From Chloroflexota bacterium (GTDB lineage: Bacteria > Chloroflexota > Dehalococcoidia > Lucifugimonadales > UBA3495): 64,000 bases of DNA. The translations under genes were made by a program, and so were the position numbers. Below the pieces are notes generated by a model, which was not told the origin of the DNA, searched no databases, and was given only the letters and a program-made list of their open reading frames with translations. Location: assembly GCA_009840165.1 (NCBI GenBank), contig VXOG01000104.1, positions 1 to 64,000 on the forward strand. Direction: 5' to 3'. Of this stretch, positions 1 to 64,000 are shown in pieces. How positions within the stretch are numbered: the stretch's first letter is position 1; each line of letters opens with the position of its first letter.

Positions 1-720
1 CGAAGGCACTCATCACTCCTCCCTGTCGAAACAAGCGTTTTCTGGGACAGGCTCCAGCGGAAACTGAAGGCGGCGAAGGCAGTAGTTATCGCGCCGACCA
101 CTGCGAGGATTACGCCGATAATCGCTACCAGCAGGCTGCTGGCCTGCACGCCGGCAAAGCCGCCGGCTTGACCAACCACCACGAAACCGAATCCCGCCAC
201 ACCCAATAACATTATTAGGAACATTCCAGGAGTAAGTCTGTGGTAACGAGGTGGTTCCTGCTCACTATCAGCATCGTCGCCGGAGATGTCAGTGGGCCGC
301 CGGTACCGAGTTTGACCCCTGAAGAGTCGCTCCATAATCAGAATAATGAATATAGGCCAAGTCTCAAATAGGATGGCGGTAATCGACACGTCCACAAACC
401 GGGTTGACCACGCAAAAACCGCGAAGTTGAAATTGGCGATGATGGACAACGCGATGTAGATGTTAAACATCCGTCTCCGGATTAAGCGGAGACTGTCCCA
501 ATTGAACAGGAGCCGGCGGTAAAAAATGGCCACGAACAGCAGGCAGCCCAAAGCCATGCCGCCGCTCATGCCAGCATTGAACAGGAACGGCGCTTGTCCT
601 CCTCCTCCCCAGGCGATAATGAGCGGCAAGGAAGAAAAGAAGATAACCGCCAGCAGCATATAGGCGACTGCCTTGCGCTGGTTTCCCACCAGCAAATTCG
701 GTAACAGTACGGCTGCCATG
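1..720 (-). CDS. EamA/DMT-like membrane transporter, N-terminal fragment
   Basis: Left-edge fragment: 240 codons run from an ATG at 718-720 to the window edge without a stop, so the C-terminus is missing. An in-frame stop at 727-729 rules out an earlier start. The product is an integral membrane protein with hydrophobic helices near residues 18-37, 47-67, 84-104, 112-130, 164-183 and 195-216, and an acidic hydrophilic loop at about 134-160. The even helix spacing and the fourth helix ending in a WPIF motif resemble EamA/DMT-type metabolite exporters. The assignment is from topology only and the substrate cannot be read. It is divergent from the hydrolase at 867. Confidence 0.6.
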
Positions 721-866
721 GTGGAATTACGTTTCTCGTCGAATTGGCTCGGTGACAATGATTCGGAATTTTACCATCCTCTCCCATAGACTTTAGTCGT
801 TCTTGCCGCCGCCTCAATTGGCGTCTATATTGGGCTGCAATTTCAGTCAGCATTGAGGATTGGACG

Positions 867-1700
867 ATGGCTTTTGCGGAGATAAATGGCTACCGGATGC
901 ACTACCAAGTCTTTGGTGATGAAGGCCCTCCCGCGTTGGCGCTGATCCATGGGGGACTCGGAGGGGGCGACGGGAGCAAGGATACCATCAACCGCCAGGC
1001 GGGGGCACTGTCGGCGGAATACCGCTGCGTATTCTACGACCGTCGCGCCTGTGGGCAATCGGACGCCCCGCCCGATGGGTATGACATTCCCAACTGCGCG
1101 ATGGACCTTCAGGGCCTGTTGGATTATCTTGGCGTCGCTCGGGCGCACATCCTCGGCTCCTCCGCCGGCGGTCCCATTGCCATGCAGTTTGCGCTGGATT
1201 ATCCGGAAATGACCGAATCCCTGATATTGGTCAACACGATGACCTACTCTCAGGAAGCGCAGCTGGAGGTGCGTCGGCAGGAGTTGCGGCGGCTCAAGGA
1301 ACGCATCGCGCAGGAAGGCCGCGCCGCCGCAGTGGAACGGGGTTTGTCGGACCGGTTTCCGCAAATGGCCGGAGAAGACCCGGCCCGGTTCGCCCGCATC
1401 GTCCAGGACAACATCGGTCGTCTCGATGGCATCGAGGCGACGCACCAGGCGTACATCGACATCGGAGATTCACTGGAAACGCGGTTGACCGAGTTGAAAA
1501 TGCCGATAAGCATCATTCATGGCGACGCCGACAGCCGGATTCCGGTGGAGTGCAGCCAGGCCTTGCACGCTGGCATCCCCCATTCGCAACTGCACGTAAT
1601 ACCGGGCGCGGAGCACGGGCTGATGACCAACGATGCCGCTGAGCAAACCCGGAAAATCATCCTGGACTTCCTCGAACAGCAGCGGACGGAAACGGCGTGA
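867..1700 (+). CDS. Alpha/beta hydrolase (proline iminopeptidase-like)
   Basis: A 277-residue cytoplasmic alpha/beta-hydrolase. The oxyanion-hole motif HGG is at residues 28-30, the nucleophile elbow G-S-S-A-G at 97-101 (Ser99), the acid in HGDAD (Asp220 or Asp222), and the catalytic His at about 250 in GAEHG. Full length for the fold and no signal peptide. The family hydrolyses esters, amides or C-C bonds and the actual substrate cannot be inferred. Its TGA overlaps the GTG of the BrnT-like toxin (GTGA), so the two are probably translationally coupled, an unusual partner for a toxin-antitoxin pair. Confidence 0.85.
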   Translation: MAFAEINGYRMHYQVFGDEGPPALALIHGGLGGGDGSKDTINRQAGALSAEYRCVFYDRRACGQSDAPPDGYDIPNCAMDLQGLLDYLGVARAHILGSSAGGPIAMQFALDYPEMTESLILVNTMTYSQEAQLEVRRQELRRLKERIAQEGRAAAVERGLSDRFPQMAGEDPARFARIVQDNIGRLDGIEATHQAYIDIGDSLETRLTELKMPISIIHGDADSRIPVECSQALHAGIPHSQLHVIPGAEHGLMTNDAAEQTRKIILDFLEQQRTETA

Positions 1701-1960
1701 GCAACTGCGAGTGGGACGAGCGCAAGCGCGCCGAGAACGCGGACAAGCACAAGGTTGACTTCACTGCGATCTATGATTTCGATTGGGATACCGCCGTGTA
1801 TAATTCAAACTATATGCACGGTGAAGAGCGCTGGGTAGTTACCGGCTATATCGGCGCGCGGCTGCACCGAGTCGTCTATACTTGGCGAGGTGACAGGCGG
1901 CGAATCATCAGCCTGCGTAAAACCAATCCACGGGAGGATAGGGACTATGCCCAAGCTTAA
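1697..1960 (+). CDS. brnT: BrnT-family type II toxin
   Basis: An 87-residue protein with the BrnT signature: an N-terminal W-D-x-x-K-x-x-x-N-x-x-K-H block (residues 6-19), a central ERW segment, and a C-terminal RRIISLRKTNPRE core followed by Y. BrnT toxins are RelE-like ribonucleases that cleave RNA and arrest growth until bound by BrnA. The start is a GTG overlapping the stop of the upstream hydrolase. The 3' end overlaps the antitoxin start at 1947 by 14 bases, the usual toxin-then-antitoxin order of this family. Full length for BrnT; activity not shown. Confidence 0.85.
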   Translation: MSNCEWDERKRAENADKHKVDFTAIYDFDWDTAVYNSNYMHGEERWVVTGYIGARLHRVVYTWRGDRRRIISLRKTNPREDRDYAQA

Positions 1961-2168
1961 GCCTAACCACGTCTGGGCAACCCCGGAAGAGGAGGCCGAG
2001 ATCCAAGCCGGTATCGCCGCAGATCCTGATAACCCGGAGTTAGGGCCAGAGTACTGGACCACGGCCAAGACTGCCAAAGAAGTCCATCCTGACGGTACGG
2101 ACAAACCGCCACGTTCTCCACAAGAACTCTGGCCGGAGCGATACGCCAAGGAGAAGGAGGCAGTCTAA
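1947..2168 (+). CDS. BrnA-like antitoxin, apparently lacking the ribbon-helix-helix domain
   Basis: A 73-residue acidic protein starting at ATG 1947, inside the 3' end of the toxin gene. The N-terminus (MPKLKP, then TPEEEAEI.AGIAADPDNPEL) matches the toxin-binding half of BrnA. Typical BrnA continues into a ribbon-helix-helix DNA-binding domain (a VTLRLD-like strand and a GWQTRIN-like end). Here the second half is instead a Pro/Glu/Lys-rich tail (about residues 50-73) without that pattern. It could neutralise BrnT but may not repress the operon. Its TAA overlaps the ATG of the next gene. An earlier in-frame ATG at 1890 lies deep inside brnT and is less likely. Confidence 0.7.
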   Translation: MPKLKPNHVWATPEEEAEIQAGIAADPDNPELGPEYWTTAKTAKEVHPDGTDKPPRSPQELWPERYAKEKEAV

Positions 2169-2575
2169 TGTCCACCGTTGGAATCGACCACATCGCCATG
2201 CCCACCGCCGACGCCGAGCGTCTGATGGCTTTCTACAAGAAGCTGGGTTTCGCCATTAACGATGAAGAAGAATGGCGCGCCGGGACCGCCAACATCTTCT
2301 CCATCCAGGTTGGCGAATCGAAGGTCAACGTCCACCCCGAGGGCTACCTGGCCGATTACCGGGGTCCGACGGCGGTGCCCGGCTGCACCGACATCTGCTT
2401 CGTCTGGGACGGCACGGTGGAGGAATGTCAGCAGATGCTGGCCGATGCCGGCGTGGAGGTCGTCCGAGGGCCGGGGCCTCGCAAGGGCGCGCGGCTGCGC
2501 GGAGTACTGCCGGCGGTGAGCCTGTACGCGCGCGACCCTGACAACAACCTGCTGGAGTGGATGATTTACCAGTAA
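2168..2575 (+). CDS. VOC-family (glyoxalase/bleomycin-resistance-like) protein
   Basis: A 135-residue vicinal-oxygen-chelate protein. It opens with IDHIAMPTAD (residues 6-15; His8 is a probable metal ligand) and has a C-terminal strand ARDPDNNLLEWMIY (about 121-134), in which Glu129 sits at the usual metal-ligand position. Such proteins act as dioxygenases, isomerases, lyases or binding proteins, and substrate cannot be assigned. The ATG overlaps the antitoxin stop (TAATG), so it is probably on the same transcript as the hydrolase/brnTA genes. The gene is full length for a single VOC module. Confidence 0.85.
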   Translation: MSTVGIDHIAMPTADAERLMAFYKKLGFAINDEEEWRAGTANIFSIQVGESKVNVHPEGYLADYRGPTAVPGCTDICFVWDGTVEECQQMLADAGVEVVRGPGPRKGARLRGVLPAVSLYARDPDNNLLEWMIYQ

Positions 2576-2590
2576 GGTACGGTACGGTAC
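2576..2590. repeat. Three tandem GGTAC units
   Basis: GGTAC is repeated three times immediately after the stop codon of the VOC gene, followed by GG. It is too short to classify and may be replication slippage next to a repeat-derived palindrome. Confidence 0.7.
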
Positions 2591-2605
2591 GGATTTCCAA
2601 TACGT

Positions 2606-2630
2606 GGGCGCCCACTAGAGGCGCCCCTAC
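2606..2630. repeat. Palindrome related to the CGCCCCTAC element
   Basis: GGGCGCC (2606-2612) and GGCGCCC (2620-2626) form a 7-bp stem around a 7-base loop. It ends in GCGCCCCTACGAAT, resembling the right arm of the palindromes at 19614, 33423 and 35776. It lies between the VOC gene and the ThDP enzyme and may be a member of the same dispersed family. Confidence 0.5.
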
Positions 2631-2655
2631 GAATGACAAGACAGGAGCAATTACT

Positions 2656-4329
2656 ATGGCGCGGATGCTTGGCAAGCACGCTCTGGCGGAGATGCTGGTG
2701 GCAGAAGGGGTGGAGTACATCTTTGGCAACCCCGGCACCAGCGAAACCCCGTTCCTCGACGGGTTGCAGGACTACCCACAGTTGCAATACGTTCAGGCGT
2801 TGCAGGAAGGCACGGCGGTGGGCATGGCGGACGGCTATGCACGAGCCACCGGCAAGCCGGCCTTCGCCAACATCCACATCGCCGGCGGTCTGGCCAACGG
2901 CATCAGCGGGCTTTACAACGCCTTCCGGGGCGGGACGCCGTTGGTGCTGACCGCTGGCAACTCTGATACCCGTATGCTGATCAGCGAGCCGGTGCTGTCC
3001 GGCGACCTGGTGGAAATGACCGAGCAGTACACCAAGTGGAGCGTGGAGGTCCGGCACGCTTCGGACATTCCAGTGGCCATCCGGAGAGCGTTCAAAGAGG
3101 CCAAGACGCCGCCCACCGGCCCGGTTTTCGTGTCGTTCCCGTGGAACACGCTGGACGAAGAGATAGACTTCGACGCCGTGCCGTCATCCGAGGGCTATTT
3201 CCGCATCCGTCCTGATACCAACGCCGTGGCGCGGGCAACCGAGCTACTGGCGTCAGCAGGGAATCCGGTGATCGTAGTTGGCGACCGGGTGGCGCAGGCC
3301 GGCGCGGTGGAACAGGTGGTGCGTGTGGCCGAACAGACCGGCGCGCGGGTGGTGGCCACGTCGTACTCCGAGGTGAATTTCCCGACTGCGCATCCGCAGT
3401 GGGGCGGGATGCTGAATCTGAACAGCTCGGCGACGGCCCGCCAGTTCGAAAACGCGGACGTGGTGTTGGCGGTTGGCACCGAGGTGTTCGCGTCGTTCCT
3501 CTACGTGGACGTACCGTTCCTGAATCCCGATGTTCGCCTGATCCACATGGACAGCAACTATTGGGAGATCGAGAAGAGTTACCCGACGGAAGTCGGCATT
3601 CTCGCCGACCCTGCCGCCGGCATGGCGGACCTGGCCGAATCGCTGGATGGCAACATGACGGGCAGTCAACGAGAGGCCGCCGCGACTCGCGCCGCCACGC
3701 TCGGCGCAGCACGGCAGCGGGACGCCGAACGTTACCAGGAACGTATCAAGGCTAACTGGGACAACCGACCCATGCCCGTCGAGCGGATGATGCACGAGTT
3801 GGCGGACGCCGTGCCGCCAGATACCATCATCGCTGACGAGGCTGTGACCTCGCGTCCGGCCCTGAATCGCGCCTTCGACTTTGAAAAGCCCGGCGACATC
3901 TACGGCATACGCGGCGGCGCGTTGGGCTGGGCAATGCCGGGTGCCTTGGGCGTGAAGCTGGCTTATCCCGACCGGCCGGTGCTGGCCGTGGTAGGCGATG
4001 GAGCGTCCATGTACACCGTGCAGGCGCTGTGGACGGCGAGCCGGTACAACATCCCCGTGGTGTACGCCATCTGCAACAACCAGGCCTACCGCATCCTGAA
4101 GGTCAACATGGAAGTGTACCTGCGGGACATGCTGGACGACCGTGAGCGCGACAGCGACTATGTGGGGATGGACTTCGCCAACCGCCTGGACCTGGCGATG
4201 ATGGCCCAGGCCATGGGCGTGCATGGCGAGCGAGTGGACGACCCGGCCGAAATCGGGCCGGCGATTCAGAGGTCGTTCGAGAGCGGGAGGCCGGCGCTGC
4301 TGGACATTTCGATCAGCGGAGCGTTGTAA
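2656..4329 (+). CDS. ThDP-dependent decarboxylase, benzoylformate-decarboxylase-like
   Basis: The ATG at 2656 has an AGGAG site just upstream and gives 557 residues, normal for the family. The N-terminal Pyr domain carries the catalytic Glu51 in QALQEG after the GNPGTSE motif (24-30), and the C-terminal PP domain carries GDGAS at about 447 and the closing NN near 475. The central domain is a degenerate Rossmann fold. The E51 context and GNPG motif resemble benzoylformate and related 2-oxoacid decarboxylases (MdlC type), which make an aldehyde and CO2. Substrate is inferred at class level only. The preceding repeat-bearing gap suggests it may be transcribed separately from the VOC gene. Confidence 0.85.
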   Translation: MARMLGKHALAEMLVAEGVEYIFGNPGTSETPFLDGLQDYPQLQYVQALQEGTAVGMADGYARATGKPAFANIHIAGGLANGISGLYNAFRGGTPLVLTAGNSDTRMLISEPVLSGDLVEMTEQYTKWSVEVRHASDIPVAIRRAFKEAKTPPTGPVFVSFPWNTLDEEIDFDAVPSSEGYFRIRPDTNAVARATELLASAGNPVIVVGDRVAQAGAVEQVVRVAEQTGARVVATSYSEVNFPTAHPQWGGMLNLNSSATARQFENADVVLAVGTEVFASFLYVDVPFLNPDVRLIHMDSNYWEIEKSYPTEVGILADPAAGMADLAESLDGNMTGSQREAAATRAATLGAARQRDAERYQERIKANWDNRPMPVERMMHELADAVPPDTIIADEAVTSRPALNRAFDFEKPGDIYGIRGGALGWAMPGALGVKLAYPDRPVLAVVGDGASMYTVQALWTASRYNIPVVYAICNNQAYRILKVNMEVYLRDMLDDRERDSDYVGMDFANRLDLAMMAQAMGVHGERVDDPAEIGPAIQRSFESGRPALLDISISGAL

Positions 4330-4410
4330 CCCTTACCTAAACGGATCAGACTCGCAGGGACCGATTCCGATATGTTTCGTGTTTCGGTGCGATTCAGTGC
4401 GTGCGGGGGA

Positions 4411-5811
4411 TTAACGCTGGCTCAGGAACATTGGCATACCATTTTTAGGTCGAAGCGAGATAAGGGGGAGATAACTGATTTGGTGCTGCGGGTCCGGTTG
4501 CACCATCCAACGCTGGGCTAATGTGGCCAAGATCAATTTGGCTTCCATCCATGCGAACCCCTCACCGATGCAAAGGCGTGGACCTCCTCCGAACGGGAAG
4601 TAAGCGAACCTGTGCAGGCCGTCGCGAAATTCTGGTGTCCAGCGTTCCGGTAGGAACTCCGCGGCATTGTCAAAGAAACGAGGGTCCCGGTGTATGATCA
4701 TCGTTGGCAGGCATATCATGGCGCCTACGGGAATCTCGTAGCCCGCCAATTCCAGAGGCTCTATAGCAACTCTGCCCATTCTCCAGATCGGTGGGTAGAG
4801 GCGCATGGCTTCGCGGAAGACCTTTTCGGTGAATTCTAAATTAGGGAGATCATCCAACGTTGGTGATCGTCCTGCCAATACCGCGTCCAATTCGGCCTGA
4901 AGCTGCGTTTGGACGCGCGGATGCGTGCACAACAGATACCACGTCCAAGTCAGCGCCACGGTGACGGTTTCGTGGCCCACGGCGAGCATAGTCACGATCT
5001 CGTCACGTACCTGTTGTTCCGTCATGGGCTCGATATTCGGGCTGACTGTTTCGTCGTCTCTGATTTCCAGCAGCGCGGCCAGCAAGTCAAAGCGTTCGTC
5101 CACTGTTGACTTTCGCTGAGAGATCAATTCTTCAACCACCCGGTTCAGGTAGCCAAGGTGGTGCTTGAAGCGCACCGTAAGGGGCAACGGGAGTCGATGG
5201 TATAAAGCACGCATGCGTTCATATTGATTAAATCGTGTGCTCATGTAGGCATTGCTCAACTCCAACGCAGCGCCGATACGCCGGACCTCGTCGGACAAGT
5301 CGATTCCGAACAGCGTTTTCGCGACGATATTCAGGGTCAAGTCGCGCATTTCACGTTCCATATTGACCCGGCTTCCATCCTCCCAGCTCCGTGATCGCTC
5401 TTCAGCGTAGGCAATCATGATCTGTGCATAGGATTCGATGAGTTGCTGCCGGAACACGGGTTGCATCAAACGACGTTGCCGCAGATGGATCGGATCGTCG
5501 GAAGTGACCAGACCGTCTCCCATGAGGTATTTCATAGCTTCTACATTGCGCCAACGGCCCACCCGTTGATGGTTCGTAACCAGAACCTCTTGAATCAGTT
5601 CCGGATGATTCACCAGATAGACAAGCCAAGGCTTGACGGACATCGTTACCAGATCGCCGTACCTGGCGGCCTCTCGCATCAAAGGGATGGGGTTCCAGTG
5701 ATACGCCACCGCCTGGCCAACAATTGGTGGTTCGGGTGGTCCCGGCGGAAGGATCCGCGGCGGTACTTTGGGGTTGGGAGGGAGAGTCGTCACCACTATG
5801 TAAAGCTCCAT
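4411..5811 (-). CDS. Cytochrome P450
   Basis: A 466-residue soluble P450. It has the I-helix oxygen-activation motif AVGHET (about 275-280), the K-helix ExxR (EAMR, about 331-334), the meander, and the haem-binding loop FGGGPRLCIG with the thiolate Cys414. No membrane anchor is evident, as is usual for bacterial enzymes, which need separate ferredoxin and reductase partners; none is adjacent. Sequence style resembles the CYP102/CYP4-like group that hydroxylates fatty acids or terpenoids, but substrate is unknown. It ends convergently with the ThDP enzyme 81 bases away. Confidence 0.95.
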   Translation of the reverse strand: MELYIVVTTLPPNPKVPPRILPPGPPEPPIVGQAVAYHWNPIPLMREAARYGDLVTMSVKPWLVYLVNHPELIQEVLVTNHQRVGRWRNVEAMKYLMGDGLVTSDDPIHLRQRRLMQPVFRQQLIESYAQIMIAYAEERSRSWEDGSRVNMEREMRDLTLNIVAKTLFGIDLSDEVRRIGAALELSNAYMSTRFNQYERMRALYHRLPLPLTVRFKHHLGYLNRVVEELISQRKSTVDERFDLLAALLEIRDDETVSPNIEPMTEQQVRDEIVTMLAVGHETVTVALTWTWYLLCTHPRVQTQLQAELDAVLAGRSPTLDDLPNLEFTEKVFREAMRLYPPIWRMGRVAIEPLELAGYEIPVGAMICLPTMIIHRDPRFFDNAAEFLPERWTPEFRDGLHRFAYFPFGGGPRLCIGEGFAWMEAKLILATLAQRWMVQPDPQHQISYLPLISLRPKNGMPMFLSQR

Positions 5812-5867
5812 TTTCTGCGGGCGCGAACAGCCTACTCAGGAAAAACGGCCACCAGCATCAGGCTCAG

Positions 5868-6485
5868 CTACCCCCGGTTGGGCTGCCTGATGATTCTCAG
5901 CCTGGGATCAGTCAGGACCACCAGGACAAAAAGACCAAAGGAGAATATGACCGTGTCCCAAGACGAGTCAAAGAATACTTTGGCGATTACGTTGGACCAC
6001 AACACGATGAACCCGAAGGCCAAGCTGGTGTTGCCGTTGCGAGCCAATATCAATGCCGTAGGCAATGCCAAGATCAACATCGGCACCAGAATCATTGCGC
6101 CGATGACACCCACCGCAGTAGCCGCTCCCCGGCCGCCCCGGAACCTTAGCCAGATCGGCCAGATATGTCCCACCATCGCGCCGATGCCACTGACAACAAC
6201 GAGGTAATGGAGGTTCTCATCTCCGTAACCAGGGGCTACCACGTCGCTGATCAGCAAGAAGATGCCGGCGGCCGCGAGACCCTTGCTGATATCGACAGCC
6301 CCTACAAGAATGCCCCAACGCCTGCTGAACAACCGGCCCACATTGGTGGCGCCCATATTGCGGTCACCCAGGGCCCTGATGTCCGCCCTTTTTCCCGACA
6401 GATGCCGGGTAACGATCCATGCTGTCGGGATGCTGCCAAGGAGGTATCCTACCGCAGCAGCTCCAGTGATTGCCCAAACCAGCAA
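5868..6485 (-). CDS. plsY: Glycerol-3-phosphate acyltransferase PlsY
   Basis: A 205-residue integral membrane enzyme that acylates glycerol-3-phosphate from acyl-phosphate to make lysophosphatidic acid, the first step of phospholipid synthesis. All three PlsY motifs are visible: YLLGSIPTAWIV (about 13-24), GDRNMGATNVGR (about 40-51, the Ser/Gly-Asn-x-Gly-Ala-Thr-Asn block) and GHIWPIWLRFRGGRG (about 106-120). Hydrophobic segments fit five transmembrane helices. Length is standard. It lies upstream of the P450 gene on the same strand with a short gap. Confidence 0.93.
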   Translation of the reverse strand: MLVWAITGAAAVGYLLGSIPTAWIVTRHLSGKRADIRALGDRNMGATNVGRLFSRRWGILVGAVDISKGLAAAGIFLLISDVVAPGYGDENLHYLVVVSGIGAMVGHIWPIWLRFRGGRGAATAVGVIGAMILVPMLILALPTALILARNGNTSLAFGFIVLWSNVIAKVFFDSSWDTVIFSFGLFVLVVLTDPRLRIIRQPNRG

Positions 6486-6535
6486 CGAAAGAACCGTTCA
6501 GTGTTTGGTTCTCGGCTAAAAGATCCGGTACTAAA

Positions 6536-7018
6536 TCATACCTCGGATCGCTCCGCCATCGATAAAACCTCCGCCCATTCCTCGGGCGTCACGGGCTGGA
6601 TGGAAAGGCGCTGGCCGCGCTTGGTGACCAGCATTTCCGAGAGGGCAGGGTTGGCTTTGAGCTCGTTGAGGCTGATGAAGCGAGGGAGACGACTTTCGGC
6701 CTTGATGTCCACCATCATCCAGGTTGGGTTGGCGGAATCGGATTTCGGATCGTAGTAACGGGAGTCGGGGTTCCAGGCCGAATCGTCCGGGTAGCCTTCG
6801 CGGACGATGCGCGCCGTCCCGATCACTCCGGGCGGCTTGGCGTTGCTGTGGTAGAACAGGACGTAATCGCCGACTTTGATGTCGTCGCGCATGAAGTTGC
6901 GGGCCTGGTAGTTGCGCACCCCGTCCCATTCGGCGGTCTGGTCGTCCTCGGATTCCAGGTCGTCGTAGGAGTACGAGGACGGTTCGGATTTGAACAACCA
7001 GTAGCGTGGTTCAGGCAT
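6536..7018 (-). CDS. EVE-domain protein (THYN1-like)
   Basis: A 160-residue single-domain EVE protein. It opens with YWLFKSEPSSYS (residues 6-17), followed by WDGVRNYQARNFM and VGDYVLFYHSN (about 50-60), the signature blocks of the PUA-like EVE fold, and ends in a Pro-Val-Thr-Pro-Glu-Glu-Trp segment. EVE domains bind modified bases in DNA or RNA and occur in housekeeping and defence contexts; no modification or restriction gene is adjacent here. The length is typical. Confidence 0.9.
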   Translation of the reverse strand: MPEPRYWLFKSEPSSYSYDDLESEDDQTAEWDGVRNYQARNFMRDDIKVGDYVLFYHSNAKPPGVIGTARIVREGYPDDSAWNPDSRYYDPKSDSANPTWMMVDIKAESRLPRFISLNELKANPALSEMLVTKRGQRLSIQPVTPEEWAEVLSMAERSEV

Positions 7019-7065
7019 GGGGTCAACTCCGTGAATTTGCTAGTCGTCACTTAGGCGTAAGCCGG

Positions 7066-7142
7066 ATTCCAGTAGTATTTTCTGGATTCCCGCCCCGTAT
7101 CAAGTACAGGGTGACGTTCTTTCGCGGGAATGACGAGAGATG
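7066..7142. repeat. Dispersed intergenic repeat with GATTCCCGC/GCGGGAAT ends
   Basis: The gap between the EVE and PII genes holds ATTCCCGCC near 7086 and CGCGGGAATGAC near 7123, forming inverted ends around a segment with AGGGTGAC. This is the style of short palindromic repeat common in metagenomic Chloroflexota and related to the ATTCCGGC element at 49589. No gene is seen here. Confidence 0.45.
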
Positions 7143-7149
7143 AAGTGCG

Positions 7150-7494
7150 CTAAACGGCGTCGGCGCCGTGTTCGCCGGTGCGAATGCGGATGGCGTCGGA
7201 CACCGGGGAGAGGAAAATTTTGCCGTCGCCCGGGTTGCCGGTAATCGCGTTGGTGCGGATCACGTCCACCGCTTTGTCCACGTCGGGGTCGTTCACCACG
7301 ACTTCCAACTTGACCTTGGGCAGCATGTCAATGTGGTAGGTGCCCAGGCCGCGAGCCGCCGTGACTTCCACACCGCCCTGGGCTCCGCGTCCGCTTACTT
7401 GCGTAACGGTCAGGCCGATGATGCCGGCGTCGCTCAAGGCGTCCTTGACGTTATTTAGAAGTTCCGGGCGAAAGATCGCCTCAATCTTGATCAT
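7150..7494 (-). CDS. PII family nitrogen-regulatory protein with altered T-loop
   Basis: A 114-residue GlnB/GlnK-like signal protein. MIKIEAIFRPELLNNVKDAL is the first ferredoxin-like strand and helix, LPKVKLEVVV (about 61-70) the strand after the T-loop, and GNPGDGKIFLSPV (about 86-98) the C-terminal ATP-binding signature. PII proteins bind ATP/ADP and 2-oxoglutarate and regulate transporters or enzymes. The T-loop reads QGGVEVTAARGLGTYHID, slightly longer than usual. The position of the uridylylated Tyr51, just before the Arg-Gly pair, is Ala. No amtB, glnA or glnD is adjacent. Confidence 0.9.
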   Translation of the reverse strand: MIKIEAIFRPELLNNVKDALSDAGIIGLTVTQVSGRGAQGGVEVTAARGLGTYHIDMLPKVKLEVVVNDPDVDKAVDVIRTNAITGNPGDGKIFLSPVSDAIRIRTGEHGADAV

Positions 7495-7548
7495 CGAATA
7501 TCTCCCATTACGACTGGGTCATTATTTCTTTCTTTATGTATATTCTAT

Positions 7549-9177
7549 TCAACGGCGAATCTGGATGCCAGCCTCTTCTCGGTCGAAGCAGCCGGCGATG
7601 AGGTCCTCCCGCTCCTGGCGCAACACGTCCTTGCGGACCCGCAGGCTGGGAGTGCGCGGCAACTCGTCCCGAACTTCGATATAGCGGGGGACTTTGAAAT
7701 ACGCCAAGTTGTCGGCGCACCAGTAGATCACGTCCTCCGGCCGAACGGTTTCCCCCGGTCGCGGGGTGACGTATGCTTTGACTTCATCCTCACCCAGCTC
7801 GGACGGGACGGCAATGATGGCGCAGTCGAGCACAGTTTCGTGCCGCTTGATCACGTCCTCGACTTCCTGGGACGAGATGTTCTCGCCACGCCGCCGTATG
7901 ACGTCCTTTTTCCGATCCACGAAGTAGAGGTAGTTGTCATCGTCGATCCATCCCAGATCGCCGGTGAACAACCACCCGTTGCGCAGCGAAGCGTTGGTCT
8001 CGGTTTCGTTGCGCCAGTATCCGACCATGGTGGCAGGGTTTTTGATGGTGATTTCGCCGGGCGTTCCGTTGGGGACGGCGTTGCCGTCGTCGTTCACGAT
8101 GCGCACGGTGTTGTCAAAGGACGGGTCGGGATGCTGTCGGGGTTTACCTGACGAATTCGGCCGCCGTTCGCCGCGAATGGCTTCGATGGTGCCGTAACAG
8201 GTTTCCGTCATGCCGAAACCGACGATAATGTCGGTGCCGAATCGCTCTTCAAACTCGGCCAGAAATTCCGGCGAGAAGGCCGGAGAACCATAAAAGAGCC
8301 GCACGGTATTGTCACGGTCGTCGGGCTGAGGGTCGTTTTTCGCCAGCACCGGCATCATCATGCCGATGAAATTGACCACGGTGGCGCGGGCGTCCCGCAC
8401 CTGCTGCCAGAACCGGGACGCGCTGAACCGGTCCTGCACCACGAGAGTGGCGCCGGACGCCAGCGTCCCCATGGTGCTGTAGTACTGGGCATTAGCGTGG
8501 AAATAGGGGAGGCAGGTGAAGAAACGGTCGTCCGGGGTGGCCTGCGTCCAGAGCGCGAAGCCCTGCCCCGCCGAAACGTACATCTGGTGAGTAACCTGCA
8601 CGCCCTTGGGGTTGCCGGTGGTGCCGGAAGTGTACTGGAGCATCGATATGTCCGCTGGAGCCACGGGCGGCAACTCAGTAATGGCATCGGCATCGGACAG
8701 CAACTTGGAGTAGTCCTGCCAGCCGGCGAGTTCGGCATTCCCCACCAGGAGCCGATTCCGCACGCAGGGGGCGACGTCGGCGGCCTGCGTCGCCACCTCG
8801 GCCAGGCTTTCGTGAGCGACGAGGGCGGAAGCTTCAGCGTTGTTCAGGATGTAGGCCATCTCGTCCCGGCGGTACGCGGTGTTGATGGTTACCGCGATGC
8901 CGCCAATGAGAGCCAGGCCGAACCAGGTGTAGAGCACTTCGGGCACGTTGGGCAGGAACAGACACACCCGGTCGCCGTGGCCAATGCCCATAGAACGGAA
9001 CATGCCGGCCGCCTTCCGGCACCGTTCCATAAACTGCCGGTAGGTAATTCCCTGTCCGGCAATCTCGACAAATACCTTTTCGGGATAGGTGGCGGTTACG
9101 ATTTCCAGAAATTCGCCGAGGGACTTCTCCCATGATCGACGATCAGATAGGGGTTCCAAACCAAGAATGCTGCTCAT
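7549..9177 (-). CDS. AMP-forming acyl-CoA ligase
   Basis: A 542-residue ANL-superfamily enzyme that activates a carboxylic acid as acyl-AMP and transfers it to CoA. Motifs are the phosphate loop YTSGTTGNPKG (about 180-190), GFGMTETCYG, TGDLGW (about 404), and the hinge DRKKDVIRRRGENIS. In the C-terminal PRTPSLRVRK (about 507) the usual Gly-Lys of the A10 motif is Leu-Arg, so the adenylation lysine is either displaced or absent. It resembles the CaiC-like ligases. The gene is divergent from the DUF35/thiolase pair, which may act on its products. Confidence 0.92.
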   Translation of the reverse strand: MSSILGLEPLSDRRSWEKSLGEFLEIVTATYPEKVFVEIAGQGITYRQFMERCRKAAGMFRSMGIGHGDRVCLFLPNVPEVLYTWFGLALIGGIAVTINTAYRRDEMAYILNNAEASALVAHESLAEVATQAADVAPCVRNRLLVGNAELAGWQDYSKLLSDADAITELPPVAPADISMLQYTSGTTGNPKGVQVTHQMYVSAGQGFALWTQATPDDRFFTCLPYFHANAQYYSTMGTLASGATLVVQDRFSASRFWQQVRDARATVVNFIGMMMPVLAKNDPQPDDRDNTVRLFYGSPAFSPEFLAEFEERFGTDIIVGFGMTETCYGTIEAIRGERRPNSSGKPRQHPDPSFDNTVRIVNDDGNAVPNGTPGEITIKNPATMVGYWRNETETNASLRNGWLFTGDLGWIDDDNYLYFVDRKKDVIRRRGENISSQEVEDVIKRHETVLDCAIIAVPSELGEDEVKAYVTPRPGETVRPEDVIYWCADNLAYFKVPRYIEVRDELPRTPSLRVRKDVLRQEREDLIAGCFDREEAGIQIRR

Positions 9178-9283
9178 GCGAATAACTCAAAAGACGCTTA
9201 CGGGCGGAATTACAGGCAGAATCACGCTAACACGCGGGGCCGGCACGGTCAATAGTGGAGCTTACTGTGAGGTGTGCAATCGT

Positions 9284-9312
9284 TTGACACCGTACCGGGG
9301 CGGTTCTAAACT
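9284..9312 (+). promoter_or_regulatory. Sigma70-type promoter for the DUF35/thiolase pair
   Basis: A perfect -35 TTGACA (9284-9289), a 17-base spacer and a -10 TAAACT (9307-9312). The predicted start near 9320 argues that the DUF35 reading frame begins at 9329 or later, rather than at upstream in-frame codons. Confidence 0.6.
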
Positions 9313-9361
9313 TCGCAGCGTATTCCAAATGATGCCGCCCTGCCGGCTTGGTGAGTTGCAC

Positions 9362-9769
9362 GTGCCTGTTTCAGTTGATGAACGCTGCCTGCGTTTGAGC
9401 TCCGAAGATGGTTCCCAGGGAACGTTATTAGGAATGCGCTGCCAGGAATGCGGAGTTGTCGTATTCGGGCCGGCTACCTTCTGTCAGTCCTGCACGTCGC
9501 CCCGGTTGGAACAGATTGAGTTGGCAACCGAAGGCATCCTTTACAGCTACACCATCGTCCGCGTGCCGCCGCCTGGCTGGCCGGGCCCGGTGCCCTACGT
9601 GCTTGGCGAAGTGGAGTTGCCGGAAGGCCCGCACGTTCTGGCGGAGGTCGTTGATTGCCAGCAGGGCGCCCTGCGAGTCGGAATACCCATGACGCTGGCG
9701 CTGCAGCCCGTTGCCATGCCCGAGGTTCCGGATTCGGAGCGGGTAGTGTACAAGTGGCGGCCGGCATAG
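9362..9769 (+). CDS. DUF35 zinc-ribbon/OB-fold protein
   Basis: A 135-residue protein from a GTG at 9362, with GGTGAG 6 bases upstream and a promoter at 9284-9312. ATGs at 9329 and 9332 are alternatives but leave almost no leader. A rubredoxin-like zinc ribbon (CQEC and CQSC, about residues 27-47) precedes an OB fold (YSYTIVRVPPPGW through VYKWRPA). DUF35 proteins pair with SCP2-type thiolases, binding acyl-CoA and forming an aldolase or thiolase complex. The thiolase gene follows after 64 bases, so the two are a likely functional unit. Confidence 0.88.
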   Translation: MPVSVDERCLRLSSEDGSQGTLLGMRCQECGVVVFGPATFCQSCTSPRLEQIELATEGILYSYTIVRVPPPGWPGPVPYVLGEVELPEGPHVLAEVVDCQQGALRVGIPMTLALQPVAMPEVPDSERVVYKWRPA

Positions 9770-9779
9770 AAAGAAGTCC

Positions 9780-9822
9780 ACCCTCACCCTAACCCTCTCC
9801 CATCAGGAGAGAGGGGAGCTTT
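9780..9822. repeat. CCCTCACCCTAACCCTCTCCC palindromic repeat
   Basis: The gap between the DUF35 and thiolase genes carries CCCTCACCCTAACCCTCTCC followed by an inverted GGAGAGAGGGG arm. The same unit recurs in degraded form near 10990 and inverted inside the MITE at 58064. It is a dispersed intergenic element inside a presumed operon. Confidence 0.65.
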
Positions 9823-9833
9823 AGGAGCATACG

Positions 9834-10988
9834 ATGACGCAGTTTCGGCCAGGGCGCGATGTTTACGTAGTCGGTGTGGGTCTTCATTCCTTCGGAAGGT
9901 TTCCGGAGCAAAGCCTATCTGACCTTGCCCGCGACGCAGTGGTGGACGCGCTCCGCGATTCGGGCGTGCCCTGGACGGCCATCCCGGTGGCTTACTTCGG
10001 CCACGTCTATTATCACGGCATGTCGGTGGGCGAGACGACGCTGGCGCAGTTAGGGCTGACGGGGGTACCCATCATCAACGTGGAGAATGCCTGCTCCAGC
10101 GGATCTACGGCGTTCTGGCAGGCATACTGGGGCATCACTTCCGGCGTCTTCGATATGGCGCTGGCCTTCGGAGCGGAGAAAGTCCCCGGCGGGCCGGTGA
10201 CGGTGACCGCCGAAAACAGCCCAGCCCGCTATGTCGGGGGCGATCACATGATGGCGGGTTATGCCCTCCGTATGACCCGGTACATGGAGGAAACAGGCGC
10301 GCCGGCATCTGCTTTTGCCCGGGTGACCGTTAAGGCGCGGCAGAATGCCTCGATGAATCCCTACGCCCACCGTAAGGATACCTACTCGGTGGAGGACGTG
10401 TTGAACTCGCGGCTGATTGCCGACCCGCTCACGCTCTACCAGTGCTGTCCCACCAGCGAGGGCGGTGCGGCTGCCGTCCTCTGCGCCGGCGATGCGCTGG
10501 ACGCCCACGGCATTAACCGCAACCGCGCCATACGCATTGCCGCAGCCGCCCTGACCTCGGGGAACTACAACGGACGGGGCAGCGACCATTCCGCGTTCAG
10601 CCCCTATCGCACTGAGCCGGCGGCGCTGCAAGCCTACGAGATGGCGGGCATCGGCCCGGAGGACGTTGACATCGTGCAGGTGCACGACGCGGCCACCATC
10701 GGCGAGTTGCAGCAGGTTGAAGCCTTGCAGCTGTTCCCCTACGGCGAGGCTTGGCAAGCGACGGTCGAAGGGCGAACGTCACTCACGGGCGACGTTCCGG
10801 TGAATACCGACGGCGGGCTGCTGGCCATGGGCCACCCATTCGGCGCGACGGGAATCCGCCAGGTCCATGAGACGGTCACGCAACTGCGCGGCGAAGCCGG
10901 GCCGCGACAGGTGGAAAATCCCCGGGTAGGGGTAGCGCAGTGTTCCGGGGCTGGCGACGTAACAACGGTGCATATTTTCACCCGGTAA
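9834..10988 (+). CDS. Thiolase (SCP2/lipid-transfer type)
   Basis: A 384-residue thiolase-fold protein. The nucleophilic Cys is near 86 in NVENACSSGS; the second-half His near 333 is in AMGHPFGATG and the Cys near 369 in AQCSGAGD. VQVHDAATIGELQ (about 283-295) is the usual third block, where SCP2 thiolases have HD rather than the NEAF of biosynthetic thiolases. Paired with the adjacent DUF35 protein it may cleave or form C-C bonds in branched or steroid-like acyl-CoAs. Substrate not readable. It is preceded by a repeat but shares strand and context with the DUF35 gene. Confidence 0.92.
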   Translation: MTQFRPGRDVYVVGVGLHSFGRFPEQSLSDLARDAVVDALRDSGVPWTAIPVAYFGHVYYHGMSVGETTLAQLGLTGVPIINVENACSSGSTAFWQAYWGITSGVFDMALAFGAEKVPGGPVTVTAENSPARYVGGDHMMAGYALRMTRYMEETGAPASAFARVTVKARQNASMNPYAHRKDTYSVEDVLNSRLIADPLTLYQCCPTSEGGAAAVLCAGDALDAHGINRNRAIRIAAAALTSGNYNGRGSDHSAFSPYRTEPAALQAYEMAGIGPEDVDIVQVHDAATIGELQQVEALQLFPYGEAWQATVEGRTSLTGDVPVNTDGGLLAMGHPFGATGIRQVHETVTQLRGEAGPRQVENPRVGVAQCSGAGDVTTVHIFTR

Positions 10989-10989
10989 C

Positions 10990-11032
10990 AATTCACCCTC
11001 ACCCCGGCCCTCTTTTATCAAGGGAGAGCGTG
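10990..11032. repeat. Degenerate copy of the CCCTCACCC repeat
   Basis: CACCCTCACCCCGGCCCTC followed by ATCAAGGGAGAG resembles the unit at 9780, with an imperfect inverted arm, in the gap downstream of the thiolase. Confidence 0.5.
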
Positions 11033-11047
11033 TAAAGGGTCAGGCGT

Positions 11048-11332
11048 ATGGCGAACTATCTGATAATGGCGGCGATGAAGGGCCGGTTCATGTCGGAACA
11101 GGGCAACCTGTACGACAATTTTCAGATGCTTGGCTATGTGGAGGGGGCGTCGCCCTTTGACGCGGTGGCGGCCTTTTTCGACCAGCCGAAATTTCCCATC
11201 GTGTGGGCGGACGTGGAGTACATGTGGGCGGAGAGGCTGGCGGACGACCCCTCAACCGGGCACCACGGAGAGTACGAAAGGGTGTATATAGCCTCGCTCC
11301 GCGAACGCTGGGAGGGCAGTTCACGGAATTGA
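11048..11332 (+). CDS. Hypothetical 94-residue protein
   Basis: Not recognised. It is a soluble protein of 94 residues rich in aromatic residues (Tyr, Phe, Trp), with the pattern NLYDNFQMLGYVEG and a central FPIVWADVEYMWAERLAD. There is no signal peptide, Cys cluster or repeat. It lies on the thiolase strand after a degenerate repeat, and codon use looks like its neighbours, which supports it being a real gene. Confidence 0.6.
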   Translation: MANYLIMAAMKGRFMSEQGNLYDNFQMLGYVEGASPFDAVAAFFDQPKFPIVWADVEYMWAERLADDPSTGHHGEYERVYIASLRERWEGSSRN

Positions 11333-11359
11333 CGGCGATACCGTACTCACAGTTATGCT
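11329..11359 (+). promoter_or_regulatory. Possible promoter of the Ala-rich small protein
   Basis: TTGACG (11329-11334) overlaps the previous stop codon and is separated by 19 bases from TATGCT (11354-11359). The spacing is long, so this is a weak prediction. Confidence 0.35.
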
Positions 11360-11391
11360 ATGATGACTGAAATACATCAGAGGACGCAAAA

Positions 11392-11613
11392 ATGACCACA
11401 ACGGAACCCTCCGCTCCTGCCGTTCTGCGTGAAGCTGCTGAAGCCCATGGTCAAGCCGGTCGCGCGTTCGCAGCAGCGTCCGCATCGCTGCATAGCTTGG
11501 CGGTGTCGGCAGAGGCCGCTCGCGTTGCGGTTGACACCGCGTCCAATGCCTTCATTCGCGCCGAGGCTGCGCTAATCCGCGCTGCCGAAGCGCTGGAAGC
11601 GTCCAGCGATTAA
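11392..11613 (+). CDS. Small alanine-rich helical protein
   Basis: A 73-residue protein with a clear AGAGGA ribosome-binding site 8 bases before its ATG. About one third of residues are Ala, in heptad-like spacing with Leu, Val and Glu from residue 10 to the end, predicting one or two amphipathic helices or a coiled coil. There are no Cys, Trp or membrane segments. It resembles small phasin-like or structural helical proteins only in composition, and no function is assigned. It ends convergently with the HpaI-type aldolase. Confidence 0.6.
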   Translation: MTTTEPSAPAVLREAAEAHGQAGRAFAAASASLHSLAVSAEAARVAVDTASNAFIRAEAALIRAAEALEASSD

Positions 11614-11693
11614 GCGCATCGGGCCGGATTGGATCCCGGCCCGGCCCGTCGTTCCTATATCAGCCGCGAGAAGTGCGTGCAGGCCGTTTGCGG

Positions 11694-12476
11694 CTACAGA
11701 CTGGCCGCTTTCCCCCGCAGCCGGGTGAAGTCGGTGCGGAATCCCTCCGCCAGGGCTCGGCGGTCGGTGCCGTGCAGGACGAACCGGGCGCCCTGTTCGA
11801 TCCAGTACTCCGACAGTTCCGGCGTTTGATGGTGGACCAGCGTGGGGATGCTGCGCGCCTCGCATTTATCGATGATTCCCTTCACGGTGGTCTTGTAGAT
11901 TTCCTGGCCGTAGTCGTCGGGTACGCCCAGCGAGATGCTCATGTCGTTGGGGCCGACGAATATGGCGTCGATCTGAGGCACGTCGAGGATGGCGTCCAGG
12001 TTGTCAACGGCGGCTTGGCTCTCGATGCCGATGATGCAGATGTTGTTGCGATTCCGCGCCTCCAGATACTCCCGGCTGGCATTGCTGGGGAAGTCACCGG
12101 TTTCCAGCGCCTGTTCCGCCGCCGCACCCTTCAGCGGGCGGAACTTGGTGGCCTTGACCACCTCACGCACCTCGTCCACGGATTCGCAGTAAGGAGCGAG
12201 GACACCCTGGGCGCCGGCGTCGATGGCCATGGTGACGTAGTGTGAGTCCGGGATCGGGATGCGGACGATGGGGACCACGCTGATGGTGTTGAACATGGTC
12301 AGGTAGTCGCCGAGTTCGCCCCGGCTGCGCGGGCTGTGTTCGGTGTCTATGATCACGTAGTCCAGGCCCACGTCGTCCAGAATCGGGATCCAGCGGGGGC
12401 TGCGATTGATGCTGATCATCGTGCCGAAGATGCGGCCACCTTGTGCGAGAGTGTTTTTGAGATCTGCGCCGCTCAT
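11694..12476 (-). CDS. HpcH/HpaI-type class II aldolase
   Basis: A 260-residue protein from an ATG at 12474-12476, with AAAGGAGAG 9-10 bases upstream. It is a TIM-barrel pyruvate aldolase of the HpaI/citrate-lyase-beta family. It shows VIIDTEHSPRS (barrel strand 2 with the catalytic His), MAIDAGAQGVLAPYCES, the metal-binding Glu in IIGIESQAAVDNLD, and Asp in FVGPNDMSISLG. Such enzymes reversibly cleave 2-keto-3-deoxy or 4-hydroxy-2-oxo acids to pyruvate and an aldehyde. Full length. It is divergent from the RNase D-like gene. Confidence 0.9.
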   Translation of the reverse strand: MSGADLKNTLAQGGRIFGTMISINRSPRWIPILDDVGLDYVIIDTEHSPRSRGELGDYLTMFNTISVVPIVRIPIPDSHYVTMAIDAGAQGVLAPYCESVDEVREVVKATKFRPLKGAAAEQALETGDFPSNASREYLEARNRNNICIIGIESQAAVDNLDAILDVPQIDAIFVGPNDMSISLGVPDDYGQEIYKTTVKGIIDKCEARSIPTLVHHQTPELSEYWIEQGARFVLHGTDRRALAEGFRTDFTRLRGKAASL

Positions 12477-12535
12477 CGAAATGTACTCTCCTTTCATGTT
12501 TGGTCCAACCGACGTTGCCCTCGGTTGGTCGAGGG

Positions 12536-12541
12536 AGTATA
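12536..12541 (-). promoter_or_regulatory. -10 element of the HpaI-type aldolase gene
   Basis: On the minus strand TGCTATACT is an extended -10. The 13 bases at 12538-12550 (TATAGCACGGGGC on the plus strand) recur exactly at 24977-24989 in front of the oxidoreductase operon. No good -35 box is visible. Confidence 0.45.
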
Positions 12542-12653
12542 GCACGGGGCTCAATGATCGCCGCGTTACGTCAAGCGTCCGCCTGTTGTGCTACACTTGT
12601 GTTGTTGTTTTTCGTCACCATGCGATGAAACAGAGCAGCATAAAGGACATCGA

Positions 12654-13799
12654 TTGCGTAACCGGTATCGATACATCAACGAGCAGGCCGAATGGGACGC
12701 CGTAGCCGTGAAGTTGCAGGAATCAGCGCGGCTGGCTCTGGACACTGAGCGCAACGGTCGGTATGCATACCGGGAGCGCATCTGCCTGATACAGATTTCG
12801 GACGGTAACGATACCTACCTGCTAGATCCCCTCACCGTGGGCGACCTCTCCGCCCTGGGGCGCATTTTGGGGGATGAATCCGTGGTCAAGGCCCTGCACG
12901 GATCCGAAGAGGACATCCGGTTCTTCGATCGGGACTTTGGCTTCTCCGTCAACAACTTGTTTGATACCGGCATGGCGGCGCGTTTCCTGGGCGTTGCCCG
13001 GCCCAACCTGGGGGCCGTGCTGGAAGAATTCTGCGGCGTGGTGATCCCAAAAGACCGGCAGTTGCAGATGTCGCACTGGGGATTGAGGCCATTGCCAAGG
13101 GCGGCGTTGGACTACGCGGCCAGCGACGTGCATCACCTGTTGACGCTGGTGGACGAGCTGGACTACCGGCTGGAGAAAACCGGCCGACAAGGTTGGGTAG
13201 GGGAGGAGTGTGAACGGGTAAGCGCGCTCAGGCATCCGCCGGAGGAGCCGCTGGATACGGCTTATCGGCGGGTGAAAGGCTGGGACTCGCTGGATCAGCG
13301 CCAGATGGCCGTGTTGCGAGAACTTTACGCCTTCCGCGACGGCAAAGCGTGCGTGTGGGACATACCGGTGCATCAGGCGGCGAGCAACGATGACCTGCTC
13401 GCGCTGGCGCAGTCGGACGGGATCGTGGAACGCGGAACAGGAGGCATGTTGGCTGGGCGATGCTTCGGCGAATTGCTGGATGCGATCCAACGCGGATTGG
13501 ACGGGCCGGAAGAACCGAAGCCGGAGCGACCCGATGCCCCGCCCGAACCGTGGACGCCGGAACGACGTGAGCGACTGAAATCCCTGAAACGATGGCGGGC
13601 CAAATTGTCGGGCGATCTGGGGATCGCGGTTAGCCACATCTGGCCCACGCCCAGCCTGGAGCGGATTTCCATGCGTCCTGATCTGCTGTGCCGGGAACTG
13701 GCGGGTGGCGAGGGAGAAGTGCGGCGCTGGCAAAACGCCGAGTTCGGCGATAGTTTAATGACGCTGGTGGAAAACTGGCAACTGGATCAGGTTGGGTAA
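12654..13799 (+). CDS. RNase D-like 3'-5' exonuclease with HRDC region
   Basis: The TTG at 12654 has AAAGGA 6 bases upstream and gives 381 residues; an upstream ATG at 12588 would add 22 low-complexity residues. DEDD-family motifs are LALDTERNG (Exo I, Asp and Glu), LHGSEEDIRFF (Exo II region) and the Exo III Tyr-x3-Asp in YAASDVHHL. The C-terminal half (about residues 215-300) is HRDC-like. RNase D trims the 3' ends of tRNA and other RNAs. Exo I has Glu-Arg-Asn where DTEFxR is usual. The gene is divergent from the HpaI-type aldolase. Confidence 0.88.
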   Translation: MRNRYRYINEQAEWDAVAVKLQESARLALDTERNGRYAYRERICLIQISDGNDTYLLDPLTVGDLSALGRILGDESVVKALHGSEEDIRFFDRDFGFSVNNLFDTGMAARFLGVARPNLGAVLEEFCGVVIPKDRQLQMSHWGLRPLPRAALDYAASDVHHLLTLVDELDYRLEKTGRQGWVGEECERVSALRHPPEEPLDTAYRRVKGWDSLDQRQMAVLRELYAFRDGKACVWDIPVHQAASNDDLLALAQSDGIVERGTGGMLAGRCFGELLDAIQRGLDGPEEPKPERPDAPPEPWTPERRERLKSLKRWRAKLSGDLGIAVSHIWPTPSLERISMRPDLLCRELAGGEGEVRRWQNAEFGDSLMTLVENWQLDQVG

Positions 13800-13809
13800 C
13801 ATCCGATCG

Positions 13810-14892
13810 TCATGCGCCGAACGTCATCAGCTCCTCACAGAAGCGGGCGGTATTCACCAGGTCGGGGATGACTACGTATTCGTCGATGGTGTGCATCAGG
13901 TTGGTGGACATCCCAACTACCACACTCTCAATCCCATTCAGCCGGAACACGTTGCCATCGGTGCCGCCGCCGGAGGGCTGGATGTTTGGCTCCAGAGACA
14001 TTTCTCGCATGACGCGCATTACCAGTTGCGCGGTAGCCTCGTTGGGGTCGAGGCGGTACATCTGGAACATCATCTCCAGGTTTTCGGTGATCTCCGCGTC
14101 GGCGTAGCGTGCGCGAATGTTGTTCACCGAATTCAGCAACTGCATCCGCAATAATTCCAGGGATTCCATGTTCATGCTGCGGAATTCGCCGGAGATGGCA
14201 GCCTCGGACGGCACCGCATTGCGCACCGTGCCGCCCGTGATGGTTGCCACGTTGAACGTGGTTTCCGGGTCCATGCGCCCCTGTGGGAGTTCGGCGATCA
14301 GGTCGGTGGCGATCTTGATGGCAGAAAGGCCTTTCTCAGGCTCCACGCCGGCGTGGGCGCCCCGGCCGCGCACGTTGATGTCGAACGCCATGTAGGTCGG
14401 GCTTGCGCCGGTGATCGTATTGACCGGGCCGTTGCCGTCGAAGACCACCGCTTCCCGGCCGCGAATCATGGAGAAATCGAGGTTGGACGCGCCCACAAGC
14501 CCGATTTCCTCGCCGCGAGTGAAAATCACCTCCAGCGGACGCCGGGGCCGTCCCTCTTCCTTAACTGATTCCAACGCTTCCAGGATCGCCGCCACGCCGG
14601 CCTTGCAGTCGCCGCCCAAGATGGTGTTGCCGTCCGAGGTGATGCGATCTCCTACCACCTGGGGCTTGATGCTGCGGCCCGGATCCACCGTATCCATGTG
14701 CGCGGAGAGTATCAGGGGAGTGTCGCCGTCCTCCCGAGCGATGACGTTCCCATGATCGTCGCGAGCCACCTGGAATCCGAGGTTGCTCAGGCGCTCCGAC
14801 ACGTGCAGGGCAACATCCCATTCCTCGCCCGACGGGCTGTCGATTCGCACCAAGTCGCTGAAGTCGTTGACCATTCGTTCCTGGTTCGGCAT
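13810..14892 (-). CDS. M20-family zinc peptidase (tripeptidase T-like)
   Basis: A 360-residue protein from an ATG at 14890-14892, preceded by AGAGG. The M20 zinc site is complete: HMDT (about 72-75), GGDCKAG with the bridging Asp, GEEIGLVGA with the catalytic Glu pair, and the late His in NLMHTIDEY. An RGRGAHAG segment marks the dimerisation domain insert. It resembles PepT/YxeP-like di- or tripeptidases and amidohydrolases. It is full length and cytoplasmic, and ends 10 bases from the RNase D-like gene, convergently. Confidence 0.9.
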   Translation of the reverse strand: MPNQERMVNDFSDLVRIDSPSGEEWDVALHVSERLSNLGFQVARDDHGNVIAREDGDTPLILSAHMDTVDPGRSIKPQVVGDRITSDGNTILGGDCKAGVAAILEALESVKEEGRPRRPLEVIFTRGEEIGLVGASNLDFSMIRGREAVVFDGNGPVNTITGASPTYMAFDINVRGRGAHAGVEPEKGLSAIKIATDLIAELPQGRMDPETTFNVATITGGTVRNAVPSEAAISGEFRSMNMESLELLRMQLLNSVNNIRARYADAEITENLEMMFQMYRLDPNEATAQLVMRVMREMSLEPNIQPSGGGTDGNVFRLNGIESVVVGMSTNLMHTIDEYVVIPDLVNTARFCEELMTFGA

Positions 14893-14933
14893 GGGGCACC
14901 TCTTCGATGGCGGCAATGAATTTCAGGTTGCCT

Positions 14934-14939
14934 ATTATA
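14934..14939 (-). promoter_or_regulatory. -10 TATAAT of the M20 peptidase gene
   Basis: A perfect TATAAT on the minus strand, 42 bases before the peptidase ATG, within the divergent gap shared with the GNAT gene. No convincing -35 box. Confidence 0.45.
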
Positions 14940-14979
14940 TCGCAGGTTATTAGAATGAACATTTGCCACGAGGCAGGTT

Positions 14980-15435
14980 ATGAAAATACGCGCGGCTAAC
15001 ACCTCCGACTCAGCCGCCATCGCGCGATTCAATGCAGCGATGGCCCTGGAATCGGAGGACGTCAACCTGGACATGGACGTTCTGACCGCCGGCGTGGAGG
15101 CGGCGCTGGCGGACACTGGCAGAGCTTTCTACCTTTTGTCGGAAGTGGATGGCGCTCCGGTGGGCCAGTTGATGGTCACGTATGAATGGAGCGATTGGCG
15201 CAACGGCTGGATCTGGTGGATCCAGTCGGTCTATGTGGAGCCGGAACACCGGCGGAAAGGCGTGTACCGGGGACTTTACCGCCGGCTGGAACAGATGGCC
15301 GCTGATGCGGGGAATGTCCGAGGTATTCGTCTGTACGTGATGCGGGATAACCACGTGGCGAAAAGGACTTACGAGTCACTGGGCATGCATCATTCGGAAT
15401 ACGATCTTTACGAAACGGAACTTGAACCTTCCTAG
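14980..15435 (+). CDS. GNAT-family N-acetyltransferase
   Basis: A 151-residue single-domain acetyltransferase with a GAGG site before the ATG. The acetyl-CoA-binding motif A is VYVEPEHRRKGVYRGLYRRL (about 85-104; R-R-K-G-V-Y pyrophosphate loop), followed by LYVMRDNHVAKRTYESLGM (motif B, about 118-136). Such enzymes acetylate amines on small molecules or proteins; the acceptor is unknown. The TPR gene follows 14 bases later. Confidence 0.9.
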   Translation: MKIRAANTSDSAAIARFNAAMALESEDVNLDMDVLTAGVEAALADTGRAFYLLSEVDGAPVGQLMVTYEWSDWRNGWIWWIQSVYVEPEHRRKGVYRGLYRRLEQMAADAGNVRGIRLYVMRDNHVAKRTYESLGMHHSEYDLYETELEPS

Positions 15436-15449
15436 ATGGGAATAGTGTG

Positions 15450-16502
15450 ATGGTTGGGGAATTACCGACGGAATTTCACTACACAGCGCGAGGACAACTG
15501 GCGTTGCGTGCCGGACAGTTGGCCGCTGCCATCGGCGATTTCAACAGCGCATTGGAACTGAATGACGAATTCGCGCCCGCTTACTACTACCGGGGGCTGG
15601 CCTATCGGAACGGCGGAGACCTCAACCGGGCCGTGGCCGATTACACCAGGGCGATTGTTGCCGACCCGCAGTATCCGGTCCCGTACTATGCGCGCGGCGT
15701 GGTCCGGCGACATCTGGGTTACTACGAGGACGCCATCGCCGACTATACCGCCGCCATCGAGTTGGAGCCGGACGACGCAGACTATCACTACGCCCGTGGC
15801 GTAGCCCGCATTTCCCTGGGCAGGTACGAGGATGCCATCCAGGACTTCCAGGCATCGATTCGCATCAATCCTGACCACGCCAATGCCCACTACAACCTGG
15901 GCATCGCGCACCGGGACATTGGCGACCGGGACACTGCGCTGACGTTTTACAACCGGGCCATCGAATTGCGACCTGCGGAGCCTGACTATCGCTACGCCCG
16001 CGGCAACTTGTACAGCGACCGGAGGGATTACGACGCGGCCATCGCCGACTATGACGCGGCCATCGCGGTAGTGCCGACCTTCGCGAACGCTTTGTACAAT
16101 CGTGGCATCGCACGCCGCAATCAGGGTGATCCCAGGGGCGCGATGTCGGATTTTGACGCGGCGCAATCCTGCGGGATGGACACCGCGACGCTTTATCACA
16201 ATCGCGGCGTCGCTCATGCGGATCTGGGCGATCACCAAACCGCTATCGAGCAGTACGAACAGGCCATCGCCCGGGATGGCACGTTGGCGGGCGTCTGGCT
16301 GTCGTTGGGGAACTCCCGATGCGCTTCCGGCGATTTCACCGCCGGAGTAGTAGCGTTCAACAAGGCCGTTGAGCTGAACCCCAACCTGGCAGAGGCGTTT
16401 CGCGGTCGCGCCATGGCCCGCCGAGAGGTGGGCGATGCGGAAGGAGCCGCGGCGGACCTTCTGGAGTACACGCGCCTTGCGGCTGCGGACGGCAATGGTT
16501 AA
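15450..16502 (+). CDS. Ten-repeat TPR protein
   Basis: A 350-residue protein built almost wholly of ten 34-residue tetratricopeptide repeats, each with the W/Y-x2-G-x-A-x3-G pattern (YYYRGLAYRNGGD, YYARGVVRRHLGY and similar) and a DP/NP turn at the end. The superhelix serves protein-protein binding, and no catalytic domain or signal peptide is present. GTG at 15447 immediately before the ATG is an equivalent start. The hot-dog gene overlaps its 3' end by 8 bases, so the two are probably co-translated. Confidence 0.9.
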   Translation: MVGELPTEFHYTARGQLALRAGQLAAAIGDFNSALELNDEFAPAYYYRGLAYRNGGDLNRAVADYTRAIVADPQYPVPYYARGVVRRHLGYYEDAIADYTAAIELEPDDADYHYARGVARISLGRYEDAIQDFQASIRINPDHANAHYNLGIAHRDIGDRDTALTFYNRAIELRPAEPDYRYARGNLYSDRRDYDAAIADYDAAIAVVPTFANALYNRGIARRNQGDPRGAMSDFDAAQSCGMDTATLYHNRGVAHADLGDHQTAIEQYEQAIARDGTLAGVWLSLGNSRCASGDFTAGVVAFNKAVELNPNLAEAFRGRAMARREVGDAEGAAADLLEYTRLAAADGNG

Positions 16503-17331
16503 CGCGACGTTTCGCGGCATGAAGGCCGGCGAACAGTTGGGGAACCTGGAATACTTGGTTGACGACCGGGTGGTGGCCGAATACCAGGCGCTGGTCGGCA
16601 ATTGCGCCAGTTATGCCAACCTGATCGCCGACGATTGTGCGTCGATGACCCTTGCCAGATTTGGCGACATCGGTTTGACTACGGTTTGGCGCAGGTTTGA
16701 CTTTCTGAGACCGCCGATCTCGGGGCGTCGCATCCAAGTGGGCGGGTGGCTCAAGGAAGTTCGGGAACGTGCGGGTTTGCCGTGGTTGCGGGTGTCGGCA
16801 TTCGCGGTTGACGAGATAGGCACCGAGATACTTCGCTCCGAGGCGGCCTTTGCCATCGGAGTGGCGAAAGTCCCCCCGGAGCAGGTGGAGAGCATTCTGC
16901 GAAATACCCCGAATAATGGAGAGGAACGTAGCTTCAACGGGCATGTCGGCGATTCGTTGCCGCTGGGCGAGTGGGTCGTGCCGTCCGGCCAGCGGTTCCG
17001 TGCTTACGAAGAACTGCGGTGCGAGTTGACGGGGATTGCCAAGCCGACGGACGGGCACGGCGATACCCAGCTTTTGGCCGGTTGGCTTGAAGGTCAGTTT
17101 TCTCAACGCTTGGGCGATGATTTTCGCTGGGGTGGTCGGCTGGTGTTGGCGTACCGGACGCCTGCGACGCCGGGCGTCCACTTGGTCACAGATGCGGTCG
17201 TGATGCGCTGCGACAAAGACCATCGTGGAACACGCTCCGTCACATTGACTATTGATGTTCGCAACGAACGAAAGAAGACCGTTGCAGTGGGCGAAGCATC
17301 AGCGAATATGCCCAGCCCGCGATTACTTTGA
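16495..17331 (+). CDS. Double hot-dog-fold protein (MaoC-like, degenerate)
   Basis: A 278-residue protein from ATG 16495, overlapping the TPR stop. Two similar halves (about 40-120 and 200-275) each show the hot-dog pattern of a long helix followed by antiparallel strands (FDFLRPPISGRRIQVGGWL; LVLAYRTPATPGVHLV). The Asp/His hydratase motif of MaoC is not seen in either half, so it may bind acyl-CoA or act as a thioesterase rather than hydrate. Assignment is by pattern only. No signal peptide. Confidence 0.55.
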   Translation: MVNATFRGMKAGEQLGNLEYLVDDRVVAEYQALVGNCASYANLIADDCASMTLARFGDIGLTTVWRRFDFLRPPISGRRIQVGGWLKEVRERAGLPWLRVSAFAVDEIGTEILRSEAAFAIGVAKVPPEQVESILRNTPNNGEERSFNGHVGDSLPLGEWVVPSGQRFRAYEELRCELTGIAKPTDGHGDTQLLAGWLEGQFSQRLGDDFRWGGRLVLAYRTPATPGVHLVTDAVVMRCDKDHRGTRSVTLTIDVRNERKKTVAVGEASANMPSPRLL

Positions 17332-17367
17332 CATTTTGAAAATCGCAGCGCCGCACACGGAGGAAAT

Positions 17368-18114
17368 ATGCAGGAACACCCGCCCCCATCGGAACGGCTG
17401 CCGGAGAACTGGCAGACCGCCCTCGCCATCGTGGCCCATCCCGACGATCTGGAGTATGGTGGCGCGAGCGCCATCGCCAAGTGGACCAGCCAGGGGAAGC
17501 GCGTGGTGTACGTGATGGTAAGCAAGGGTGAGGCAGGAATCGATGGGATGGACCCGGCAGAAGTCGGCCCGCTGCGGATGCAGGAAGAGATCAACAGCGC
17601 TCGGGTGGTCGGCGTGGATACCGTGGAGTTCCTGGGCTACCCCGATGGCGTGATTGAGTACGGCGCGCCCCTGCGCCGCGACCTGAGCCGGGAAATTCGC
17701 CGGCATCGACCGGACGTGATCCTCACGATCAACCACCACCCGCAGTTTTTCAGCGGGCATCTCAATATGGCGGATCACCGCTGGGTTGGCCTGGCGGTGT
17801 TCGACGCGGCGCGAGACGCCGGCAACCGTTGGATCTTCCCGGAGCTTTTGGCAGAGGGACACGAACCCTGGAACGAGGTGCGCTTCGTAGCCGTGTTCGG
17901 GTCCACATACCCCACCCACGCGGTTGACGTGTCGGATCATTGGGAAACCGGCCTGGCATCGCTCCGGGAACACAAGGTTTACCTGGAGAACCTGGGCGAC
18001 GTGGGCAATAGTCCTTTTGAATTTCTCACCGCTCACGCCCGGGAAGCCGGCGCGGCCATCGGATGTCAGTACGCATCTTACGCCGAGTTGGTGCTGATCA
18101 ATGAGCCATTTTAA
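17368..18114 (+). CDS. PIG-L/LmbE-type deacetylase
   Basis: A 248-residue zinc deacetylase. The metal and catalytic motif AHPDDLEYGG is at about residues 22-31, and the third zinc ligand His lies in NMADHRWVG (about 133-141). The family removes acetyl groups from N-acetylglucosamine derivatives, mycothiol or bacillithiol precursors and antibiotics. A preceding SKGEAG segment is also family-like. tenA follows 12 bases later on the same strand, so a shared transcript is likely. Confidence 0.92.
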   Translation: MQEHPPPSERLPENWQTALAIVAHPDDLEYGGASAIAKWTSQGKRVVYVMVSKGEAGIDGMDPAEVGPLRMQEEINSARVVGVDTVEFLGYPDGVIEYGAPLRRDLSREIRRHRPDVILTINHHPQFFSGHLNMADHRWVGLAVFDAARDAGNRWIFPELLAEGHEPWNEVRFVAVFGSTYPTHAVDVSDHWETGLASLREHKVYLENLGDVGNSPFEFLTAHAREAGAAIGCQYASYAELVLINEPF

Positions 18115-18125
18115 GGAGCGAAGAC

Positions 18126-18779
18126 ATGACGGGATTCAGCCAACAACTGCGGGATGAGGCACAGCCGATTTGGGGAGCGATTTTTAGGCACCCGTTTTTG
18201 AAGGAGATCAAAGACGGCACCTTGCCCCTGGAGACCTTTCAATACTATCTGGGGCAGGACTATCACTACCTGGAAGGATTCGGTCGCGCGGTGGCTCTGG
18301 CATTGGCCAAATCACCGGACTCCGAGCTGCTGCAACAACTGGCGCACCGGGTAATGACTCCCGTAGAACGGCCTCTGCACCATCGGTTGATTGAAGCCGC
18401 CGGGCTGACGATGGCCGAAGTGGAAAGCGCCACTCGCTCGCCGACCAACACGGCTTACGTCAACCACATGCTCACAATTGCCGCTCAACATGGGTTGGGC
18501 CCCACGGCGGCGGCGCTGCTGCCCTGCCCATGGACCTATCATTTACTGAAGGACGAAGTAGGTCAGTCCGAGCATCCCATCTATGGCCAATGGACCAGTT
18601 TCTATGTGGAGGGGTTCCTCCAATCCAGCGTGGATGCCTGGCGCGGCTCTGTGGATGAGATGGCGGAACGAGTGGGCGACCAGGAACGGGAAGCCATGCG
18701 GTACGCCTTCATGGTCAGCAGTCAGTATGAGTACATGTTCTGGGACGCCGCTTACCGCAGAGAAGCGTGGCCAGTCTAG
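18126..18779 (+). CDS. tenA: TenA/thiaminase II family protein
   Basis: A 217-residue TenA-fold protein. The nucleophilic Cys is at about 135 in LLPCPWTY, and the terminal catalytic Glu is near 203 in SQYEYMFWDAAY. The N-terminal HPFLKEI and YLGQDYHYL blocks are conserved. TenA hydrolyses aminopyrimidines from degraded thiamine for salvage, or thiamine itself. No THI-box riboswitch is visible in the 12-base gap, so it appears to be transcribed with the PIG-L deacetylase. Many ThDP enzymes in the window would benefit from thiamine salvage. Confidence 0.92.
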   Translation: MTGFSQQLRDEAQPIWGAIFRHPFLKEIKDGTLPLETFQYYLGQDYHYLEGFGRAVALALAKSPDSELLQQLAHRVMTPVERPLHHRLIEAAGLTMAEVESATRSPTNTAYVNHMLTIAAQHGLGPTAAALLPCPWTYHLLKDEVGQSEHPIYGQWTSFYVEGFLQSSVDAWRGSVDEMAERVGDQEREAMRYAFMVSSQYEYMFWDAAYRREAWPV

Positions 18780-18805
18780 GCTTCCTACACGACAGGAGTT
18801 ATGTA

Positions 18806-19600
18806 ATGCCATTTGCAGAAATCAACGGAGCGAGGCTGTTTTACGAAAGCCACGGGTCGGGGCCGGCGATAGTTTTCGCCCACGGGCGTGGCGGGAATCA
18901 CCTGAGCTGGTGGCGACAGGTAGCCGCGTTTCAGCAAGATTTTCGCTGCGTCACCTTCGACCAACGGGGATGGGGCCTCACCGAAGGCCCCGCCGGCGCG
19001 CCCGACCCGGCAACGGTGAGCGGCGATCTTTTGGCGCTGCTGGACTATCTGGAGATCGACCGGGCCGTTCTGGTGGCCCAGTCCATGGGCGGCATTTCAA
19101 CCTTGCGGGTAGCGTTGCAGGAACCGGAGCGTGTGAGCGGCCTGGTGCTGGCCGATACCACCGGGGGCATTGGCGATGCCTCAGTAGTATCGCTGCTGGT
19201 GGATGTGCACCCACCGGACGATCCATTGCGGCGGGCATTGAGCGACGGATTCATCGAGGGCTATCCCGATTTGACATTCCTGTTCGGCTCAATCGGGCGC
19301 ATCAACCAGCCGATGCCGGTGAGCGTGGTGTCCGATATGTTCCGCAACCCGGCGGGACCTCAAGGCTCGGACTTGGCGAAGATGGCGGTTCCTACCCTGC
19401 TGGTGGTGGGAGAAGAGGACGCGATTTTCCCTGTGCACGTCATTGAAGCAGTTCACCGTCTGATCCCGGGCAGCCGGTTGGCAGTGGTGCCCGGCGCGGC
19501 GCATTCCACTCACTTTGAGCAGGCTGACGTGTTCAACGACCTGCTGGGCGAGTTTATTGCCAGTCTTGACTTTGAGGTCGCGGCTGCCGCGGACAATTAG
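18806..19600 (+). CDS. Alpha/beta hydrolase
   Basis: A 264-residue hydrolase from ATG 18806 with ACAGGAG upstream. It has the oxyanion motif HGRGGN (about 29-34), a DQRGWG turn, the nucleophile elbow AQSMGG (Ser near 94) and the terminal His in PGAAHSTHFE. It is paralogous in layout to the enzyme at 867 (both begin with an F-A-E-I-N-G segment). It may be in the same operon as PIG-L and tenA (26-base gap). Substrate unknown. Confidence 0.9.
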   Translation: MPFAEINGARLFYESHGSGPAIVFAHGRGGNHLSWWRQVAAFQQDFRCVTFDQRGWGLTEGPAGAPDPATVSGDLLALLDYLEIDRAVLVAQSMGGISTLRVALQEPERVSGLVLADTTGGIGDASVVSLLVDVHPPDDPLRRALSDGFIEGYPDLTFLFGSIGRINQPMPVSVVSDMFRNPAGPQGSDLAKMAVPTLLVVGEEDAIFPVHVIEAVHRLIPGSRLAVVPGAAHSTHFEQADVFNDLLGEFIASLDFEVAAAADN

Positions 19601-19613
19601 GCGCAGGCAAAAC

Positions 19614-19641
19614 GTAGGGGCGAATAAATATTCGCCCCTAC
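19614..19641. terminator. Palindromic GTAGGGGCGAAT element, probable bidirectional terminator
   Basis: A perfect 12-bp stem (GTAGGGGCGAAT / ATTCGCCCCTAC) with a 4-base loop lies between two convergent genes. The same palindrome family occurs at 33423 and 35776. No strong U-tract. Confidence 0.6.
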
Positions 19642-19663
19642 AAAGCCGGTATGCGCGACGTTG

Positions 19664-20785
19664 CTAGAAAGGCAAATGCTCGGCAATGTCACTCTCGGTG
19701 CGGAACGGGCCCCACTCGCGCGGGACGTTCAACAGGCGGTCCTCCAGTTCGTCCACGCTGTTCTGACCACAGTAGGCCATGGCGCGGTTGAACTCTTCCC
19801 GGAGCAACTCGAGCATGTGGTGGACGCCCTCGGCGCCGTTCACCGCGAGCCCCCAATAGAGGGGTCGTCCCACTGCTACGGCAGTGGCTCCTAACGCCAG
19901 GGCCTTCAAGACATCGCTGCCGCGGCGCACGCCCGAGTCAACGTAAACCTCAGCCTTGCCCCCGGTAGCGGCGACAATTTCGGGGACCATCTCAATGCTG
20001 GACATGGTGCTATCCAGTTGACGCCCGCCGTGAGTGGAAACCAGGATGCCATTCACTCCATGATCCACCGCCATCTTGGCGTCTTCCGCGACACGAACGC
20101 CTTTGAGCACGAGGGGCAGGTCGGTCAGACTGCGGAGCCAGTCGATTTCCTGCCAGGTCAGCGGGGGCGACTGAGGCATTTCCCAAGTTGGGGATTCGTC
20201 GGTGCCGCTGACTTCGGACAGGCGGTCCTGCTGATCACGGAAGTTGCCCAGCTCGCCGGGTCGCTGGTAGCGGTTGCGCACATCCCGTTCTTTCGGGCTG
20301 GGCGCCGGAGTATCAACCGTCAGGACGATGGCCCGAAAACCGGCGGCTTCGGCTCGCTTGACCAGATTTTCAGTCAGGTCGTAACCCCGGTGATAAAGCT
20401 GGAACCAGAGAGGACCGGTCGCCGCATCCGCGATTTCTTCCATGCTGCAATTGGAAGACGTGCTGCACATCATGAGGGTGTTGGACATACCGGCGCCCCG
20501 TGCAGTGGCGCACTCCGCTTCCGGGTGCGCGTTGCCGTGGCCGCCGGTTGGAGCGATCATAACCGGAAAGCTGATGTCCTGCCCCAAAACGGTAGTGGCG
20601 ATTTTGCGCTCCGTGGTATCGCGCATGAAACGGGGGCGCAAAGTCAGGGACTCGAAAGCGGAACGGTTGCGGGCGGTAGTAATCTCATCCATCGAACCGG
20701 CTTCGATGAACTCCCAGTTATTGTGGGGAAGTACCTGCTTAGCTCGGGCCTCGTAGTCGTACAGGTTGATGGGATCCAGTCTCAT
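19664..20785 (-). CDS. FMN-dependent alpha-hydroxy-acid oxidase/dehydrogenase
   Basis: A 373-residue TIM-barrel flavoenzyme of the LldD/glycolate oxidase family. It has MIAPTGGHGNAHPEAE (flavin loop), QLYHRG (substrate Tyr), the FMN-binding Lys in LVLKGV (about 220), and the catalytic His-containing VSTHGGRQLD (about 249-258), with GVRRGSDVLKALALGA at the phosphate site. It oxidises (S)-2-hydroxy acids such as lactate, glycolate or mandelate to 2-oxo acids. The usual SNHGGRQLD is STHGGRQLD here. 2-Oxo products could feed the ThDP decarboxylases or ferredoxin oxidoreductase nearby. Confidence 0.93.
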   Translation of the reverse strand: MRLDPINLYDYEARAKQVLPHNNWEFIEAGSMDEITTARNRSAFESLTLRPRFMRDTTERKIATTVLGQDISFPVMIAPTGGHGNAHPEAECATARGAGMSNTLMMCSTSSNCSMEEIADAATGPLWFQLYHRGYDLTENLVKRAEAAGFRAIVLTVDTPAPSPKERDVRNRYQRPGELGNFRDQQDRLSEVSGTDESPTWEMPQSPPLTWQEIDWLRSLTDLPLVLKGVRVAEDAKMAVDHGVNGILVSTHGGRQLDSTMSSIEMVPEIVAATGGKAEVYVDSGVRRGSDVLKALALGATAVAVGRPLYWGLAVNGAEGVHHMLELLREEFNRAMAYCGQNSVDELEDRLLNVPREWGPFRTESDIAEHLPF

Positions 20786-20812
20786 CTGGCGTCTCCTTGC
20801 TTCTTTGATTCT

Positions 20813-21328
20813 CTAGGCCTCTGAAATGGACGGCGCCAGATTCAGGCGCACGATCGCGTCTGCCACGTCGGGCAGCATTTTATAGTCATCACTGGACTGG
20901 TCGAATGTCATGGGGTGCGGCAGGGATACATTGTGGACATTACGGATGCGCCGCACGGAGTGGCCCACTGAGGACATTCGGCCGGACAATTGACGCTCAG
21001 TCAAACCCATCGCGTCCAGAAGAGACTGGCGCGACATCACATATCCACTACTATGCGCCACCTGATGGTACACCTGTTGGGCATTAGGGGCCAGGTAGCG
21101 CCAAAATGTGCGAACATGGTCGATAGTCCATCTGCCCTCGGGTACTGGGGGAGTGGCGGGCGATGAAGCATTCGACGCGGTTGTCGATTCCGGAGTCCCC
21201 TCCGGCACATCATCATCAACAGTTTCTGTAACTGTTGTCGCGGGTTCCGCGTCGCCGCCAGCCAACTTGCGGATAGCAGCGATAACTTCCTCGGCGTCAC
21301 CTTCAATCGTTAACGACACCTTTACCAT
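20813..21328 (-). CDS. Hypothetical 171-residue protein with a putative helical DNA-binding region
   Basis: Not assigned. Residues 1-25 form a short alpha/beta segment (VKVSLTIEGDAEEV), 26-65 are a disordered Thr/Ser/Glu/Pro linker, and 66-171 form a helical domain. In that domain QSLLDAMGLTERQLSGRMSSVGHSVRR looks like a winged-helix or helix-turn-helix (about 103-129). A promoter at 21361-21388 and a GAGG site precede the ATG. It could be a small regulator, but no target is evident. Confidence 0.65.
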   Translation of the reverse strand: MVKVSLTIEGDAEEVIAAIRKLAGGDAEPATTVTETVDDDVPEGTPESTTASNASSPATPPVPEGRWTIDHVRTFWRYLAPNAQQVYHQVAHSSGYVMSRQSLLDAMGLTERQLSGRMSSVGHSVRRIRNVHNVSLPHPMTFDQSSDDYKMLPDVADAIVRLNLAPSISEA

Positions 21329-21360
21329 TTCCCAGCCTCGCAGGTTTCAGATAAAGGTTC

Positions 21361-21388
21361 AGTTTAGCACGATCATACATAAGGTCAA
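21361..21388 (-). promoter_or_regulatory. Promoter of the 171-residue protein gene
   Basis: On the minus strand TTGACC (21383-21388), a 16-base spacer and extended-10 TGCTAAACT (box 21361-21366). The predicted start lies about 25 bases before the ATG. Confidence 0.6.
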
Positions 21389-21425
21389 TATAAACGCAGA
21401 TAATCAAATGATAATGTGATGTACG

Positions 21426-21458
21426 CTTTCGGGGCGGAGTGTTGCCCCGCCCCGAAAG
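21426..21458. terminator. 12-bp hairpin downstream of the oxidoreductase operon
   Basis: CTTTCGGGGCGG (21426-21437) pairs with CCGCCCCGAAAG (21447-21458) around a 9-base loop. It lies downstream of the beta-subunit gene on the minus strand and lacks a T-run, so it could be a weak terminator or an mRNA-stabilising hairpin. Confidence 0.55.
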
Positions 21459-21501
21459 ACTAGCGCCGTTCAAGTCGCCAGACTGAATCGGTATTGATTC
21501 T

Positions 21502-22497
21502 CTAACCTTCTTCCTGAGGCCCGAATGGAACGATTCCCGGAATCCACCACTTCTCCCACGACTCGTCAATCTTTTCCTGGAAGAACTTCAGGTCATCGTC
21601 GGTAAGGTGGGCGAAGCGCCCTTGGCGCTGGAGGTACTCAGTCACCGGCTTGCGCGGCCGGATGCCGCGGGCGATGGCGCGGGACGGGCCATTGAGGACC
21701 AGCTCGCCGTCAACGATTTCGTACTGAACCCAGATCCCGGTTTCCACGGCCAGCATGCCCAATTCGTGGGAATACTTGGGGTCGTAGTCCCAACCCTTGG
21801 GGCACGGGTCAATGCTGTGTATGAAGGTCGGGCCGCCAATGGTGAGGGCGCGCCGGATCTTATTGGTGAAGTCCGGGCCATAGGAACCGCAGGCAGTGGC
21901 GACGTACCGGACGTCGGGATGGCCGGCGGCCAGCATGGGAACAGTGTTCTTCTTCCACCGGCGATTCATGATGCGATGCACCTTGCCGGGAGGCGAGAAG
22001 GTGGAGTTGGCCCCCCACGGACTGGAACCGGATACCTGGATGTCGGTGTTGGCGTAGGACTCGTTGTCGTAGCACAGGATGAGCAGGTTATACTCATCGT
22101 GCTGCAAGGCTGCGGAGATGGCCGAGAGGCCCATGTCCACGCCGCCGCCGTCGCCGCAGAAGGCGATGACGTTAATCGGTTCTTCCTGCATCTTGCCCTT
22201 GCGCATCAGGGACGCCAGGCCAGCTGCGGTGCCGGTGGCGGCAGAGCCACTGGAGCCGAGCTGCGTGTGCATCCACGGCACGACCCAGGGTGTGCTGTAG
22301 TAGGTGGTGTTGGCGACGTACATGCAGCCGGTGCTCCCGACCACGATGGTGCGCGGCCCGGCGGCTTTGATCATCAGCCGCATCACCAGCGCAGATTCGC
22401 AGCCCTGGCAGGTGCGGTGCCCGGAGGTGAATCCCTCGAACACCGGAATCTGTTTAACGCCCCGAACCTGGGGCAGGTCTTGGGTCATGGTAGTCAT
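21502..22497 (-). CDS. porB: 2-oxoacid:ferredoxin oxidoreductase, beta (ThDP) subunit
   Basis: A 331-residue subunit of a pyruvate/2-oxoacid:ferredoxin oxidoreductase. It has the CQGCE pair (about 33-37) and GSTGC as cluster ligands, the ThDP-Mg motif CGDGGGVDMG (about 114-123) followed by NES, and a C-terminal Cys-Pro region (DPCPKGW). It decarboxylates 2-oxoacids to acyl-CoA and reduces ferredoxin. It is the last gene of a three-gene minus-strand operon whose alpha gene ends 10 bases upstream. The exact 2-oxoacid is inferred only at class level. Confidence 0.9.
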   Translation of the reverse strand: MTTMTQDLPQVRGVKQIPVFEGFTSGHRTCQGCESALVMRLMIKAAGPRTIVVGSTGCMYVANTTYYSTPWVVPWMHTQLGSSGSAATGTAAGLASLMRKGKMQEEPINVIAFCGDGGGVDMGLSAISAALQHDEYNLLILCYDNESYANTDIQVSGSSPWGANSTFSPPGKVHRIMNRRWKKNTVPMLAAGHPDVRYVATACGSYGPDFTNKIRRALTIGGPTFIHSIDPCPKGWDYDPKYSHELGMLAVETGIWVQYEIVDGELVLNGPSRAIARGIRPRKPVTEYLQRQGRFAHLTDDDLKFFQEKIDESWEKWWIPGIVPFGPQEEG

Positions 22498-22507
22498 AGC
22501 GGCTCTC

Positions 22508-23725
22508 CTATTCCCGGACGCCTATCCAGGTGTTGACTTGCTTGACTTTGCCGGAGTCGATGGAATCCTGCACCATCGCGGTCATCTCTTCCACGTCGCG
22601 CACGAGTACCTCGCGCCCACCGAGGCCCGCGACGAAACTTTGCACTAGAGGTCGGTCGTCCAGATCATACAAGGCGGAACGCACTTCGTTGAACAGCACG
22701 CCACCGTAGGAAGGCGAGCCGTAAGAGTAGTCGCGGTCGATGACGCCAACAGCCTTGCAGTGGCTGAGCGCTTCCTGGATTTCCTCGGTGGCAAACGGTC
22801 GGAAGAACTTGACGCGCAGGAACCCGACCTTCTTGCCCTGCTCGCGCATCCGGCGAACGGCAACGCGCACCGGCATCGCCAAGGTGCCCATGCCAACCAG
22901 GACGATGTCGGCGTCGTCCGTCATATACTCTTCGATAAACGGGCTGTCGTCGCCGCGGCCGAAGACCTGTTTGAACTCGTCGTAGGCTTCCCGAATCACG
23001 TCGCTGGTGCGGCGCATGGCGTCGTCGGTTTGGCGGCGGATTTCCATGAGCCAGTCTTCGTTGACCTGCGGCGCGACGGTGATGGGGTTGTCCGGGTGCA
23101 GCAACAGGCGGCCCCGGTCGTATTGAGGCAAGAATTGGTCAACCTGCTCCTGCGTGGGAACGTTGACGATAGCCTGAGAGTGGGTAAGGAAGGACCCGTC
23201 GCAGGAGATGGCGGCGGGCAGGAAAACGCGGGGGTCTTCCGCCACGCGCCACGCCAGCAATGCGGTGTCCAGCGCTTCTTGCGCGGTGCCTACCCAGTAG
23301 AGCATCCAGCCCAGATCGCGCACGGCCATGGCGTCGTTGTGCTCCACGCCGAAGGCGCCGGGGTCGTCCAGCGCGCGGTTGCCTACCATGGCAACCACCG
23401 GCAGGCGCAGGCCGGCGGTTACGGTAATTGCCTCGAAGGCGTAGAACCAGCCGACGCCGCTGGAACCGCAGAAGGTCCGCGCGCCCACAGCGGAAGCGTG
23501 TTTCACGATTTCAAACTGGGAGTGCTCACTTTCTGCGACGATGAAGTCGCAGTCGAACGCGCCGTCGGCCTTGAGCTTGGACACGTACTGCATGACGGTG
23601 TCGTAGGGCCGGATTGGGTAGGCGGTGATTACGTCCACGTCGGCGAGGGAGCAGGCGATGGCGATGGCCTCGCTACCGCTGATGAGCTCCTCACGCTCGG
23701 TTTGGGGGAGGGTTTGGGTGGCCAT
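22508..23725 (-). CDS. porA: 2-oxoacid:ferredoxin oxidoreductase, alpha subunit
   Basis: A 405-residue alpha subunit. It has the SGSEAIAIACSLADVDVITAYPIRP start (residues 17-41, the conserved GNxA.A.A.....V...YPITP pattern), an AESEHSQFE block (about 65-73) and the SSGVGWFYAFEA loop (about 88-99). Domain II near residues 265-390 has LVGMGTLAMPVRVAVRRMR. It binds the ThDP-pyrimidine side and CoA in complex with beta and gamma/delta. Its ATG shares bases with the stop of the gamma/delta gene (TAATG), so translation is coupled. Confidence 0.9.
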   Translation of the reverse strand: MATQTLPQTEREELISGSEAIAIACSLADVDVITAYPIRPYDTVMQYVSKLKADGAFDCDFIVAESEHSQFEIVKHASAVGARTFCGSSGVGWFYAFEAITVTAGLRLPVVAMVGNRALDDPGAFGVEHNDAMAVRDLGWMLYWVGTAQEALDTALLAWRVAEDPRVFLPAAISCDGSFLTHSQAIVNVPTQEQVDQFLPQYDRGRLLLHPDNPITVAPQVNEDWLMEIRRQTDDAMRRTSDVIREAYDEFKQVFGRGDDSPFIEEYMTDDADIVLVGMGTLAMPVRVAVRRMREQGKKVGFLRVKFFRPFATEEIQEALSHCKAVGVIDRDYSYGSPSYGGVLFNEVRSALYDLDDRPLVQSFVAGLGGREVLVRDVEEMTAMVQDSIDSGKVKQVNTWIGVRE

Positions 23726-24942
23726 TAGTCATCGTCTCCGGTCAGGGCAACTTCGGCTTCCGATTCGGCTTCGTAGGTGCCCGGACTGTGATACCCATGG
23801 CTCCTCGTTGCGTCCTTTTCCTTTTGCACCTGGATCAATTCGGACATCCACTTGTGATAACCGTCCTTGTCCTGGGTCCAATGCTCCCACTGGCTGTTGT
23901 TGTCGTTGAACTCAGCTTCGTTGACCATGGTGATGCAGTCGGCCACCGGGCAAACGGCCTCACAGACGGCGCAGCCGCAGCAGGCTTCCATGTTGGCGTC
24001 GTACAACCCGTCCGGCGTTACGTCGAAACAGGTGTCGGGACACTGGAGCCAGCACAGCGTACACTTGATGCAGGTATCAAAGTTGATGACGGGCCGCATG
24101 GAGCGGGTGCTGAACTTCTTGAACACGGCGTTGCGGGTGGGTTCGTAGCTGGTGTCTCCTGCCGCATTGGAGTTGATGGGATCGTAGCCTTCACTTAGTG
24201 CGTCGCCACGGAAACCGGTGCCGCCTTCGACGCCACGGATAACCAACCCCTCTTCCATAGACTTCCAGCCGGGCAGGTCAAAGCTGAAAGGCTCGTCCTC
24301 GCTGCCCTCACCGGGTTCAACCGGTCGGGTGGCCAGTCGATCATGGGTGTTGCGCGCCGAGGTCAACTTCAGGCCGCCCCAGCCCTGATCTTCCAAGGCT
24401 GACAGCATGGAATCGAGGCTGACCAATTCGGGGCAGACCCTAGCCAGCGCGCCGAGAATGCGCACGTCGGTGTGGTCGTCCTTGTACACCCAGAGGCCGG
24501 AGAAGCTGGTGGAGGCCGGGACGATGGCCAGGTTGTACGCCGAATCCTTCTGGTGAATGTCTTCGATCAAGGCGTCGGCGGTCTGGCGCGACGTGACGAT
24601 TAGACTTCCGCCAGGTTTGGTTAGGGCGTTGATGGGCTGCAAGCCATACCAGGCCCAGGATTCAATGCCCTTGCACATGGTGTCGTCAACGTTGATAGTG
24701 ACGTCCACCTCGCGGGCCTCGTACACGGCCAGGTTTTCTTCAAGTTCTTCGGGGCTGTCGGATACGATGGCGAACTGCTTGGCGGGGATGCCGTTGCGTT
24801 CGGGGGAGTCGCCATAGCGGCCAAAAGCGGTACCTATTTTGCCTTCCTTGCGGGCGGCAAAAACGATGGTGCGGACGATGTTCCGGGCCAGGGTTTTCTG
24901 AAAAATCCCCCGGTACACCACCTCCACTGCCACAGTGCTCAT
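23725..24942 (-). CDS. 2-oxoacid:ferredoxin oxidoreductase, fused gamma-delta subunit
   Basis: A 405-residue fusion. Residues 1-190 are the gamma domain (KTLARNIVRTIVFAARKEG, FGRYGDSPERNG). Residues about 295-360 are a delta-type 2[4Fe-4S] ferredoxin with CIKCTLCWLQCP and CCGCAVCEAVCP, and both clusters are complete. The 100-residue linker and the Glu/Ser-rich C-terminal tail are not diagnostic. Electrons pass from the beta-subunit ThDP through these clusters to ferredoxin. It is the first gene of the operon, with a -10 box at 24975-24980 and a strong GGAGG site. Confidence 0.9.
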   Translation of the reverse strand: MSTVAVEVVYRGIFQKTLARNIVRTIVFAARKEGKIGTAFGRYGDSPERNGIPAKQFAIVSDSPEELEENLAVYEAREVDVTINVDDTMCKGIESWAWYGLQPINALTKPGGSLIVTSRQTADALIEDIHQKDSAYNLAIVPASTSFSGLWVYKDDHTDVRILGALARVCPELVSLDSMLSALEDQGWGGLKLTSARNTHDRLATRPVEPGEGSEDEPFSFDLPGWKSMEEGLVIRGVEGGTGFRGDALSEGYDPINSNAAGDTSYEPTRNAVFKKFSTRSMRPVINFDTCIKCTLCWLQCPDTCFDVTPDGLYDANMEACCGCAVCEAVCPVADCITMVNEAEFNDNNSQWEHWTQDKDGYHKWMSELIQVQKEKDATRSHGYHSPGTYEAESEAEVALTGDDD

Positions 24943-24974
24943 TTCGGGGAGGCCTCCTCGGTAATTGATGCGGC

Positions 24975-24980
24975 ATTATA
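24975..24980 (-). promoter_or_regulatory. Extended -10 promoter of the oxidoreductase operon
   Basis: TGCTATAAT on the minus strand is a near-ideal extended -10. It is embedded in a 13-base block (24977-24989) identical to the one in front of the HpaI-type aldolase at 12538-12550. The -35 region is poor. Confidence 0.55.
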
Positions 24981-25071
24981 GCACGGGGCGGCGGGAGTGT
25001 ATGCTGTGGTACACTGCGCCACCAAAGTTACAATCGCTATATCGCCGTTTCCGGTTCAAGGACGGCCCGTC

Positions 25072-26346
25072 ATGAAATTGAAGCAGGTAACAATCGAAAA
25101 CTACCGTGCCATTGAGCACTTGGAATTGCCGCTTCACCCCCAATTGACCGTGTTGCACGGGGACAACGGGCATGGCAAAACCAGTGTGCTGAGTGGCATT
25201 GCGGTGGGGCTAGGGAGCATCCCAACGTTGTTGCCAGAAGTATCGGGCATTGGGTTTCGCAAAACTGACCGGCGTGGATTGCAAACTCGGGTCGAGCTGG
25301 AAACTACCGATGGAGTCAGATGGGAACGGCAAGTTGGGTGGAGGGTACGCCGCCCGTTGGGTATCCAGGCACTACGCGTCCAAATGCGTGAACTGATCGA
25401 CGCTGATGTAGAAGGAGAAGAGCCGTTCGATATGCCGATAGTAGCCTCGTATGACACAGATCGTGCGGTGCTTGACGTACCTCAAAGGCGGCGTGGCTTC
25501 AACCGCGAATTCTCCCGTTACCAAGCATTGGACGGAGCACTTTCTGCCCGCACCAATTTTAGAGAATTTTTCATCTGGTTTTATGCCAAGGAGAACGAGG
25601 AGCTGAGACATCAGAGAGAGTTACGTGATTTCGATCATAGGTCTAAGGAACTCTCCGCAGTCCGCAGTGCCATTGAAAGCACTATCGGTGGGGTTTCGAG
25701 TCCTCGCATCGAGACCAGACCGCTGCGGTTCGTCGTGTCGGTCGGTTTGGAAGACAAAAAATCGGAGACATTGGAAATCGCTCAGTTGAGCGGAGGCTAT
25801 CGAATAAGCCTTGCGTTAGTGGCTGACCTAGCAAGGAGGATGGCACAAGGAAATCCACATCTCGAGGACCCGCTTCAATCCGAAGCAATCATATTGATTG
25901 ATGAAGTTGATCTACATCTACATCCGTCTTGGCAACAGCGAATCCTGACGGATCTCATGCGAACTTTCCCCAACGCCCAATTCATCGTATCAACACACAG
26001 TCCTCAAGTGCTCACAACGGTCAAGCCGGAGCATATTGTGGAGCTTTACCGCGAGGGTGCCGGCATTGTAGCGGGTGGTGCCAGCGGGCCTACTTATGGC
26101 GCAGAAGCAGGCTATGTCTTGTCTGCGGTTATGGGAGTAAAGGAGCGTCCATCCTCTGAACACAACGACTTAGTTGCCCTATTGGAAAGATACAATGACC
26201 TCGTTTACGGTGGACAGGGCAGATCTGGAGATGCGTTGCAACTCAGGCAAGAACTTGAGCGTCTATCTCCGCATGACCTAGCCTTGAGTAGCGCCGATAG
26301 CGAAATGCGTCGACAGGAAGTTATGGAAAAGTTGGGACGGGCCTAA
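25072..26346 (+). CDS. PtuA-like AAA/SMC-type ATPase (Septu-like defence)
   Basis: A 424-residue ABC/AAA-type ATPase from the ATG at 25072, which begins MKLKQVTIENYRAIEHLEL, the standard RecF/SMC/OLD-type N-terminus. Walker A is GDNGHGKTS (about 32-40), the signature is LSGGYRIS (about 240-247), and Walker B is IILIDEVDLHLHP (about 268-280), followed by the H-loop VSTHSPQV. Its TAA overlaps the ATG of the HNH gene, and this ATPase-then-HNH order matches the Septu PtuA/PtuB module. In such systems the ATPase senses infection and licenses the nuclease. It is visibly richer in A/T than flanking genes, which suggests transfer. Confidence 0.82.
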   Translation: MKLKQVTIENYRAIEHLELPLHPQLTVLHGDNGHGKTSVLSGIAVGLGSIPTLLPEVSGIGFRKTDRRGLQTRVELETTDGVRWERQVGWRVRRPLGIQALRVQMRELIDADVEGEEPFDMPIVASYDTDRAVLDVPQRRRGFNREFSRYQALDGALSARTNFREFFIWFYAKENEELRHQRELRDFDHRSKELSAVRSAIESTIGGVSSPRIETRPLRFVVSVGLEDKKSETLEIAQLSGGYRISLALVADLARRMAQGNPHLEDPLQSEAIILIDEVDLHLHPSWQQRILTDLMRTFPNAQFIVSTHSPQVLTTVKPEHIVELYREGAGIVAGGASGPTYGAEAGYVLSAVMGVKERPSSEHNDLVALLERYNDLVYGGQGRSGDALQLRQELERLSPHDLALSSADSEMRRQEVMEKLGRA

Positions 26347-27056
26347 TGAAACCAATCCGAACCTTGCCGAATTGTCCTCAAGGCCTTTCTGAATACTTGA
26401 ACCAAGGCGGCGACCCAACGAACTGGGAGAGGTTTTACGACGATGATAGGGAATCCTACCGTGAGCTACGTAACGCTTTGGTGGAAACACAGCATGGTCT
26501 CTGCGGCTATTGCGAAAGCGCCCTGCAAGATTTTGGCACCCAGGTCGAGCACGTCGTTCCGAAGAATGTGCAAACCGGCGATCCGGCTAGAGCTCCTGAC
26601 TACACCAATCTGATTGCCTGTTGCATCGGCGAGGCCGGGAAGCGGAGCGAGAGTTGCGGGCAGGCAAAAGGGGAGGTGAATGATCCAAATTTCATTGACC
26701 CTAGAACACTACCCGCGTTGTTATCGTTGTTGTGTGTTCTGCCAGACGGCCGCATCGTAGCGGATCAGATTGCTTGTAAGGCCACCGGCATTAACCTTCA
26801 CCATGTCGAAAGGACCATTGATATTTTGGGGCTAAAGGTTGAGCGTTTGAGGCTTGATCGGGAAAACCGTTGGAACAATTTGAAGGAAACTTGGGGTGCT
26901 CTTTTTCATGACGTTGAAGTAATACAAGCGGCGGCACGTCAGGAACTGTTGCCTGGTGATGATGGCACACTATCTGGATTTTTCACCGCTGCTCGCTCAT
27001 ATTTCGGCCCCTTGGCTGAGAGGATCTTGGCCGAACCGCCGCAATCATGGATTTGA
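26346..27056 (+). CDS. PtuB-like HNH endonuclease (Septu-like defence)
   Basis: A 236-residue HNH nuclease of the PtuB/TIGR02646 type. CGYCES (about 53-58) supplies zinc Cys, QVEHVVPKN (about 66-74) contains the catalytic His, and YTNLIACC then SCGQAKG give the later Asn, Cys and Cys-x-x-x-Lys elements. The rest is helical. The ATG overlaps the stop of the PtuA-like gene, so the two are a translationally coupled effector pair. No reverse transcriptase or ncRNA gene is adjacent, arguing against a retron. Target nucleic acid is unknown. Confidence 0.82.
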   Translation: MKPIRTLPNCPQGLSEYLNQGGDPTNWERFYDDDRESYRELRNALVETQHGLCGYCESALQDFGTQVEHVVPKNVQTGDPARAPDYTNLIACCIGEAGKRSESCGQAKGEVNDPNFIDPRTLPALLSLLCVLPDGRIVADQIACKATGINLHHVERTIDILGLKVERLRLDRENRWNNLKETWGALFHDVEVIQAAARQELLPGDDGTLSGFFTAARSYFGPLAERILAEPPQSWI

Positions 27057-27093
27057 CCTACGACAAAGATTTTCCTCATCAGGAGTGTAAGCA

Positions 27094-28788
27094 ATGCCCC
27101 AGCGAATGAAAGCCGGCGAGGCGGTTATTGAACTGCTACAACAGGAAGGCGTCAGCAAGATTTTCGGCATCGTCGGCTCGTCTTTCCTGGACGTGCTGGA
27201 CCCCCTGTACGACCGCGACGACATGGAGTTCGTCGGGGTGCGGCACGAGCAGGGCGCCGCGCTCATGGCCGACGGCTACAGCCGCATCGCCGGCGCCCCG
27301 TCCGTATGCCTGGTGACCAACGGGCCGGGCGTGCTGAATCTCACTTACGGCATCGGCTCGGCATACGTGGCCCACTCTCCCGTGGTAGTGCTGGCGCCGT
27401 CGGCGTCGCGGGACCACCAGCACCTGGATTCCACGCAGGAGTTCGACCAGGTGGCGCTGTTTGAGCCGATCACCAAGGCCAGTTTCTCGATCAACAAGAT
27501 TGAGCGGCTGCCCGACGCGCTGCGCCAGGCGTTCCGCATCGCAACGTCGGGCAAGATGGGGCCGGTGCTTGTGGACATTCCCCGCGACCTGCTGCCCGGC
27601 GCGGAGATTGACCTTGACCCCCTGGCTCCCTATGCCTACCGCACCGGACAGGGACGCTCTCGCGGCGACCGCCAGCAGGTTGAGGCGGCGGCGCGTGAGA
27701 TTCTGACAGCGCAACGGCCCGTCATCATCGCCGGCGGCGGCGTGGAATGGAGTCTCGCCGACGCGCCGGTAACCCGGCTGGCTGAACTAACCGGCGCGCC
27801 CATTGTTACCTCGTATGGCCGCGCCGACGCCGTGCCCAACGACCATCCCAACTACCTGGGCCATCTGGGACGCCTGGGCGCCCAGGAGGCCATTGACGCC
27901 GTTCGCAACGCCGACGTGATAATCGCCGCCGGCACCAGGCTGGGGCAGTCTACCACCTTCTTTGACCATCGGTTTATTCCCGCAGATGCTCGCATCGTCC
28001 ACATCGAAATCGATCCCAAGGAAATCGGGCGCATCTATCCCATCACGGTGGGAGTAGAAGGGGACGTGGGCGCGGTCGTGGAGGAAATCAACGCTATTGT
28101 TGCGGAAGCTGAACTGCGGCCCGATCCTGACTGGAGTGGCCGGGTTGCCGCCTGGAACGCGGCGCGGGCAGCCCGCCTGGCCGCGGAAGCCACGCTGGCG
28201 GGAGACTACATCAAGCCCCAGCGGGTGTACGCGGAACTGCGCAAGGTGATGCCCCGCAACGCCATTGTCGCCCTGGACGCCGGCCTGGCGCCCAATTTTG
28301 GGCAAGACCGTCTGAATTACTACCAGCCGCGCAGCCTGATCATGGCGCTGGACCTGGGAGGGCTTGGGTTCAGCTTCCCGGCATCGATAGGGGCGAACTT
28401 CGCCGCGCCTGACCGACCGGTGGTGAACTTCAACGGCGACGGGGGATTCCTATTCAATGCCCAGGAATTCGAGACCGCCGTGCGCTATGGCTTGAAGAAC
28501 ATCTCGGTGGTGATGAACAACGATTGCTGGGGTTCCGAGAAAGCCTATCAGAAGTACGCCTTCAACGAGCGCTACGTGGGAGCGGACACGGTGAACCCCC
28601 GTTTCGACAAGTACGCGGAGTTGTTCGGCGGCGCGGGCTTCTACGTTGACCGGCCTGAGGACATCGCCGACGCTTTCGCCCAGGCTCTGGCGGTGGACGG
28701 GCCCAGCATCATCGAGATTCCCACCGACCCGGACGAAATGCCGAGGCCGGCCCGCCTTGCGGAAGTGCAGGCTCCGACCTCCGGATGA
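27094..28788 (+). CDS. ThDP enzyme resembling sulfoacetaldehyde acetyltransferase (Xsc)
   Basis: A 564-residue ThDP enzyme. Catalytic Glu51 lies in VRHEQGAALMADGYSR, preceded by KIFGIVGSSFLDVLD, and the PP motif is NGDGGFLFNAQEFETA (about 447-462) with VVMNNDCWG. The FGIVGS start, the HEQGA block, the AYVAHSPVVV block and the WGSEKAYQKY-then-R-V-G segment resemble Xsc, which splits sulfoacetaldehyde to acetyl phosphate and sulfite. Acetolactate synthase and benzaldehyde-lyase-like enzymes share much of this, so the substrate is inferred. Its stop overlaps the DUF971 gene (ATGA). Confidence 0.75.
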   Translation: MPQRMKAGEAVIELLQQEGVSKIFGIVGSSFLDVLDPLYDRDDMEFVGVRHEQGAALMADGYSRIAGAPSVCLVTNGPGVLNLTYGIGSAYVAHSPVVVLAPSASRDHQHLDSTQEFDQVALFEPITKASFSINKIERLPDALRQAFRIATSGKMGPVLVDIPRDLLPGAEIDLDPLAPYAYRTGQGRSRGDRQQVEAAAREILTAQRPVIIAGGGVEWSLADAPVTRLAELTGAPIVTSYGRADAVPNDHPNYLGHLGRLGAQEAIDAVRNADVIIAAGTRLGQSTTFFDHRFIPADARIVHIEIDPKEIGRIYPITVGVEGDVGAVVEEINAIVAEAELRPDPDWSGRVAAWNAARAARLAAEATLAGDYIKPQRVYAELRKVMPRNAIVALDAGLAPNFGQDRLNYYQPRSLIMALDLGGLGFSFPASIGANFAAPDRPVVNFNGDGGFLFNAQEFETAVRYGLKNISVVMNNDCWGSEKAYQKYAFNERYVGADTVNPRFDKYAELFGGAGFYVDRPEDIADAFAQALAVDGPSIIEIPTDPDEMPRPARLAEVQAPTSG

Positions 28789-29135
28789 TGCGCGATATGA
28801 TTGAGTACGACAACATCAAAGCCGTTGACGTCGATATTTCCGGCAACTCCATAATCATCAATTGGGACGACGGGCATCGGAGCATCTATCCCCATCGGAT
28901 GCTGCGACTGCGTTGCCCTTGCGCGTCGTGCGTGGAGGAGATGACCGGGCGCGCCCTGCTTGACCCGGACAGCGTGGCACAGGACGTGCAAGCGTTGGAT
29001 CATATGCCGGTCGGCCAGTACGCCGTGCAGTTCCTGTGGAGCGACGCCCATTACACCGGCATCTACACTTACCGGGCGTTGCGGGCGGCCTGTACGTGCA
29101 TTGTGTGCGGCGAGGCCCGGGCGAGCGCTCGCTAG
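28785..29135 (+). CDS. DUF971 (GBBH-like N-terminal domain) protein
   Basis: A 116-residue protein. NIIWDDGHRSIYPHRMLRLRCPCASC-like features are seen at about 26-50 (I-N-W-D-D-G-H, then L-R-x-x-C-P-C-x-x-C), with a second Cys pair CTCIVC near 107-112. This is the DUF971/gamma-butyrobetaine-hydroxylase-like zinc domain, often found as a small stand-alone protein near iron-sulfur or ThDP genes, function unsettled. The ATG overlaps the upstream TGA, so it is translationally coupled to the Xsc-like gene. It ends convergently with the FmdB-like gene (4-base overlap). Confidence 0.85.
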   Translation: MMRDMIEYDNIKAVDVDISGNSIIINWDDGHRSIYPHRMLRLRCPCASCVEEMTGRALLDPDSVAQDVQALDHMPVGQYAVQFLWSDAHYTGIYTYRALRAACTCIVCGEARASAR

Positions 29136-29389
29136 CCGGCCGAAACTCCAGCGTCATCGGAAGTTTCGTCTGCGGTTGTCTGCTGGTTCTCTCCCCTGAA
29201 TGTGGCGCCGGGGCGGTTGCGCAGTTTGGGGGATGTGAACGTATCTGATTTGAACGAAAAGTTGGAAATCTGCCGGCTGGCCGGCGCGCCGCACAATTTG
29301 CACTCAATGGGGTCATCGGCGCGCGAAACGGTGCGGATGGCCTCGAACTGCGCCCCGCAACCGGAGCATAGATATTCGTAAATCGGCAT
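29132..29389 (-). CDS. FmdB-like zinc-ribbon protein
   Basis: An 85-residue protein from the ATG at 29387-29389 with GGAGG 5 bases upstream. It begins MPIYEYLCSGCGAQFEAI, the FmdB/CxxC regulatory signature, and the second Cys pair is CKLC (about 31-34). A Ser/Thr-rich tail follows. FmdB-type proteins are putative regulators, and no target is evident. A perfect -10 lies at 29408-29413. Confidence 0.9.
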   Translation of the reverse strand: MPIYEYLCSGCGAQFEAIRTVSRADDPIECKLCGAPASRQISNFSFKSDTFTSPKLRNRPGATFRGENQQTTADETSDDAGVSAG

Positions 29390-29407
29390 AGACACCTCCG
29401 ACGGCGA

Positions 29408-29413
29408 ATTATA
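29408..29413 (-). promoter_or_regulatory. -10 TATAAT of the FmdB-like gene
   Basis: A perfect TATAAT on the minus strand, 19 bases before the ATG. A matching -35 is not clear. Confidence 0.5.
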
Positions 29414-29453
29414 TCCTAATGCCAAAACCTCTCCACGACACAGGAACGACGAC

Positions 29454-30584
29454 ATGACAAATCAAGCAACGGACGTGGTGATTATCGGCGGTGGGGCAGC
29501 CGGCTGCGCGGCGGCCTACTACTTGGCCGAACAAGGCGTAAATGTGACGATCATCGAGCGTGAAGGAATCGCCAGCAAGGCCTCAGGGTACAACGCCGGC
29601 GGCCTGAACCCCCTTGAGGGACACGGCTGGCCCGAACCGCTGCAACCCATGGCGTTGCAGTCATTCCGGCTGCACCAGGACTTGTGGGGATCCCTCCCGG
29701 AAACCACGGGAATCGATTATCACGGCCGGCTCTCGTCCATCATCAAGGTCGCGCTGGACGAACATGAACTCTCAGAACTGCGCGACACGCTGGAAACCTT
29801 CAACAACGCTCCCGAACCCGGCTTTTCTGCCGAATGGCTGGAACGGGAAGACGTGCTGGCCCTTGAACCCCGTGTAACTCCGCTGGCCCTGGCGGGCGTC
29901 CGCGCCGAGGGCAACGGAGCCCTGGACGGCCTGGAATTCACCCAAGCGCTGGCGGCCGCCGCTCAGCAACTCGGCGTCCAGGTGGTTTCGGGCAGCGCGG
30001 TCGGTTTGCGGTTGGGCAATGGCCGGGTGGAGTCCGTGGTGACCAACGACGGCGAAATTCCCTGTGGCGCGCTGCTGATCGCCGCCGGCCCTTGGTGCCG
30101 CACCGCCGAGCAGTGGCTGGACATAGCGATCCCGGTGGACCCGCTGAAAGGGCAGATCATCAGAATGAAGCCCAACGGCCCGGGCCTGGATCACGAACTT
30201 ACCGGCGGCGGAAGCTCGATGTACAACAAAACCGACGGCCTCATCTGGTGCGGCGCGACGGAAGAAGACGCCGGATTCGACCTTTCGCTGACGGACGAAG
30301 CGCGGCAGAGCGTCACCGAAAAGGCGGTGCGGCTGATGCCGTCGCTCGCTGAGGCGGAGGTGGCGCTGCACACCGCTTGCCTGCGCCCCGTCACTCCAGA
30401 CTGGTTGCCCATCGTCGGGCAGGCCCCGGGCTGGGACAACGCATACATCTGCGCCGGCGGCCAGAAGAAGGGCATTTTGTTGGGGCCGGCCATGGGTAAG
30501 GGGATAGCCGATGTGATCGCCAGCGGAGAAACGGATATTAGCCTTGAAGGATGCGATCCGGGGCGGTTCGGTGATGCCAGCTAG
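29454..30584 (+). CDS. FAD-dependent DAO-family oxidoreductase
   Basis: A 376-residue D-amino-acid-oxidase-type flavoenzyme. The dinucleotide-binding VVIIGGGAAGCAAAYYLAEQG is at residues 8-28, IIERE follows, and the C-terminal flavin motif is GWDNAYICAGGQKKGILLGPAMGK (in pieces, about 327-350). Family members oxidise amino acids, N-methyl glycines or glycerol-type substrates using O2 or an electron acceptor. Substrate not readable. The promoter region is shared with the divergent FmdB-like gene. Confidence 0.9.
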   Translation: MTNQATDVVIIGGGAAGCAAAYYLAEQGVNVTIIEREGIASKASGYNAGGLNPLEGHGWPEPLQPMALQSFRLHQDLWGSLPETTGIDYHGRLSSIIKVALDEHELSELRDTLETFNNAPEPGFSAEWLEREDVLALEPRVTPLALAGVRAEGNGALDGLEFTQALAAAAQQLGVQVVSGSAVGLRLGNGRVESVVTNDGEIPCGALLIAAGPWCRTAEQWLDIAIPVDPLKGQIIRMKPNGPGLDHELTGGGSSMYNKTDGLIWCGATEEDAGFDLSLTDEARQSVTEKAVRLMPSLAEAEVALHTACLRPVTPDWLPIVGQAPGWDNAYICAGGQKKGILLGPAMGKGIADVIASGETDISLEGCDPGRFGDAS

Positions 30585-30611
30585 TTAATTGCGCCGTCTT
30601 CGGACAAGGTG

Positions 30612-31109
30612 ATGAGCCTTCCAAATGGTGAGCGGGACCCCTGGGAACTGCGGACAGGCATCCTCAACATTCCAACCAGGTTGATCCGGTGGTTCTCAGC
30701 CATCTTCACCGCAGCCTGGCTTATACTTACCGCCGTAACAAGCTATAACAGCGCCAACGCCCAGGTTGGAGCGAGTTGGGATAGCCTGATCGTAGGGATC
30801 GTCAATGCTGGCGCGCCCAACATTGGTTTAGCCCTGCCGACCGCGTACATCTTGACGGAGGTAATCGACATGGTATTGGGGGCATGGTACCGCCAACGGA
30901 CTCGCGCGCGGGCGCGCGAGGAGGGGCTTGAGGAAGGCCGCAAAGAGGGCCGCAAAGAAGGCCGAGAAGAGGGCCATCAGCAAGGTATGCTGGAACAGCA
31001 GGAACGCTGGCTACAGTGGCTTGAACGACGACGCGCGGCTGAGTCGAACGGTGCGCCTTTTGATGAGCCGCCGCCCGACTTGAATGGAGAACATCCGACA
31101 CAGGAGTAA
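30612..31109 (+). CDS. Small membrane protein with charged EGRKEG tail
   Basis: A 165-residue protein with two predicted transmembrane stretches (about 28-46 and 62-95) and a long hydrophilic C-terminal helix. The helix carries EGRKEGRKEGREEGHQQG from a 12-base tandem repeat, then Q/E/R-rich sequence and a Pro-rich end. GTG at 30609 precedes the ATG. EGRKEG tracts are known as flexible charged helices in other proteins, but no domain is recognised. It sits 3 bases before the CoA-transferase ATG, so it is probably co-transcribed. Confidence 0.6.
   Translation: MSLPNGERDPWELRTGILNIPTRLIRWFSAIFTAAWLILTAVTSYNSANAQVGASWDSLIVGIVNAGAPNIGLALPTAYILTEVIDMVLGAWYRQRTRARAREEGLEEGRKEGRKEGREEGHQQGMLEQQERWLQWLERRRAAESNGAPFDEPPPDLNGEHPTQE
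30936..30971. repeat. Three 12-base tandem repeats encoding EGRK units
   Basis: Units of the pattern GGCCGCAAAGAG are repeated three times with point changes inside the C-terminal tail of the small membrane protein gene. A GC-rich perfect palindrome (CTCGCGCGC with GG loop) lies just upstream near 30901. Confidence 0.8.
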
Positions 31110-31113
31110 AACG

Positions 31114-33399
31114 ATGACGACCAACGGAACCTCCGGGGCTTTGCGCGACATTCACGTGGTGGAGTTCGGGCAGTATGTCCCTGGCCCCATGCTTGGGATG
31201 CTGCTGGCCGACCAGGGAGCGCACGTAATCAAGGTGGAACAGCCCGGCGGAGATCCGGCGCGGTCTGAGCCGGCATTCGCCACCTGGAACCGGGGTAAGC
31301 GCTCGGTCACTCTCGATTTGAAAACTGCCTCCGGCCGCGAAAACGCGCAAAAACTGGTGGCCAACGCCGATGTGGTGATCGAGAACTTCCGTCCCGGCGT
31401 CGCCGACCGGCTGGGCATCGGGTATGCTGAGCTTGCGGCCAGCAATCCCGGCCTCATCTATTGCTCCTTGCCGGGCTACGGCGAAGAGCACCCCAGCCGA
31501 AATGAACCCGGTTGGGACCCGGTAATCAGCGCGGAGACCGGCTTCTACCCGGAAACCGGAGAGAGCGGCGGCGAACCTCTTTTCACGCCGCTGCCGATCG
31601 CCAGCACGTTTTCGGCGTTGCTCGGCTCGGTTTCCGTGGGAATGGCGATCAATGCGCGAGACAAGTCCGGCCAGGGTCAGCGCATCGAGGTGCCGCTGCA
31701 TTCGGCCATGTTCACCGCCATGGGCAGCCGCATCATCAAGTTCAACAACTATGAGTACGTTGACCTGTTCGACTTCCCTCGCACCGTTATGTCGCATCCC
31801 TACCAGTGCGCCGACGGCCGGTGGGTATATCACCACGGCATGTTCGAGCGTTTCGCGCGCCAGACGCTGACGGCGGCCGGCCGCACCGATTGGATCGACG
31901 AAGTAACGTCGCTGTTCGGGCGACCGGTTGACCCTGAGACGCTGGAGTTCTGGCAGGAACGGTTCGCCGAGATGTTCCGCGAGCGAACCGCCTGGCAGTG
32001 GGAGACCGACATCAACGCCCAGGGCGGCGCCTGCACCGTATGCAAGACCGTGGACGAATGGCTGGTACACGAGCACGCGGTTTCGGCCAAGATGGTCGTC
32101 GAAGTGGACGATGCCGAACACGGCACGATGAAACAACCCGGCGTCCAGGTGCGCCTGCGCGGCACGCCCGGCGCGATACAAGGCCGCGCTCCCAAGCTGG
32201 GCGAGCACACCGACGAGGTGCTGGCGGAACTGGAAGCCGCCCCGGCCCAGCCAAAAGCCGGCAATGGCAGCAGCGGCGACGTTATGTCCGCCTTGCAGGG
32301 CGTGCGCGTCCTAGACCTGTGCATAATCCTGGCCGGCCCCACCTGCGGGCGCACCCTGGGCGAGTTCGGCGCGGACGTGATCAAGATTGATGACCCGACG
32401 CGAATCCTCGATCCTATCGGCTATATCGACGTGAATCGCGGCAAGCGCAGCATCATGCTGAACCTTAAAACCGAGGAAGGCCGGGGCGTATTCTGGAAGC
32501 TGGTCGAATCTGCCGATGTTATCGTAGAAAACAACCGCAAATCCGCGGTGGAGCGCCTGGGACTTGGCTACGAAGCGGTCAAAAAGGTCAAGCCGGACAT
32601 CGTGTACGCTTCGCTGAACGCCTTTGGCTACGATGGCCCGTGGTCGGAACGGGCCGGCTGGGAACAGTTGGCGCAGGGCACCAGCGGGATGCAGGTGCGC
32701 CGCGGTGGTCGGAATGGCAAGCCTATGCTCGCGCCTTACGCCGTGAACGACTACGGCACCGGCCTCATGGGAGCCTACGCTGTTGCGTTGGCGTTGCACG
32801 AACGCAACCGCACCGGCAAGGGCCAGTCGGTGGACAGCGGCCTCGCGCTGACCGCCGGTATCCTACAATCGCCCTACTTCCTGGATTATGAGGGCTACGA
32901 GCGGGAAGACATCGAAGGTGTGGACGCACGCGGCTACTCCGTTCGTTCGAGCTTGTACCAGGCATCCGACGGATGGCTGTACATCCACTGTCCGGACACG
33001 GCCACCTATGGGGCGCTGCTGTCGGCTCTGAACTTCAGGGACATCCACGACAACGGCGACGCCATCGCGGACGCCATCCGCGCCAATACCGTCGAACACT
33101 GGATGCAGGAGTTGCGGCCGCTGGGCGTGTCGGTCACCCCCAACATGACTATGGAGGACTACCGCAACGACCCGGTAGTACGCAACGCCGGCTTCGTCGT
33201 AACACGAGACCATCACGGTTGGGGCAGTGTTGACCACTCCGGCACCACCGCCAGGCTCTCCGCAACGCCGCCGCGCCTCGGACCTCCGGCCCCGTATTTC
33301 GGGATGCACACGGACGAGATTCTCGCTGAGGCCGGCTACTCACCGTCGGAGATCGAAGCTTTGAAAGCATCAGGAGCGGCCGTCGCGCCCGGTCTGTAG
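31114..33399 (+). CDS. Fused double CaiB/BaiF family CoA-transferase
   Basis: A 761-residue protein from ATG 31114 (CAGGAG upstream) with two complete class III CoA-transferase modules, about 1-385 and 395-761. Each begins with a V-L/V-E-F/D-L segment and an F-G-A-D-V/A-H-V-I-K motif. The second has PYAVNDYGTGLMGAYAVALALHERNRTGKGQSV with the catalytic Asp of the DxxTG motif. At the corresponding position of the first the sequence is PLPIASTFSALLG, lacking that Asp. The fused pair may be a pseudo-heterodimer with one active site. Acyl donor and acceptor unknown. Confidence 0.9.
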   Translation: MTTNGTSGALRDIHVVEFGQYVPGPMLGMLLADQGAHVIKVEQPGGDPARSEPAFATWNRGKRSVTLDLKTASGRENAQKLVANADVVIENFRPGVADRLGIGYAELAASNPGLIYCSLPGYGEEHPSRNEPGWDPVISAETGFYPETGESGGEPLFTPLPIASTFSALLGSVSVGMAINARDKSGQGQRIEVPLHSAMFTAMGSRIIKFNNYEYVDLFDFPRTVMSHPYQCADGRWVYHHGMFERFARQTLTAAGRTDWIDEVTSLFGRPVDPETLEFWQERFAEMFRERTAWQWETDINAQGGACTVCKTVDEWLVHEHAVSAKMVVEVDDAEHGTMKQPGVQVRLRGTPGAIQGRAPKLGEHTDEVLAELEAAPAQPKAGNGSSGDVMSALQGVRVLDLCIILAGPTCGRTLGEFGADVIKIDDPTRILDPIGYIDVNRGKRSIMLNLKTEEGRGVFWKLVESADVIVENNRKSAVERLGLGYEAVKKVKPDIVYASLNAFGYDGPWSERAGWEQLAQGTSGMQVRRGGRNGKPMLAPYAVNDYGTGLMGAYAVALALHERNRTGKGQSVDSGLALTAGILQSPYFLDYEGYEREDIEGVDARGYSVRSSLYQASDGWLYIHCPDTATYGALLSALNFRDIHDNGDAIADAIRANTVEHWMQELRPLGVSVTPNMTMEDYRNDPVVRNAGFVVTRDHHGWGSVDHSGTTARLSATPPRLGPPAPYFGMHTDEILAEAGYSPSEIEALKASGAAVAPGL

Positions 33400-33422
33400 A
33401 AGCGGGGCAAACGTTTCGGAAG

Positions 33423-33452
33423 CGTAGGGGCGAATAATCATTCGCCCTTACG
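33423..33452. terminator. Palindromic CGTAGGGGCGAAT element
   Basis: CGTAGGGGCGAAT (33423-33435) pairs with ATTCGCCCTTACG (33440-33452) with one G-T pair and a 4-base loop. It is between the CoA-transferase and the CysRS fusion gene, on the same strand, and is a copy of the 19614 palindrome. Confidence 0.55.
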
Positions 33453-33544
33453 AAGTTTCCAGCAGTGCCGTCTCGCCGTGCGGATGCAAAGGAACGTGGG
33501 CCATGCTAAACTTGCGCCATCTCGCACCTGGCGGAGGTGGCGGC

Positions 33545-35755
33545 GTGCTAAGCATCTACAACACCCTGACGAAAACCGTCGAAGAGATTCGACCCATTGT
33601 GCCGGGCCGCGTCACCATGTACACCTGCGGGCCTACGGTGTACCGCTATGCCCACATCGGCAACCTGCGCACCTACTTGATGGCCGACTGGATCCGTCGC
33701 ATCCTGGAAGCCGACGGCAACGAGGTGTACCACATCAAGAACATCACCGATGTGGGACACATGCGGCAGGAACTGGCCGAGGCCGGCGGCGACAAGATGA
33801 TCATGGCCGCGCTGGCCGAGGGCAAGTCCTTGCAGGAAATCGGCGAGTTCTACGCCGATTGGTTCTGGAAGGACGAGGAACGCACTAACATCAAGCCGGC
33901 CCACGTTTTCCCTTGGGCGTCACACCACATCCCCGAAATGCTGGCTATGGTGAACACGCTGGTGAACAACGGCAAGGCTTACGAGGCCGGCGGCAACATC
34001 TACTTCGACGTTAACAGTTATCCCGAGTACGGCAAGCTGTCCCGAAACTTCGGCGGCGACCTCCTGGAGGGCGTTCGCGCCGAGGCCGATCCCCTCAAGC
34101 ACGACGCCAGGGACTTCACCTTGTGGAAAGCCGCTGAGCCGGGTCGCGACGTGAAGTGGGACAGCCCGTGGGGCGAAGGCTTCCCAGGCTGGCACATCGA
34201 ATGCTCCGCCATGGCCCACAGATACCTGGGCGAGCATTTTGACATACACACCGGCGGCGTTGACAACGTTTTTCCGCATCACGAAGATGAGATTGCCCAG
34301 AGCGAAGGGACGTTCGGCCAACAGCACGTGAACTACTGGGTACACGGGCAGCATCTGCTGGCCGATGGCGCCAAGATGGCCAAATCCGCCGGCAATGTCT
34401 TCCTGATTGAGGACCTGGTGGTTCGCGGATTCGACCCGCTGGCATTCCGTTACCTGTGCATGACGGTGCGTTACCGCCACCGGATGAACTTCACCTTCAC
34501 CTCGCTCAGGGCGGCGGAAAAGGCGTTGACCGGCCTTCGGAATCGCCTTTGGGTCTGGCGCAACGCCTCCGGCAACGGCTCAGGCCAGCACACCCTCAGC
34601 AGCGATGCCGAAGTCTGGCGCAAGCGTTTCTGGGATGCCGTGCATAACGACCTCGACCTGCCCAACGCGGTGGCGATCACCTGGGCAATGGCCAGGTCGG
34701 AACTGGCTCCGGGCGACAAGGTGGATCTGCTCCTGGAGTTTGACCGGGTGTTTGGCCTGGACCTTGACCAAGTTCCGATGCGCTACGAGATCGGTTCGGC
34801 CAACAGCGAAGCGATCACGAGAAGGACCTCGCTGCGGGAGCAGTCGGCCTATTCCGATGCGGACGCCATGCGAGCGGAGATTATTGCCAACGGCATGGTG
34901 GTCGAGGACGTGGGTAACGCAACGAGAGTGCGCCCGCAAACGGCCCTGGAATTGCAGTCGGCGCGCTGGGCCTCGGTCTCGGCGTCGCGCGAGGTCCCCG
35001 CATTGTTGGGAGAACCCGACCTCTACGACTTCACGTTCCTGCTGAACGCCTACGACTACGTCGATGACGTCCAGCGTTGCGTCGAAGCGGTGATGAAGCA
35101 TACGAGCGGCGCGTCAGCCGAAATGATCGTGGTGGACAACGGGTCCACCGACGGCACCGCAGAGTATTTGGAACAGGCCCAGGGCGAGCACGCCAACCTG
35201 CGGGTTATCCACTGCGACCACGTGGTTGGGGACGCTGCCGGCAAGAATATCGGCCTCAAACAGGCCCGGGGCAAGTACATCGTTCTGCTGGACGCATCCA
35301 CGGAGGTCGTGGGCGATGTGATGTCTCCGGTAGCGGAACAGTTGTCAGATTCCACCGTCGGCGTGTTTGGGCCCTACGGTCTCACTACCGACGACATGCA
35401 GCACTTCCACGAAGAAGTGGACCGGGGTGAAGCCGACGCCATGCAAGCCTACTGCATGGCTTTCCGGCGTGCCGACCTGCGCTCGGTTGGCCTGATGCAC
35501 GAATCGTTCCGGTTCTATCGCAACCTGGATATCGACTACTGCTTCCAGTTCAAAAACGCCGGCTACCGCGTGGTGTGCGACAGCAGCCTGCCGTTGGTGC
35601 GCCACGAACACCGCCAGTGGGAAGAGCTGGAGGAAAACCAGCGCGACGAGCTAAGCCGCAAAAACTTCGGTCGCTTCCTCAAGCGCTGGGGCAACCGCCC
35701 CGACCTCCTCATCAACCCGTCTGCGCGAGGTTTCGACACGGGATTCCGGCACTGA
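33545..35755 (+). CDS. cysS: Cysteinyl-tRNA synthetase fused to a family-2 glycosyltransferase
   Basis: GTG at 33545 with GGAGG 7 bases upstream gives 736 residues. Residues 1-462 are a complete CysRS: HIGN (HIGH motif) in YRYAHIGNLR, KMAKS-type KMSKS in GAKMAKSAGN, zinc ligands Cys in YTCGPTVY, Cys in WHIECSAM and His/Glu in FPHHEDE. The usual GI.leD... tail ends near 462. After a short linker, residues about 495-736 are a GT2-like domain: FTFLLNAYDY, VDNGSTDGT (about 530-538), GKNIGLKQARGKYIVLLDAS (DxS in place of DxD, about 582) and YCFQFKNAGYRVVCDS. Both reading frames are continuous. Confidence 0.88.
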   Translation: MLSIYNTLTKTVEEIRPIVPGRVTMYTCGPTVYRYAHIGNLRTYLMADWIRRILEADGNEVYHIKNITDVGHMRQELAEAGGDKMIMAALAEGKSLQEIGEFYADWFWKDEERTNIKPAHVFPWASHHIPEMLAMVNTLVNNGKAYEAGGNIYFDVNSYPEYGKLSRNFGGDLLEGVRAEADPLKHDARDFTLWKAAEPGRDVKWDSPWGEGFPGWHIECSAMAHRYLGEHFDIHTGGVDNVFPHHEDEIAQSEGTFGQQHVNYWVHGQHLLADGAKMAKSAGNVFLIEDLVVRGFDPLAFRYLCMTVRYRHRMNFTFTSLRAAEKALTGLRNRLWVWRNASGNGSGQHTLSSDAEVWRKRFWDAVHNDLDLPNAVAITWAMARSELAPGDKVDLLLEFDRVFGLDLDQVPMRYEIGSANSEAITRRTSLREQSAYSDADAMRAEIIANGMVVEDVGNATRVRPQTALELQSARWASVSASREVPALLGEPDLYDFTFLLNAYDYVDDVQRCVEAVMKHTSGASAEMIVVDNGSTDGTAEYLEQAQGEHANLRVIHCDHVVGDAAGKNIGLKQARGKYIVLLDASTEVVGDVMSPVAEQLSDSTVGVFGPYGLTTDDMQHFHEEVDRGEADAMQAYCMAFRRADLRSVGLMHESFRFYRNLDIDYCFQFKNAGYRVVCDSSLPLVRHEHRQWEELEENQRDELSRKNFGRFLKRWGNRPDLLINPSARGFDTGFRH

Positions 35756-35775
35756 TTGGTGACTATACTCAAACG

Positions 35776-35812
35776 ACATGTAGGGGGGGGTCTTACACCC
35801 GCCCCTACATGT
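35776..35812. terminator. Palindromic ACATGTAGGGG element between convergent genes
   Basis: ACATGTAGGGG at 35776 pairs with CCCCTACATGT ending at 35812 around a short loop. It is placed between the CysRS-glycosyltransferase gene and the SDR gene, which converge, and is a further relative of the 19614 palindrome. Confidence 0.55.
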
Positions 35813-35829
35813 TAGTGTTCGCCGAGATA

Positions 35830-36705
35830 TTAGCCTCGGCCAAACCAGTCGGGGTGGACGGCCTGCAACCCCAGCTGCGGCCACGCGGCCGGCGCGCCGC
35901 ATTTCTCCAGTCGTTCCGACAAGGGCAGGGACTCATCCCAATAGTAGGCGATGATACGCCGGCCGTTCCAGTCTCCGGCGTCTTCGGAGGCGATCCAGAC
36001 CACCGGGGCCTGCATCACCTCGGGCTGAATCAGCGCGTCTGCCGAGGCGCCTTCCGGAGGCAGCACCATGTTGGTGGCCGTGGCTCCGCCGGGCGTCAGG
36101 ACGTTAGCGGTTACGCCGGTGCCTTCCAGGTCCTGGGCCATGATGGCTACCAGGGCCTCGTGGCCGGCTTTGGACGGCCCGTAGGGCGCCCCGCCTTTGC
36201 GCCACATCGTATCCATGCTGGTGGTTACGCCGATGATACGACCAAATCCCTGCTCCATCATGTGGCCAACGACGGCGTGGGACATCAGGAAGGGGCCGCT
36301 GAGGTTAACCGAAATGACCCTGAGCCAGGCGTCCGGAACGATGTCGAAAAAGCCGGTGCGGCTGCCGGACGTGCTGCCGCCGAAGCCGGCAGTTCGGGGA
36401 TTGATGCCGGCGTTGTTGACCAGTATGTGCAGCCCGCCCATTTCGCTGATGGTGCGCTGCACGGCGTTTTCAACGGATTCGGGGTCGGTAACATCGGCAA
36501 CGACGGGCAGCACGGCGTCATCGCCGCCGAGCTCCCGCATGTCGTTGGCGGTCTGGTCCAGCCAGTCCTCGTTGATATCCAGCATGGCGACGCGAGCGCC
36601 GGCTCGCACCAGGCCGGTGGTTATGGAACGGCCCATCCCGATGGGGCTGGCCGCACCGGTTACGATGGCCACTCGGCCTTGCAGGGCGCTTGATGACAGG
36701 GTCAT
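35830..36705 (-). CDS. SDR-family oxidoreductase
   Basis: A 291-residue short-chain dehydrogenase from the ATG at 36703-36705 (GAGG upstream). The NAD(P) motif TGAASPIGMG is at about 14-23, LDIN is the second strand with an Asp-Ile that favours NAD, NNAG is near 95, the catalytic Tyr-x3-Lys is in PYGPSKAG (about 171-178), and the family-specific PGG follows. Residues after 230 include a substrate lid. Substrate unknown. It converges with the CysRS fusion gene. Confidence 0.9.
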   Translation of the reverse strand: MTLSSSALQGRVAIVTGAASPIGMGRSITTGLVRAGARVAMLDINEDWLDQTANDMRELGGDDAVLPVVADVTDPESVENAVQRTISEMGGLHILVNNAGINPRTAGFGGSTSGSRTGFFDIVPDAWLRVISVNLSGPFLMSHAVVGHMMEQGFGRIIGVTTSMDTMWRKGGAPYGPSKAGHEALVAIMAQDLEGTGVTANVLTPGGATATNMVLPPEGASADALIQPEVMQAPVVWIASEDAGDWNGRRIIAYYWDESLPLSERLEKCGAPAAWPQLGLQAVHPDWFGRG

Positions 36706-37039
36706 GGTGATTACCTCATGGTTATTGAGTTCGGTTGAAGCGGATAAAGCGGTATGATCATAGCGGGTCTGCCGGCGGATTGCCACGCTGAATATCCGAA
36801 CATGTTGACCGACTTGCGAAACGGGTTGACAGATAGGCGGAGTGATATGCTGGTGTTGTGGCCGGAGTGTGCCATCGACCCACCTGTCCCAGCATCTCCG
36901 GGCTTTCCATTAGGGCATAACCGGCATCTCGGATAGGTGGGCGCAAAATCGGCCTTGCGAAAGGGGTGGGAACGGCTGTTCGTATCGTAAAATGAGGGCT
37001 GGGGGATGCTACGATACTCCATCCCTGCAAGGAGCCGAG
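36706..37039. other. Intergenic region, 334 bases, no gene seen
   Basis: No coding region is supported on either strand. Short frames here lack ribosome sites and codon bias. It separates the divergent SDR and zinc-ribbon genes and presumably holds their promoters, although no box pair with good spacing is found. Confidence 0.5.
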
Positions 37040-37303
37040 ATGGTAGTGTCGGAAGCAAAGATCGTATTTAGGTTGGGCGACGTGGTGCGGGTGAGGTGCC
37101 GGTGTCAGACCTGCGGGAACGAGGTGGTTTTCATACTGCACGGGAAACGCCGGCCCACGATCACTAAATACTGCCCGCTGTGCAACGCAGAATGGCTGAC
37201 TGAGAAAGGCGCAGCCCACATCGACCAACTGCTAAAAGATTTTGATGGCCTGGATACCCACAAGGTTGACGTGCTGATCGAGATCGACGCGCCGGCGAGG
37301 TAG
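37040..37303 (+). CDS. Small zinc-ribbon protein
   Basis: An 87-residue protein from an ATG with AAGGAG upstream. Residues 17-26 are RCRCQTCG and a second pair is CPLC (about 50-53), so Cys4 zinc-ribbon folding is likely. The remainder (TEKGAAHIDQLLKDFDG) is helical. It could bind DNA, RNA or a protein. It precedes the Cys-containing 95-residue gene by 4 bases, so the two may be co-expressed. No family name is known to me. Confidence 0.65.
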   Translation: MVVSEAKIVFRLGDVVRVRCRCQTCGNEVVFILHGKRRPTITKYCPLCNAEWLTEKGAAHIDQLLKDFDGLDTHKVDVLIEIDAPAR

Positions 37304-37307
37304 TCCC

Positions 37308-37595
37308 ATGCAATGGGCCATATACCGGTTCGTTTATGAGCCAGCGAAGCGGCGGGTTCACCAGGTGGGCGGCTGCTCATATAGCGATTCCCCGACGAAC
37401 ATGCAGCGGCAGGGGTTTCGGCAGGTTGGGCATGAACCCCTGGCGTCGGTTGACGAGGCGATGGAAGTGGCACGGCGGTCGATTGACCCGAAGGTGCAAC
37501 CGTGCGGGTTTTGCGCTGCGGAATGGGATCTTCAACGTATCGCGCAGAGGCGACTGGATCAGCAGGAGTGGGATAGGTTGATGGGCCGGGACTAA
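37308..37595 (+). CDS. Hypothetical Cys-containing 95-residue protein
   Basis: A 95-residue protein, not recognised. It has VGGCSYSDS (about 21-29) and CGFCAAEW (about 66-73), which could form a CxxC-type site together with nearby His. It is mainly charged and helical at the C-terminus. It is adjacent to the zinc-ribbon gene on the same strand, and the small spacing suggests a bicistronic unit. Confidence 0.55.
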   Translation: MQWAIYRFVYEPAKRRVHQVGGCSYSDSPTNMQRQGFRQVGHEPLASVDEAMEVARRSIDPKVQPCGFCAAEWDLQRIAQRRLDQQEWDRLMGRD

Positions 37596-37631
37596 TGCCG
37601 TTGACAATCGGTGAATGGCTGTTAGGCTCTC

Positions 37632-38411
37632 TTATAGGGGATCATTTGCCGCAACGAGCCAAACGTCTGTGCCGTAGGGATCATCGTACTGAACCACGAA
37701 ACCTTCTTCATCGGCGGGAACTTGCCAGCAAACGTTGCCGATCATACTTTCGCCGGATGGCAGCCGTACCGATTCAAAGCGGCTATACAGGTCGTGCCCC
37801 AATTGATCGGGTAACACCCCGCACGAAACGTCCTCACGAAATGACTGATAGGTGTTGTCGCTGGAATCCCAAAGCACCAAGTCGCTATCGTTGAAATAAG
37901 AACCCACATGGCATATCTCCGGCGGGTCGTATCGCCTGTCGCAACTGCCATCCTCGTTCGTGCGTCGGCACTGACATACCGTGCCAGCAGGCCCGCGCTC
38001 GTTCGTAACGCTCATGCTTAGCATTAACATCCGATTGCCGTCTGCCGGGGGGTCGTTGAATTGATTAGCGGCCTTGACCTCCGGCCAAGCATCCGAGTCC
38101 GCCGCTGTAATTTGAACGTCGAACACGTCAAGGGCGACTACCGCGCCGAACGGGAAAGCCTTTTCGCGTGTACTGCCGTCTTTGTTCTGCGAGGTCGGTG
38201 GCGGCGTAACATCTGGCGTTACGTCAGGAACGGCAGTAGGTACTTCAACGCTGGCCTCGGCGTAGTTCTCGCAGCTCAGCGTGAAACTCTGGTCGGGGCG
38301 TATCTCCCAATCGCAGAGGTGCCGCCCGGATTGTTGCGGCCATTGATCGTCCTGGCAAGCGATGGCGAAAATAACGAGGGATGCAGCGAGCAGCAGTGCA
38401 TGGAATCGCAT
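37632..38411 (-). CDS. Predicted lipoprotein, DUF4352-like
   Basis: A 259-residue protein from the ATG at 38409-38411. A lipoprotein signal (LLLAASLVIFAIAC, Cys19 as acylation site) is followed by a Pro/Thr/Val-rich linker (about 45-75). A beta-rich domain then contains MLMLSMSVTNE, DLVLWDSSDN and W-Q-V-P, a pattern resembling DUF4352/Ig-like extracellular domains. It contains several Cys in the mature part. It is likely anchored outside the membrane; ligand unknown. It is separated from the IS on the right by a terminator hairpin. Confidence 0.7.
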   Translation of the reverse strand: MRFHALLLAASLVIFAIACQDDQWPQQSGRHLCDWEIRPDQSFTLSCENYAEASVEVPTAVPDVTPDVTPPPTSQNKDGSTREKAFPFGAVVALDVFDVQITAADSDAWPEVKAANQFNDPPADGNRMLMLSMSVTNERGPAGTVCQCRRTNEDGSCDRRYDPPEICHVGSYFNDSDLVLWDSSDNTYQSFREDVSCGVLPDQLGHDLYSRFESVRLPSGESMIGNVCWQVPADEEGFVVQYDDPYGTDVWLVAANDPL

Positions 38412-38525
38412 TGGGAACCCCCTTGCGGCCACAGGTTTGGCTACTTGCCACAGTCTCCAATCCCCGAACATAGACACCGCAAGGAGGCACGGCGTGCCAG
38501 CCTGTGGGCAATGTCTATGTTGAAA

Positions 38526-38544
38526 AGCCCCGTTGGCCGGGGCT
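38526..38544 (-). terminator. Intrinsic terminator downstream of the transposase gene
   Basis: On the minus strand AGCCCCG and CGGGGCT form a 7-bp stem with a 5-base loop, followed by TTTT. It lies downstream of the transposase and upstream of the lipoprotein gene, on the strand of both. Confidence 0.65.
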
Positions 38545-38651
38545 GGGAGGGGATCAAGAATCGAAACTGTGGCAGGGCTATGCTATGGCTTCGCCGGGGG
38601 CGATGTCAACGGACTGGCGGCGTGCATATTCCCGGCGGGAACTACCGTGCT

Positions 38652-40088
38652 AGGGTAGTGTCAACGATGAATTAGGCTGCCCGCGCTGTCCAGTTGGCGA
38701 CCGGCATCTCAACCTTCATCTCCCTCATCCCGGCGTAATCACCGTCAAGCAGACGGCCCAACATGGTTCCCGTGTACGTCAAGAGCGACAAGCCGACGTG
38801 CAGCCGGACCTTCTTGATGCCCAGGTAGCAGTGCTGATCTAGCAGGCGGCTGCGCTTGAGGCTGCCGAACAGCCGCTCAACGCTGGTCCGCTGCTTGTAC
38901 AGCCGCTTCCACCGCTTGCTCGCCCGTGGCAGCAGGCCCACCCGCCGGAGGAGTTCGCCGTCCCAGCCCTCGTAGTGTTCGCTACCGCAGCGTTCGCCGA
39001 GCCAGGGCTTGCTGCCTTTCAGTTCGCAGCCGTCGGCAGGGCAGCGGAAGAGGTGGCCCTTGCCCTTGTCAGTGCGAACGTACTCCATCGGCTGGCCGCC
39101 GATGCACTTGGGTTCTCCTTTGGGAGTGTAGAGACCGTTTTTGTCGGTGTCGCGTACCTGTATCACGGCGAATATGCGGTGTTGGTGGAGGTCCTGAAAA
39201 TTGCTGAGCGCGTCGTACCCCCGGTCGGCCATCGCGTAGCGTACCGGCAGCTTGGGGTGGTTCCTTTTGAGCTGGTCCATCATCGGCGGCAGCGTCGGGC
39301 TGTCGTTCATGTTGGCGGGCAGCACGGCCCACGACAGCGGCGTACCGTAGTAGGCATCGCATATCGCGTGGAGTTTGTACCCGTAGAATAGTTCGTCGCC
39401 CTCGTGCGCCAGTTTCGCGGTCCGGTGGCCCCATTCAGCCTCTCGGTCGATCCGCTTCGCTGGCTCTCGCTTCCCGTTACCCCACGCCTCAACGTCGCTG
39501 CTGTCGATGGCGACCATCCGGCCCGGCGCAGGGGCGCTCTCCGGCACCACGCCCTCATCCTGCAACCGCTCGATCTCCGCGCCGACACGCTGGGCAACGT
39601 CCATGATCGCCGCGTCAACGAGGTCCTTATGATCTGCCAGCCTCGCGTAGAAGCGTGAGAACGTGCCTTCGTGCGGCACGGTGTCCCTTAAACCACAAAC
39701 CCGCCTGAGAAGGCGGGATGCTTTGAGTTGGGCTATCAGGTCGCGGGTGTACCGTAACTTGAGCAGGTACCTCACCAGCGTTGCCCGCCACATGACTTCG
39801 GGCGCGTAGCCGGGCCGTCCGGTCCAGCGGTAGTCGTTCAGCTTGGCAATCAGTTCGTCGTGGTGCAGTTCGTCGAGGATAGTCCCAATCAGGCCAAAAT
39901 CGGGAACGCCTGGATCGCCCCGTTGACGATCCGCCGGCGGCGGCATTATATTGAGCATGACCGTGCTCCGTTCGACTGGTGAGCGGTCTGCCGCCTTCGA
40001 GATTAGGCCCTCGTTGGCGGCGTTCTTTATGTTGGCTTGATTGTAAGACCTCGCTCAGGGGCAGGGCAACGGTTGTCAACCCCAACCC
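38652..40088 (-). mobile_element. Insertion sequence carrying an IS4/IS5-type transposase
   Basis: A single DDE transposase gene occupies most of the span. Imperfect inverted similarity between GGGTAGTGTCAACGATG near 38653-38669 and the reverse of AACGGTTGTCAACCCCAACCC near 40068-40088 suggests the element ends, but they are diverged and no target duplication is apparent. The ends are approximate. The transposase frame is intact, so the element could still move. Confidence 0.5.
38672..39958 (-). CDS. DDE transposase (IS4/IS5/IS1182-like)
   Basis: A 428-residue transposase of the DDE_Tnp_1 type. Residues 1-130 form the N-terminal helical domain (DUF772-like, VRYLLKLRYTRDLI). The catalytic Asp residues lie in MVAIDSSDVEAWG (about 147-159) and MADRGYDAL (about 243-251), and the Glu in RTSVERLFGSLKRSR (about 364-378). 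A Cys-rich segment at about 309-330 (CPADGC, C) resembles the zinc insert seen in IS1182-like transposases. No frameshift. It is adjacent to an unusual tRNA and small orphan genes, marking an accessory patch. Confidence 0.9.
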   Translation of the reverse strand: MLNIMPPPADRQRGDPGVPDFGLIGTILDELHHDELIAKLNDYRWTGRPGYAPEVMWRATLVRYLLKLRYTRDLIAQLKASRLLRRVCGLRDTVPHEGTFSRFYARLADHKDLVDAAIMDVAQRVGAEIERLQDEGVVPESAPAPGRMVAIDSSDVEAWGNGKREPAKRIDREAEWGHRTAKLAHEGDELFYGYKLHAICDAYYGTPLSWAVLPANMNDSPTLPPMMDQLKRNHPKLPVRYAMADRGYDALSNFQDLHQHRIFAVIQVRDTDKNGLYTPKGEPKCIGGQPMEYVRTDKGKGHLFRCPADGCELKGSKPWLGERCGSEHYEGWDGELLRRVGLLPRASKRWKRLYKQRTSVERLFGSLKRSRLLDQHCYLGIKKVRLHVGLSLLTYTGTMLGRLLDGDYAGMREMKVEMPVANWTARAA

Positions 40089-40200
40089 GGCAAATTGACG
40101 TGTTTTCGGGCGAATTCCCAGCAAAAAACCGGCCAACAGTGTGACCACTGGTGGCCGGGAGCTGACCCCGGAAATGGGGCTGCCAATTTACTCCGGGTGG

Positions 40201-40404
40201 CTAGAAGTTTTGGCCTCTGGTGGTTTCTACGTACCACCAGCCAAGCACTGAATTTTGCTTGAACTGCGCTACGACTTGCTCGCCTTGCTTGAATTGCCAA
40301 TACGGCTGCCCATAATCATCCGTGGTACCTAATACAGGGTCTCCGTCAGCTTGAAAGATGGCGGGCGTTTCGACATCCGCCAGTTGTACGTGATATGTTC
40401 GCAT
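40201..40404 (-). CDS. Small hypothetical protein
   Basis: A 67-residue acidic protein from the ATG at 40402-40404, with AAAGGAG 6-7 bases upstream, a strong ribosome site for an otherwise unrecognised gene. It has a Trp/Tyr-rich second half (PYWQFKQGEQVV, GWWYVETTRG) suggestive of a small beta fold. No Cys or membrane segment. It lies 52 bases downstream of the tRNA on the same strand and could be read through from the tRNA promoter. Confidence 0.55.
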   Translation of the reverse strand: MRTYHVQLADVETPAIFQADGDPVLGTTDDYGQPYWQFKQGEQVVAQFKQNSVLGWWYVETTRGQNF

Positions 40405-40455
40405 CCTGATCTCCTTTGCCTTCTTGCAATCCAGCACGAGGCTGATTATGCTGTA

Positions 40456-40532
40456 TGGAGCCGCCGGGGAGACTCGAACTCCCGACCGTCCCTTCGCAAA
40501 AAGGCTGCTCTTTCCTACTGAGCTACGGCGGC
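40456..40532 (-). tRNA. tRNA with Thr-type body and UGC (Ala) anticodon
   Basis: A 77-base cloverleaf with encoded CCA (40456-40458). The acceptor is GCCGCCG/CGGCGGC (7 bp), the D-arm GCTC/GAGC, the T-arm GGGAG/CTCCC with TTCGAGT, and the discriminator is U73. The anticodon loop reads TTTGCGA, giving TGC at 34-36 and G37. The anticodon stem is imperfect (G-A at 27-43, T-G at 30-40). G1-C72, C2-G71 and U73 fit bacterial tRNA-Thr, while the Ala G3-U70 pair is missing. It may be a degenerate tRNA-Thr or a pseudo-tRNA. Confidence 0.65.
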
Positions 40533-40539
40533 TAACCTG

Positions 40540-40574
40540 GCGAGCGTCAACTGCAATTGACGCTCGCTTTCTTT
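40540..40574 (+). terminator. Terminator-like hairpin next to the tRNA
   Basis: An 11-bp stem GCGAGCGTCAA/TTGACGCTCGC, a loop of 6, then TTTCTTT on the plus strand. It reads as a plus-strand intrinsic terminator, although the nearest upstream features on that strand are non-coding or antisense (tRNA, IS). Confidence 0.55.
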
Positions 40575-40648
40575 ATGTAAGCACACAAACCTGCTCCTGT
40601 GAACCCGAAAACCCCGTCAATTTTGAGGGCAGTTTTAGATTTATTCGG

Positions 40649-40677
40649 TTGACACGAGGCTGGGCATACGTTTATCT
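40649..40677 (+). promoter_or_regulatory. Sigma70-type promoter upstream of the PHP gene
   Basis: TTGACA (40649-40654), a 17-base spacer and TTATCT (40672-40677). It may drive a short RNA or be an upstream promoter for the PHP gene. Confidence 0.45.
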
Positions 40678-40816
40678 AACCGCATTGTGCGTCCATATCG
40701 TGAACCCGAATGTTGCGGATCGGCCCGACTTTCGCAAGCCCGCTCGCTGGCGTAGGCCGATTCCGTAGGCGACTTTGGCGAACGCCCGTTTTGCAAGTCG
40801 CTCATGTTTGGCACGG

Positions 40817-40846
40817 TTGCATCCTGCTGTTGGCAACCCATATAAT
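40817..40846 (+). promoter_or_regulatory. Promoter of the PHP-domain gene
   Basis: TTGCAT (40817-40822), an 18-base spacer and a perfect -10 TATAAT (40841-40846). The predicted start near 40853 supports the TTG initiation codon at 40890. Confidence 0.65.
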
Positions 40847-40889
40847 CGGCTGTTGGCGGTGCCAACACTTTGCCGCCCGGAGGCCGCCC

Positions 40890-41555
40890 TTGACTACCTA
40901 CCTGGACTTGCATTGCCATTCCGTTGCATCCGACGACTCGCGCGCGACGGTTGAACAGTATTTGAAATTCGTCAACGTCCTGCGAAAGCGCGGGTACACC
41001 ATCGACGGAATTGTCCTTACGGAACATCGCAAGTTTGATTTCGACGTGGATTACTCCCAGTTGGCTTCGGAGTACGGAGTGATGGTGCTGAAGGGCGCGG
41101 AACTGGACACTTGCTTCGGTCACATGCTGGTGTACAACATCACGCCCGGACTGGGCAAGGACATTGACTTTGGCGATGTGAAAATGGACGGTCGGGAGTT
41201 GATCAAGGCGGCGCGGCACCATGGCGGTTTGGTAGTTCCGGCCCATCCGGGGCGATTCGGCATCGGCCTGGTCGAATACATGGAGCAGGGCGAATCCTTT
41301 GACGACGTCCGGATTGTCGAGCGCGTCAACGCCGGCAGCAAGCCGGAGGAAAACGAGCGGGCGGAAGAGCTATGCCAACGCACCGGATATCTGGGCATCG
41401 CCGGCAGCGACGCCCACCTGGCCAGCCATATTGGAAGGGCCGTGACCGAGTTCAGGGCCGATATTCGCAACGAATCCCAATTGGTCGAAGCGCTGCTCTC
41501 CGGCGAATTTCGACCGATGTACATTGAAGAAACCGCAGCCACCCCGGTCGGGTGA
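40890..41555 (+). CDS. PHP-domain metal-dependent phosphoesterase-like protein
   Basis: TTG at 40890 with GGAGG 6 bases upstream gives 221 residues. PHP motifs are DLHCHS (about 5-10), the second block LTEHRKFD (about 48-55), the Glu in KGAELDT, VPAHPGR (about 117-123) and the C-terminal GSDAHLASHIG (about 173-183). It resembles the stand-alone PHP proteins related to histidinol phosphatase and RNase-AM-type exonucleases. Metal ligands look complete. The MaoC-like gene follows 13 bases later. Confidence 0.87.
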   Translation: MTTYLDLHCHSVASDDSRATVEQYLKFVNVLRKRGYTIDGIVLTEHRKFDFDVDYSQLASEYGVMVLKGAELDTCFGHMLVYNITPGLGKDIDFGDVKMDGRELIKAARHHGGLVVPAHPGRFGIGLVEYMEQGESFDDVRIVERVNAGSKPEENERAEELCQRTGYLGIAGSDAHLASHIGRAVTEFRADIRNESQLVEALLSGEFRPMYIEETAATPVG

Positions 41556-41568
41556 GAGGAGCCGTCAA

Positions 41569-42021
41569 ATGCCCACTCAGATTGACTACGAATACGACCA
41601 CTCGCTGTACGGCGTCGAGCATGAGTCCGGGCCGTTCCTCGTTACCAGGGAGATCATCGACACATACAGCCGCAGCGTCGGCGAGGACAACCCAATTTAC
41701 ACCGACCCGGAGACCGCCAAAGCCGCCGGTTATGGAGACCAGGTTGCGCCTCCCACGCTTTGCGCATTGTTCGAACGCGGCGAGTTGCCGGACATCAAGC
41801 TCCAATTTGGACGACGCCAATTTCACGGAGGCCAACGGGTGGAACCGAGATCTCCGATCATTGTTGGCGACACTCTTACGGCGTCTTCGCACCTCAAGGA
41901 CGTGTACACCAAGACGGGGCGATCCGGCACCATGGTGCATGTAGTATGGGAAACCACCTTCCGCAACCAGGCCGGCGTGGTGGTTGCCGACGTTCAACGT
42001 TCCCAGGTAGTTCGGGAGTGA
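41569..42021 (+). CDS. FAS1/MaoC-like dehydratase, first subunit
   Basis: A 150-residue hot-dog protein with a GAGAGGAG site. SVGEDNPIYTDPETAKAAGYGD (about 37-58) matches the MaoC N-terminal subunit family, where the D-N-P-I-Y-x-D segment replaces the active-site D-N-P-I-H-x-D and the catalytic His is Tyr. VAPPTLCALF follows. Such proteins pair with a second hot-dog subunit, here the next gene 7 bases downstream, to form an (R)-enoyl-CoA hydratase or related dehydratase. Confidence 0.85.
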   Translation: MPTQIDYEYDHSLYGVEHESGPFLVTREIIDTYSRSVGEDNPIYTDPETAKAAGYGDQVAPPTLCALFERGELPDIKLQFGRRQFHGGQRVEPRSPIIVGDTLTASSHLKDVYTKTGRSGTMVHVVWETTFRNQAGVVVADVQRSQVVRE

Positions 42022-42028
42022 TTTGCAG

Positions 42029-42469
42029 ATGACTGAACCCGCCAAATTGTACTTTGAGGACGTGGAATTGGGGGACGAGATCGGTCCGGCGATCATTTCC
42101 GTCTCCGACGATCAGGTGGTGGACTTCTGCTCCCTGTGGGGTAACCCTGCGCCCAACCGTTTCACGGACCAGGAACAGGCTGAGAAAGTTGGATTGGCCG
42201 AGCCAATCGTACCCGGCATTATGTCCATGGCGCTGGTCTCACGCGTGCTGACCGATTGGGCCGGCGCCGGAACCCTGGCTGATCTGGACCTGGTTTTCCG
42301 CGGCACCATTCCCCACAACCAGCCGCTGCACGTCGGGATACTGATCAGCGACACGGCGCAGGACGAGTCCGGTAACCGTGTCCAATGCGATATTACCATG
42401 ACGGGTCCGGTTCCCGACCGACCGTACATCATCGGAACCGCCCTACTCAATCTCCCTTCCCGTTCATAA
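42029..42469 (+). CDS. MaoC-like dehydratase, second subunit
   Basis: A 146-residue hot-dog protein from ATG 42029 (TTG at 42023 is an alternative). YFEDVELGDEIGPAIISVSDDQVVDFCSLWGNPAPNRFTD (in pieces, residues 8-46) follows the MaoC pattern, with P-A-P-N-R-F-T-D at the catalytic loop position lacking the usual His. GLAEPIVPGIMSMALVSRV (about 57-75) is the family helix. It is co-transcribed with the first subunit and the VOC gene. It may be catalytic or structural in the heterodimer. Confidence 0.85.
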   Translation: MTEPAKLYFEDVELGDEIGPAIISVSDDQVVDFCSLWGNPAPNRFTDQEQAEKVGLAEPIVPGIMSMALVSRVLTDWAGAGTLADLDLVFRGTIPHNQPLHVGILISDTAQDESGNRVQCDITMTGPVPDRPYIIGTALLNLPSRS

Positions 42470-43386
42470 TGCTCCATAAACTTCGCCAAATCGCCATGAT
42501 GGTGGAGGATCTGCCGGAAGCCATTGCGCTTTACGGGCGGGCGCTCGGGATGGAGCCATGCCGCACCGGATCGTTACCTCAGTTTGGGCTGGACAACGCC
42601 GTGCTTCCGGCGGGCAATGGCACTTTCGTGGAGTTGTTGGCTCCCCATAGTTCCGATTCGGCCGGTTCCAGATTCCTGCAACGCCGTGGTGAGGCTCCGT
42701 ACCTCATCATCTTCGAGACCAGGGAATACGACCGGCTGATTCCGCACCTGAGGGAGCAAGGGGTCAGAATCACCGGTGAAACCGAGCACGAAGCATCGCG
42801 GTCAGCCTTCCTGCATCCAGCGTCCTGCAACGGAGCGTTCCTGGAAATAATCGAGGTAACTGATCCAACCAACTCCTGGCCCGCCGCCGGGCCGGACTGG
42901 CAATCGACCAGACACCAACCGGGGACCACGCAGTTGCGGCAAATGGCCATTATTGTGAATGATCTGGACGCCGCCATCGCCCGTTGGAGCGCGCTATTCG
43001 GGTTGCAACCGACCAAGCGGTTTCAAATCAGCTTCACCGACCTGGAGATTGCCGTCCTTCCGTTGAACGGGCGCGACACGTTCATCGAACTGGCGCAACC
43101 CACCAGCGATGATTCGCCATCCGGCAGGTTCCTGGCGCGATACGGCGAGGGCATCTATCTAACCATCTATCAAATTGAAGACTCGCTGGCTACGGACGAC
43201 CACCTGCAAACCCTGGGGAGCATCCGGTTCACAACCTCGCGTCGGACGGACAATTACACTAACCTGGGCTTCAACAGCATTTGGCTGCACCCCGCTACCT
43301 TCAAGGGAGCCTTCACCCAACTTTCCCAAGTGCTGGATTCCGAAAACCCGTGGCCTCCGGCCGGCGACGATTGGTATAAGGAATAA
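42469..43386 (+). CDS. Two-domain VOC-family protein
   Basis: A 305-residue protein with two VOC modules (about 1-130 and 155-300), each starting with L-R-Q-I/M-A-I-M/V-V-x-D-L and ending in HPA(S/T)(C/F)(N/K)GAFLE-type strands. The equal layout suggests internal duplication. Its ATG overlaps the stop of the MaoC-like gene (TAATG). It resembles methylmalonyl-CoA epimerase or glyoxalase-type proteins; the reaction is unknown. Substrates may be acyl-CoA-like given its operon partners. Confidence 0.87.
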   Translation: MLHKLRQIAMMVEDLPEAIALYGRALGMEPCRTGSLPQFGLDNAVLPAGNGTFVELLAPHSSDSAGSRFLQRRGEAPYLIIFETREYDRLIPHLREQGVRITGETEHEASRSAFLHPASCNGAFLEIIEVTDPTNSWPAAGPDWQSTRHQPGTTQLRQMAIIVNDLDAAIARWSALFGLQPTKRFQISFTDLEIAVLPLNGRDTFIELAQPTSDDSPSGRFLARYGEGIYLTIYQIEDSLATDDHLQTLGSIRFTTSRRTDNYTNLGFNSIWLHPATFKGAFTQLSQVLDSENPWPPAGDDWYKE

Positions 43387-43390
43387 CGCC

Positions 43391-44254
43391 ATGCGCTCTC
43401 CCACACTGCCGGCAGCGCACGGCCACGCCCATTCGCGCGACGGTCATACCCACTCGCACGAAGACTATACCCACCAGGCAGTTTCATTTCAGAACGTTGA
43501 CGTTGAATATGGGCCTGTGGTTGCGCTGGAAGGAGTGTCGTTTTCGGTGGAAAACGGCAGCCTGTCGGGAATCATCGGCCCCAATGGAGGCGGCAAGTCC
43601 ACACTGCTCAAGACAGTCGTCGGCCTCGTAAAACCCAGCCGGGGACAGGTGCTCGTGGATGGCCGTCCCAGCCACCGTATGCGGCGGCATATCGGGTTCG
43701 TTCCGCAGCTGGAGCAGGTCGATTGGCATTTCCCGGCGACGGTATGGGACGTGGTGATGATGGGACTCACTCCATCGCGGGGACTTTTCCGCTCCCACAG
43801 TCGGGCCAACCGGGAAGCTGCCGCCGAAGCCCTGGGCACGGTCGGGCTGAAAGATCTCCGCCGCCGGGGGATCGGTGAGCTTTCCGGAGGGCAGCGCCGG
43901 CGCGTTCTGCTGGCTCGCGCCATAGCGTCTCACCCGTCTATCCTGCTCCTTGACGAGCCGATGACTGGCCTCGACCCGACCGCGCAGCATAGTTTTCTGG
44001 ATATCATCGACCGGCTGCGCGAGGGTGGCGCGACGGTCATTATGTGCACCCACAACCTCACCTGCGTTTCAGCGCGGGCCAGCGATGTCGCGGTAATCAA
44101 CGGACGCCTGATCGCCTACGGGCCACCGGAAGAAGTGCTGCTGGAATCCGTGCTCGCCGACGCCTTCGGGCATCAGTTGGTGGTTCACGCCTCCGGCGAG
44201 GCGCTGGCGCTGCATCACCACGACCACCGGCCCGCGTGGCCCGGTAGGGGCTGA
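43391..44254 (+). CDS. ABC-transporter ATPase with His-rich ends (Zn/Mn type)
   Basis: A 287-residue ABC ATPase. The N-terminal 28 residues are a His/Asp-rich metal-binding-like tail (HGHAHSRDGHTHSHED). Walker A is GPNGGGKST (about 62-70), the signature is LSGGQRRRV (about 162-170), Walker B is ILLLDEPMTGLD (about 181-192), and the H-loop follows. A terminal HHHDH lies at 275-280. The closest style is the ZnuC/MntB/TroB family. No permease or solute-binding gene follows; an SDR is next. It could be an orphan component served by a remote permease. Confidence 0.88.
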   Translation: MRSPTLPAAHGHAHSRDGHTHSHEDYTHQAVSFQNVDVEYGPVVALEGVSFSVENGSLSGIIGPNGGGKSTLLKTVVGLVKPSRGQVLVDGRPSHRMRRHIGFVPQLEQVDWHFPATVWDVVMMGLTPSRGLFRSHSRANREAAAEALGTVGLKDLRRRGIGELSGGQRRRVLLARAIASHPSILLLDEPMTGLDPTAQHSFLDIIDRLREGGATVIMCTHNLTCVSARASDVAVINGRLIAYGPPEEVLLESVLADAFGHQLVVHASGEALALHHHDHRPAWPGRG

Positions 44255-44322
44255 AACCTTTTCCACCGAGGATTTCACGCCGGTTTCCGCGTACCCGTAG
44301 CCAATCTATCCAATAGGAGACC

Positions 44323-45174
44323 ATGATGTACGACCTCAATGGCAAGACAGCTCTCGTAACCGGCGCCGGCGGACGCCACGGCATCGGCCGCGCCATCGCA
44401 ACGCGCCTCGCCTCCGAGGGCGCCGACGTTGTGGTCACCGACGTCGAAGCATCCCTGGACGCAATCCGCACCGAAGACCGTCTCGATGGCTGGGAGGGCC
44501 TCCCCAGCGTCGTCAAGGAAATCCAGGACTTGGGCCGCCGCAGCACGGGCCTATACTACGACGTGGCGGACAGCGCCCAAGTGGACGCCATGGTGTCCGA
44601 CACGCTGGGTGAATTCGGGAAAATTGACATTCTGGTGAACAACGCCGGCTCGCGTCCGGGTCGAGACCGTGTGCTGATTGTAGAGCTCGAGGAAGACGCT
44701 TTCGACGAAGTGATGCGCGTAAACGTCAGAGGAACATACCTCGTCAGCCGCGCCGTTGCCCGGCACATGGTAGCACGGGGCGGCCCCGGCAAGATCATCA
44801 ACATTTCTTCTGGGGCCGGCAAGCGCGGCATAGCGCGCTACGGAGCCTACTGCGCCAGCAAGTTCGCGGTCATCGGGTTCACTCAATCGCTGGCCCACGA
44901 GATGGCCCCTTACCACGTCAACGTGAACGCCATATGCCCCGGCTTGGTGGACACCGAGCGCGTTGACTTCATCGCCGCCGCCCTGGCTCCGGAGGGAACA
45001 TCAGGCGAGGAGCATCGCGCCCTAATGGTACGCGAGCGTGAAATGCGGGTTCCCCTGGGCAGAATCGCGCAGGGCGACGACATCGCGCGCATAGCGGCAT
45101 TCCTCTCCTCGGCTGAATCCGATTACATGACGGGCCTCAGCATCAGCGTCTCCGGCGGTTCTGAAATGAGCTGA
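44323..45174 (+). CDS. SDR-family oxidoreductase
   Basis: A 283-residue short-chain dehydrogenase with AGGAG before the ATG. The cofactor motif is TGAGGRHGIG (about 14-23), DV is the second strand, and NNAG is near 104. The catalytic Ser is in NISSGAGKRG and the Tyr-x3-Lys in YGAYCASKF (Tyr near 170), with PGLVDTERV after it. It is preceded by the ABC ATPase and followed by small membrane genes. Residues 40-55 form an extra loop relative to short SDRs. Substrate unknown. Confidence 0.9.
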   Translation: MMYDLNGKTALVTGAGGRHGIGRAIATRLASEGADVVVTDVEASLDAIRTEDRLDGWEGLPSVVKEIQDLGRRSTGLYYDVADSAQVDAMVSDTLGEFGKIDILVNNAGSRPGRDRVLIVELEEDAFDEVMRVNVRGTYLVSRAVARHMVARGGPGKIINISSGAGKRGIARYGAYCASKFAVIGFTQSLAHEMAPYHVNVNAICPGLVDTERVDFIAAALAPEGTSGEEHRALMVREREMRVPLGRIAQGDDIARIAAFLSSAESDYMTGLSISVSGGSEMS

Positions 45175-45196
45175 GCTAACCGGAGAACCCATCCGC

Positions 45197-45202
45197 TATA
45201 AT
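45197..45202 (+). promoter_or_regulatory. -10 TATAAT upstream of the small membrane protein pair
   Basis: A perfect TATAAT 35 bases before the ATG at 45237, where GGAGG supplies the ribosome site. No good -35 sequence is found, so it may be activator-dependent. Confidence 0.4.
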
Positions 45203-45236
45203 GGTGGCAACGGGTTATCTGTCAGGAGGCGCCAAA

Positions 45237-45431
45237 ATGGAAACCAAGTCCGACAAAGTCGCCGCCGTTGCCTTGGGAACCATATTTTTCTTCCTCGGCG
45301 TTTGGGGATTATTCGTCATCCCCAGCGATTGGACTTGGTACCAAAAAGTACTGCTGGAAATTTCGGTTTTCGGTTGCAGCTTGGGCTGCTTCGCCGCCCT
45401 ATTGTTTGGAGTTCCCGGTTCTCGGAAATAG
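45237..45431 (+). CDS. Small two-helix membrane protein
   Basis: A 64-residue protein with a strong AGGAGG site. It has two hydrophobic helices (about 8-28 and 38-58) and a short charged N-terminus. It is not recognised. It sits 9 bases before another membrane protein and upstream of gatCA. Confidence 0.6.
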   Translation: METKSDKVAAVALGTIFFFLGVWGLFVIPSDWTWYQKVLLEISVFGCSLGCFAALLFGVPGSRK

Positions 45432-45440
45432 GTAGAACAT

Positions 45441-45737
45441 ATGCTGCGTTTCGCCGGCAACCGGGAATGGATTGTCGCCTCTGTAATCAGTATAGCCTTG
45501 ATGGTGATTGTACCCACCGTCATTACTCGGCTCTCGCTGAACCCTGCTGTAGTCTTATTGTTCGCCATCGCGGCTCTGTCCGGAGGCTTTTTCGGGGAGC
45601 TGCGGGACACCTGGAACACAGAGCGGCCTTTCAGCTTCACGCGGGTATTCTTTCGTGCTTTTGAATGGCTCAGCCTCGCCATCGCCGGGTACATCATTCT
45701 GTCTGTAATCGGTGTCAACAGCGGCACATTCGATTAG
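45441..45737 (+). CDS. Small membrane protein
   Basis: A 98-residue protein with three hydrophobic segments (about 10-29, 34-52, 72-92) and a hydrophilic turn with ELRDTWNTER between the second and third. No family recognised. Together with the preceding gene it could form a small membrane complex. GatC follows 12 bases later, so it is likely in the same transcript. Confidence 0.6.
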   Translation: MLRFAGNREWIVASVISIALMVIVPTVITRLSLNPAVVLLFAIAALSGGFFGELRDTWNTERPFSFTRVFFRAFEWLSLAIAGYIILSVIGVNSGTFD

Positions 45738-45749
45738 GAAAACGCAACC

Positions 45750-46040
45750 ATGCCCATCGACCATACCCAGGTAAAACACATCGCCGCCCTAGCGCGTATT
45801 TCGCTGACGGAGGCGGAGACCGAGGCATTCACCCGCCAACTGTCCGACATCCTCGACCAGTTCGAGATTCTGCAAAGCCTGGACACCACCGGCGTATCCC
45901 CAACCGCCCACGTTGCCGGCCTAGATAACGTCCTCCGCGACGACGAACCTGCTGACAGCCTTCCCGCCGACGACACCCTGCGCAACGCCCCGCGACGCCG
46001 CGGCGACTTCTTCCAGGTCCGCGCCGTCCTTGACGAATAG
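45750..46040 (+). CDS. gatC: Aspartyl/glutamyl-tRNA amidotransferase subunit C
   Basis: A 96-residue GatC: HIAALARISLTEAETEAF (about 7-24), LSDILDQFEILQSLDTTGVSPT (in pieces, about 29-50) and the FFQVRAVLDE end are typical. It stabilises GatA-GatB, which converts Glu-tRNA(Gln) or Asp-tRNA(Asn) to Gln/Asn-tRNA. It lies 6 bases before gatA. gatB is not in the window. Confidence 0.93.
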   Translation: MPIDHTQVKHIAALARISLTEAETEAFTRQLSDILDQFEILQSLDTTGVSPTAHVAGLDNVLRDDEPADSLPADDTLRNAPRRRGDFFQVRAVLDE

Positions 46041-46046
46041 TCTCCC

Positions 46047-47504
46047 ATGTCCGAACTCTGGCAGCTGTCCGTAACCCAGGCCTCCCAACTCCTCGCTGAC
46101 CGTGAGATCAGCAGCGTTGAGCTCACTGAATGTTTGCTGCAACGAATCGCCGACGTGGACGGACGGCTATCTTCGTACATCACTGTAACCGGTGACGTCG
46201 CCCGACAGCAGGCGGAAATGGCGGACCGGCGCATTGCGGCCGGCGAGGCCGGCCCGCTCACGGGAATCCCGATGCAGATTAAAGACCTCCTCTGCACCGG
46301 CGGCGTGCCCACCACATGCGCGTCGCGGATGCTGGCCGAATATGTCCCGGTGTACGACGCCACGGCGGTTGGCCGGCTGCGTGAGCAGGGCGCGGTGCTG
46401 CTGGGCAAGGGCAACATGGACGAGTTCGGAATGGGCTCGTCCACGGAGAACTCCGCCTTCTTTCCCACGCGGAACCCCTGGGACGTCGAGAAAGTGCCCG
46501 GGGGCAGCAGCGGAGGATCCGCCGCCGCAGTAGCAGCCGGAATGGCTGCTTTCGCGCTGGGCACCGACACCGGCGGCAGCATCCGCCAACCCGCTTCCTT
46601 CTGTGGCGTCACCGGGTTGAAACCGACCTATGGGCGCGTCAGCCGTTACGGGCTGGTGGCGTATGCGTCATCACTGGACCAGGTTGGACCGCTGGCGCGC
46701 GACGCCGCGGATTGCGCGCTCATCCTGCAAGCCATTGCCGGGCATGATTCGCATGACGCCACCTCTTTGCCCGACCCGGTTCCCGATTACGCAGCGGGAC
46801 TCAACGGCGACGTGACGGGCCTGCGTCTGGGAGTTCCACAGGAGTACTTCGGCGAAGGCATGGATGCCGGCGTGCGGGCCACAGTAACGTCCGCCATTGA
46901 CCAACTGGCCGCCCTGGGCGCGGAAATCCGTGAAATATCGCTGCCCACCACCGAGTACGCGCTGGCGTGTTATTACATCATCGCCCCCTCCGAATGTTCC
47001 GCCAACCTGGCCCGCTACGACGGCGTTAAGTACGGTTATTCGCACCGGGGCGAAGGCGATATGTGGGAAGCCATGGAGCGAACCCGTCAGCACGGCTTCG
47101 GCCCCGAAGTCAAGCGGCGCATCATGCTGGGAGCGTTCGCGCTGTCGTCGGGATACTATGACGCCTACTATCACAAAGCCCAGCAGGTGCGGACCCTGAT
47201 CAGGGAGGACTTCACCCGGGCGTTTGAGGGCGTGGACGCCCTGGTCGCCCCGGTGTCGCCGATTGTCGCGTTCCCCATCGGCGAACGGACCGACGATCCG
47301 GTGCGGATGTACCTGGTGGACGTGTACACCTTGCCGGTGAACATCGCGGGACTGCCGGCTATGTCCGTTCCCTGCGGATTCAGCGACGGATTGCCGGTGG
47401 GCCTGCAACTGATCGGCCCGCACCTGGCCGAGTCGCGGCTGTTGAACATCGCCCACGCCTACCAGCAGGCGACGGATTGGCATACGCAACGGCCGGCTCT
47501 GTGA
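46047..47504 (+). CDS. gatA: Aspartyl/glutamyl-tRNA amidotransferase subunit A
   Basis: A 485-residue amidase-signature enzyme. The catalytic Lys is in [10 protein letters not shown] (about 79), the first Ser and glycine-rich region in [14 protein letters not shown] (about 152-165) and the nucleophile Ser in [14 protein letters not shown] (about 170-183), all intact. It hydrolyses glutamine to supply ammonia to GatB. It is linked with gatC (6-base gap) and followed by asparaginyl-tRNA synthetase. Full length. Confidence 0.95.
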
Positions 47505-47554
47505 CAATCGTGTGCTAAAATTCCGTTATCAGCGGGTATCGGAGGGTAGCTGGT

Positions 47555-48958
47555 ATGCCTACTTCTGGACGCACACGCATCACGGATCTCTTGAACGTTG
47601 AGCGGTTGGAGGATGCCCCCCATCCCGTCACGGTTAACGGTTGGGTGAAGACTGTCCGATCTTCCGGCGGCGTTTCCTTCGTCCAAATCAACGACGGGTC
47701 GAGTCTGGCGGACTTGCAGATCGTCGTCGATGCCAACTGCCCCGATTACGCCCTCGTCGGCAGCCTGACCACAGGGTGCAGCTTGACGGCCCTCGGAGTA
47801 TTGCAGGAGTCCCTCGGTCGCGGCCAGAAGTACGAGGTAGTCGCCAGCAGCCTGGAAATGCTGGGCAGCGCAGACCCCGAGGAATATCCACTGCAAAAGA
47901 AACGCCACACCCTGGAGTTTCTACGAGAGTTGGCGCATCTGCGTCCCCGCACCAACACGTTCGGCGCCGTAGCGCGCGTCCGCAACGCGATGGCCTTCGG
48001 CATTCACCAATTCTTCCAGCAGCGCGGCTTCCTCTACATCCAGACGCCGATCATTACCGCCAGCGACGCCGAGGGCGCCGGCGCGATGTTCCGGGCTACT
48101 ACCCTGGACCTTGACAACCTGCCGACCCAGAGCGGGCGGCTCGATAACGACGCCGATTTCTTTGGCCGGCCGGCCTTCCTGACGGTAAGCGGCCAGCTTG
48201 AGGCGGAAATCTTTGCTCAGGCCATGTCCGACGTGTACACCTTCGGCCCAACCTTCCGCGCAGAAAATTCAAACACCTCGCGGCACCTGGCGGAGTTCTG
48301 GATGGTGGAGCCAGAAGTCGCCTTCTGCGACCTGGACGGCCTGGCTCAGTTGGCCGAAGACTTCCTGCGCGGCATCTTTACCCACGTGCTGGATACGTGC
48401 CCCGAGGATATGGCGTTCTTCAACCGCTTCTACGACAAGGAACTGATCACGACGTTGGAGGACATCGCCAACTCCGATTTTGAGCGGATGACCTATACGG
48501 AAGCGATCAGGATACTGGAAGAATCCGGCGAGTCCTTCGAGTTCCCAGTTCGCTGGGGCGCCGACCTGCAATCCGAGCACGAGCGATACCTCACCGAACG
48601 CAAAGTCGGTCGGCCAGTCATCGTTACGGACTACCCCAGCGCGATCAAGGCATTCTACATGCGGCTGAACGACGACGGTGAGACGGTCCGGGCGATGGAC
48701 GTCCTGGTGCCCCGCATCGGCGAGATTATCGGCGGCAGCCAGCGCGAAGAACGCCTGGACGTGCTGCAATCCCGCATGGCCGAAGCAGGGTTGGACGATG
48801 CGCCCTACTGGTGGTACCTGGACCTGCGTCGTTACGGCACTACGCCACACGCCGGCTTCGGGCTTGGGTTCGAGCGCACGGTGCAGTTCGCCACTGGGAT
48901 GCAGAACATTCGGGACATCATCGCGTTCCCGCGCACGCCCCGCAGCGCCGAATTCTAA
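47555..48958 (+). CDS. asnS: Asparaginyl-tRNA synthetase
   Basis: A 467-residue class IIb synthetase. An OB-fold anticodon-binding domain (about 20-115, [12 protein letters not shown]) precedes the catalytic core. Motif 2 is [21 protein letters not shown] (in pieces, about 231-251), and motif 3 is [21 protein letters not shown] (in pieces, about 434-454). The AsnRS hallmark is the absence of the AspRS-type insert. An extended -10 (TGTGCTAAAAT) at 47511-47521 may be its own promoter. With AsnRS present, GatCA(B) probably serves Gln-tRNA formation. Confidence 0.94.
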
Positions 48959-48987
48959 TTGACGGTGTAAGTGGCACCCCATATAAT
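48959..48987 (+). promoter_or_regulatory. Strong promoter of the ThDP subunit operon
   Basis: TTGACG (48959-48964), a 17-base spacer and a perfect -10 TATAAT (48982-48987), followed by a 59-base leader that ends in AAGGAG before the ATG at 49053. One of the best-matched promoters in the window. Confidence 0.75.
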
Positions 48988-49052
48988 GCCGGCCTGATTA
49001 TTTCGCACTGTCCCCGCGCCGCGTTCGGCGCTTATGTCAAGGAGTCGCCAGA

Positions 49053-49565
49053 ATGACCACCGAAGTTTACGAATCTGTTCTGCACCCGGCTTCCCTGGTC
49101 GCCGAGTTGAAAAAGAACAACGTATCCCACGTTGTGTGGCTGCCCGACAGCGAGACCAACTTCCTCTACACCATGATGACGGAAGAGCCTTCGCTGGACC
49201 TGATCCCGGTGTGCCGCGAAGGCGAAACCATGGCGGTGGCGGCCGGCCTGTGGGTTGGCGGCGCGAACCCGGTGGTGCTGATCCAGAACACCGGAGTTTT
49301 CGAGGCCGGCGATTCCATACGCGGGTTGTGCCTTGACCTCAATCAGCCCCTGGTCATGCTGGTAGGATATCGCGGCTGGACCCGCCGCGGCCCCACGCCC
49401 GACTCCGCCGGTCGTTTCATCGAGCACATCCTCCACGCCTGGGGCATCAACTACTACCTGGTGGAAACCGATGACGACGCCGATCGCATCAGCATCGCCT
49501 TTGAAGAGTCCCAGCGCCTGAGCCGGCCCGTAGCCGTCCTGATCGGCACCGAGTTCGGCGCGTAG
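49053..49565 (+). CDS. ThDP-binding alpha-type subunit (sulfopyruvate-decarboxylase alpha-like)
   Basis: A 170-residue stand-alone Pyr domain of a ThDP enzyme with an AAGGAG site. Catalytic Glu is in PVCREGETMAVAAG (about 52-65) and the WLPDSETN opening is like the small alpha subunit of sulfopyruvate/phosphonopyruvate decarboxylase (ComD). The PP half is encoded by the gene at 49653, after a repeat-bearing gap. Length and split organisation match ComD/ComE. The 2-oxoacid substrate is inferred, not shown. Confidence 0.82.
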   Translation: MTTEVYESVLHPASLVAELKKNNVSHVVWLPDSETNFLYTMMTEEPSLDLIPVCREGETMAVAAGLWVGGANPVVLIQNTGVFEAGDSIRGLCLDLNQPLVMLVGYRGWTRRGPTPDSAGRFIEHILHAWGINYYLVETDDDADRISIAFEESQRLSRPVAVLIGTEFGA

Positions 49566-49585
49566 CCATCCCAACCCGCAAGACC

Positions 49586-49615
49586 GTCATTCCGGCGAAA
49601 GCCGGAATCCAGAAT
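49586..49615. repeat. ATTCCGGC GAAA GCCGGAAT palindromic repeat
   Basis: An 8-bp stem (49589-49596 / 49601-49608) with a GAAA loop, flanked by CGTC and CCAG, in the gap between the two ThDP subunit genes. It belongs to the class of short intergenic palindromes seen near 7090. Confidence 0.65.
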
Positions 49616-49652
49616 TCCCGTCATTGCAAAGCCGCCCCTGGAGAACACCGCC

Positions 49653-50249
49653 ATGATCAACAACACCGACGCTGTGCGCCTGATCGACAGCAAACGCGAA
49701 GAGGCCGTACTCATTCCGACCATGAACGCCGGCAACGTCCGCTTCGGACTGCCGTCCGTAACTTCCAACCAAATGCTTGACCTGCCGATATCCGGCGCGA
49801 TGGGCAAGGCCAGCAACGTCGGGTTGGGCATTGCATTGGCCCAGCCTGGGCGAAAGGTAATCGTGATGGATGGCGACGGCAGCCTGCTGATGAACCTGGG
49901 CGCGCTGGTGACCACCTCCACGAAAGCCCCCAAGAACTTCTACCACTTCCTGTTCAACAATGGCGTGTACGCGGTTACGGGCGGGCAGCCCATCCCCGGC
50001 TCCGATGGTGTGACTAATTGGGAAGAGATCGCCAAGGGCGCTGGATATGCGGCGGTGTTCTCTTTCGACAACTTGGAAGACTTGGCTACTGGAATTGACG
50101 AAGTACTGGCCGCCGAGGGCCCCGTGTTTGTGCATCTGGCCGTCGAGCCGGAGATAGAAAACACGCCGGTGCAGTTCCGCCAACGCGCCAGTCGCACTGC
50201 CCAGCAAGCCTACCAGGAAGTCACCGCCGCCCTGACCGGCGATGACTAA
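49653..50249 (+). CDS. ThDP-binding beta-type subunit (sulfopyruvate-decarboxylase beta-like)
   Basis: A 198-residue stand-alone PP domain. ThDP motif DGDGSLLMNLGAL (about 72-84) ends in the NN of LFNNGVYAVTGG (about 100-111), typical of ComE. It should form the active site together with the alpha-type subunit. It is followed by a terminator-like hairpin at 50277-50307. A third paralogous gene at 50560 resembles this subunit but lacks the motif. Confidence 0.85.
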   Translation: MINNTDAVRLIDSKREEAVLIPTMNAGNVRFGLPSVTSNQMLDLPISGAMGKASNVGLGIALAQPGRKVIVMDGDGSLLMNLGALVTTSTKAPKNFYHFLFNNGVYAVTGGQPIPGSDGVTNWEEIAKGAGYAAVFSFDNLEDLATGIDEVLAAEGPVFVHLAVEPEIENTPVQFRQRASRTAQQAYQEVTAALTGDD

Positions 50250-50276
50250 CCCGACCCTATCACATCCGACGACGAG

Positions 50277-50307
50277 CGGGGGCGAATTTGGTTCGCCCCC
50301 GTTATTT
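50277..50307 (+). terminator. Intrinsic terminator after the ThDP beta-type gene
   Basis: CGGGGGCGAA pairs with TTCGCCCCCG (10 bp) around TTTGG, followed by TTATTT. It probably ends most transcription before the small membrane protein gene. Confidence 0.65.
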
Positions 50308-50329
50308 GCATCAATCCGTTCCATTCGCC

Positions 50330-50563
50330 ATGAGGTTCCAACCGTTCAGCATTTTCGGCCGCCTGCTTGCCTCGGTCGTCGTCGTGGCCGGATTCTACCT
50401 GCTGTGGCTCGGTTTCGTGGAAAGCAACCTGGTGAAAGCAATACTCGGGGGCGTTCTGATTCCCGCCGGCCTCTACCTGATGGTATCCTCCCGGCGGAAA
50501 GAGATTCAACGCGAATCGGAATCCAACGACCCTGCCGAAGTTGCGCCGGATAAATCCGAATGA
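50330..50563 (+). CDS. Small two-helix membrane protein
   Basis: A 77-residue protein from ATG 50330 with two transmembrane helices (about 12-31 and 35-52), then a charged Arg/Lys/Glu tail. Its stop codon overlaps the start of the degenerate ThDP-subunit gene (shared bases 50560-50563), so the two are translationally coupled. It is not recognised; its linkage suggests a membrane anchor or partner for the following protein. Confidence 0.65.
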   Translation: MRFQPFSIFGRLLASVVVVAGFYLLWLGFVESNLVKAILGGVLIPAGLYLMVSSRRKEIQRESESNDPAEVAPDKSE

Positions 50564-51129
50564 TCCCGTCACGAGAAGTAGCCCGCGCTATCAACTACCA
50601 CCGTCAGGATGCCTTGGTGGTGTCCACGTCGGCGGCGCTGCGGGAGTGGCACCAGGTATCCGAGCGGCGGGACTTGGACGTTGACCTTTCGGATTGCATG
50701 GACCGCGCCCCCGCCGTCGGTTTGGGCCTTTCCCTGGCGCAACCGAACCGCCGTATCCTGGTGCTGGACTGCGATGCCACGCTGCGCACCGACCTGGCCG
50801 GCCTGGCCACCATCGGCGAGGTCGGGCCGGAAAACCTGGTGCATTTCGTTCTGGAAGACGCCGAACACACATCTACGGAAGGAATGCCGATAGCGGGTCT
50901 GGACCGGATCGATTTTGAAGGCATGGCGCGCAGCGCGGGGTATGCTCACGCCTGCCGCTACGACAACCTTGAAGAATTGCTCATCGGGATGGAGGAGCTG
51001 ATGCGCCGTCCCGGGCCGGTGCTGGTGGCAGTTAAGGTGGTTCCCGAACCGGAACCGTCGCCTTTCCCGGAGCGGAGCATGGCGGACGGATGGGCGCAGG
51101 TTCGCGTGGGCCTGGCCGCTCAGTCCTGA
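50560..51129 (+). CDS. Degenerate ThDP beta-type paralogue
   Basis: A 189-residue protein aligned over its length with the PP subunit at 49653 (GLGLSLAQPNRR, LVLD, FVLEDAEH, EGMPIAGLD, MARSAGYAHACRYDNLEEL). The ThDP-Mg motif, DGDGS in the active paralogue, reads DCDAT here, and the terminating NN is ED. It should not bind ThDP by the normal mechanism. It may be a regulatory or structural subunit, or a repurposed protein. Length and fold are intact. Confidence 0.72.
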   Translation: MIPSREVARAINYHRQDALVVSTSAALREWHQVSERRDLDVDLSDCMDRAPAVGLGLSLAQPNRRILVLDCDATLRTDLAGLATIGEVGPENLVHFVLEDAEHTSTEGMPIAGLDRIDFEGMARSAGYAHACRYDNLEELLIGMEELMRRPGPVLVAVKVVPEPEPSPFPERSMADGWAQVRVGLAAQS

Positions 51130-51138
51130 CCAGTAATC

Positions 51139-51519
51139 ATGCACCACTGGACTGTCGGCGGCGACATTCATATCGGTTGGCCCGACCACGGAGCCGCTGA
51201 GCGCAGGTACACCATCGTTGACCTGGACCTGTTCGGCAAGGTTTTCCGGGCCAGGGTCACTGACGGCCAACGCGAGGGCGGGTTCATGGTGATCTTCGAC
51301 TGCCCCAACGTGATACTTGAACAGCTGGCAGAGCAGGCGACCAACGCCCTGGGGTTCCGGGTGATCGTTTCCAGCCTGCGCACCAGCATCGAAGGCACGA
51401 TTGCGCGCAGTTTCGATTACGAATGGTATCCGACGCCGGAATACGAGGAACGCCCCCGCGCGTTGGCGACAACGCTGGCCAGCCTGTACAACGAAATTGC
51501 TCCCGGCCAGGCCGGTTAG
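51139..51519 (+). CDS. Hypothetical 126-residue protein
   Basis: Not recognised. It is soluble, with an N-terminal HHWTVGGDIHIGWPDHG, a central hydrophobic strand FMVIFDCPNVILEQL and a terminal aromatic DYEWYPTPEYEE segment. It begins 9 bases after the degenerate ThDP paralogue on the same strand, so probably the same operon. Its 3' end overlaps the convergent VWA gene by 4 bases. Confidence 0.55.
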   Translation: MHHWTVGGDIHIGWPDHGAAERRYTIVDLDLFGKVFRARVTDGQREGGFMVIFDCPNVILEQLAEQATNALGFRVIVSSLRTSIEGTIARSFDYEWYPTPEYEERPRALATTLASLYNEIAPGQAG

Positions 51520-52898
51520 CCCCCGCCCGGTATATTCGGATGCCCCCAAAGCGGGTGTCGGAAAGTCGGAGCCAGCGCGGGGTTCAGGTCGCGGCGAGAG
51601 CGCGCGGCGGTAGTGCCGTCGTGTGGGGCGGGGGCGGGTTTGAAATCTTCCTCGGAGCCACTGGATAGACGCTTGGATGACGGCAGCGGCCGGCGGTTGG
51701 AAAGGCGGTTCAGGTGCCGCGCCAGTTCCTGCAAGCTGTGCAGGTTGTGCGCGGGCATGAAGTCGTCGGTATAGGGCAAAGCCGCCTGCATTCCCCTGGT
51801 CAACGGCTGGTAGGTGGGGGATCCAAGCAATGGATTGAGCCAGATCAGTCGATGGCAACTGCGCTGGAGCCGGGCCATCTCGCGGGAAAGCAGGTCGGGG
51901 TCTCCGCGGTCCCAGCCGTCAGAGATGACCATGACTACTGCTCCGCCGCGCAGGACGCGTCGTGCCCATTGGTAGTTGAAGGCCTTGACCGCCTCTCCGA
52001 TGCGGGTGCCGCCGGCCCAGTCGGGCACCGCCTGCGCCACCCGTGCCACCGCTTGATCCACCCCACGAGCGGCGAGATGCCGAGTGATGCGAGTCAGCCG
52101 CGTGGCGAACAGGAACGCTTCGAGCTGCTGGCCGCTGACTGCGACGGTATGCACAAAATGGAGCAGCATCCGAGTATAGCGTTCCATGGAGCCGCTGACG
52201 TCGCAGATCAGGACCAGCGGGCGGGGTTTCGTCTTGCGTCTCCGATGGGCGAGATCAAGCATCTCGCCGCCGTGGGACAGACTCTTCCGCATTGAACGGC
52301 GCAAATCAATGACGCTGCCATCGCCCCAGGTCAGTCGGCGAGTGCGGCGTTGCCCAAGGTCCCAGGCTAATTCGGCCATGAGGGAACGGGCCGCTGATAC
52401 CTCTGCGAGGGTGAACTCGGCGAAATCACGCTGCCGCAGCACTTCGCGGGCGCTGAATGAGCGTTGCAGATCAACCACGGGCTGCCGGCCGTTCGCGTCT
52501 TCCGATTCCTGGTCGCCCGGCGGGCCGTCCGATGTATCCTCCCGGTGTGGCGCGACTCGCGGAGTTCGGTAACGCCGTTCCTCCCCCATGGAACGCAGGT
52601 CACGCATACTTCGCCCGTGGGCCGGCCGACGCCAGAACACCTGGAACGCTTCATCGAATAGGGGCAAGTCGGTGCGCCGGTGAACCAGCAAGGCGCGTGC
52701 CGCCAAGCGGAAGTCGTTGCGATTCCCGCCCAGGGGCACATACTCGGTGGCGCGCACCAGATCCAGCATGTTGGCTGACCCAACTTCCAAACCCAGGCGG
52801 CGCAGCACCTCGCCGAACATCAGCAGATTCGGCAAAATCGCGCCATCACCCACGTCGGCAGGCGCAGTGTTCATATTTATGTCAACGTTGGTAGTCAT
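51516..52898 (-). CDS. CoxE-like VWA-domain protein
   Basis: A 460-residue protein with a complete VWA domain. The MIDAS starts at ICDVSGSMERYT (about 232-243), TGGTRIG-type Thr is in AGGTRIGEAVKAF and the later Asp in ISDGWDRGD (about 324-332). The N-terminal 170 residues are the CoxE/YehP-like helical region. CoxE-type proteins work with a MoxR AAA ATPase, here at 55993, in assembling metal enzymes. The last ~60 residues form an unusual Pro/Ser/Arg-rich tail. It is the last gene of a minus-strand operon. Confidence 0.88.
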   Translation of the reverse strand: MTTNVDINMNTAPADVGDGAILPNLLMFGEVLRRLGLEVGSANMLDLVRATEYVPLGGNRNDFRLAARALLVHRRTDLPLFDEAFQVFWRRPAHGRSMRDLRSMGEERRYRTPRVAPHREDTSDGPPGDQESEDANGRQPVVDLQRSFSAREVLRQRDFAEFTLAEVSAARSLMAELAWDLGQRRTRRLTWGDGSVIDLRRSMRKSLSHGGEMLDLAHRRRKTKPRPLVLICDVSGSMERYTRMLLHFVHTVAVSGQQLEAFLFATRLTRITRHLAARGVDQAVARVAQAVPDWAGGTRIGEAVKAFNYQWARRVLRGGAVVMVISDGWDRGDPDLLSREMARLQRSCHRLIWLNPLLGSPTYQPLTRGMQAALPYTDDFMPAHNLHSLQELARHLNRLSNRRPLPSSKRLSSGSEEDFKPAPAPHDGTTAARSRRDLNPALAPTFRHPLWGHPNIPGGG

Positions 52899-52916
52899 CA
52901 GTTCACCGGAATACTA

Positions 52917-54191
52917 TCACATGAGCCGACCTTCAAATCGTCGCGGCAGGGCCGCGGCCGCCAGCACCGCCATCCCGGTCAACCCGCCCACCACCAGAAC
53001 ACCCGTGACCAGGGAATCCGTAACCTCGGCCAGCGCGCCAGCGAGCGCGGGGCCGCCGCCAAATCCAACCGCGCCGAAAGTTTGCACGAGGCCGGCTATC
53101 ACGGATACCTCACGGGTCCGAATTTCTTTGAACTCGAAGGGCAGTATTTCCATCGCCGGCACGAACGCCCACGCCAGTCCCATCCCGGTGAGTGATACTG
53201 CGGCCATAAACTCGTTGCCGGCCAGCAATGCCCCCAAAGTGGACAGCAGGTTGAGCAAAGCGGGCAGAATGACCATCACCCGCCGGTTGGTGATGTGGTT
53301 GAAAATCCAGCTGCCAAGCATTCCGCCGGGAACCAGCACGTAGTACAGGAACCCAAACAATATGCTGCCGGCGGATATCGCAACCCCACGCTCGGTTTCC
53401 AATATGATGGGCAGGAAAGTCAGCACGGTGGTCCAGGATGCCGACAGGCAGAGCATGACCACGCCCAGCAGCCAGGCGTGCGGATACCGTAACAAGGCCC
53501 CGACCAGCGATGCTTCCCGTTGGTCTTGCTCCGCTCCCGCATCAGTTTGCGTGGACTCGACCCGAGTGATCGCGGCGGGAGTCTCCTCCAAGCTTCGCGG
53601 AGCCTTCCAGGTCAATGCTGCCCAGGCCAACAGATGGCCGCCCAACAGGCCGGCTTGAAGAAAATATGCCAATCGCCAACTGTTCAACACGACGATGATT
53701 ATGGGGCTGAACGTCAACGCGGCGGCCATGAAGGTTGAGTGGAGCGAAAGGCCGACTGCGGTCACCGTAGAATACTGGCGCGGCGCCACCCACCACCGCA
53801 GCAGCAAAGGACGAGCCGGCGTCATTCCGGCTTGGGTCAACACCATCAGAAACCGCGACCCCAGCAGCGTCCAAAATCCTGTGGCTAGGCCCTGAGTGAA
53901 CAGAAAAGGGGTCATCAACGCCAAACCCACCAACACCCGGTAATTCGGGTTGAAGCGCGCTAACAGCACGCTGAAAGGCACCAGGCATACGGCGGAGGTG
54001 CCCCACGCTATGGCCTGCAACAGGCCAATTTGCAGATAGCTCAGGCCCAGGTCTTCCTGTAGGAAAGGCAGGAACAATCCAAAGCCGAAGGACGCCAACA
54101 CCACCGTGCTGTAATGCAGGCGGTTGAGCAGCAGAACCGCCCAACCGCGCGGCGATGTTCGGTTCGCGGAATCGGCCGGCGTTTGGGCCAA
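52917..54191 (-). CDS. MFS transporter
   Basis: A 424-residue major-facilitator protein with twelve predicted hydrophobic helices and the R/K-x-G-R-R-type loop between helices 2 and 3 only weakly kept. GFGLFLPFLQEDLGLSYLQIG (in pieces, about 36-56) and the GSRFLMVLTQAGMTPARPLLLRWW region (in pieces) are family-like. It resembles sugar-phosphate/organic-anion MFS exporters. Substrate unknown. It is located between the FAD oxidoreductase (7 bases apart) and the VWA gene (18 bases), so in the same operon. Confidence 0.87.
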   Translation of the reverse strand: MAQTPADSANRTSPRGWAVLLLNRLHYSTVVLASFGFGLFLPFLQEDLGLSYLQIGLLQAIAWGTSAVCLVPFSVLLARFNPNYRVLVGLALMTPFLFTQGLATGFWTLLGSRFLMVLTQAGMTPARPLLLRWWVAPRQYSTVTAVGLSLHSTFMAAALTFSPIIIVVLNSWRLAYFLQAGLLGGHLLAWAALTWKAPRSLEETPAAITRVESTQTDAGAEQDQREASLVGALLRYPHAWLLGVVMLCLSASWTTVLTFLPIILETERGVAISAGSILFGFLYYVLVPGGMLGSWIFNHITNRRVMVILPALLNLLSTLGALLAGNEFMAAVSLTGMGLAWAFVPAMEILPFEFKEIRTREVSVIAGLVQTFGAVGFGGGPALAGALAEVTDSLVTGVLVVGGLTGMAVLAAAALPRRFEGRLM

Positions 54192-54198
54192 AGCGTCG

Positions 54199-55383
54199 CT
54201 ACCGGTGGCCGGCTCGTGGATGCGCCATTTCTGCCACTTGCTCCCCTGTAAGCGTTGCGAACCTTTCGGGCCGGTATGGAGCCAGCACCGCGTCGGCGCG
54301 AACCCCCTCGCAGATTTCCAGCGCCGCCAGTTGGCTGATTACCGGAGCCAGGGTAACCCCACTGTGCGTGAGGGCGATGTACAGGTTGGGGGCCTCTGTC
54401 GCATATCCCAGGGTCGGGTAGCCATCCAAAGGCATGGGACGCCAGCCTACTGGAACCGGAACGGCCTTCGCCTCGGCAAGGCCGGGAAGATATTGCGCGG
54501 CCCGGGAAAGCAAATCGTCGGCGTGGGGCTGGGAGTCGTCCTCGGCCAGGCTCTCCTGATCACCTTCGCCGATCATAAAGCGGCCGTCGGCGCACTGGCG
54601 GAGGTGAATTTCACGGCGCCCGTCGCCCAGGGGCGGAGCATACACCACGGGAACGTTGTGCAGCAGCGGCGGCAACGGCGTGGTGCGGATGACGACGCCC
54701 GGACTCTCGGCCTGGGGAATATAGACGCCGGACGTGGCGGCAAGCGCCGTGGTGTCAGTTCCGGCGGCCAGGACCACGGTGTCCGCCTGGAAATCCCCTG
54801 AATCAGTCTGGACAGCGCGGATATTGCCGTCTGCGTCACGCTCAAAAGCTACGACCTCTACCCCGGTGACTATCGAGGCCTCAAACTCGTTCATGCGGCG
54901 GATGCAGGCGTCCACCACCATCTGGGGCTCAACCTGGCCTTCATTCTCACTGTACTCGGCGGCGGCAACCGGGCCGATTTCCAGTCCGGGTTCCAGCTCG
55001 GCTAATTCCCCCGCGGACACCCGGCGGCTGGGGTAGCCCCACGACTGCAACTGATTGACGCGGGCGATCAACTGCTCAGCGGCGGCGGGTTCGGTCTCCC
55101 AGGAAACCTTGCCGCCCCAGCGGAGGCCCACGTCCTCGCCGAGCGCGCCGGCGAAACGCGGCCACATTTCCAGGGAGCGCCGGTTCAGGTTATGGTAACC
55201 GATCGGTTCCTTGGCGCCGGCGTTGATCCACGCGAAACTGTGGCTGGACGCTCCGCTACCCGGCTCCGCTTTGTCAATGAGAGTAACCCGATGGCCGCGA
55301 GAGGCGATGCGCCAAGCAATGGAGGCACCGACGATGCCGGCGCCGATTACTACGACATGTTGGGTGTTTCTGCTAACGGTCAT
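54199..55383 (-). CDS. FAD-dependent DAO-family oxidoreductase
   Basis: A 394-residue flavoenzyme from the ATG at 55381-55383. Dinucleotide motif VVVIGAGIVGASIAWRIA is at about 9-26, followed by VTLIDKAEPG, and GWRPMPLDGYPTLGY is near 342-356. It resembles glycine/sarcosine oxidase or D-amino-acid dehydrogenase-type enzymes. The gene overlaps the acidic-protein gene upstream by 11 bases and is 7 bases from the MFS gene. Together with the MFS it may import and oxidise a small nitrogen compound; this is inference. Confidence 0.87.
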   Translation of the reverse strand: MTVSRNTQHVVVIGAGIVGASIAWRIASRGHRVTLIDKAEPGSGASSHSFAWINAGAKEPIGYHNLNRRSLEMWPRFAGALGEDVGLRWGGKVSWETEPAAAEQLIARVNQLQSWGYPSRRVSAGELAELEPGLEIGPVAAAEYSENEGQVEPQMVVDACIRRMNEFEASIVTGVEVVAFERDADGNIRAVQTDSGDFQADTVVLAAGTDTTALAATSGVYIPQAESPGVVIRTTPLPPLLHNVPVVYAPPLGDGRREIHLRQCADGRFMIGEGDQESLAEDDSQPHADDLLSRAAQYLPGLAEAKAVPVPVGWRPMPLDGYPTLGYATEAPNLYIALTHSGVTLAPVISQLAALEICEGVRADAVLAPYRPERFATLTGEQVAEMAHPRAGHR

Positions 55384-55927
55384 TGGGGCCACCACCATAA
55401 TCAAGATCCAGTCCCGGAACGCCCAAATCGGAAGCCAGTTGATCGAGGTCTATGTCATCGAAGTCTAGGTCTTCCAGTCCATCGTCCGGGTCGAGGACGT
55501 CCAACAAGGCGTGGTCAGCCAGCATTTTGATCATCATCAAAGGGGGCGCAGCGGCTTCGTAGTCCATTTCTCCCGCGATGACGTTCCTGAGGATTGGCAA
55601 AGCCCCTACGGCCTGAAGCATCGCCGCGCCTACAATGGTAGCTTCTTCGCTGTCATCATCGGACTCTAGGGTTCCCAGAGCCACCATTGCCATCATGGCT
55701 TCCTCATCGCCATCATCTGCCCGGTCCGAAATCACCAGAGCGATTCGCTCTGTAGCATCGATAAAATCCTGCTCATCCGGGTCGCTGGTGACGCAGGCGA
55801 AATACAGCATCAGTAGTTCCGACACGCTCCTGTCGCCGCTGGACAACAGGACATCGTTAACCAGTTCAACGTTCAATGGTGGGAATCCACTCAGGTCCGG
55901 GGATTCAAAAAAGCGGTCCACGTTCAT
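55373..55927 (-). CDS. Acidic hypothetical protein
   Basis: A 184-residue protein, strongly acidic with Asp-rich segments (DDGLEDLDFDDIDLDQL near 150-166; EADDGDEEAMM-type near 72-81) and several Ala/Met/Leu helices between. It is not recognised. The gene is 65 bases after MoxR and overlaps the next gene, so it is embedded in the MoxR/oxidase/MFS/VWA operon and may assist that complex. Confidence 0.65.
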   Translation of the reverse strand: MNVDRFFESPDLSGFPPLNVELVNDVLLSSGDRSVSELLMLYFACVTSDPDEQDFIDATERIALVISDRADDGDEEAMMAMVALGTLESDDDSEEATIVGAAMLQAVGALPILRNVIAGEMDYEAAAPPLMMIKMLADHALLDVLDPDDGLEDLDFDDIDLDQLASDLGVPGLDLDYGGGPNDR

Positions 55928-55992
55928 CTCCCAACTTGGTTAGAATCGGCTCTCAACTGATCCGCCACCGCGGTGCAGACGGCTGCACTGCG

Positions 55993-56982
55993 CTAGGCCC
56001 GACGACCGCCACGGCGTGGCCCCCGATTCTGCGAGCGCTCCAGGATGCCGCGGACGGGTTCGCCGCGCACGGCTTCGATATCGTCCTGGTATTTGAGCAT
56101 GATGCCCAGGGTGTCGTCGATAACCTCCGGTTCCAGCTGCCGCATATTCAGGGCCATCAGAGCGGAAGTCCAGTCAAGAGTCTCGGAAACCCCAGGAATC
56201 TTGTACAGTTCGGTATCCCGCAACTCCTGGATGAACGACGTCACCTGCTGGGCCAACTGCCGGGGCGCGTCGGGCAGCCGGGCGGTAACGATCTGAAGCT
56301 CTTTCTGGTAGTCGGGATAGTCCACCCAGTAGTACAGGCACCGCCGCTTGAGCGCGTCGTGCACCTCGCGGGTGCGGTTGGACGTGATGACGACCACCGG
56401 GGGATAGGCGGCCTGGAAGGAGCCAAGTTCCGGTATCGTGATCTGGTAGTCTGCAAGCAGTTCCAGCAGGAAACCCTCAAATTCCTCATCGGCGCGGTCC
56501 AGCTCGTCGATCAGCAATACCGGGGCGCGATCCCGAGACTCGTCGATGGCTTCCAGTAGTGGCCGCTTGATGAGGAACTGCGGGCTGAAAAGGTCAATGT
56601 CTGCATCAGCGCTTTCCTCCCCGCCGCGCCGCGCCTCCATAAGCCGGATTTCCAGCAGTTGCCGCGTGTGGTTCCACTCGTACACCGCGTGGTTGACGTC
56701 CAATCCCTCATAGCACTGCAAGCGGATGAGGTCGGTGTTGAGTCCGGCGGCCAGCGCGCGGGCGATCTCGGTTTTGCCTACGCCCGCTTCGCCTTCCAGA
56801 AACAGCGGGCGTTGTAATTTCAGGGACAGGAAGATGGCGATGGCCAATCCGCGATCCGTTATGTAAGCCTGGTCTCGGAGCAGATTCTGGACATCTTCTA
56901 CGGAGACGAGAACCGGAGAAATGGCGTCAGTTCGAACAGCAGTCAAAAGAAAGTCCCAGTGGTCAGAATCGTTCGAGGTCAT
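55993..56982 (-). CDS. MoxR-type AAA ATPase (CoxD-like)
   Basis: A 329-residue AAA+ ATPase. Walker A is GEAGVGKTEIA (about 62-72), Walker B is LLIDELDRAD (about 157-166), and sensor 1 is VVVITSNRTRE (about 199-209), with RRC as arginine-finger region. It resembles CoxD/MoxR, which remodels a metalloenzyme together with a VWA partner (CoxE-like gene at 51516). The partner is four genes away, separated by the acidic protein, FAD oxidoreductase and MFS genes, all co-directional. Confidence 0.9.
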   Translation of the reverse strand: MTSNDSDHWDFLLTAVRTDAISPVLVSVEDVQNLLRDQAYITDRGLAIAIFLSLKLQRPLFLEGEAGVGKTEIARALAAGLNTDLIRLQCYEGLDVNHAVYEWNHTRQLLEIRLMEARRGGEESADADIDLFSPQFLIKRPLLEAIDESRDRAPVLLIDELDRADEEFEGFLLELLADYQITIPELGSFQAAYPPVVVITSNRTREVHDALKRRCLYYWVDYPDYQKELQIVTARLPDAPRQLAQQVTSFIQELRDTELYKIPGVSETLDWTSALMALNMRQLEPEVIDDTLGIMLKYQDDIEAVRGEPVRGILERSQNRGPRRGGRRA

Positions 56983-57010
56983 TGTAACCCAATTATCAGA
57001 ATCGGGACTT

Positions 57011-57649
57011 TCAAGTTAGCCAACCCATCGCAAATTCATGCACCAATCCGCGCAGCGTTTCCCAGTGGCCGCCCAGGCTGGCGCGTTCCGCCTCAGTCAA
57101 TTTGTCGTAGGTCCGTGCGAACTCAGCGAAGTACCACAACGGGAAAACCCAGAATCCGTCTCCTTCCGTGGGATCACCCGCCTCATCCAGGCCATCCACG
57201 ATGCGGCCGGTGGCGCCCTGGACCTCCCACGACGCCAGGGTGCGCCCGCCTTCTGCAATCGCCAGCCCTTCAACAAAGGCGGCGGTGCGGTCAGAGCCGG
57301 AGTAGGGTTGCAGCAACTCCAACAGACGGCACTGACGCTCGCTGTCGTCGGCAGCCGGGCCCGCGAATCGCCGCGTGTAGCGGCTCTCCCAATTCGCTCC
57401 CAGGGCAGGAACCAACAGCCCGCCGTCGCTGGCAATCGCAATCATCCCCACCGCGCTGGACCATTCCTCTGCCTTGGCTCTGGCGATGGCTTCGTGAGTG
57501 TCGGCGGATTCGTCCGGCGACGCGGAAACCCCCAACTCCGCCGGAGTTACCGGAGCTACAGGCAGACCTTCGAACAGCCACCGCAGCATCCGCTGCTTGT
57601 CTTGGTTTCCGGTGGCGAGCAGCACCGGAAGTGGCCGTGCGGCGGGCAT
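57011..57649 (-). CDS. Ham1/RdgB-like nucleoside triphosphate pyrophosphatase
   Basis: A 212-residue protein of the Ham1 fold. LLATGNQDKQRML (about 10-22) is the conserved substrate strand-helix, and IASDGGLLVPALG (about 71-83) is the equivalent of the DSGL.V.AL block with Asp kept and Ser replaced by Gly. The C-terminal SHR-type motif is not seen. It hydrolyses ITP/dITP/XTP in canonical members; here specificity may differ. The start overlaps the stop of the 132-residue gene upstream. Confidence 0.8.
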   Translation of the reverse strand: MPAARPLPVLLATGNQDKQRMLRWLFEGLPVAPVTPAELGVSASPDESADTHEAIARAKAEEWSSAVGMIAIASDGGLLVPALGANWESRYTRRFAGPAADDSERQCRLLELLQPYSGSDRTAAFVEGLAIAEGGRTLASWEVQGATGRIVDGLDEAGDPTEGDGFWVFPLWYFAEFARTYDKLTEAERASLGGHWETLRGLVHEFAMGWLT

Positions 57650-58047
57650 CAGCCGCTGCGCAGGCTAACGTTGACGGGCAGCCGCGCCATTTCGTTTCCG
57701 TCAATTACCAGGTGGAACGCATGAGGACCCGGCGAACTGAATGTGACGCTGTTCACCTCAACGATAATGCGCGCCTTGGAATCCACCACTCCCTGGCGGG
57801 TGGAAAAAGTAATGCCTTGCTCAATTGGGGTGATCGTGTCCTGCGCGTCCGGATCGAGCAATCGTATCGCCATGCGCTTATCCCCGGCCTCGGCGGCGGA
57901 ATAACCGACCACGCATACGATGATGAACCTGGGATGCGTCAAAGGAAGCGAATCGCCCTGTACCGTGTCAATCCCAATGCCGAGGGCATGCAACTTCCCC
58001 CGGTCATCGGTGGCGGAATCGCACAGAAAAGCGAGCTCGGTATTCAA
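57649..58047 (-). CDS. Hypothetical protein, DUF6941-like
   Basis: A 132-residue protein with a beta-sandwich-like pattern: ELAFLCDSATDDRGKLHALGIG (in pieces, about 4-25), HPRFIIVCVVGYSAAEAG and FSSPGPHAFHLVIDGNE. This resembles a family of small conserved proteins annotated DUF6941, of unknown function, often near metabolic operons. The stop codon overlaps the Ham1-like start, so translation is coupled. A MITE lies 16 bases upstream of its start. Confidence 0.65.
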   Translation of the reverse strand: MNTELAFLCDSATDDRGKLHALGIGIDTVQGDSLPLTHPRFIIVCVVGYSAAEAGDKRMAIRLLDPDAQDTITPIEQGITFSTRQGVVDSKARIIVEVNSVTFSSPGPHAFHLVIDGNEMARLPVNVSLRSG

Positions 58048-58063
58048 AATAACCTACTCCCTG

Positions 58064-58182
58064 TTAGAGGGTTTCAAAAAACCCCCTCTCCCACCAGGGG
58101 AGAGGGTTGGGGTGAGGGGGAATTTCTGCACAATTTCATATCTAACCTGAAATTCACAGTCCACTTTTTGGACACCCTCTTA
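58064..58182. mobile_element. Non-autonomous MITE-like element with TTA target duplication
   Basis: Terminal inverted repeats GAGGGTTTCAAAAAA (58067-58081) and TTTTTGGACACCCTC (58165-58179) flank 83 bases that include the CCCTCTCCC palindrome. TTA occurs at both outer ends (58064-58066, 58180-58182). The right-hand TTA is the complement of the MFS stop codon, so insertion occurred exactly at that stop or created it. It encodes nothing. Confidence 0.75.
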
Positions 58183-59586
58183 GTTGCCATCGCCGCTGGC
58201 CCCAACGTTTCCGAACGCCACGCCGGCCGCCGCGGCCGCCGGAGGGGCGGTCGCCGACGCCAATCCCGGCGTTCTGGCCTCGGGAGGCAGTTGATCCTCC
58301 CAATCGGGTATCAGTTCCCGCTTAGTGGTTTCCAGCGTCAGGATAATCAGCACGCCAATACCGCTGAACGCCATGGAGAGGATGAAAGCCGGTTCGTACC
58401 CGATGAACTGGATGATTACGCCGGCGGCCACGGTGGATATGCAGTGTCCCATCATCGCGCCGGAAATCTGCAACCCGTACACGGTGGCAACGGGCCCGGT
58501 GCCGAAGTACTGGCGGTTAACCACCGGGTACGCGGACATCTCGCCCCCGAAACCGAGGCCGAAGACCGCGCCGAACAGGTAGAAGGCCCATACGTCCTGG
58601 GCGAAGAACAGGATGACGACCGACAACGCCTGAATGGCGAGGGCGGTGGCCATGATTGGCTTGCCGCCGATTTTTTCCGTGATAATGGGAACGGCAAAAC
58701 GGCCGGCGATGCTGAAAATCTGCACGATGGTCAGGATGACGGCTCCGGTGGTGAAGTCGATGCCGCGCTGCACGGCGAAGTCCACCACGAAGATGAGCAC
58801 GATGCCATGCCCGGCGCACCCCAGGCCGTGGATCACGGGCAGATTCCAGAATGCGCGTGTGTGGCGCATTTGCCGCTGGAACACTTTCAAACGCACCCTG
58901 GCCGCCTCGGCGCTGAACGATACTGCGGGCTGGTCGTTGGCGGTCGCGCCGTAAGCTCGGACGCCCTTGTCCGCCGGCTGGTTGCGATAGAAGGGAACCA
59001 GGCCCAGGGTCACTCCACCGCCCACCACTCCGATGATGACGAAGGTGGTGGTCCAGTCGAAAGTCTCCAGCAGTATAGAATAGACCGGAGCCAGCAATGC
59101 CGCGCCCAATCCGCCGGCTGCCCACATCAACCCGATGCCCAGACCCAACCGGCGGCGGAACCAGGGATTGATGGCTGCCATCAGGGGAACGATGGTGATG
59201 GACGAGGTCAGGGCCAGCAGCACGCTGTACACCAGGAAGAACTGCCAGACGTGGGTAATGAACCCGATCAGGATCATGCTGCTGCCGAAGAGCACTCCGC
59301 CGGCAATCAGCAGCTTGCGCGCGCCCAGCAGGTCTCCCATCCGTCCGCTGAACGGCGACGTGAGTGACCCCACCAGATAATATCCGGCCAGAGCCGCGCC
59401 GATAATGCCGGCAGACCAACCAAAACGTCCGCCTTCATCCAGCGGTGCCCGCAACTCGGGCACCATGATGCCCGCTGACATTGAAATGGATTGTCCAAAG
59501 ACCTGGACTACCGCCAGGATTCCCAGGATGACCCAGGCATAATGAAAACGGCCCCGGGGCCGGCGAATCATGGAACTGGCGGACAT
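58180..59586 (-). CDS. MFS transporter (OFA/monocarboxylate-like)
   Basis: A 468-residue major-facilitator protein with twelve hydrophobic helices. Residues 14-45 carry HYAWVILGILAVVQVFG as helix 1, and the GRMGDLLGAR block (about 80-89) is the R-x-G-R-type loop after helix 2. LIGFITHVWQFFLVY, GLGIGLMWAAGGLGAALLAP and GFGGEMSAYPVVNRQYFG are consistent with the oxalate/formate antiporter group. Stop codon TAA is contributed by the target duplication of the MITE. Substrate probably an organic acid, inferred. Confidence 0.87.
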   Translation of the reverse strand: MSASSMIRRPRGRFHYAWVILGILAVVQVFGQSISMSAGIMVPELRAPLDEGGRFGWSAGIIGAALAGYYLVGSLTSPFSGRMGDLLGARKLLIAGGVLFGSSMILIGFITHVWQFFLVYSVLLALTSSITIVPLMAAINPWFRRRLGLGIGLMWAAGGLGAALLAPVYSILLETFDWTTTFVIIGVVGGGVTLGLVPFYRNQPADKGVRAYGATANDQPAVSFSAEAARVRLKVFQRQMRHTRAFWNLPVIHGLGCAGHGIVLIFVVDFAVQRGIDFTTGAVILTIVQIFSIAGRFAVPIITEKIGGKPIMATALAIQALSVVILFFAQDVWAFYLFGAVFGLGFGGEMSAYPVVNRQYFGTGPVATVYGLQISGAMMGHCISTVAAGVIIQFIGYEPAFILSMAFSGIGVLIILTLETTKRELIPDWEDQLPPEARTPGLASATAPPAAAAAGVAFGNVGASGDGN

Positions 59587-59624
59587 CTAAGGGATTGCCT
59601 CCCAATGGGTACGGCGGGAAGTGT

Positions 59625-59954
59625 CTAGTGCAGCGGACAAGCGCCCAGCAGGGCTTTGCCCCACCAGGTGTCGGCGGGCGCGTTGCCCGCAGCGGTATTG
59701 CTGGCCAGTCGCGGCACGTTATCAGTACCGGATACCGCCGCGTATGCCGTAGTTCCCGGTTGGCCCGGCCGCTGCGAATCCACCGGAGGCTGACCGCTGA
59801 ACCCGACGGTGGCGCTGGAAAGCACGCCTGACAGGTCGCCATCGCCGCTGGCCGATACTGCCCATGCTCCGAAAAAGATAATCAGCAGCACGGTAATCAG
59901 CATCGCCCCGATGGAGGTGACCATTGCGACATTCCGCATCGCGTATGCAACCAT
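59625..59954 (-). CDS. Small single-pass membrane or exported protein
   Basis: A 109-residue protein with one strong transmembrane helix (about 13-33, IGAMLITVLLIIFFGAWAV) after a short N-terminus, then a Gly/Ser/Thr-rich extracellular-like part and a terminal CPLH. No ribosome site is clear at the ATG (59952-59954), and the ATG at 59937-59939 is equally possible. It is plausible but unverified. Confidence 0.45.
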   Translation of the reverse strand: MVAYAMRNVAMVTSIGAMLITVLLIIFFGAWAVSASGDGDLSGVLSSATVGFSGQPPVDSQRPGQPGTTAYAAVSGTDNVPRLASNTAAGNAPADTWWGKALLGACPLH

Positions 59955-60450
59955 AGCGCGGGTATTGTACTACCCTGACGGGCCGGCGCGCCAATGCTTC
60001 GTAAGTTCGGGGTGACGTTATTATCGAGATTAGAGAATTTTCAGGATTTAGGGGTTTCGTTGGGATTGGCCTCCTTCGGGTTGGATTCGGTTTTCGTTAG
60101 TTGGGTAGTCTGCGAGAGGTAAGGTGGTCGTTGTCAGCCCCACGGCCGGGGGTGTTACGTACGGGGGTTTATACCCTCCGAGTGGGTGAGCCTAATGGAA
60201 GCGTCCAGTTCAGAGGTAGTCACCGTTGAGTTCGCACGGGTCATGTAGTTAGCCGTACACGTCGCAGTGGGTAGCGCGCATAGGTTGCCCGGTTGGTCTG
60301 GGCGTGGTCTTGCGATTTGGGTATGCTGACGGTTGTGGCCGTTGACGACCGAACGAACCGGTTGATGGCAGGTTCTTGATTACCTCGTTGTAGGCTGTGG
60401 AATACCCGCGTATCAAGTACGGGCAGGCTGTTTGCGCTAGCGATGAGGTT

Positions 60451-60480
60451 ATTACAAATATATGTTCTGTGAATTGTCAA
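60451..60480 (-). promoter_or_regulatory. Strong minus-strand promoter in the gene-free region
   Basis: TTGACA (perfect -35, 60475-60480), an 18-base spacer and TGTAAT (60451-60456, five of six matches to TATAAT). Transcription would run left from about 60444 into sequence without a coding frame. Confidence 0.6.
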
Positions 60481-60897
60481 TAGGCCGGCGTGGGTGATTT
60501 TGGGAATGGGGACTTGGAGGATTCGAGGATTGAAAGAATAGGGCAATTTTGATAGTTAAGTAAATGTTAGGGGCCGTTCTTAGACATTCAGCGATACCAG
60601 CGCGAACTCCCTTGATATAGACCCGATGGGCCCGTGTGAAGATTTCGTAGGGATCCTGTCCCATTGGGGTACCTCGGATGACCAACTAGCTAGCGGGACG
60701 ATTAAAAAACGCGCATCTAATCCTTCCCGCTCGCCGGGAGGACACCGCTCCGCTGCCCCGGGTGTAATGGGAGCAGGGATAGTAGCACAGGAGCCTGTCT
60801 TTGACGGAAAGCGAAGAGAATGCGACCGCAGTGGGATGTGGGAGACGCGTCGAGAGGGTAGGACTGTCACGGGCGAAGTGTGGGATGCGGGAATGGT

Positions 60898-60923
60898 GGC
60901 CCTTCGACAGGCTCAGGGTGAAC
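60898..60923. repeat. CCCTTCGACAGGCTCAGGGTGA dispersed repeat
   Basis: GCCCTTCGACAGGCTCAGGGTGAAC has the form of a short repeat seen in many metagenomic bacterial genomes. It is a single copy in this window and part of the region without genes. Confidence 0.5.
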
Positions 60924-61151
60924 GGTAAGCGGAGGTGGAATCTGCGACTGCGGTGGACTGGGCAACGACTGTGATGCGAGTTGCGCTAGAGTGAAGGGCA
61001 GCTAAGGCGATGGTCGTCGACTGGAGCACCGGCAACACCACGCGCCACCCCAAGCTTGCCGAAACCATGGGCGGTGAACCGGATAGGACACTGGTAGGCG
61101 CGTCGTTCATCGGGTATCCGGCCCGTCCTTCCACACACGGATAGAGAAGTT

Positions 61152-62306
61152 TCACTCCGCCAAACTCTGCTGGAAAACCTGGTCCCATGCCAACGCCCAC
61201 GGGGGACGCAAGTATCCCAAAGCCCGCACGTCGTCGTACCACACCGACAGCGGCGAGTATCGCGTGTAGGCGCTGCCCCCCGTCAGCTTGCAGAGGCGTC
61301 CCATGCAGTCCTCGGCCAGGCGGGCCACGCTTTCCTTGGCCAGCAGCAGCTCTCGCCTTCCGGTGTTGGTTTCCAGGCACCGGATCGCGCCTTCCCAAGC
61401 TTGTCCGATGAGCCAGGCCTCCTGCTCGGCGTGCGCCCATTCCACCTGCTGGAAGGCGCGCAGACCCGGCTCCGAGGCCATGCCGTTCTTCATGCGCGGC
61501 CGGACGTAGTCCATGGCGGCGTCAACAACCCCGACCACAACTGACAGGAACGCCGCCGCGCCCAGGCCGCCGTTGGCTCCCATGAGCTCGGCCTGATGGT
61601 TGGGCCAGGCCACGCGCGTCGCCGGGAAGTTCGCAAACTCAAAGGCGTGGCTGTTGGTGGATTTCATGCCGTGGCCGCGCCACTCTGCCGTCAGAGTCAG
61701 CCCGGTGGATCCGTCCCAAGGGTGGTTGCGCACCTCCATGAAGAACAGATCCGGCGCTGCCTCGCCGGCGGCCAGGGCGCGGGTGGTCATGAAAGAGGTC
61801 AGTCCTGACCCGCTGCCGAAATGCTTTTGGCCGGAGATCCGATACCCGAACTCGCTGACGCCGTCGGGTTCGCAAACGCTGGCGGTGCGAGCGGTGTCGC
61901 CGCCGGAACCGGGTTCGCTCACGATGGTTCCCCACCAGCATCCGCTGTGTACGCTGTCGAAGACTTCATTCCGCTGCGCAATCCAGCCCGCAGTGAAAGG
62001 TTCGGGAACCGTGGGCAATCGCCACGAAGACAGCACCAGGTGGTGCATCGCGCTGGCCAGGGTTATCGACGGGTCGCCGGTAGCCAGGACGCGCAACATG
62101 GAACAGATTGGCCGCGCCGATTGCTCCAGAGTCTCCCAGGTTCCCCCCAAATCCGTGGGCACGGCCATCAGAGGCACCCCGATCTGCGCCAGTCGGGCAT
62201 AGTCGGCAGGGTCGGCCTTGGTGCGCTGCTGGCGGTCTGCGTGCTCCTCTGCCCATTCGGCGGCCACCACTGGGGCCTGCTCAAGAATGGATGCGATGGT
62301 GGTCAT
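61152..62306 (-). CDS. Acyl-CoA dehydrogenase-like flavoprotein
   Basis: A 384-residue protein with the acyl-CoA dehydrogenase fold. An N-terminal helical domain carries RLAQIGVPLMAVPTDLGG, then SEPGSGGDTARTA (about 129-141, FAD and substrate strand), ISGQKHFGSGSGLTSFM (about 158-174) and a helical C-terminal domain with LAEDCMGRLCKLTGGSAYTRYSPL. The usual catalytic Glu at the C-terminal helix is not obvious. It resembles the DszC/monooxygenase-type subgroup or an acyl-CoA dehydrogenase. Full length. Confidence 0.85.
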   Translation of the reverse strand: MTTIASILEQAPVVAAEWAEEHADRQQRTKADPADYARLAQIGVPLMAVPTDLGGTWETLEQSARPICSMLRVLATGDPSITLASAMHHLVLSSWRLPTVPEPFTAGWIAQRNEVFDSVHSGCWWGTIVSEPGSGGDTARTASVCEPDGVSEFGYRISGQKHFGSGSGLTSFMTTRALAAGEAAPDLFFMEVRNHPWDGSTGLTLTAEWRGHGMKSTNSHAFEFANFPATRVAWPNHQAELMGANGGLGAAAFLSVVVGVVDAAMDYVRPRMKNGMASEPGLRAFQQVEWAHAEQEAWLIGQAWEGAIRCLETNTGRRELLLAKESVARLAEDCMGRLCKLTGGSAYTRYSPLSVWYDDVRALGYLRPPWALAWDQVFQQSLAE

Positions 62307-62309
62307 ATC

Positions 62310-63008
62310 CTAGTCTCCATTGTCGTTCAACTCATCGTAGCGGGCGAACACCAGCCGGCGTACTTCCAGCACAAAACCCGGTAGCACGTCCTCGCCAGTC
62401 AGGGTTTCCGGATCGTCCAGTACCTCAATCTCCCTTCCGGCGCGAAAAACATGAACTCGCCGCTCGTAAGGGTTAATATACCAACCCAGCCGGGACCCTC
62501 CGTCCATCCATTCCTCCATCTTGGCCAGGCCAGCGGCCAGGCGGTCAGTCCGCGAGCGCACCTCAACCACGAAGTCGGGCGCGCCGGAGATGGTGCTAGC
62601 GTACTCTCCGGTGCGGAGAGCGTCGTAGCGTTCCTGCGTAATCCAGGCGGCATCGGGGATGTAGACCGCTCCACTGGGCAACTGGAACTGGACGTTTTGG
62701 GAACAGGCGTAACCACCGTTTTCACGACGCCAAATCGCCAGGTCTGCGTTGGTTTCGTTTTCCCCGATGTTGCTTTCCCAACCCGCAGGTGGCATTACAA
62801 TCAGTTCTCCGTTCCCCGAATACTCGAAAGTGTACGGTTCGTTGTCGTTCGCCATCTTGAAGAACCGCTCGGCGAAATCCGGCGCGGTCGGGTCAATCCC
62901 AAAGGCGGACAGATCGAGCCGCAACCGACCGACCAACAAGCGCTCCGGCGAACTTTGGCCGGGCCGGGCATCAGGTCTGGCAACAGTGGATCTGGCAAGG
63001 GTGACCAT
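62310..63008 (-). CDS. Uma2-family (DUF820) restriction-endonuclease-like protein
   Basis: A 232-residue Uma2 protein. The nuclease core has VYIPDAAWITQERYDAL (about 119-135), APDFVVEVRSRTDRL (about 146-160) with Asp and Glu in the P-D...E-V pattern, and WYINPYERRVHVFR near the C-terminus. The usual E-x-K is E-x-R here. Uma2 genes occur as multi-copy families in Chloroflexota and cyanobacteria; function unsettled. It lies 37 bases downstream of a near-identical paralogue, and ends 4 bases before the acyl-CoA dehydrogenase ATG. Confidence 0.88.
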   Translation of the reverse strand: MVTLARSTVARPDARPGQSSPERLLVGRLRLDLSAFGIDPTAPDFAERFFKMANDNEPYTFEYSGNGELIVMPPAGWESNIGENETNADLAIWRRENGGYACSQNVQFQLPSGAVYIPDAAWITQERYDALRTGEYASTISGAPDFVVEVRSRTDRLAAGLAKMEEWMDGGSRLGWYINPYERRVHVFRAGREIEVLDDPETLTGEDVLPGFVLEVRRLVFARYDELNDNGD

Positions 63009-63044
63009 GGCAACGCCTATCTATAAACTGTCGCAGACTGTGGT

Positions 63045-63752
63045 TTATCCCACGTCTCCGTTTCCATTGCCGCTCAGCTCATCATAGCGAGCAAACACCA
63101 GCCGGCGTACTTCCAGCACAAAACCCGGCAGCACGTCCTCGCCGGACAAGGTTTCCGGGTCGTCCAGTACCTCAATCTCCCTTCCGGCGCGAAAAACATG
63201 AACCCGCCGCTCGTAAGGGTCAATATACCAACCCAGCCGTGACCCTCCGTCCATCCACTCCTGCATCTTGGCCAGGCCCGAGGCCACGCGATCAGTCCGG
63301 GAGCGCACCTCGACTACAAAGTCGGGCGCGCCGGGAATGGTGCTCCTGTAGTCCCCTCCACGCAGTGCGTCGTAGCGTTCCTGCGTAATCCAGGCGGCAT
63401 CTGGAATGTATTGCGCCCCGCTGGGCAGGCTGAACTGCACAGTTTGAGAATAGGTGCGTCCAGAGTTGTCCAACCCCCAGCCGTAGAGGCCGTAGTTGAC
63501 CCCCTGCTCGCCTTCGTTCCCGTCGTGGCCGGTCGGCGGCATTACAACCAGTTCTCCTTGCGCTGAAAATTCAAGCCTGTAGAGTTCGTTGTCGTTCGCC
63601 ATCTCGAAGAACCGCTCGGCGAAGTCCGGCGCGCTGGCATCAATGCCCAGCGCCGACAGGTCGATGCGTAGCTCCCCGGCCAGGGAAGGCGAGGGTAACT
63701 GTTCCGCCGCCGGCTCGACGGCGATGGGTTCGGGTTTGGCAACCGTGGTCAT
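63045..63752 (-). CDS. Uma2-family (DUF820) protein, tandem paralogue
   Basis: A 235-residue Uma2 protein from the ATG at 63750-63752. It aligns with the next gene end to end: the C-terminal 130 residues (PSGAQYIPDAAWITQERYD onward, with APDFVVEVRSRTDR and WYIDPYERRVH) are almost identical, whereas about residues 75-105 differ (GHDGNEGEQGVNYGLYGWG against AGWESNIGENETNADLAIW). It is a recent tandem duplicate with divergence concentrated at a presumed recognition region. Confidence 0.88.
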   Translation of the reverse strand: MTTVAKPEPIAVEPAAEQLPSPSLAGELRIDLSALGIDASAPDFAERFFEMANDNELYRLEFSAQGELVVMPPTGHDGNEGEQGVNYGLYGWGLDNSGRTYSQTVQFSLPSGAQYIPDAAWITQERYDALRGGDYRSTIPGAPDFVVEVRSRTDRVASGLAKMQEWMDGGSRLGWYIDPYERRVHVFRAGREIEVLDDPETLSGEDVLPGFVLEVRRLVFARYDELSGNGNGDVG

Positions 63753-63789
63753 GGCAGTACCTGCTGGTGAACTCCGGCGGGATTGGTGA

Positions 63790-64000
63790 TCACTCCACCT
63801 GTATATCGTAACCGACGATGGCGCTGAAGTTTTTGCGCATGTTGTTGTAGCGCGGCTCATGGGACTGGACTTGTCCGACGCTGTCGGTGGCCCGGGACAT
63901 GACGGTGTAGTCGCCCGGCGCGGCGTCCCAGACCCAGGACCAACGCCGCCACATCCAGCGCTCGGCCGGCTCTTCCAGACGGGCCGGCTGCCACGACTTT
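63790..64000 (-). CDS. Sulfite-oxidase-like molybdoenzyme, C-terminal fragment
   Basis: The last 69 residues of a larger gene that continues past the window. RRWSWVWDAAPGDYTVMSRATDSVG (in pieces) and the terminal QVE match the Mo-co dimerisation domain of sulfite-oxidase-family molybdoenzymes (W-x-W-x-W, P-G-x-Y-x-x-x-x-R-A-x-D). Such enzymes oxidise sulfite to sulfate or reduce oxidised thioethers. The N-terminal cofactor domain is outside the window. It is 38 bases upstream of the Uma2 gene on the same strand. Confidence 0.75.
   Translation of the reverse strand, partial: KSWQPARLEEPAERWMWRRWSWVWDAAPGDYTVMSRATDSVGQVQSHEPRYNNMRKNFSAIVGYDIQVE

What the first reader, a model, noticed from the sequence alone, without database searches (positions are those of the whole stretch)
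33545..35755. Cysteinyl-tRNA synthetase fused in frame to a family-2 glycosyltransferase
A complete CysRS (HIGN, KMAKS, all zinc ligands) ends near residue 462 and the same open frame continues with a ~240-residue GT2-like domain (NGSTDGT, LLDAS). I know of no described CysRS with this partner. A link between cysteine charging or thiol metabolism and sugar transfer would be new, or the fusion may be a family trait of this lineage. Fusion boundaries are inferred from motif positions.
Basis: partly seen in the sequence, partly recalled or inferred. Interest (0 to 1): 0.78.

Follow-up and report, generated by a model that had tools for sequence, protein, structure and literature searches.

The report
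CysRS anticodon-binding module joined to glycosyltransferase
Many Chloroflexota bacteria carry an extra cysteinyl-tRNA synthetase with a sugar-transferring enzyme built onto its anticodon-reading end, and the sugar transferase keeps that tRNA-reading piece even where the rest of the synthetase is absent, which suggests that it puts a sugar on a tRNA.

Summary
Window 33545-35755 (+) encodes one unbroken 736-aa protein: a complete CysRS (catalytic core, helical bundle, C-terminal anticodon-binding module CysS_C) followed by a GT-A/GT2 domain. It is not an assembly accident. Over 120 distinct one-frame fusions occur across Chloroflexota, including single-contig chromosomes and a single-cell genome. 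Where assembly allows, the fused CysRS is a second CysRS beside a stand-alone one; the window's genome has a single tRNA-Cys(GCA).

The same GT2 also occurs without the CysRS catalytic domain. All 17 such solo genes sampled begin with the ~50-residue CysS_C module, and all 17 keep the residues that contact G34 of tRNA-Cys in the E. coli CysRS:tRNA structure. In 25 genomes CysS_C was found only in CysRS and in this GT2. MshC-like CysRS paralogues lack the module (0/9). The constant unit is therefore 'anticodon reader + glycosyltransferase'.

Best reading: a tRNA-directed glycosyltransferase acting on tRNA-Cys near the anticodon, fused in most lineages to a second, probably active CysRS. Binding is well supported by sequence; sugar transfer to tRNA is inferred. 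Thiol synthesis and queuosine glycosylation are disfavoured. I found no published description.

The parts
33533..33537 (+). Shine-Dalgarno-like GGAGG before the GTG start
   Evidence: sequence; inferred from spacing only
33545..35755 (+). whole fused gene, 736 aa, GTG start to stop (ORF open upstream to 33503)
   Evidence: one open frame, orthologues 81-95% identical in the genus
33545..34564 (+). CysRS catalytic core with zinc ligands, HIGN, KMAKS (residues 1-340)
   Evidence: PF01406 320.8 bits; conserved catalytic residues; model aligns to 1u0b
34565..34789 (+). CysRS helical bundle (residues 341-415)
   Evidence: model secondary structure and structural alignment; DALR_2 not reached in Pfam
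34790..34939 (+). CysS_C anticodon-binding module (residues 416-465); R427, R431, Y436, D440 correspond to E. coli R423, R427, W432, D436, which contact G34 of tRNA-Cys
   Evidence: G34 contacts from PMC12684709
34940..35020 (+). short linker (residues 466-492), predicted helix and ordered loop
   Evidence: (pLDDT about 85-92)
35021..35752 (+). GT2-like GT-A glycosyltransferase domain (residues 493-736); invariant D583xS585xE587, D631A, R656FYR659xxD662, H689, S704, N707
   Evidence: PF00535, alignments A1/A2, model, fold matches

Best explanation
The gene encodes a tRNA-directed glycosyltransferase joined to a second, probably active, cysteinyl-tRNA synthetase. The CysS_C module grips the anticodon of tRNA-Cys (G34 contacts conserved). 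The GT2 domain, attached directly to the end of that module, transfers a sugar from a nucleotide-sugar to the bound tRNA, most likely in the anticodon stem-loop of tRNA-Cys, so that charging and glycosylation of one tRNA are coupled. Shown here: the fusion, its conservation, intact CysRS and anticodon-contact residues, the constant CysS_C-GT2 pairing, and a stand-alone CysRS in the same genomes. Inferred: aminoacylation by the fused copy, sugar transfer, tRNA as acceptor, the modified position, the donor sugar and the physiological role.
For: (1) GT2 homologues without the CysRS catalytic domain were fetched from other Chloroflexota; in all 17 complete ones a CysS_C module lies directly N-terminal to the GT2 (L155 in that list is a contig-edge fragment and is not counted). 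(2) In 25 genomes the PF23493 matches over the cut-off fall only in CysRS or in these GT2 proteins. (3) The G34-contact set R423/R427/aromatic-432/D436 (E. coli numbers; contacts in 1U0B from PMC12684709) is intact in all 17 solo GTs, 122/126 fused proteins and nearly all full-length CysRSs, and absent from 9/9 MshC-like paralogues. (4) The fused model matches tRNA-bound CysRS 1u0b over residues 1-465 (Z 46.9, 443 aligned, 2.8 A), so the GT follows directly on the anticodon-binding end; pTM 0.84. (5) The GT domain is under strong constraint: 37 of 230 positions nearly invariant in 64 sequences, invariant RFYR..D, DA...Y and H689. (6) The genome has a stand-alone CysRS (G000:C49) and one tRNA-Cys(GCA) gene, so the fused copy is not needed simply to have a CysRS; 24 of 25 fused genomes checked have another full-length CysRS, the exception being 88% complete. 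(7) No conserved operon links it to wall, sugar or thiol genes, as expected of a translation or tRNA-modification gene. (8) A precedent that synthetase-like proteins modify anticodons is Glu-Q-RS (review PMC9437257).
Against: No direct evidence that the acceptor is RNA: nearest structures are protein- and glycan-glycosylating GT-A enzymes. The second Asp of DxD is Ser (D583-A-S585), and NGSTDGT is degraded in some fused members (L103-L106), so donor use differs or activity could be weak. Four of 126 fused proteins lack part of the G34 set. The solo CysS_C modules score near Pfam's cut-off. In the window protein CysS_C is only 18.6 bits.
Confidence: 0.47

Rival explanations
1. Sensor/regulator: the GT2 domain binds a nucleotide-sugar but mainly tunes the charging of tRNA-Cys by the fused CysRS, linking cell-envelope sugar supply to translation.
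For: DxD altered to DxS; NGSTD motif variable in some members; fused to an apparently active CysRS.
Against: Solo CysS_C-GT2 genes exist without a catalytic CysRS to tune; many GT active-site-like positions are invariant.
Confidence: 0.14
2. CysS_C has been co-opted as a protein- or ribosome-binding handle and the GT2 modifies a protein or an envelope glycan; the CysRS half is a passenger.
For: The nearest solved folds act on proteins and glycans (GalNAc-T2, WrtF).
Against: The exact G34-contact residues are kept in all 17 solo GTs; no wall gene cluster.
Confidence: 0.15
3. S-glycosylation of the cysteine on Cys-tRNA: the CysRS half charges tRNA-Cys and the GT2 half glycosylates the thiol, making S-glycosyl-Cys-tRNA for a peptide or metabolite.
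For: Both halves look complete; S-linked glycosylation of Cys by GT2 enzymes is known from glycocins (own knowledge).
Against: The GT is attached at the anticodon end, far from the CCA end; solo GTs keep the anticodon module but no charging domain.
Confidence: 0.09
4. Low-molecular-weight thiol synthesis, as in mycothiol: the GT makes a glycoside and the CysRS-like ligase adds cysteine to it.
For: MshC is a CysRS relative; a short MshC-like gene lies about 6-8 kb from the solo GT in L165 and L166.
Against: Fused protein scores 215 against the MshC cut-off of 485, keeps the anticodon domain MshC lacks, groups with CysRS type II, not with MshC-like genes, and coexists with separate MshC-like genes in G503, G582, G695 and G084.
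Confidence: 0.06
5. Queuosine glycosylation, like animal QTGAL/QTMAN.
For: GT enzymes that glycosylate Q34 exist in animals (PMC12518689 abstract); 14 of 18 genomes checked have Tgt.
Against: tRNA-Cys (GCA) is not a Q tRNA; G049 (fused GT) and G660 (solo GT) have the GT but no Tgt was found.
Confidence: 0.04

Closest known systems
Cysteinyl-tRNA synthetase, type II (Borrelia/Treponema-like; PRK14536, 3sp1; also stand-alone in Ktedonobacteria-like Chloroflexota)
   Same: catalytic core, zinc site, NITDVGH..GGDK insertion, anticodon-binding C-terminus
   Different: carries a C-terminal GT2 domain and coexists with another CysRS
MshC, mycothiol cysteine ligase (TIGR03447; 3c8z, 8hfm)
   Same: CysRS-derived fold; a CysRS paralogue beside the housekeeping enzyme
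   Different: MshC lacks the anticodon domain and has no GT; the fused protein keeps it and falls outside the MshC-like clade
GT2/GT27 GT-A glycosyltransferases (GalNAc-T2 Z about 21, WrtF, chondroitin polymerase)
   Same: GT-A fold, NGSTD-type motif, conserved Asp at the DxD place
   Different: DxS instead of DxD, family-specific RFYR..D and H.H..W motifs, N-terminal tRNA-anticodon module
LysX of Mycobacterium tuberculosis (LysRS-MprF fusion; PMC9437257)
   Same: an extra aminoacyl-tRNA synthetase fused to a second enzyme
   Different: LysX passes the amino acid to a lipid; here the added enzyme is a sugar transferase at the anticodon-binding end
Glu-Q-RS (YadB) and animal queuosine glycosyltransferases QTGAL/QTMAN
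   Same: synthetase-like or GT enzymes that decorate the anticodon of a specific tRNA
   Different: act on Q34; this GT occurs in genomes without detected Tgt and carries a CysRS anticodon module

Membership tests
Cysteinyl-tRNA synthetase (class I) | HIGH and KMSKS motifs, four zinc ligands | tested here: met
   HIGN, KMAKS, C28/C209/H234/E238 (E. coli numbers) conserved in 81-82 fused sequences; 407 bits against cut-off 340
Cysteinyl-tRNA synthetase (class I) | C-terminal anticodon-binding module with G34 contacts | tested here: met
   R427, R431, Y436, D440 in the window protein; 122/126 fused; fold aligned to 1u0b 1-461
Cysteinyl-tRNA synthetase (class I) | charges tRNA-Cys with cysteine | not testable with these tools
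   needs enzyme assay
Glycosyltransferase family 2 (GT-A) | GT2 sequence profile and GT-A fold | tested here: met
   PF00535 64.9 bits, cut-off 23.3; model Z about 20 to GT-A enzymes
Glycosyltransferase family 2 (GT-A) | canonical DxD metal/nucleotide motif (typical of, but not required by, GT-A enzymes) | tested here: not met
   D583-A-S585: first Asp invariant, second replaced by Ser in most members. Own knowledge: GalNAc-Ts use DxH, so this motif does not decide membership; the GT-A/GT2 filing rests on profile and fold
Glycosyltransferase family 2 (GT-A) | transfers sugar from a nucleotide-sugar | not testable with these tools
   needs enzyme assay
MshC (mycothiol ligase) | TIGR03447 equivalog score | tested here: not met
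   214.9 bits against cut-off 485.1
MshC (mycothiol ligase) | loss of the CysRS anticodon domain | tested here: not met
   module present and conserved; absent in 9/9 MshC-like genes
Queuosine glycosyltransferase (QTGAL/QTMAN type) | needs Q-modified tRNA, hence Tgt | tested here: not met
   GT present, Tgt not found in G049 and G660
tRNA glycosyltransferase (function, not a named family) | tRNA-binding module attached to the GT | tested here: met
   CysS_C in all 17 solo forms sampled and in the fused forms; binding itself not measured

The most novel reading that the evidence does not exclude
Chloroflexota possess a bacterial tRNA glycosyltransferase family in which a CysRS anticodon-reading module selects tRNA-Cys for a sugar modification unrelated to queuosine, often coupled in one polypeptide to cysteinylation of the same tRNA.
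Probability: 0.4. Interest if true: 0.92.

Novelty: new variant of a known kind. Interest (0 to 1): 0.74.

Why it matters
Sugar-modified tRNA nucleosides are, to my knowledge, established only for queuosine in animals (plus a ribosyl mark in eukaryotic initiator tRNA). A GT permanently wired to an anticodon reader points to an unrecognised tRNA modification in an abundant marine, sponge and soil phylum, and gives a concrete substrate (tRNA-Cys) to test. It also adds a partner to the short list of CysRS-derived proteins: a 2022 review of duplicated synthetases lists only CysRS* and MshC (PMC9437257).

Tried and rejected
Assembly join: rejected. Conserved operon: upstream and downstream genes differ between families (pyruvate kinase, MATE, chaperonin, E1 dehydrogenase, carboxyltransferase, M3 peptidase), so context gave no pathway. 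Whether solo GTs arose by loss of the CysRS core or are ancestral: the GT tree mixes them, but fused as one clade is not rejected (p-AU 0.198); the CysRS tree (short search, 7 fused rows) puts fused CysRS in one clade, SH-aLRT 98. Odd tRNA-Cys: only one normal GCA tRNA-Cys gene was found; a pattern search for it failed first. Literature: no paper found on a CysRS-GT fusion. The fold searches did not point to any nucleic-acid-modifying GT; absence there proves nothing.

Full report
WHAT IS THERE. The frame 33503-35755 (+) is open; with the GTG at 33545, just after GGAGG, it gives 736 residues. Residues 1-465 are a complete CysRS and residues 493-722 a GT2 domain. All zinc ligands, HIGN, KMAKS and the anticodon-domain residues are kept and conserved in 81-82 fused relatives. 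AlphaFold2 with 64 orthologues gives pLDDT 86, pTM 0.84; the first half aligns with tRNA-bound E. coli CysRS 1u0b over 443 residues, Z 46.9, model 1-465 to chain 1-461. The GT domain alone gives pLDDT 91.6 and a GT-A fold, best Z about 21 to GalNAc-T2.

HOW WIDESPREAD. The fused form is in 35 of 36 genomes of the family (the exception is 73% complete), in 11 of 24 further genomes of the order, in 42 of 393 of the class and in other classes of the phylum. Eighty named contigs, all Chloroflexota (SAR202, Dehalococcoidia and others), hold CysRS and GT in one ORF, including a single-cell genome and whole-chromosome assemblies. A stop inside the frame was counted in only a few matches. The fusion is old and maintained.

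A SECOND CysRS. The window's genome also has a stand-alone CysRS (G000:C49, 38% identical over the aligned part) and one tRNA-Cys gene with anticodon GCA, U73 and A37. In 24 of 25 fused genomes checked a further full-length CysRS is present. In a quick tree the fused CysRSs form one clade (SH-aLRT 98) within a type II CysRS group that also holds Borrelia CysRS and the stand-alone CysRS of Ktedonobacteria-like genomes; the usual partner CysRS of the SAR202 genomes is type I. Since type II enzymes are the only full-length CysRS found in some genomes (G750, G687), type II is a working synthetase type, so the fused half is probably active too (inference).

THE GT IS TIED TO THE ANTICODON READER. 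The phylum search gave many GT relatives in short frames of about 300-345 aa. In all 17 complete solo loci fetched, the ~50 residues before the GT2 are a CysS_C module (PF23493), the C-terminal anticodon-binding module of CysRS. In 25 whole genomes the PF23493 matches over the cut-off lie in CysRS or in these GT2 proteins; the few others are partial matches below the cut-off. In the E. coli CysRS:tRNA-Cys complex G34 is contacted by R427 and D436 (hydrogen bonds), W432 (stacking) and R423 (water) (PMC12684709). The corresponding R...R....[aromatic]...D..[R/K] pattern is intact in all 17 solo GTs, 122 of 126 fused proteins and 12 of 13 unfused type II rows (the failure is a fragment), and absent in all 9 MshC-like paralogues, which lack the module. 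Thus a GT without the charging domain keeps the anticodon-contact residues, which is best explained by tRNA binding being part of the GT's job. In two genera (L173, L174) the solo GT lies convergent to, and about 20 bases from, a fused-type CysRS gene, another sign of linkage.

IS THE GT ACTIVE? It is strongly conserved (37 of 230 positions nearly invariant over 64 sequences), with D583, S585, E587, R656-F-Y-R659, D662, H689 invariant in that alignment. The DxD motif reads D-x-S, and the NGSTDGT stretch is degraded in some members. Activity is likely but unproven.

WHAT IT IS NOT. Not MshC. Not plainly a queuosine glycosyltransferase: Tgt was not found in a fused genome (G049) and a solo-GT genome (G660) that are 96% and 93% complete, while MiaA, whose A36-A37-A38 target sequence tRNA-Cys carries, is present in all 18 genomes checked. 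The target base remains open. Neighbouring genes give no pathway.

MECHANISM PROPOSED. tRNA-Cys is held as by any CysRS; the GT-A domain, which begins about 30 residues after the anticodon module, glycosylates the tRNA close to the anticodon; the fused CysRS half can charge the same molecule. Shown: architecture, conservation, residue identity. Inferred: binding, charging, transfer, acceptor and donor. Purpose might be decoding of Cys codons, protection of the anticodon from nucleases, or diversion of tRNA-Cys; no data choose between them.

NOVELTY. Fusions of extra synthetases to other enzymes are known (LysX), as are synthetase-like anticodon modifiers (Glu-Q-RS); a 2022 review lists only CysRS* and MshC as CysRS paralogues with known function. 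I found no description of a CysRS or CysS_C joined to a glycosyltransferase (open-licence papers only). I rate it a new variant of a known kind, with a real chance that it is a new class of tRNA modification enzyme.

LIMITS. Public genomes here are mostly MAGs; other phyla were not sampled; trees are quick or weakly supported; no RNA or enzyme data.

Noticed in passing
L165 2243-3559, L166 18730-19998, L290-L299, L307: Many Chloroflexota carry a short (about 395-420 aa) MshC-like CysRS homologue without CysS_C, below the MshC cut-off (338-375 bits against 485 where scored), suggesting an unnamed cysteine ligase, possibly for a thiol cofactor.
   Followed up: partly
L199, L201, L206, L209: Ktedonobacteria-like genomes use a Borrelia-like type II CysRS as stand-alone enzyme instead of the usual type I.
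   Followed up: partly
G000:C57:9852-9922 (L390): tRNA-like gene for which ARAGORN calls a four-base anticodon (gaga); pseudogene or odd tRNA.
   Followed up: no
window 31084-33399 (+): 771-aa protein that looks by eye like two family III CoA-transferase domains in tandem, upstream of the fused gene; a homologue lies near the fused gene in part of the fetched loci.
   Followed up: no
window 38672-39958 (-): Transposase-like ORF (DDE/IS-type by eye) about 3 kb downstream of the fused gene.
   Followed up: no
L115 121-1812 (G012:C25): A third, divergent CysRS on a 5.7-kb contig of a relative; possibly contamination.
   Followed up: no
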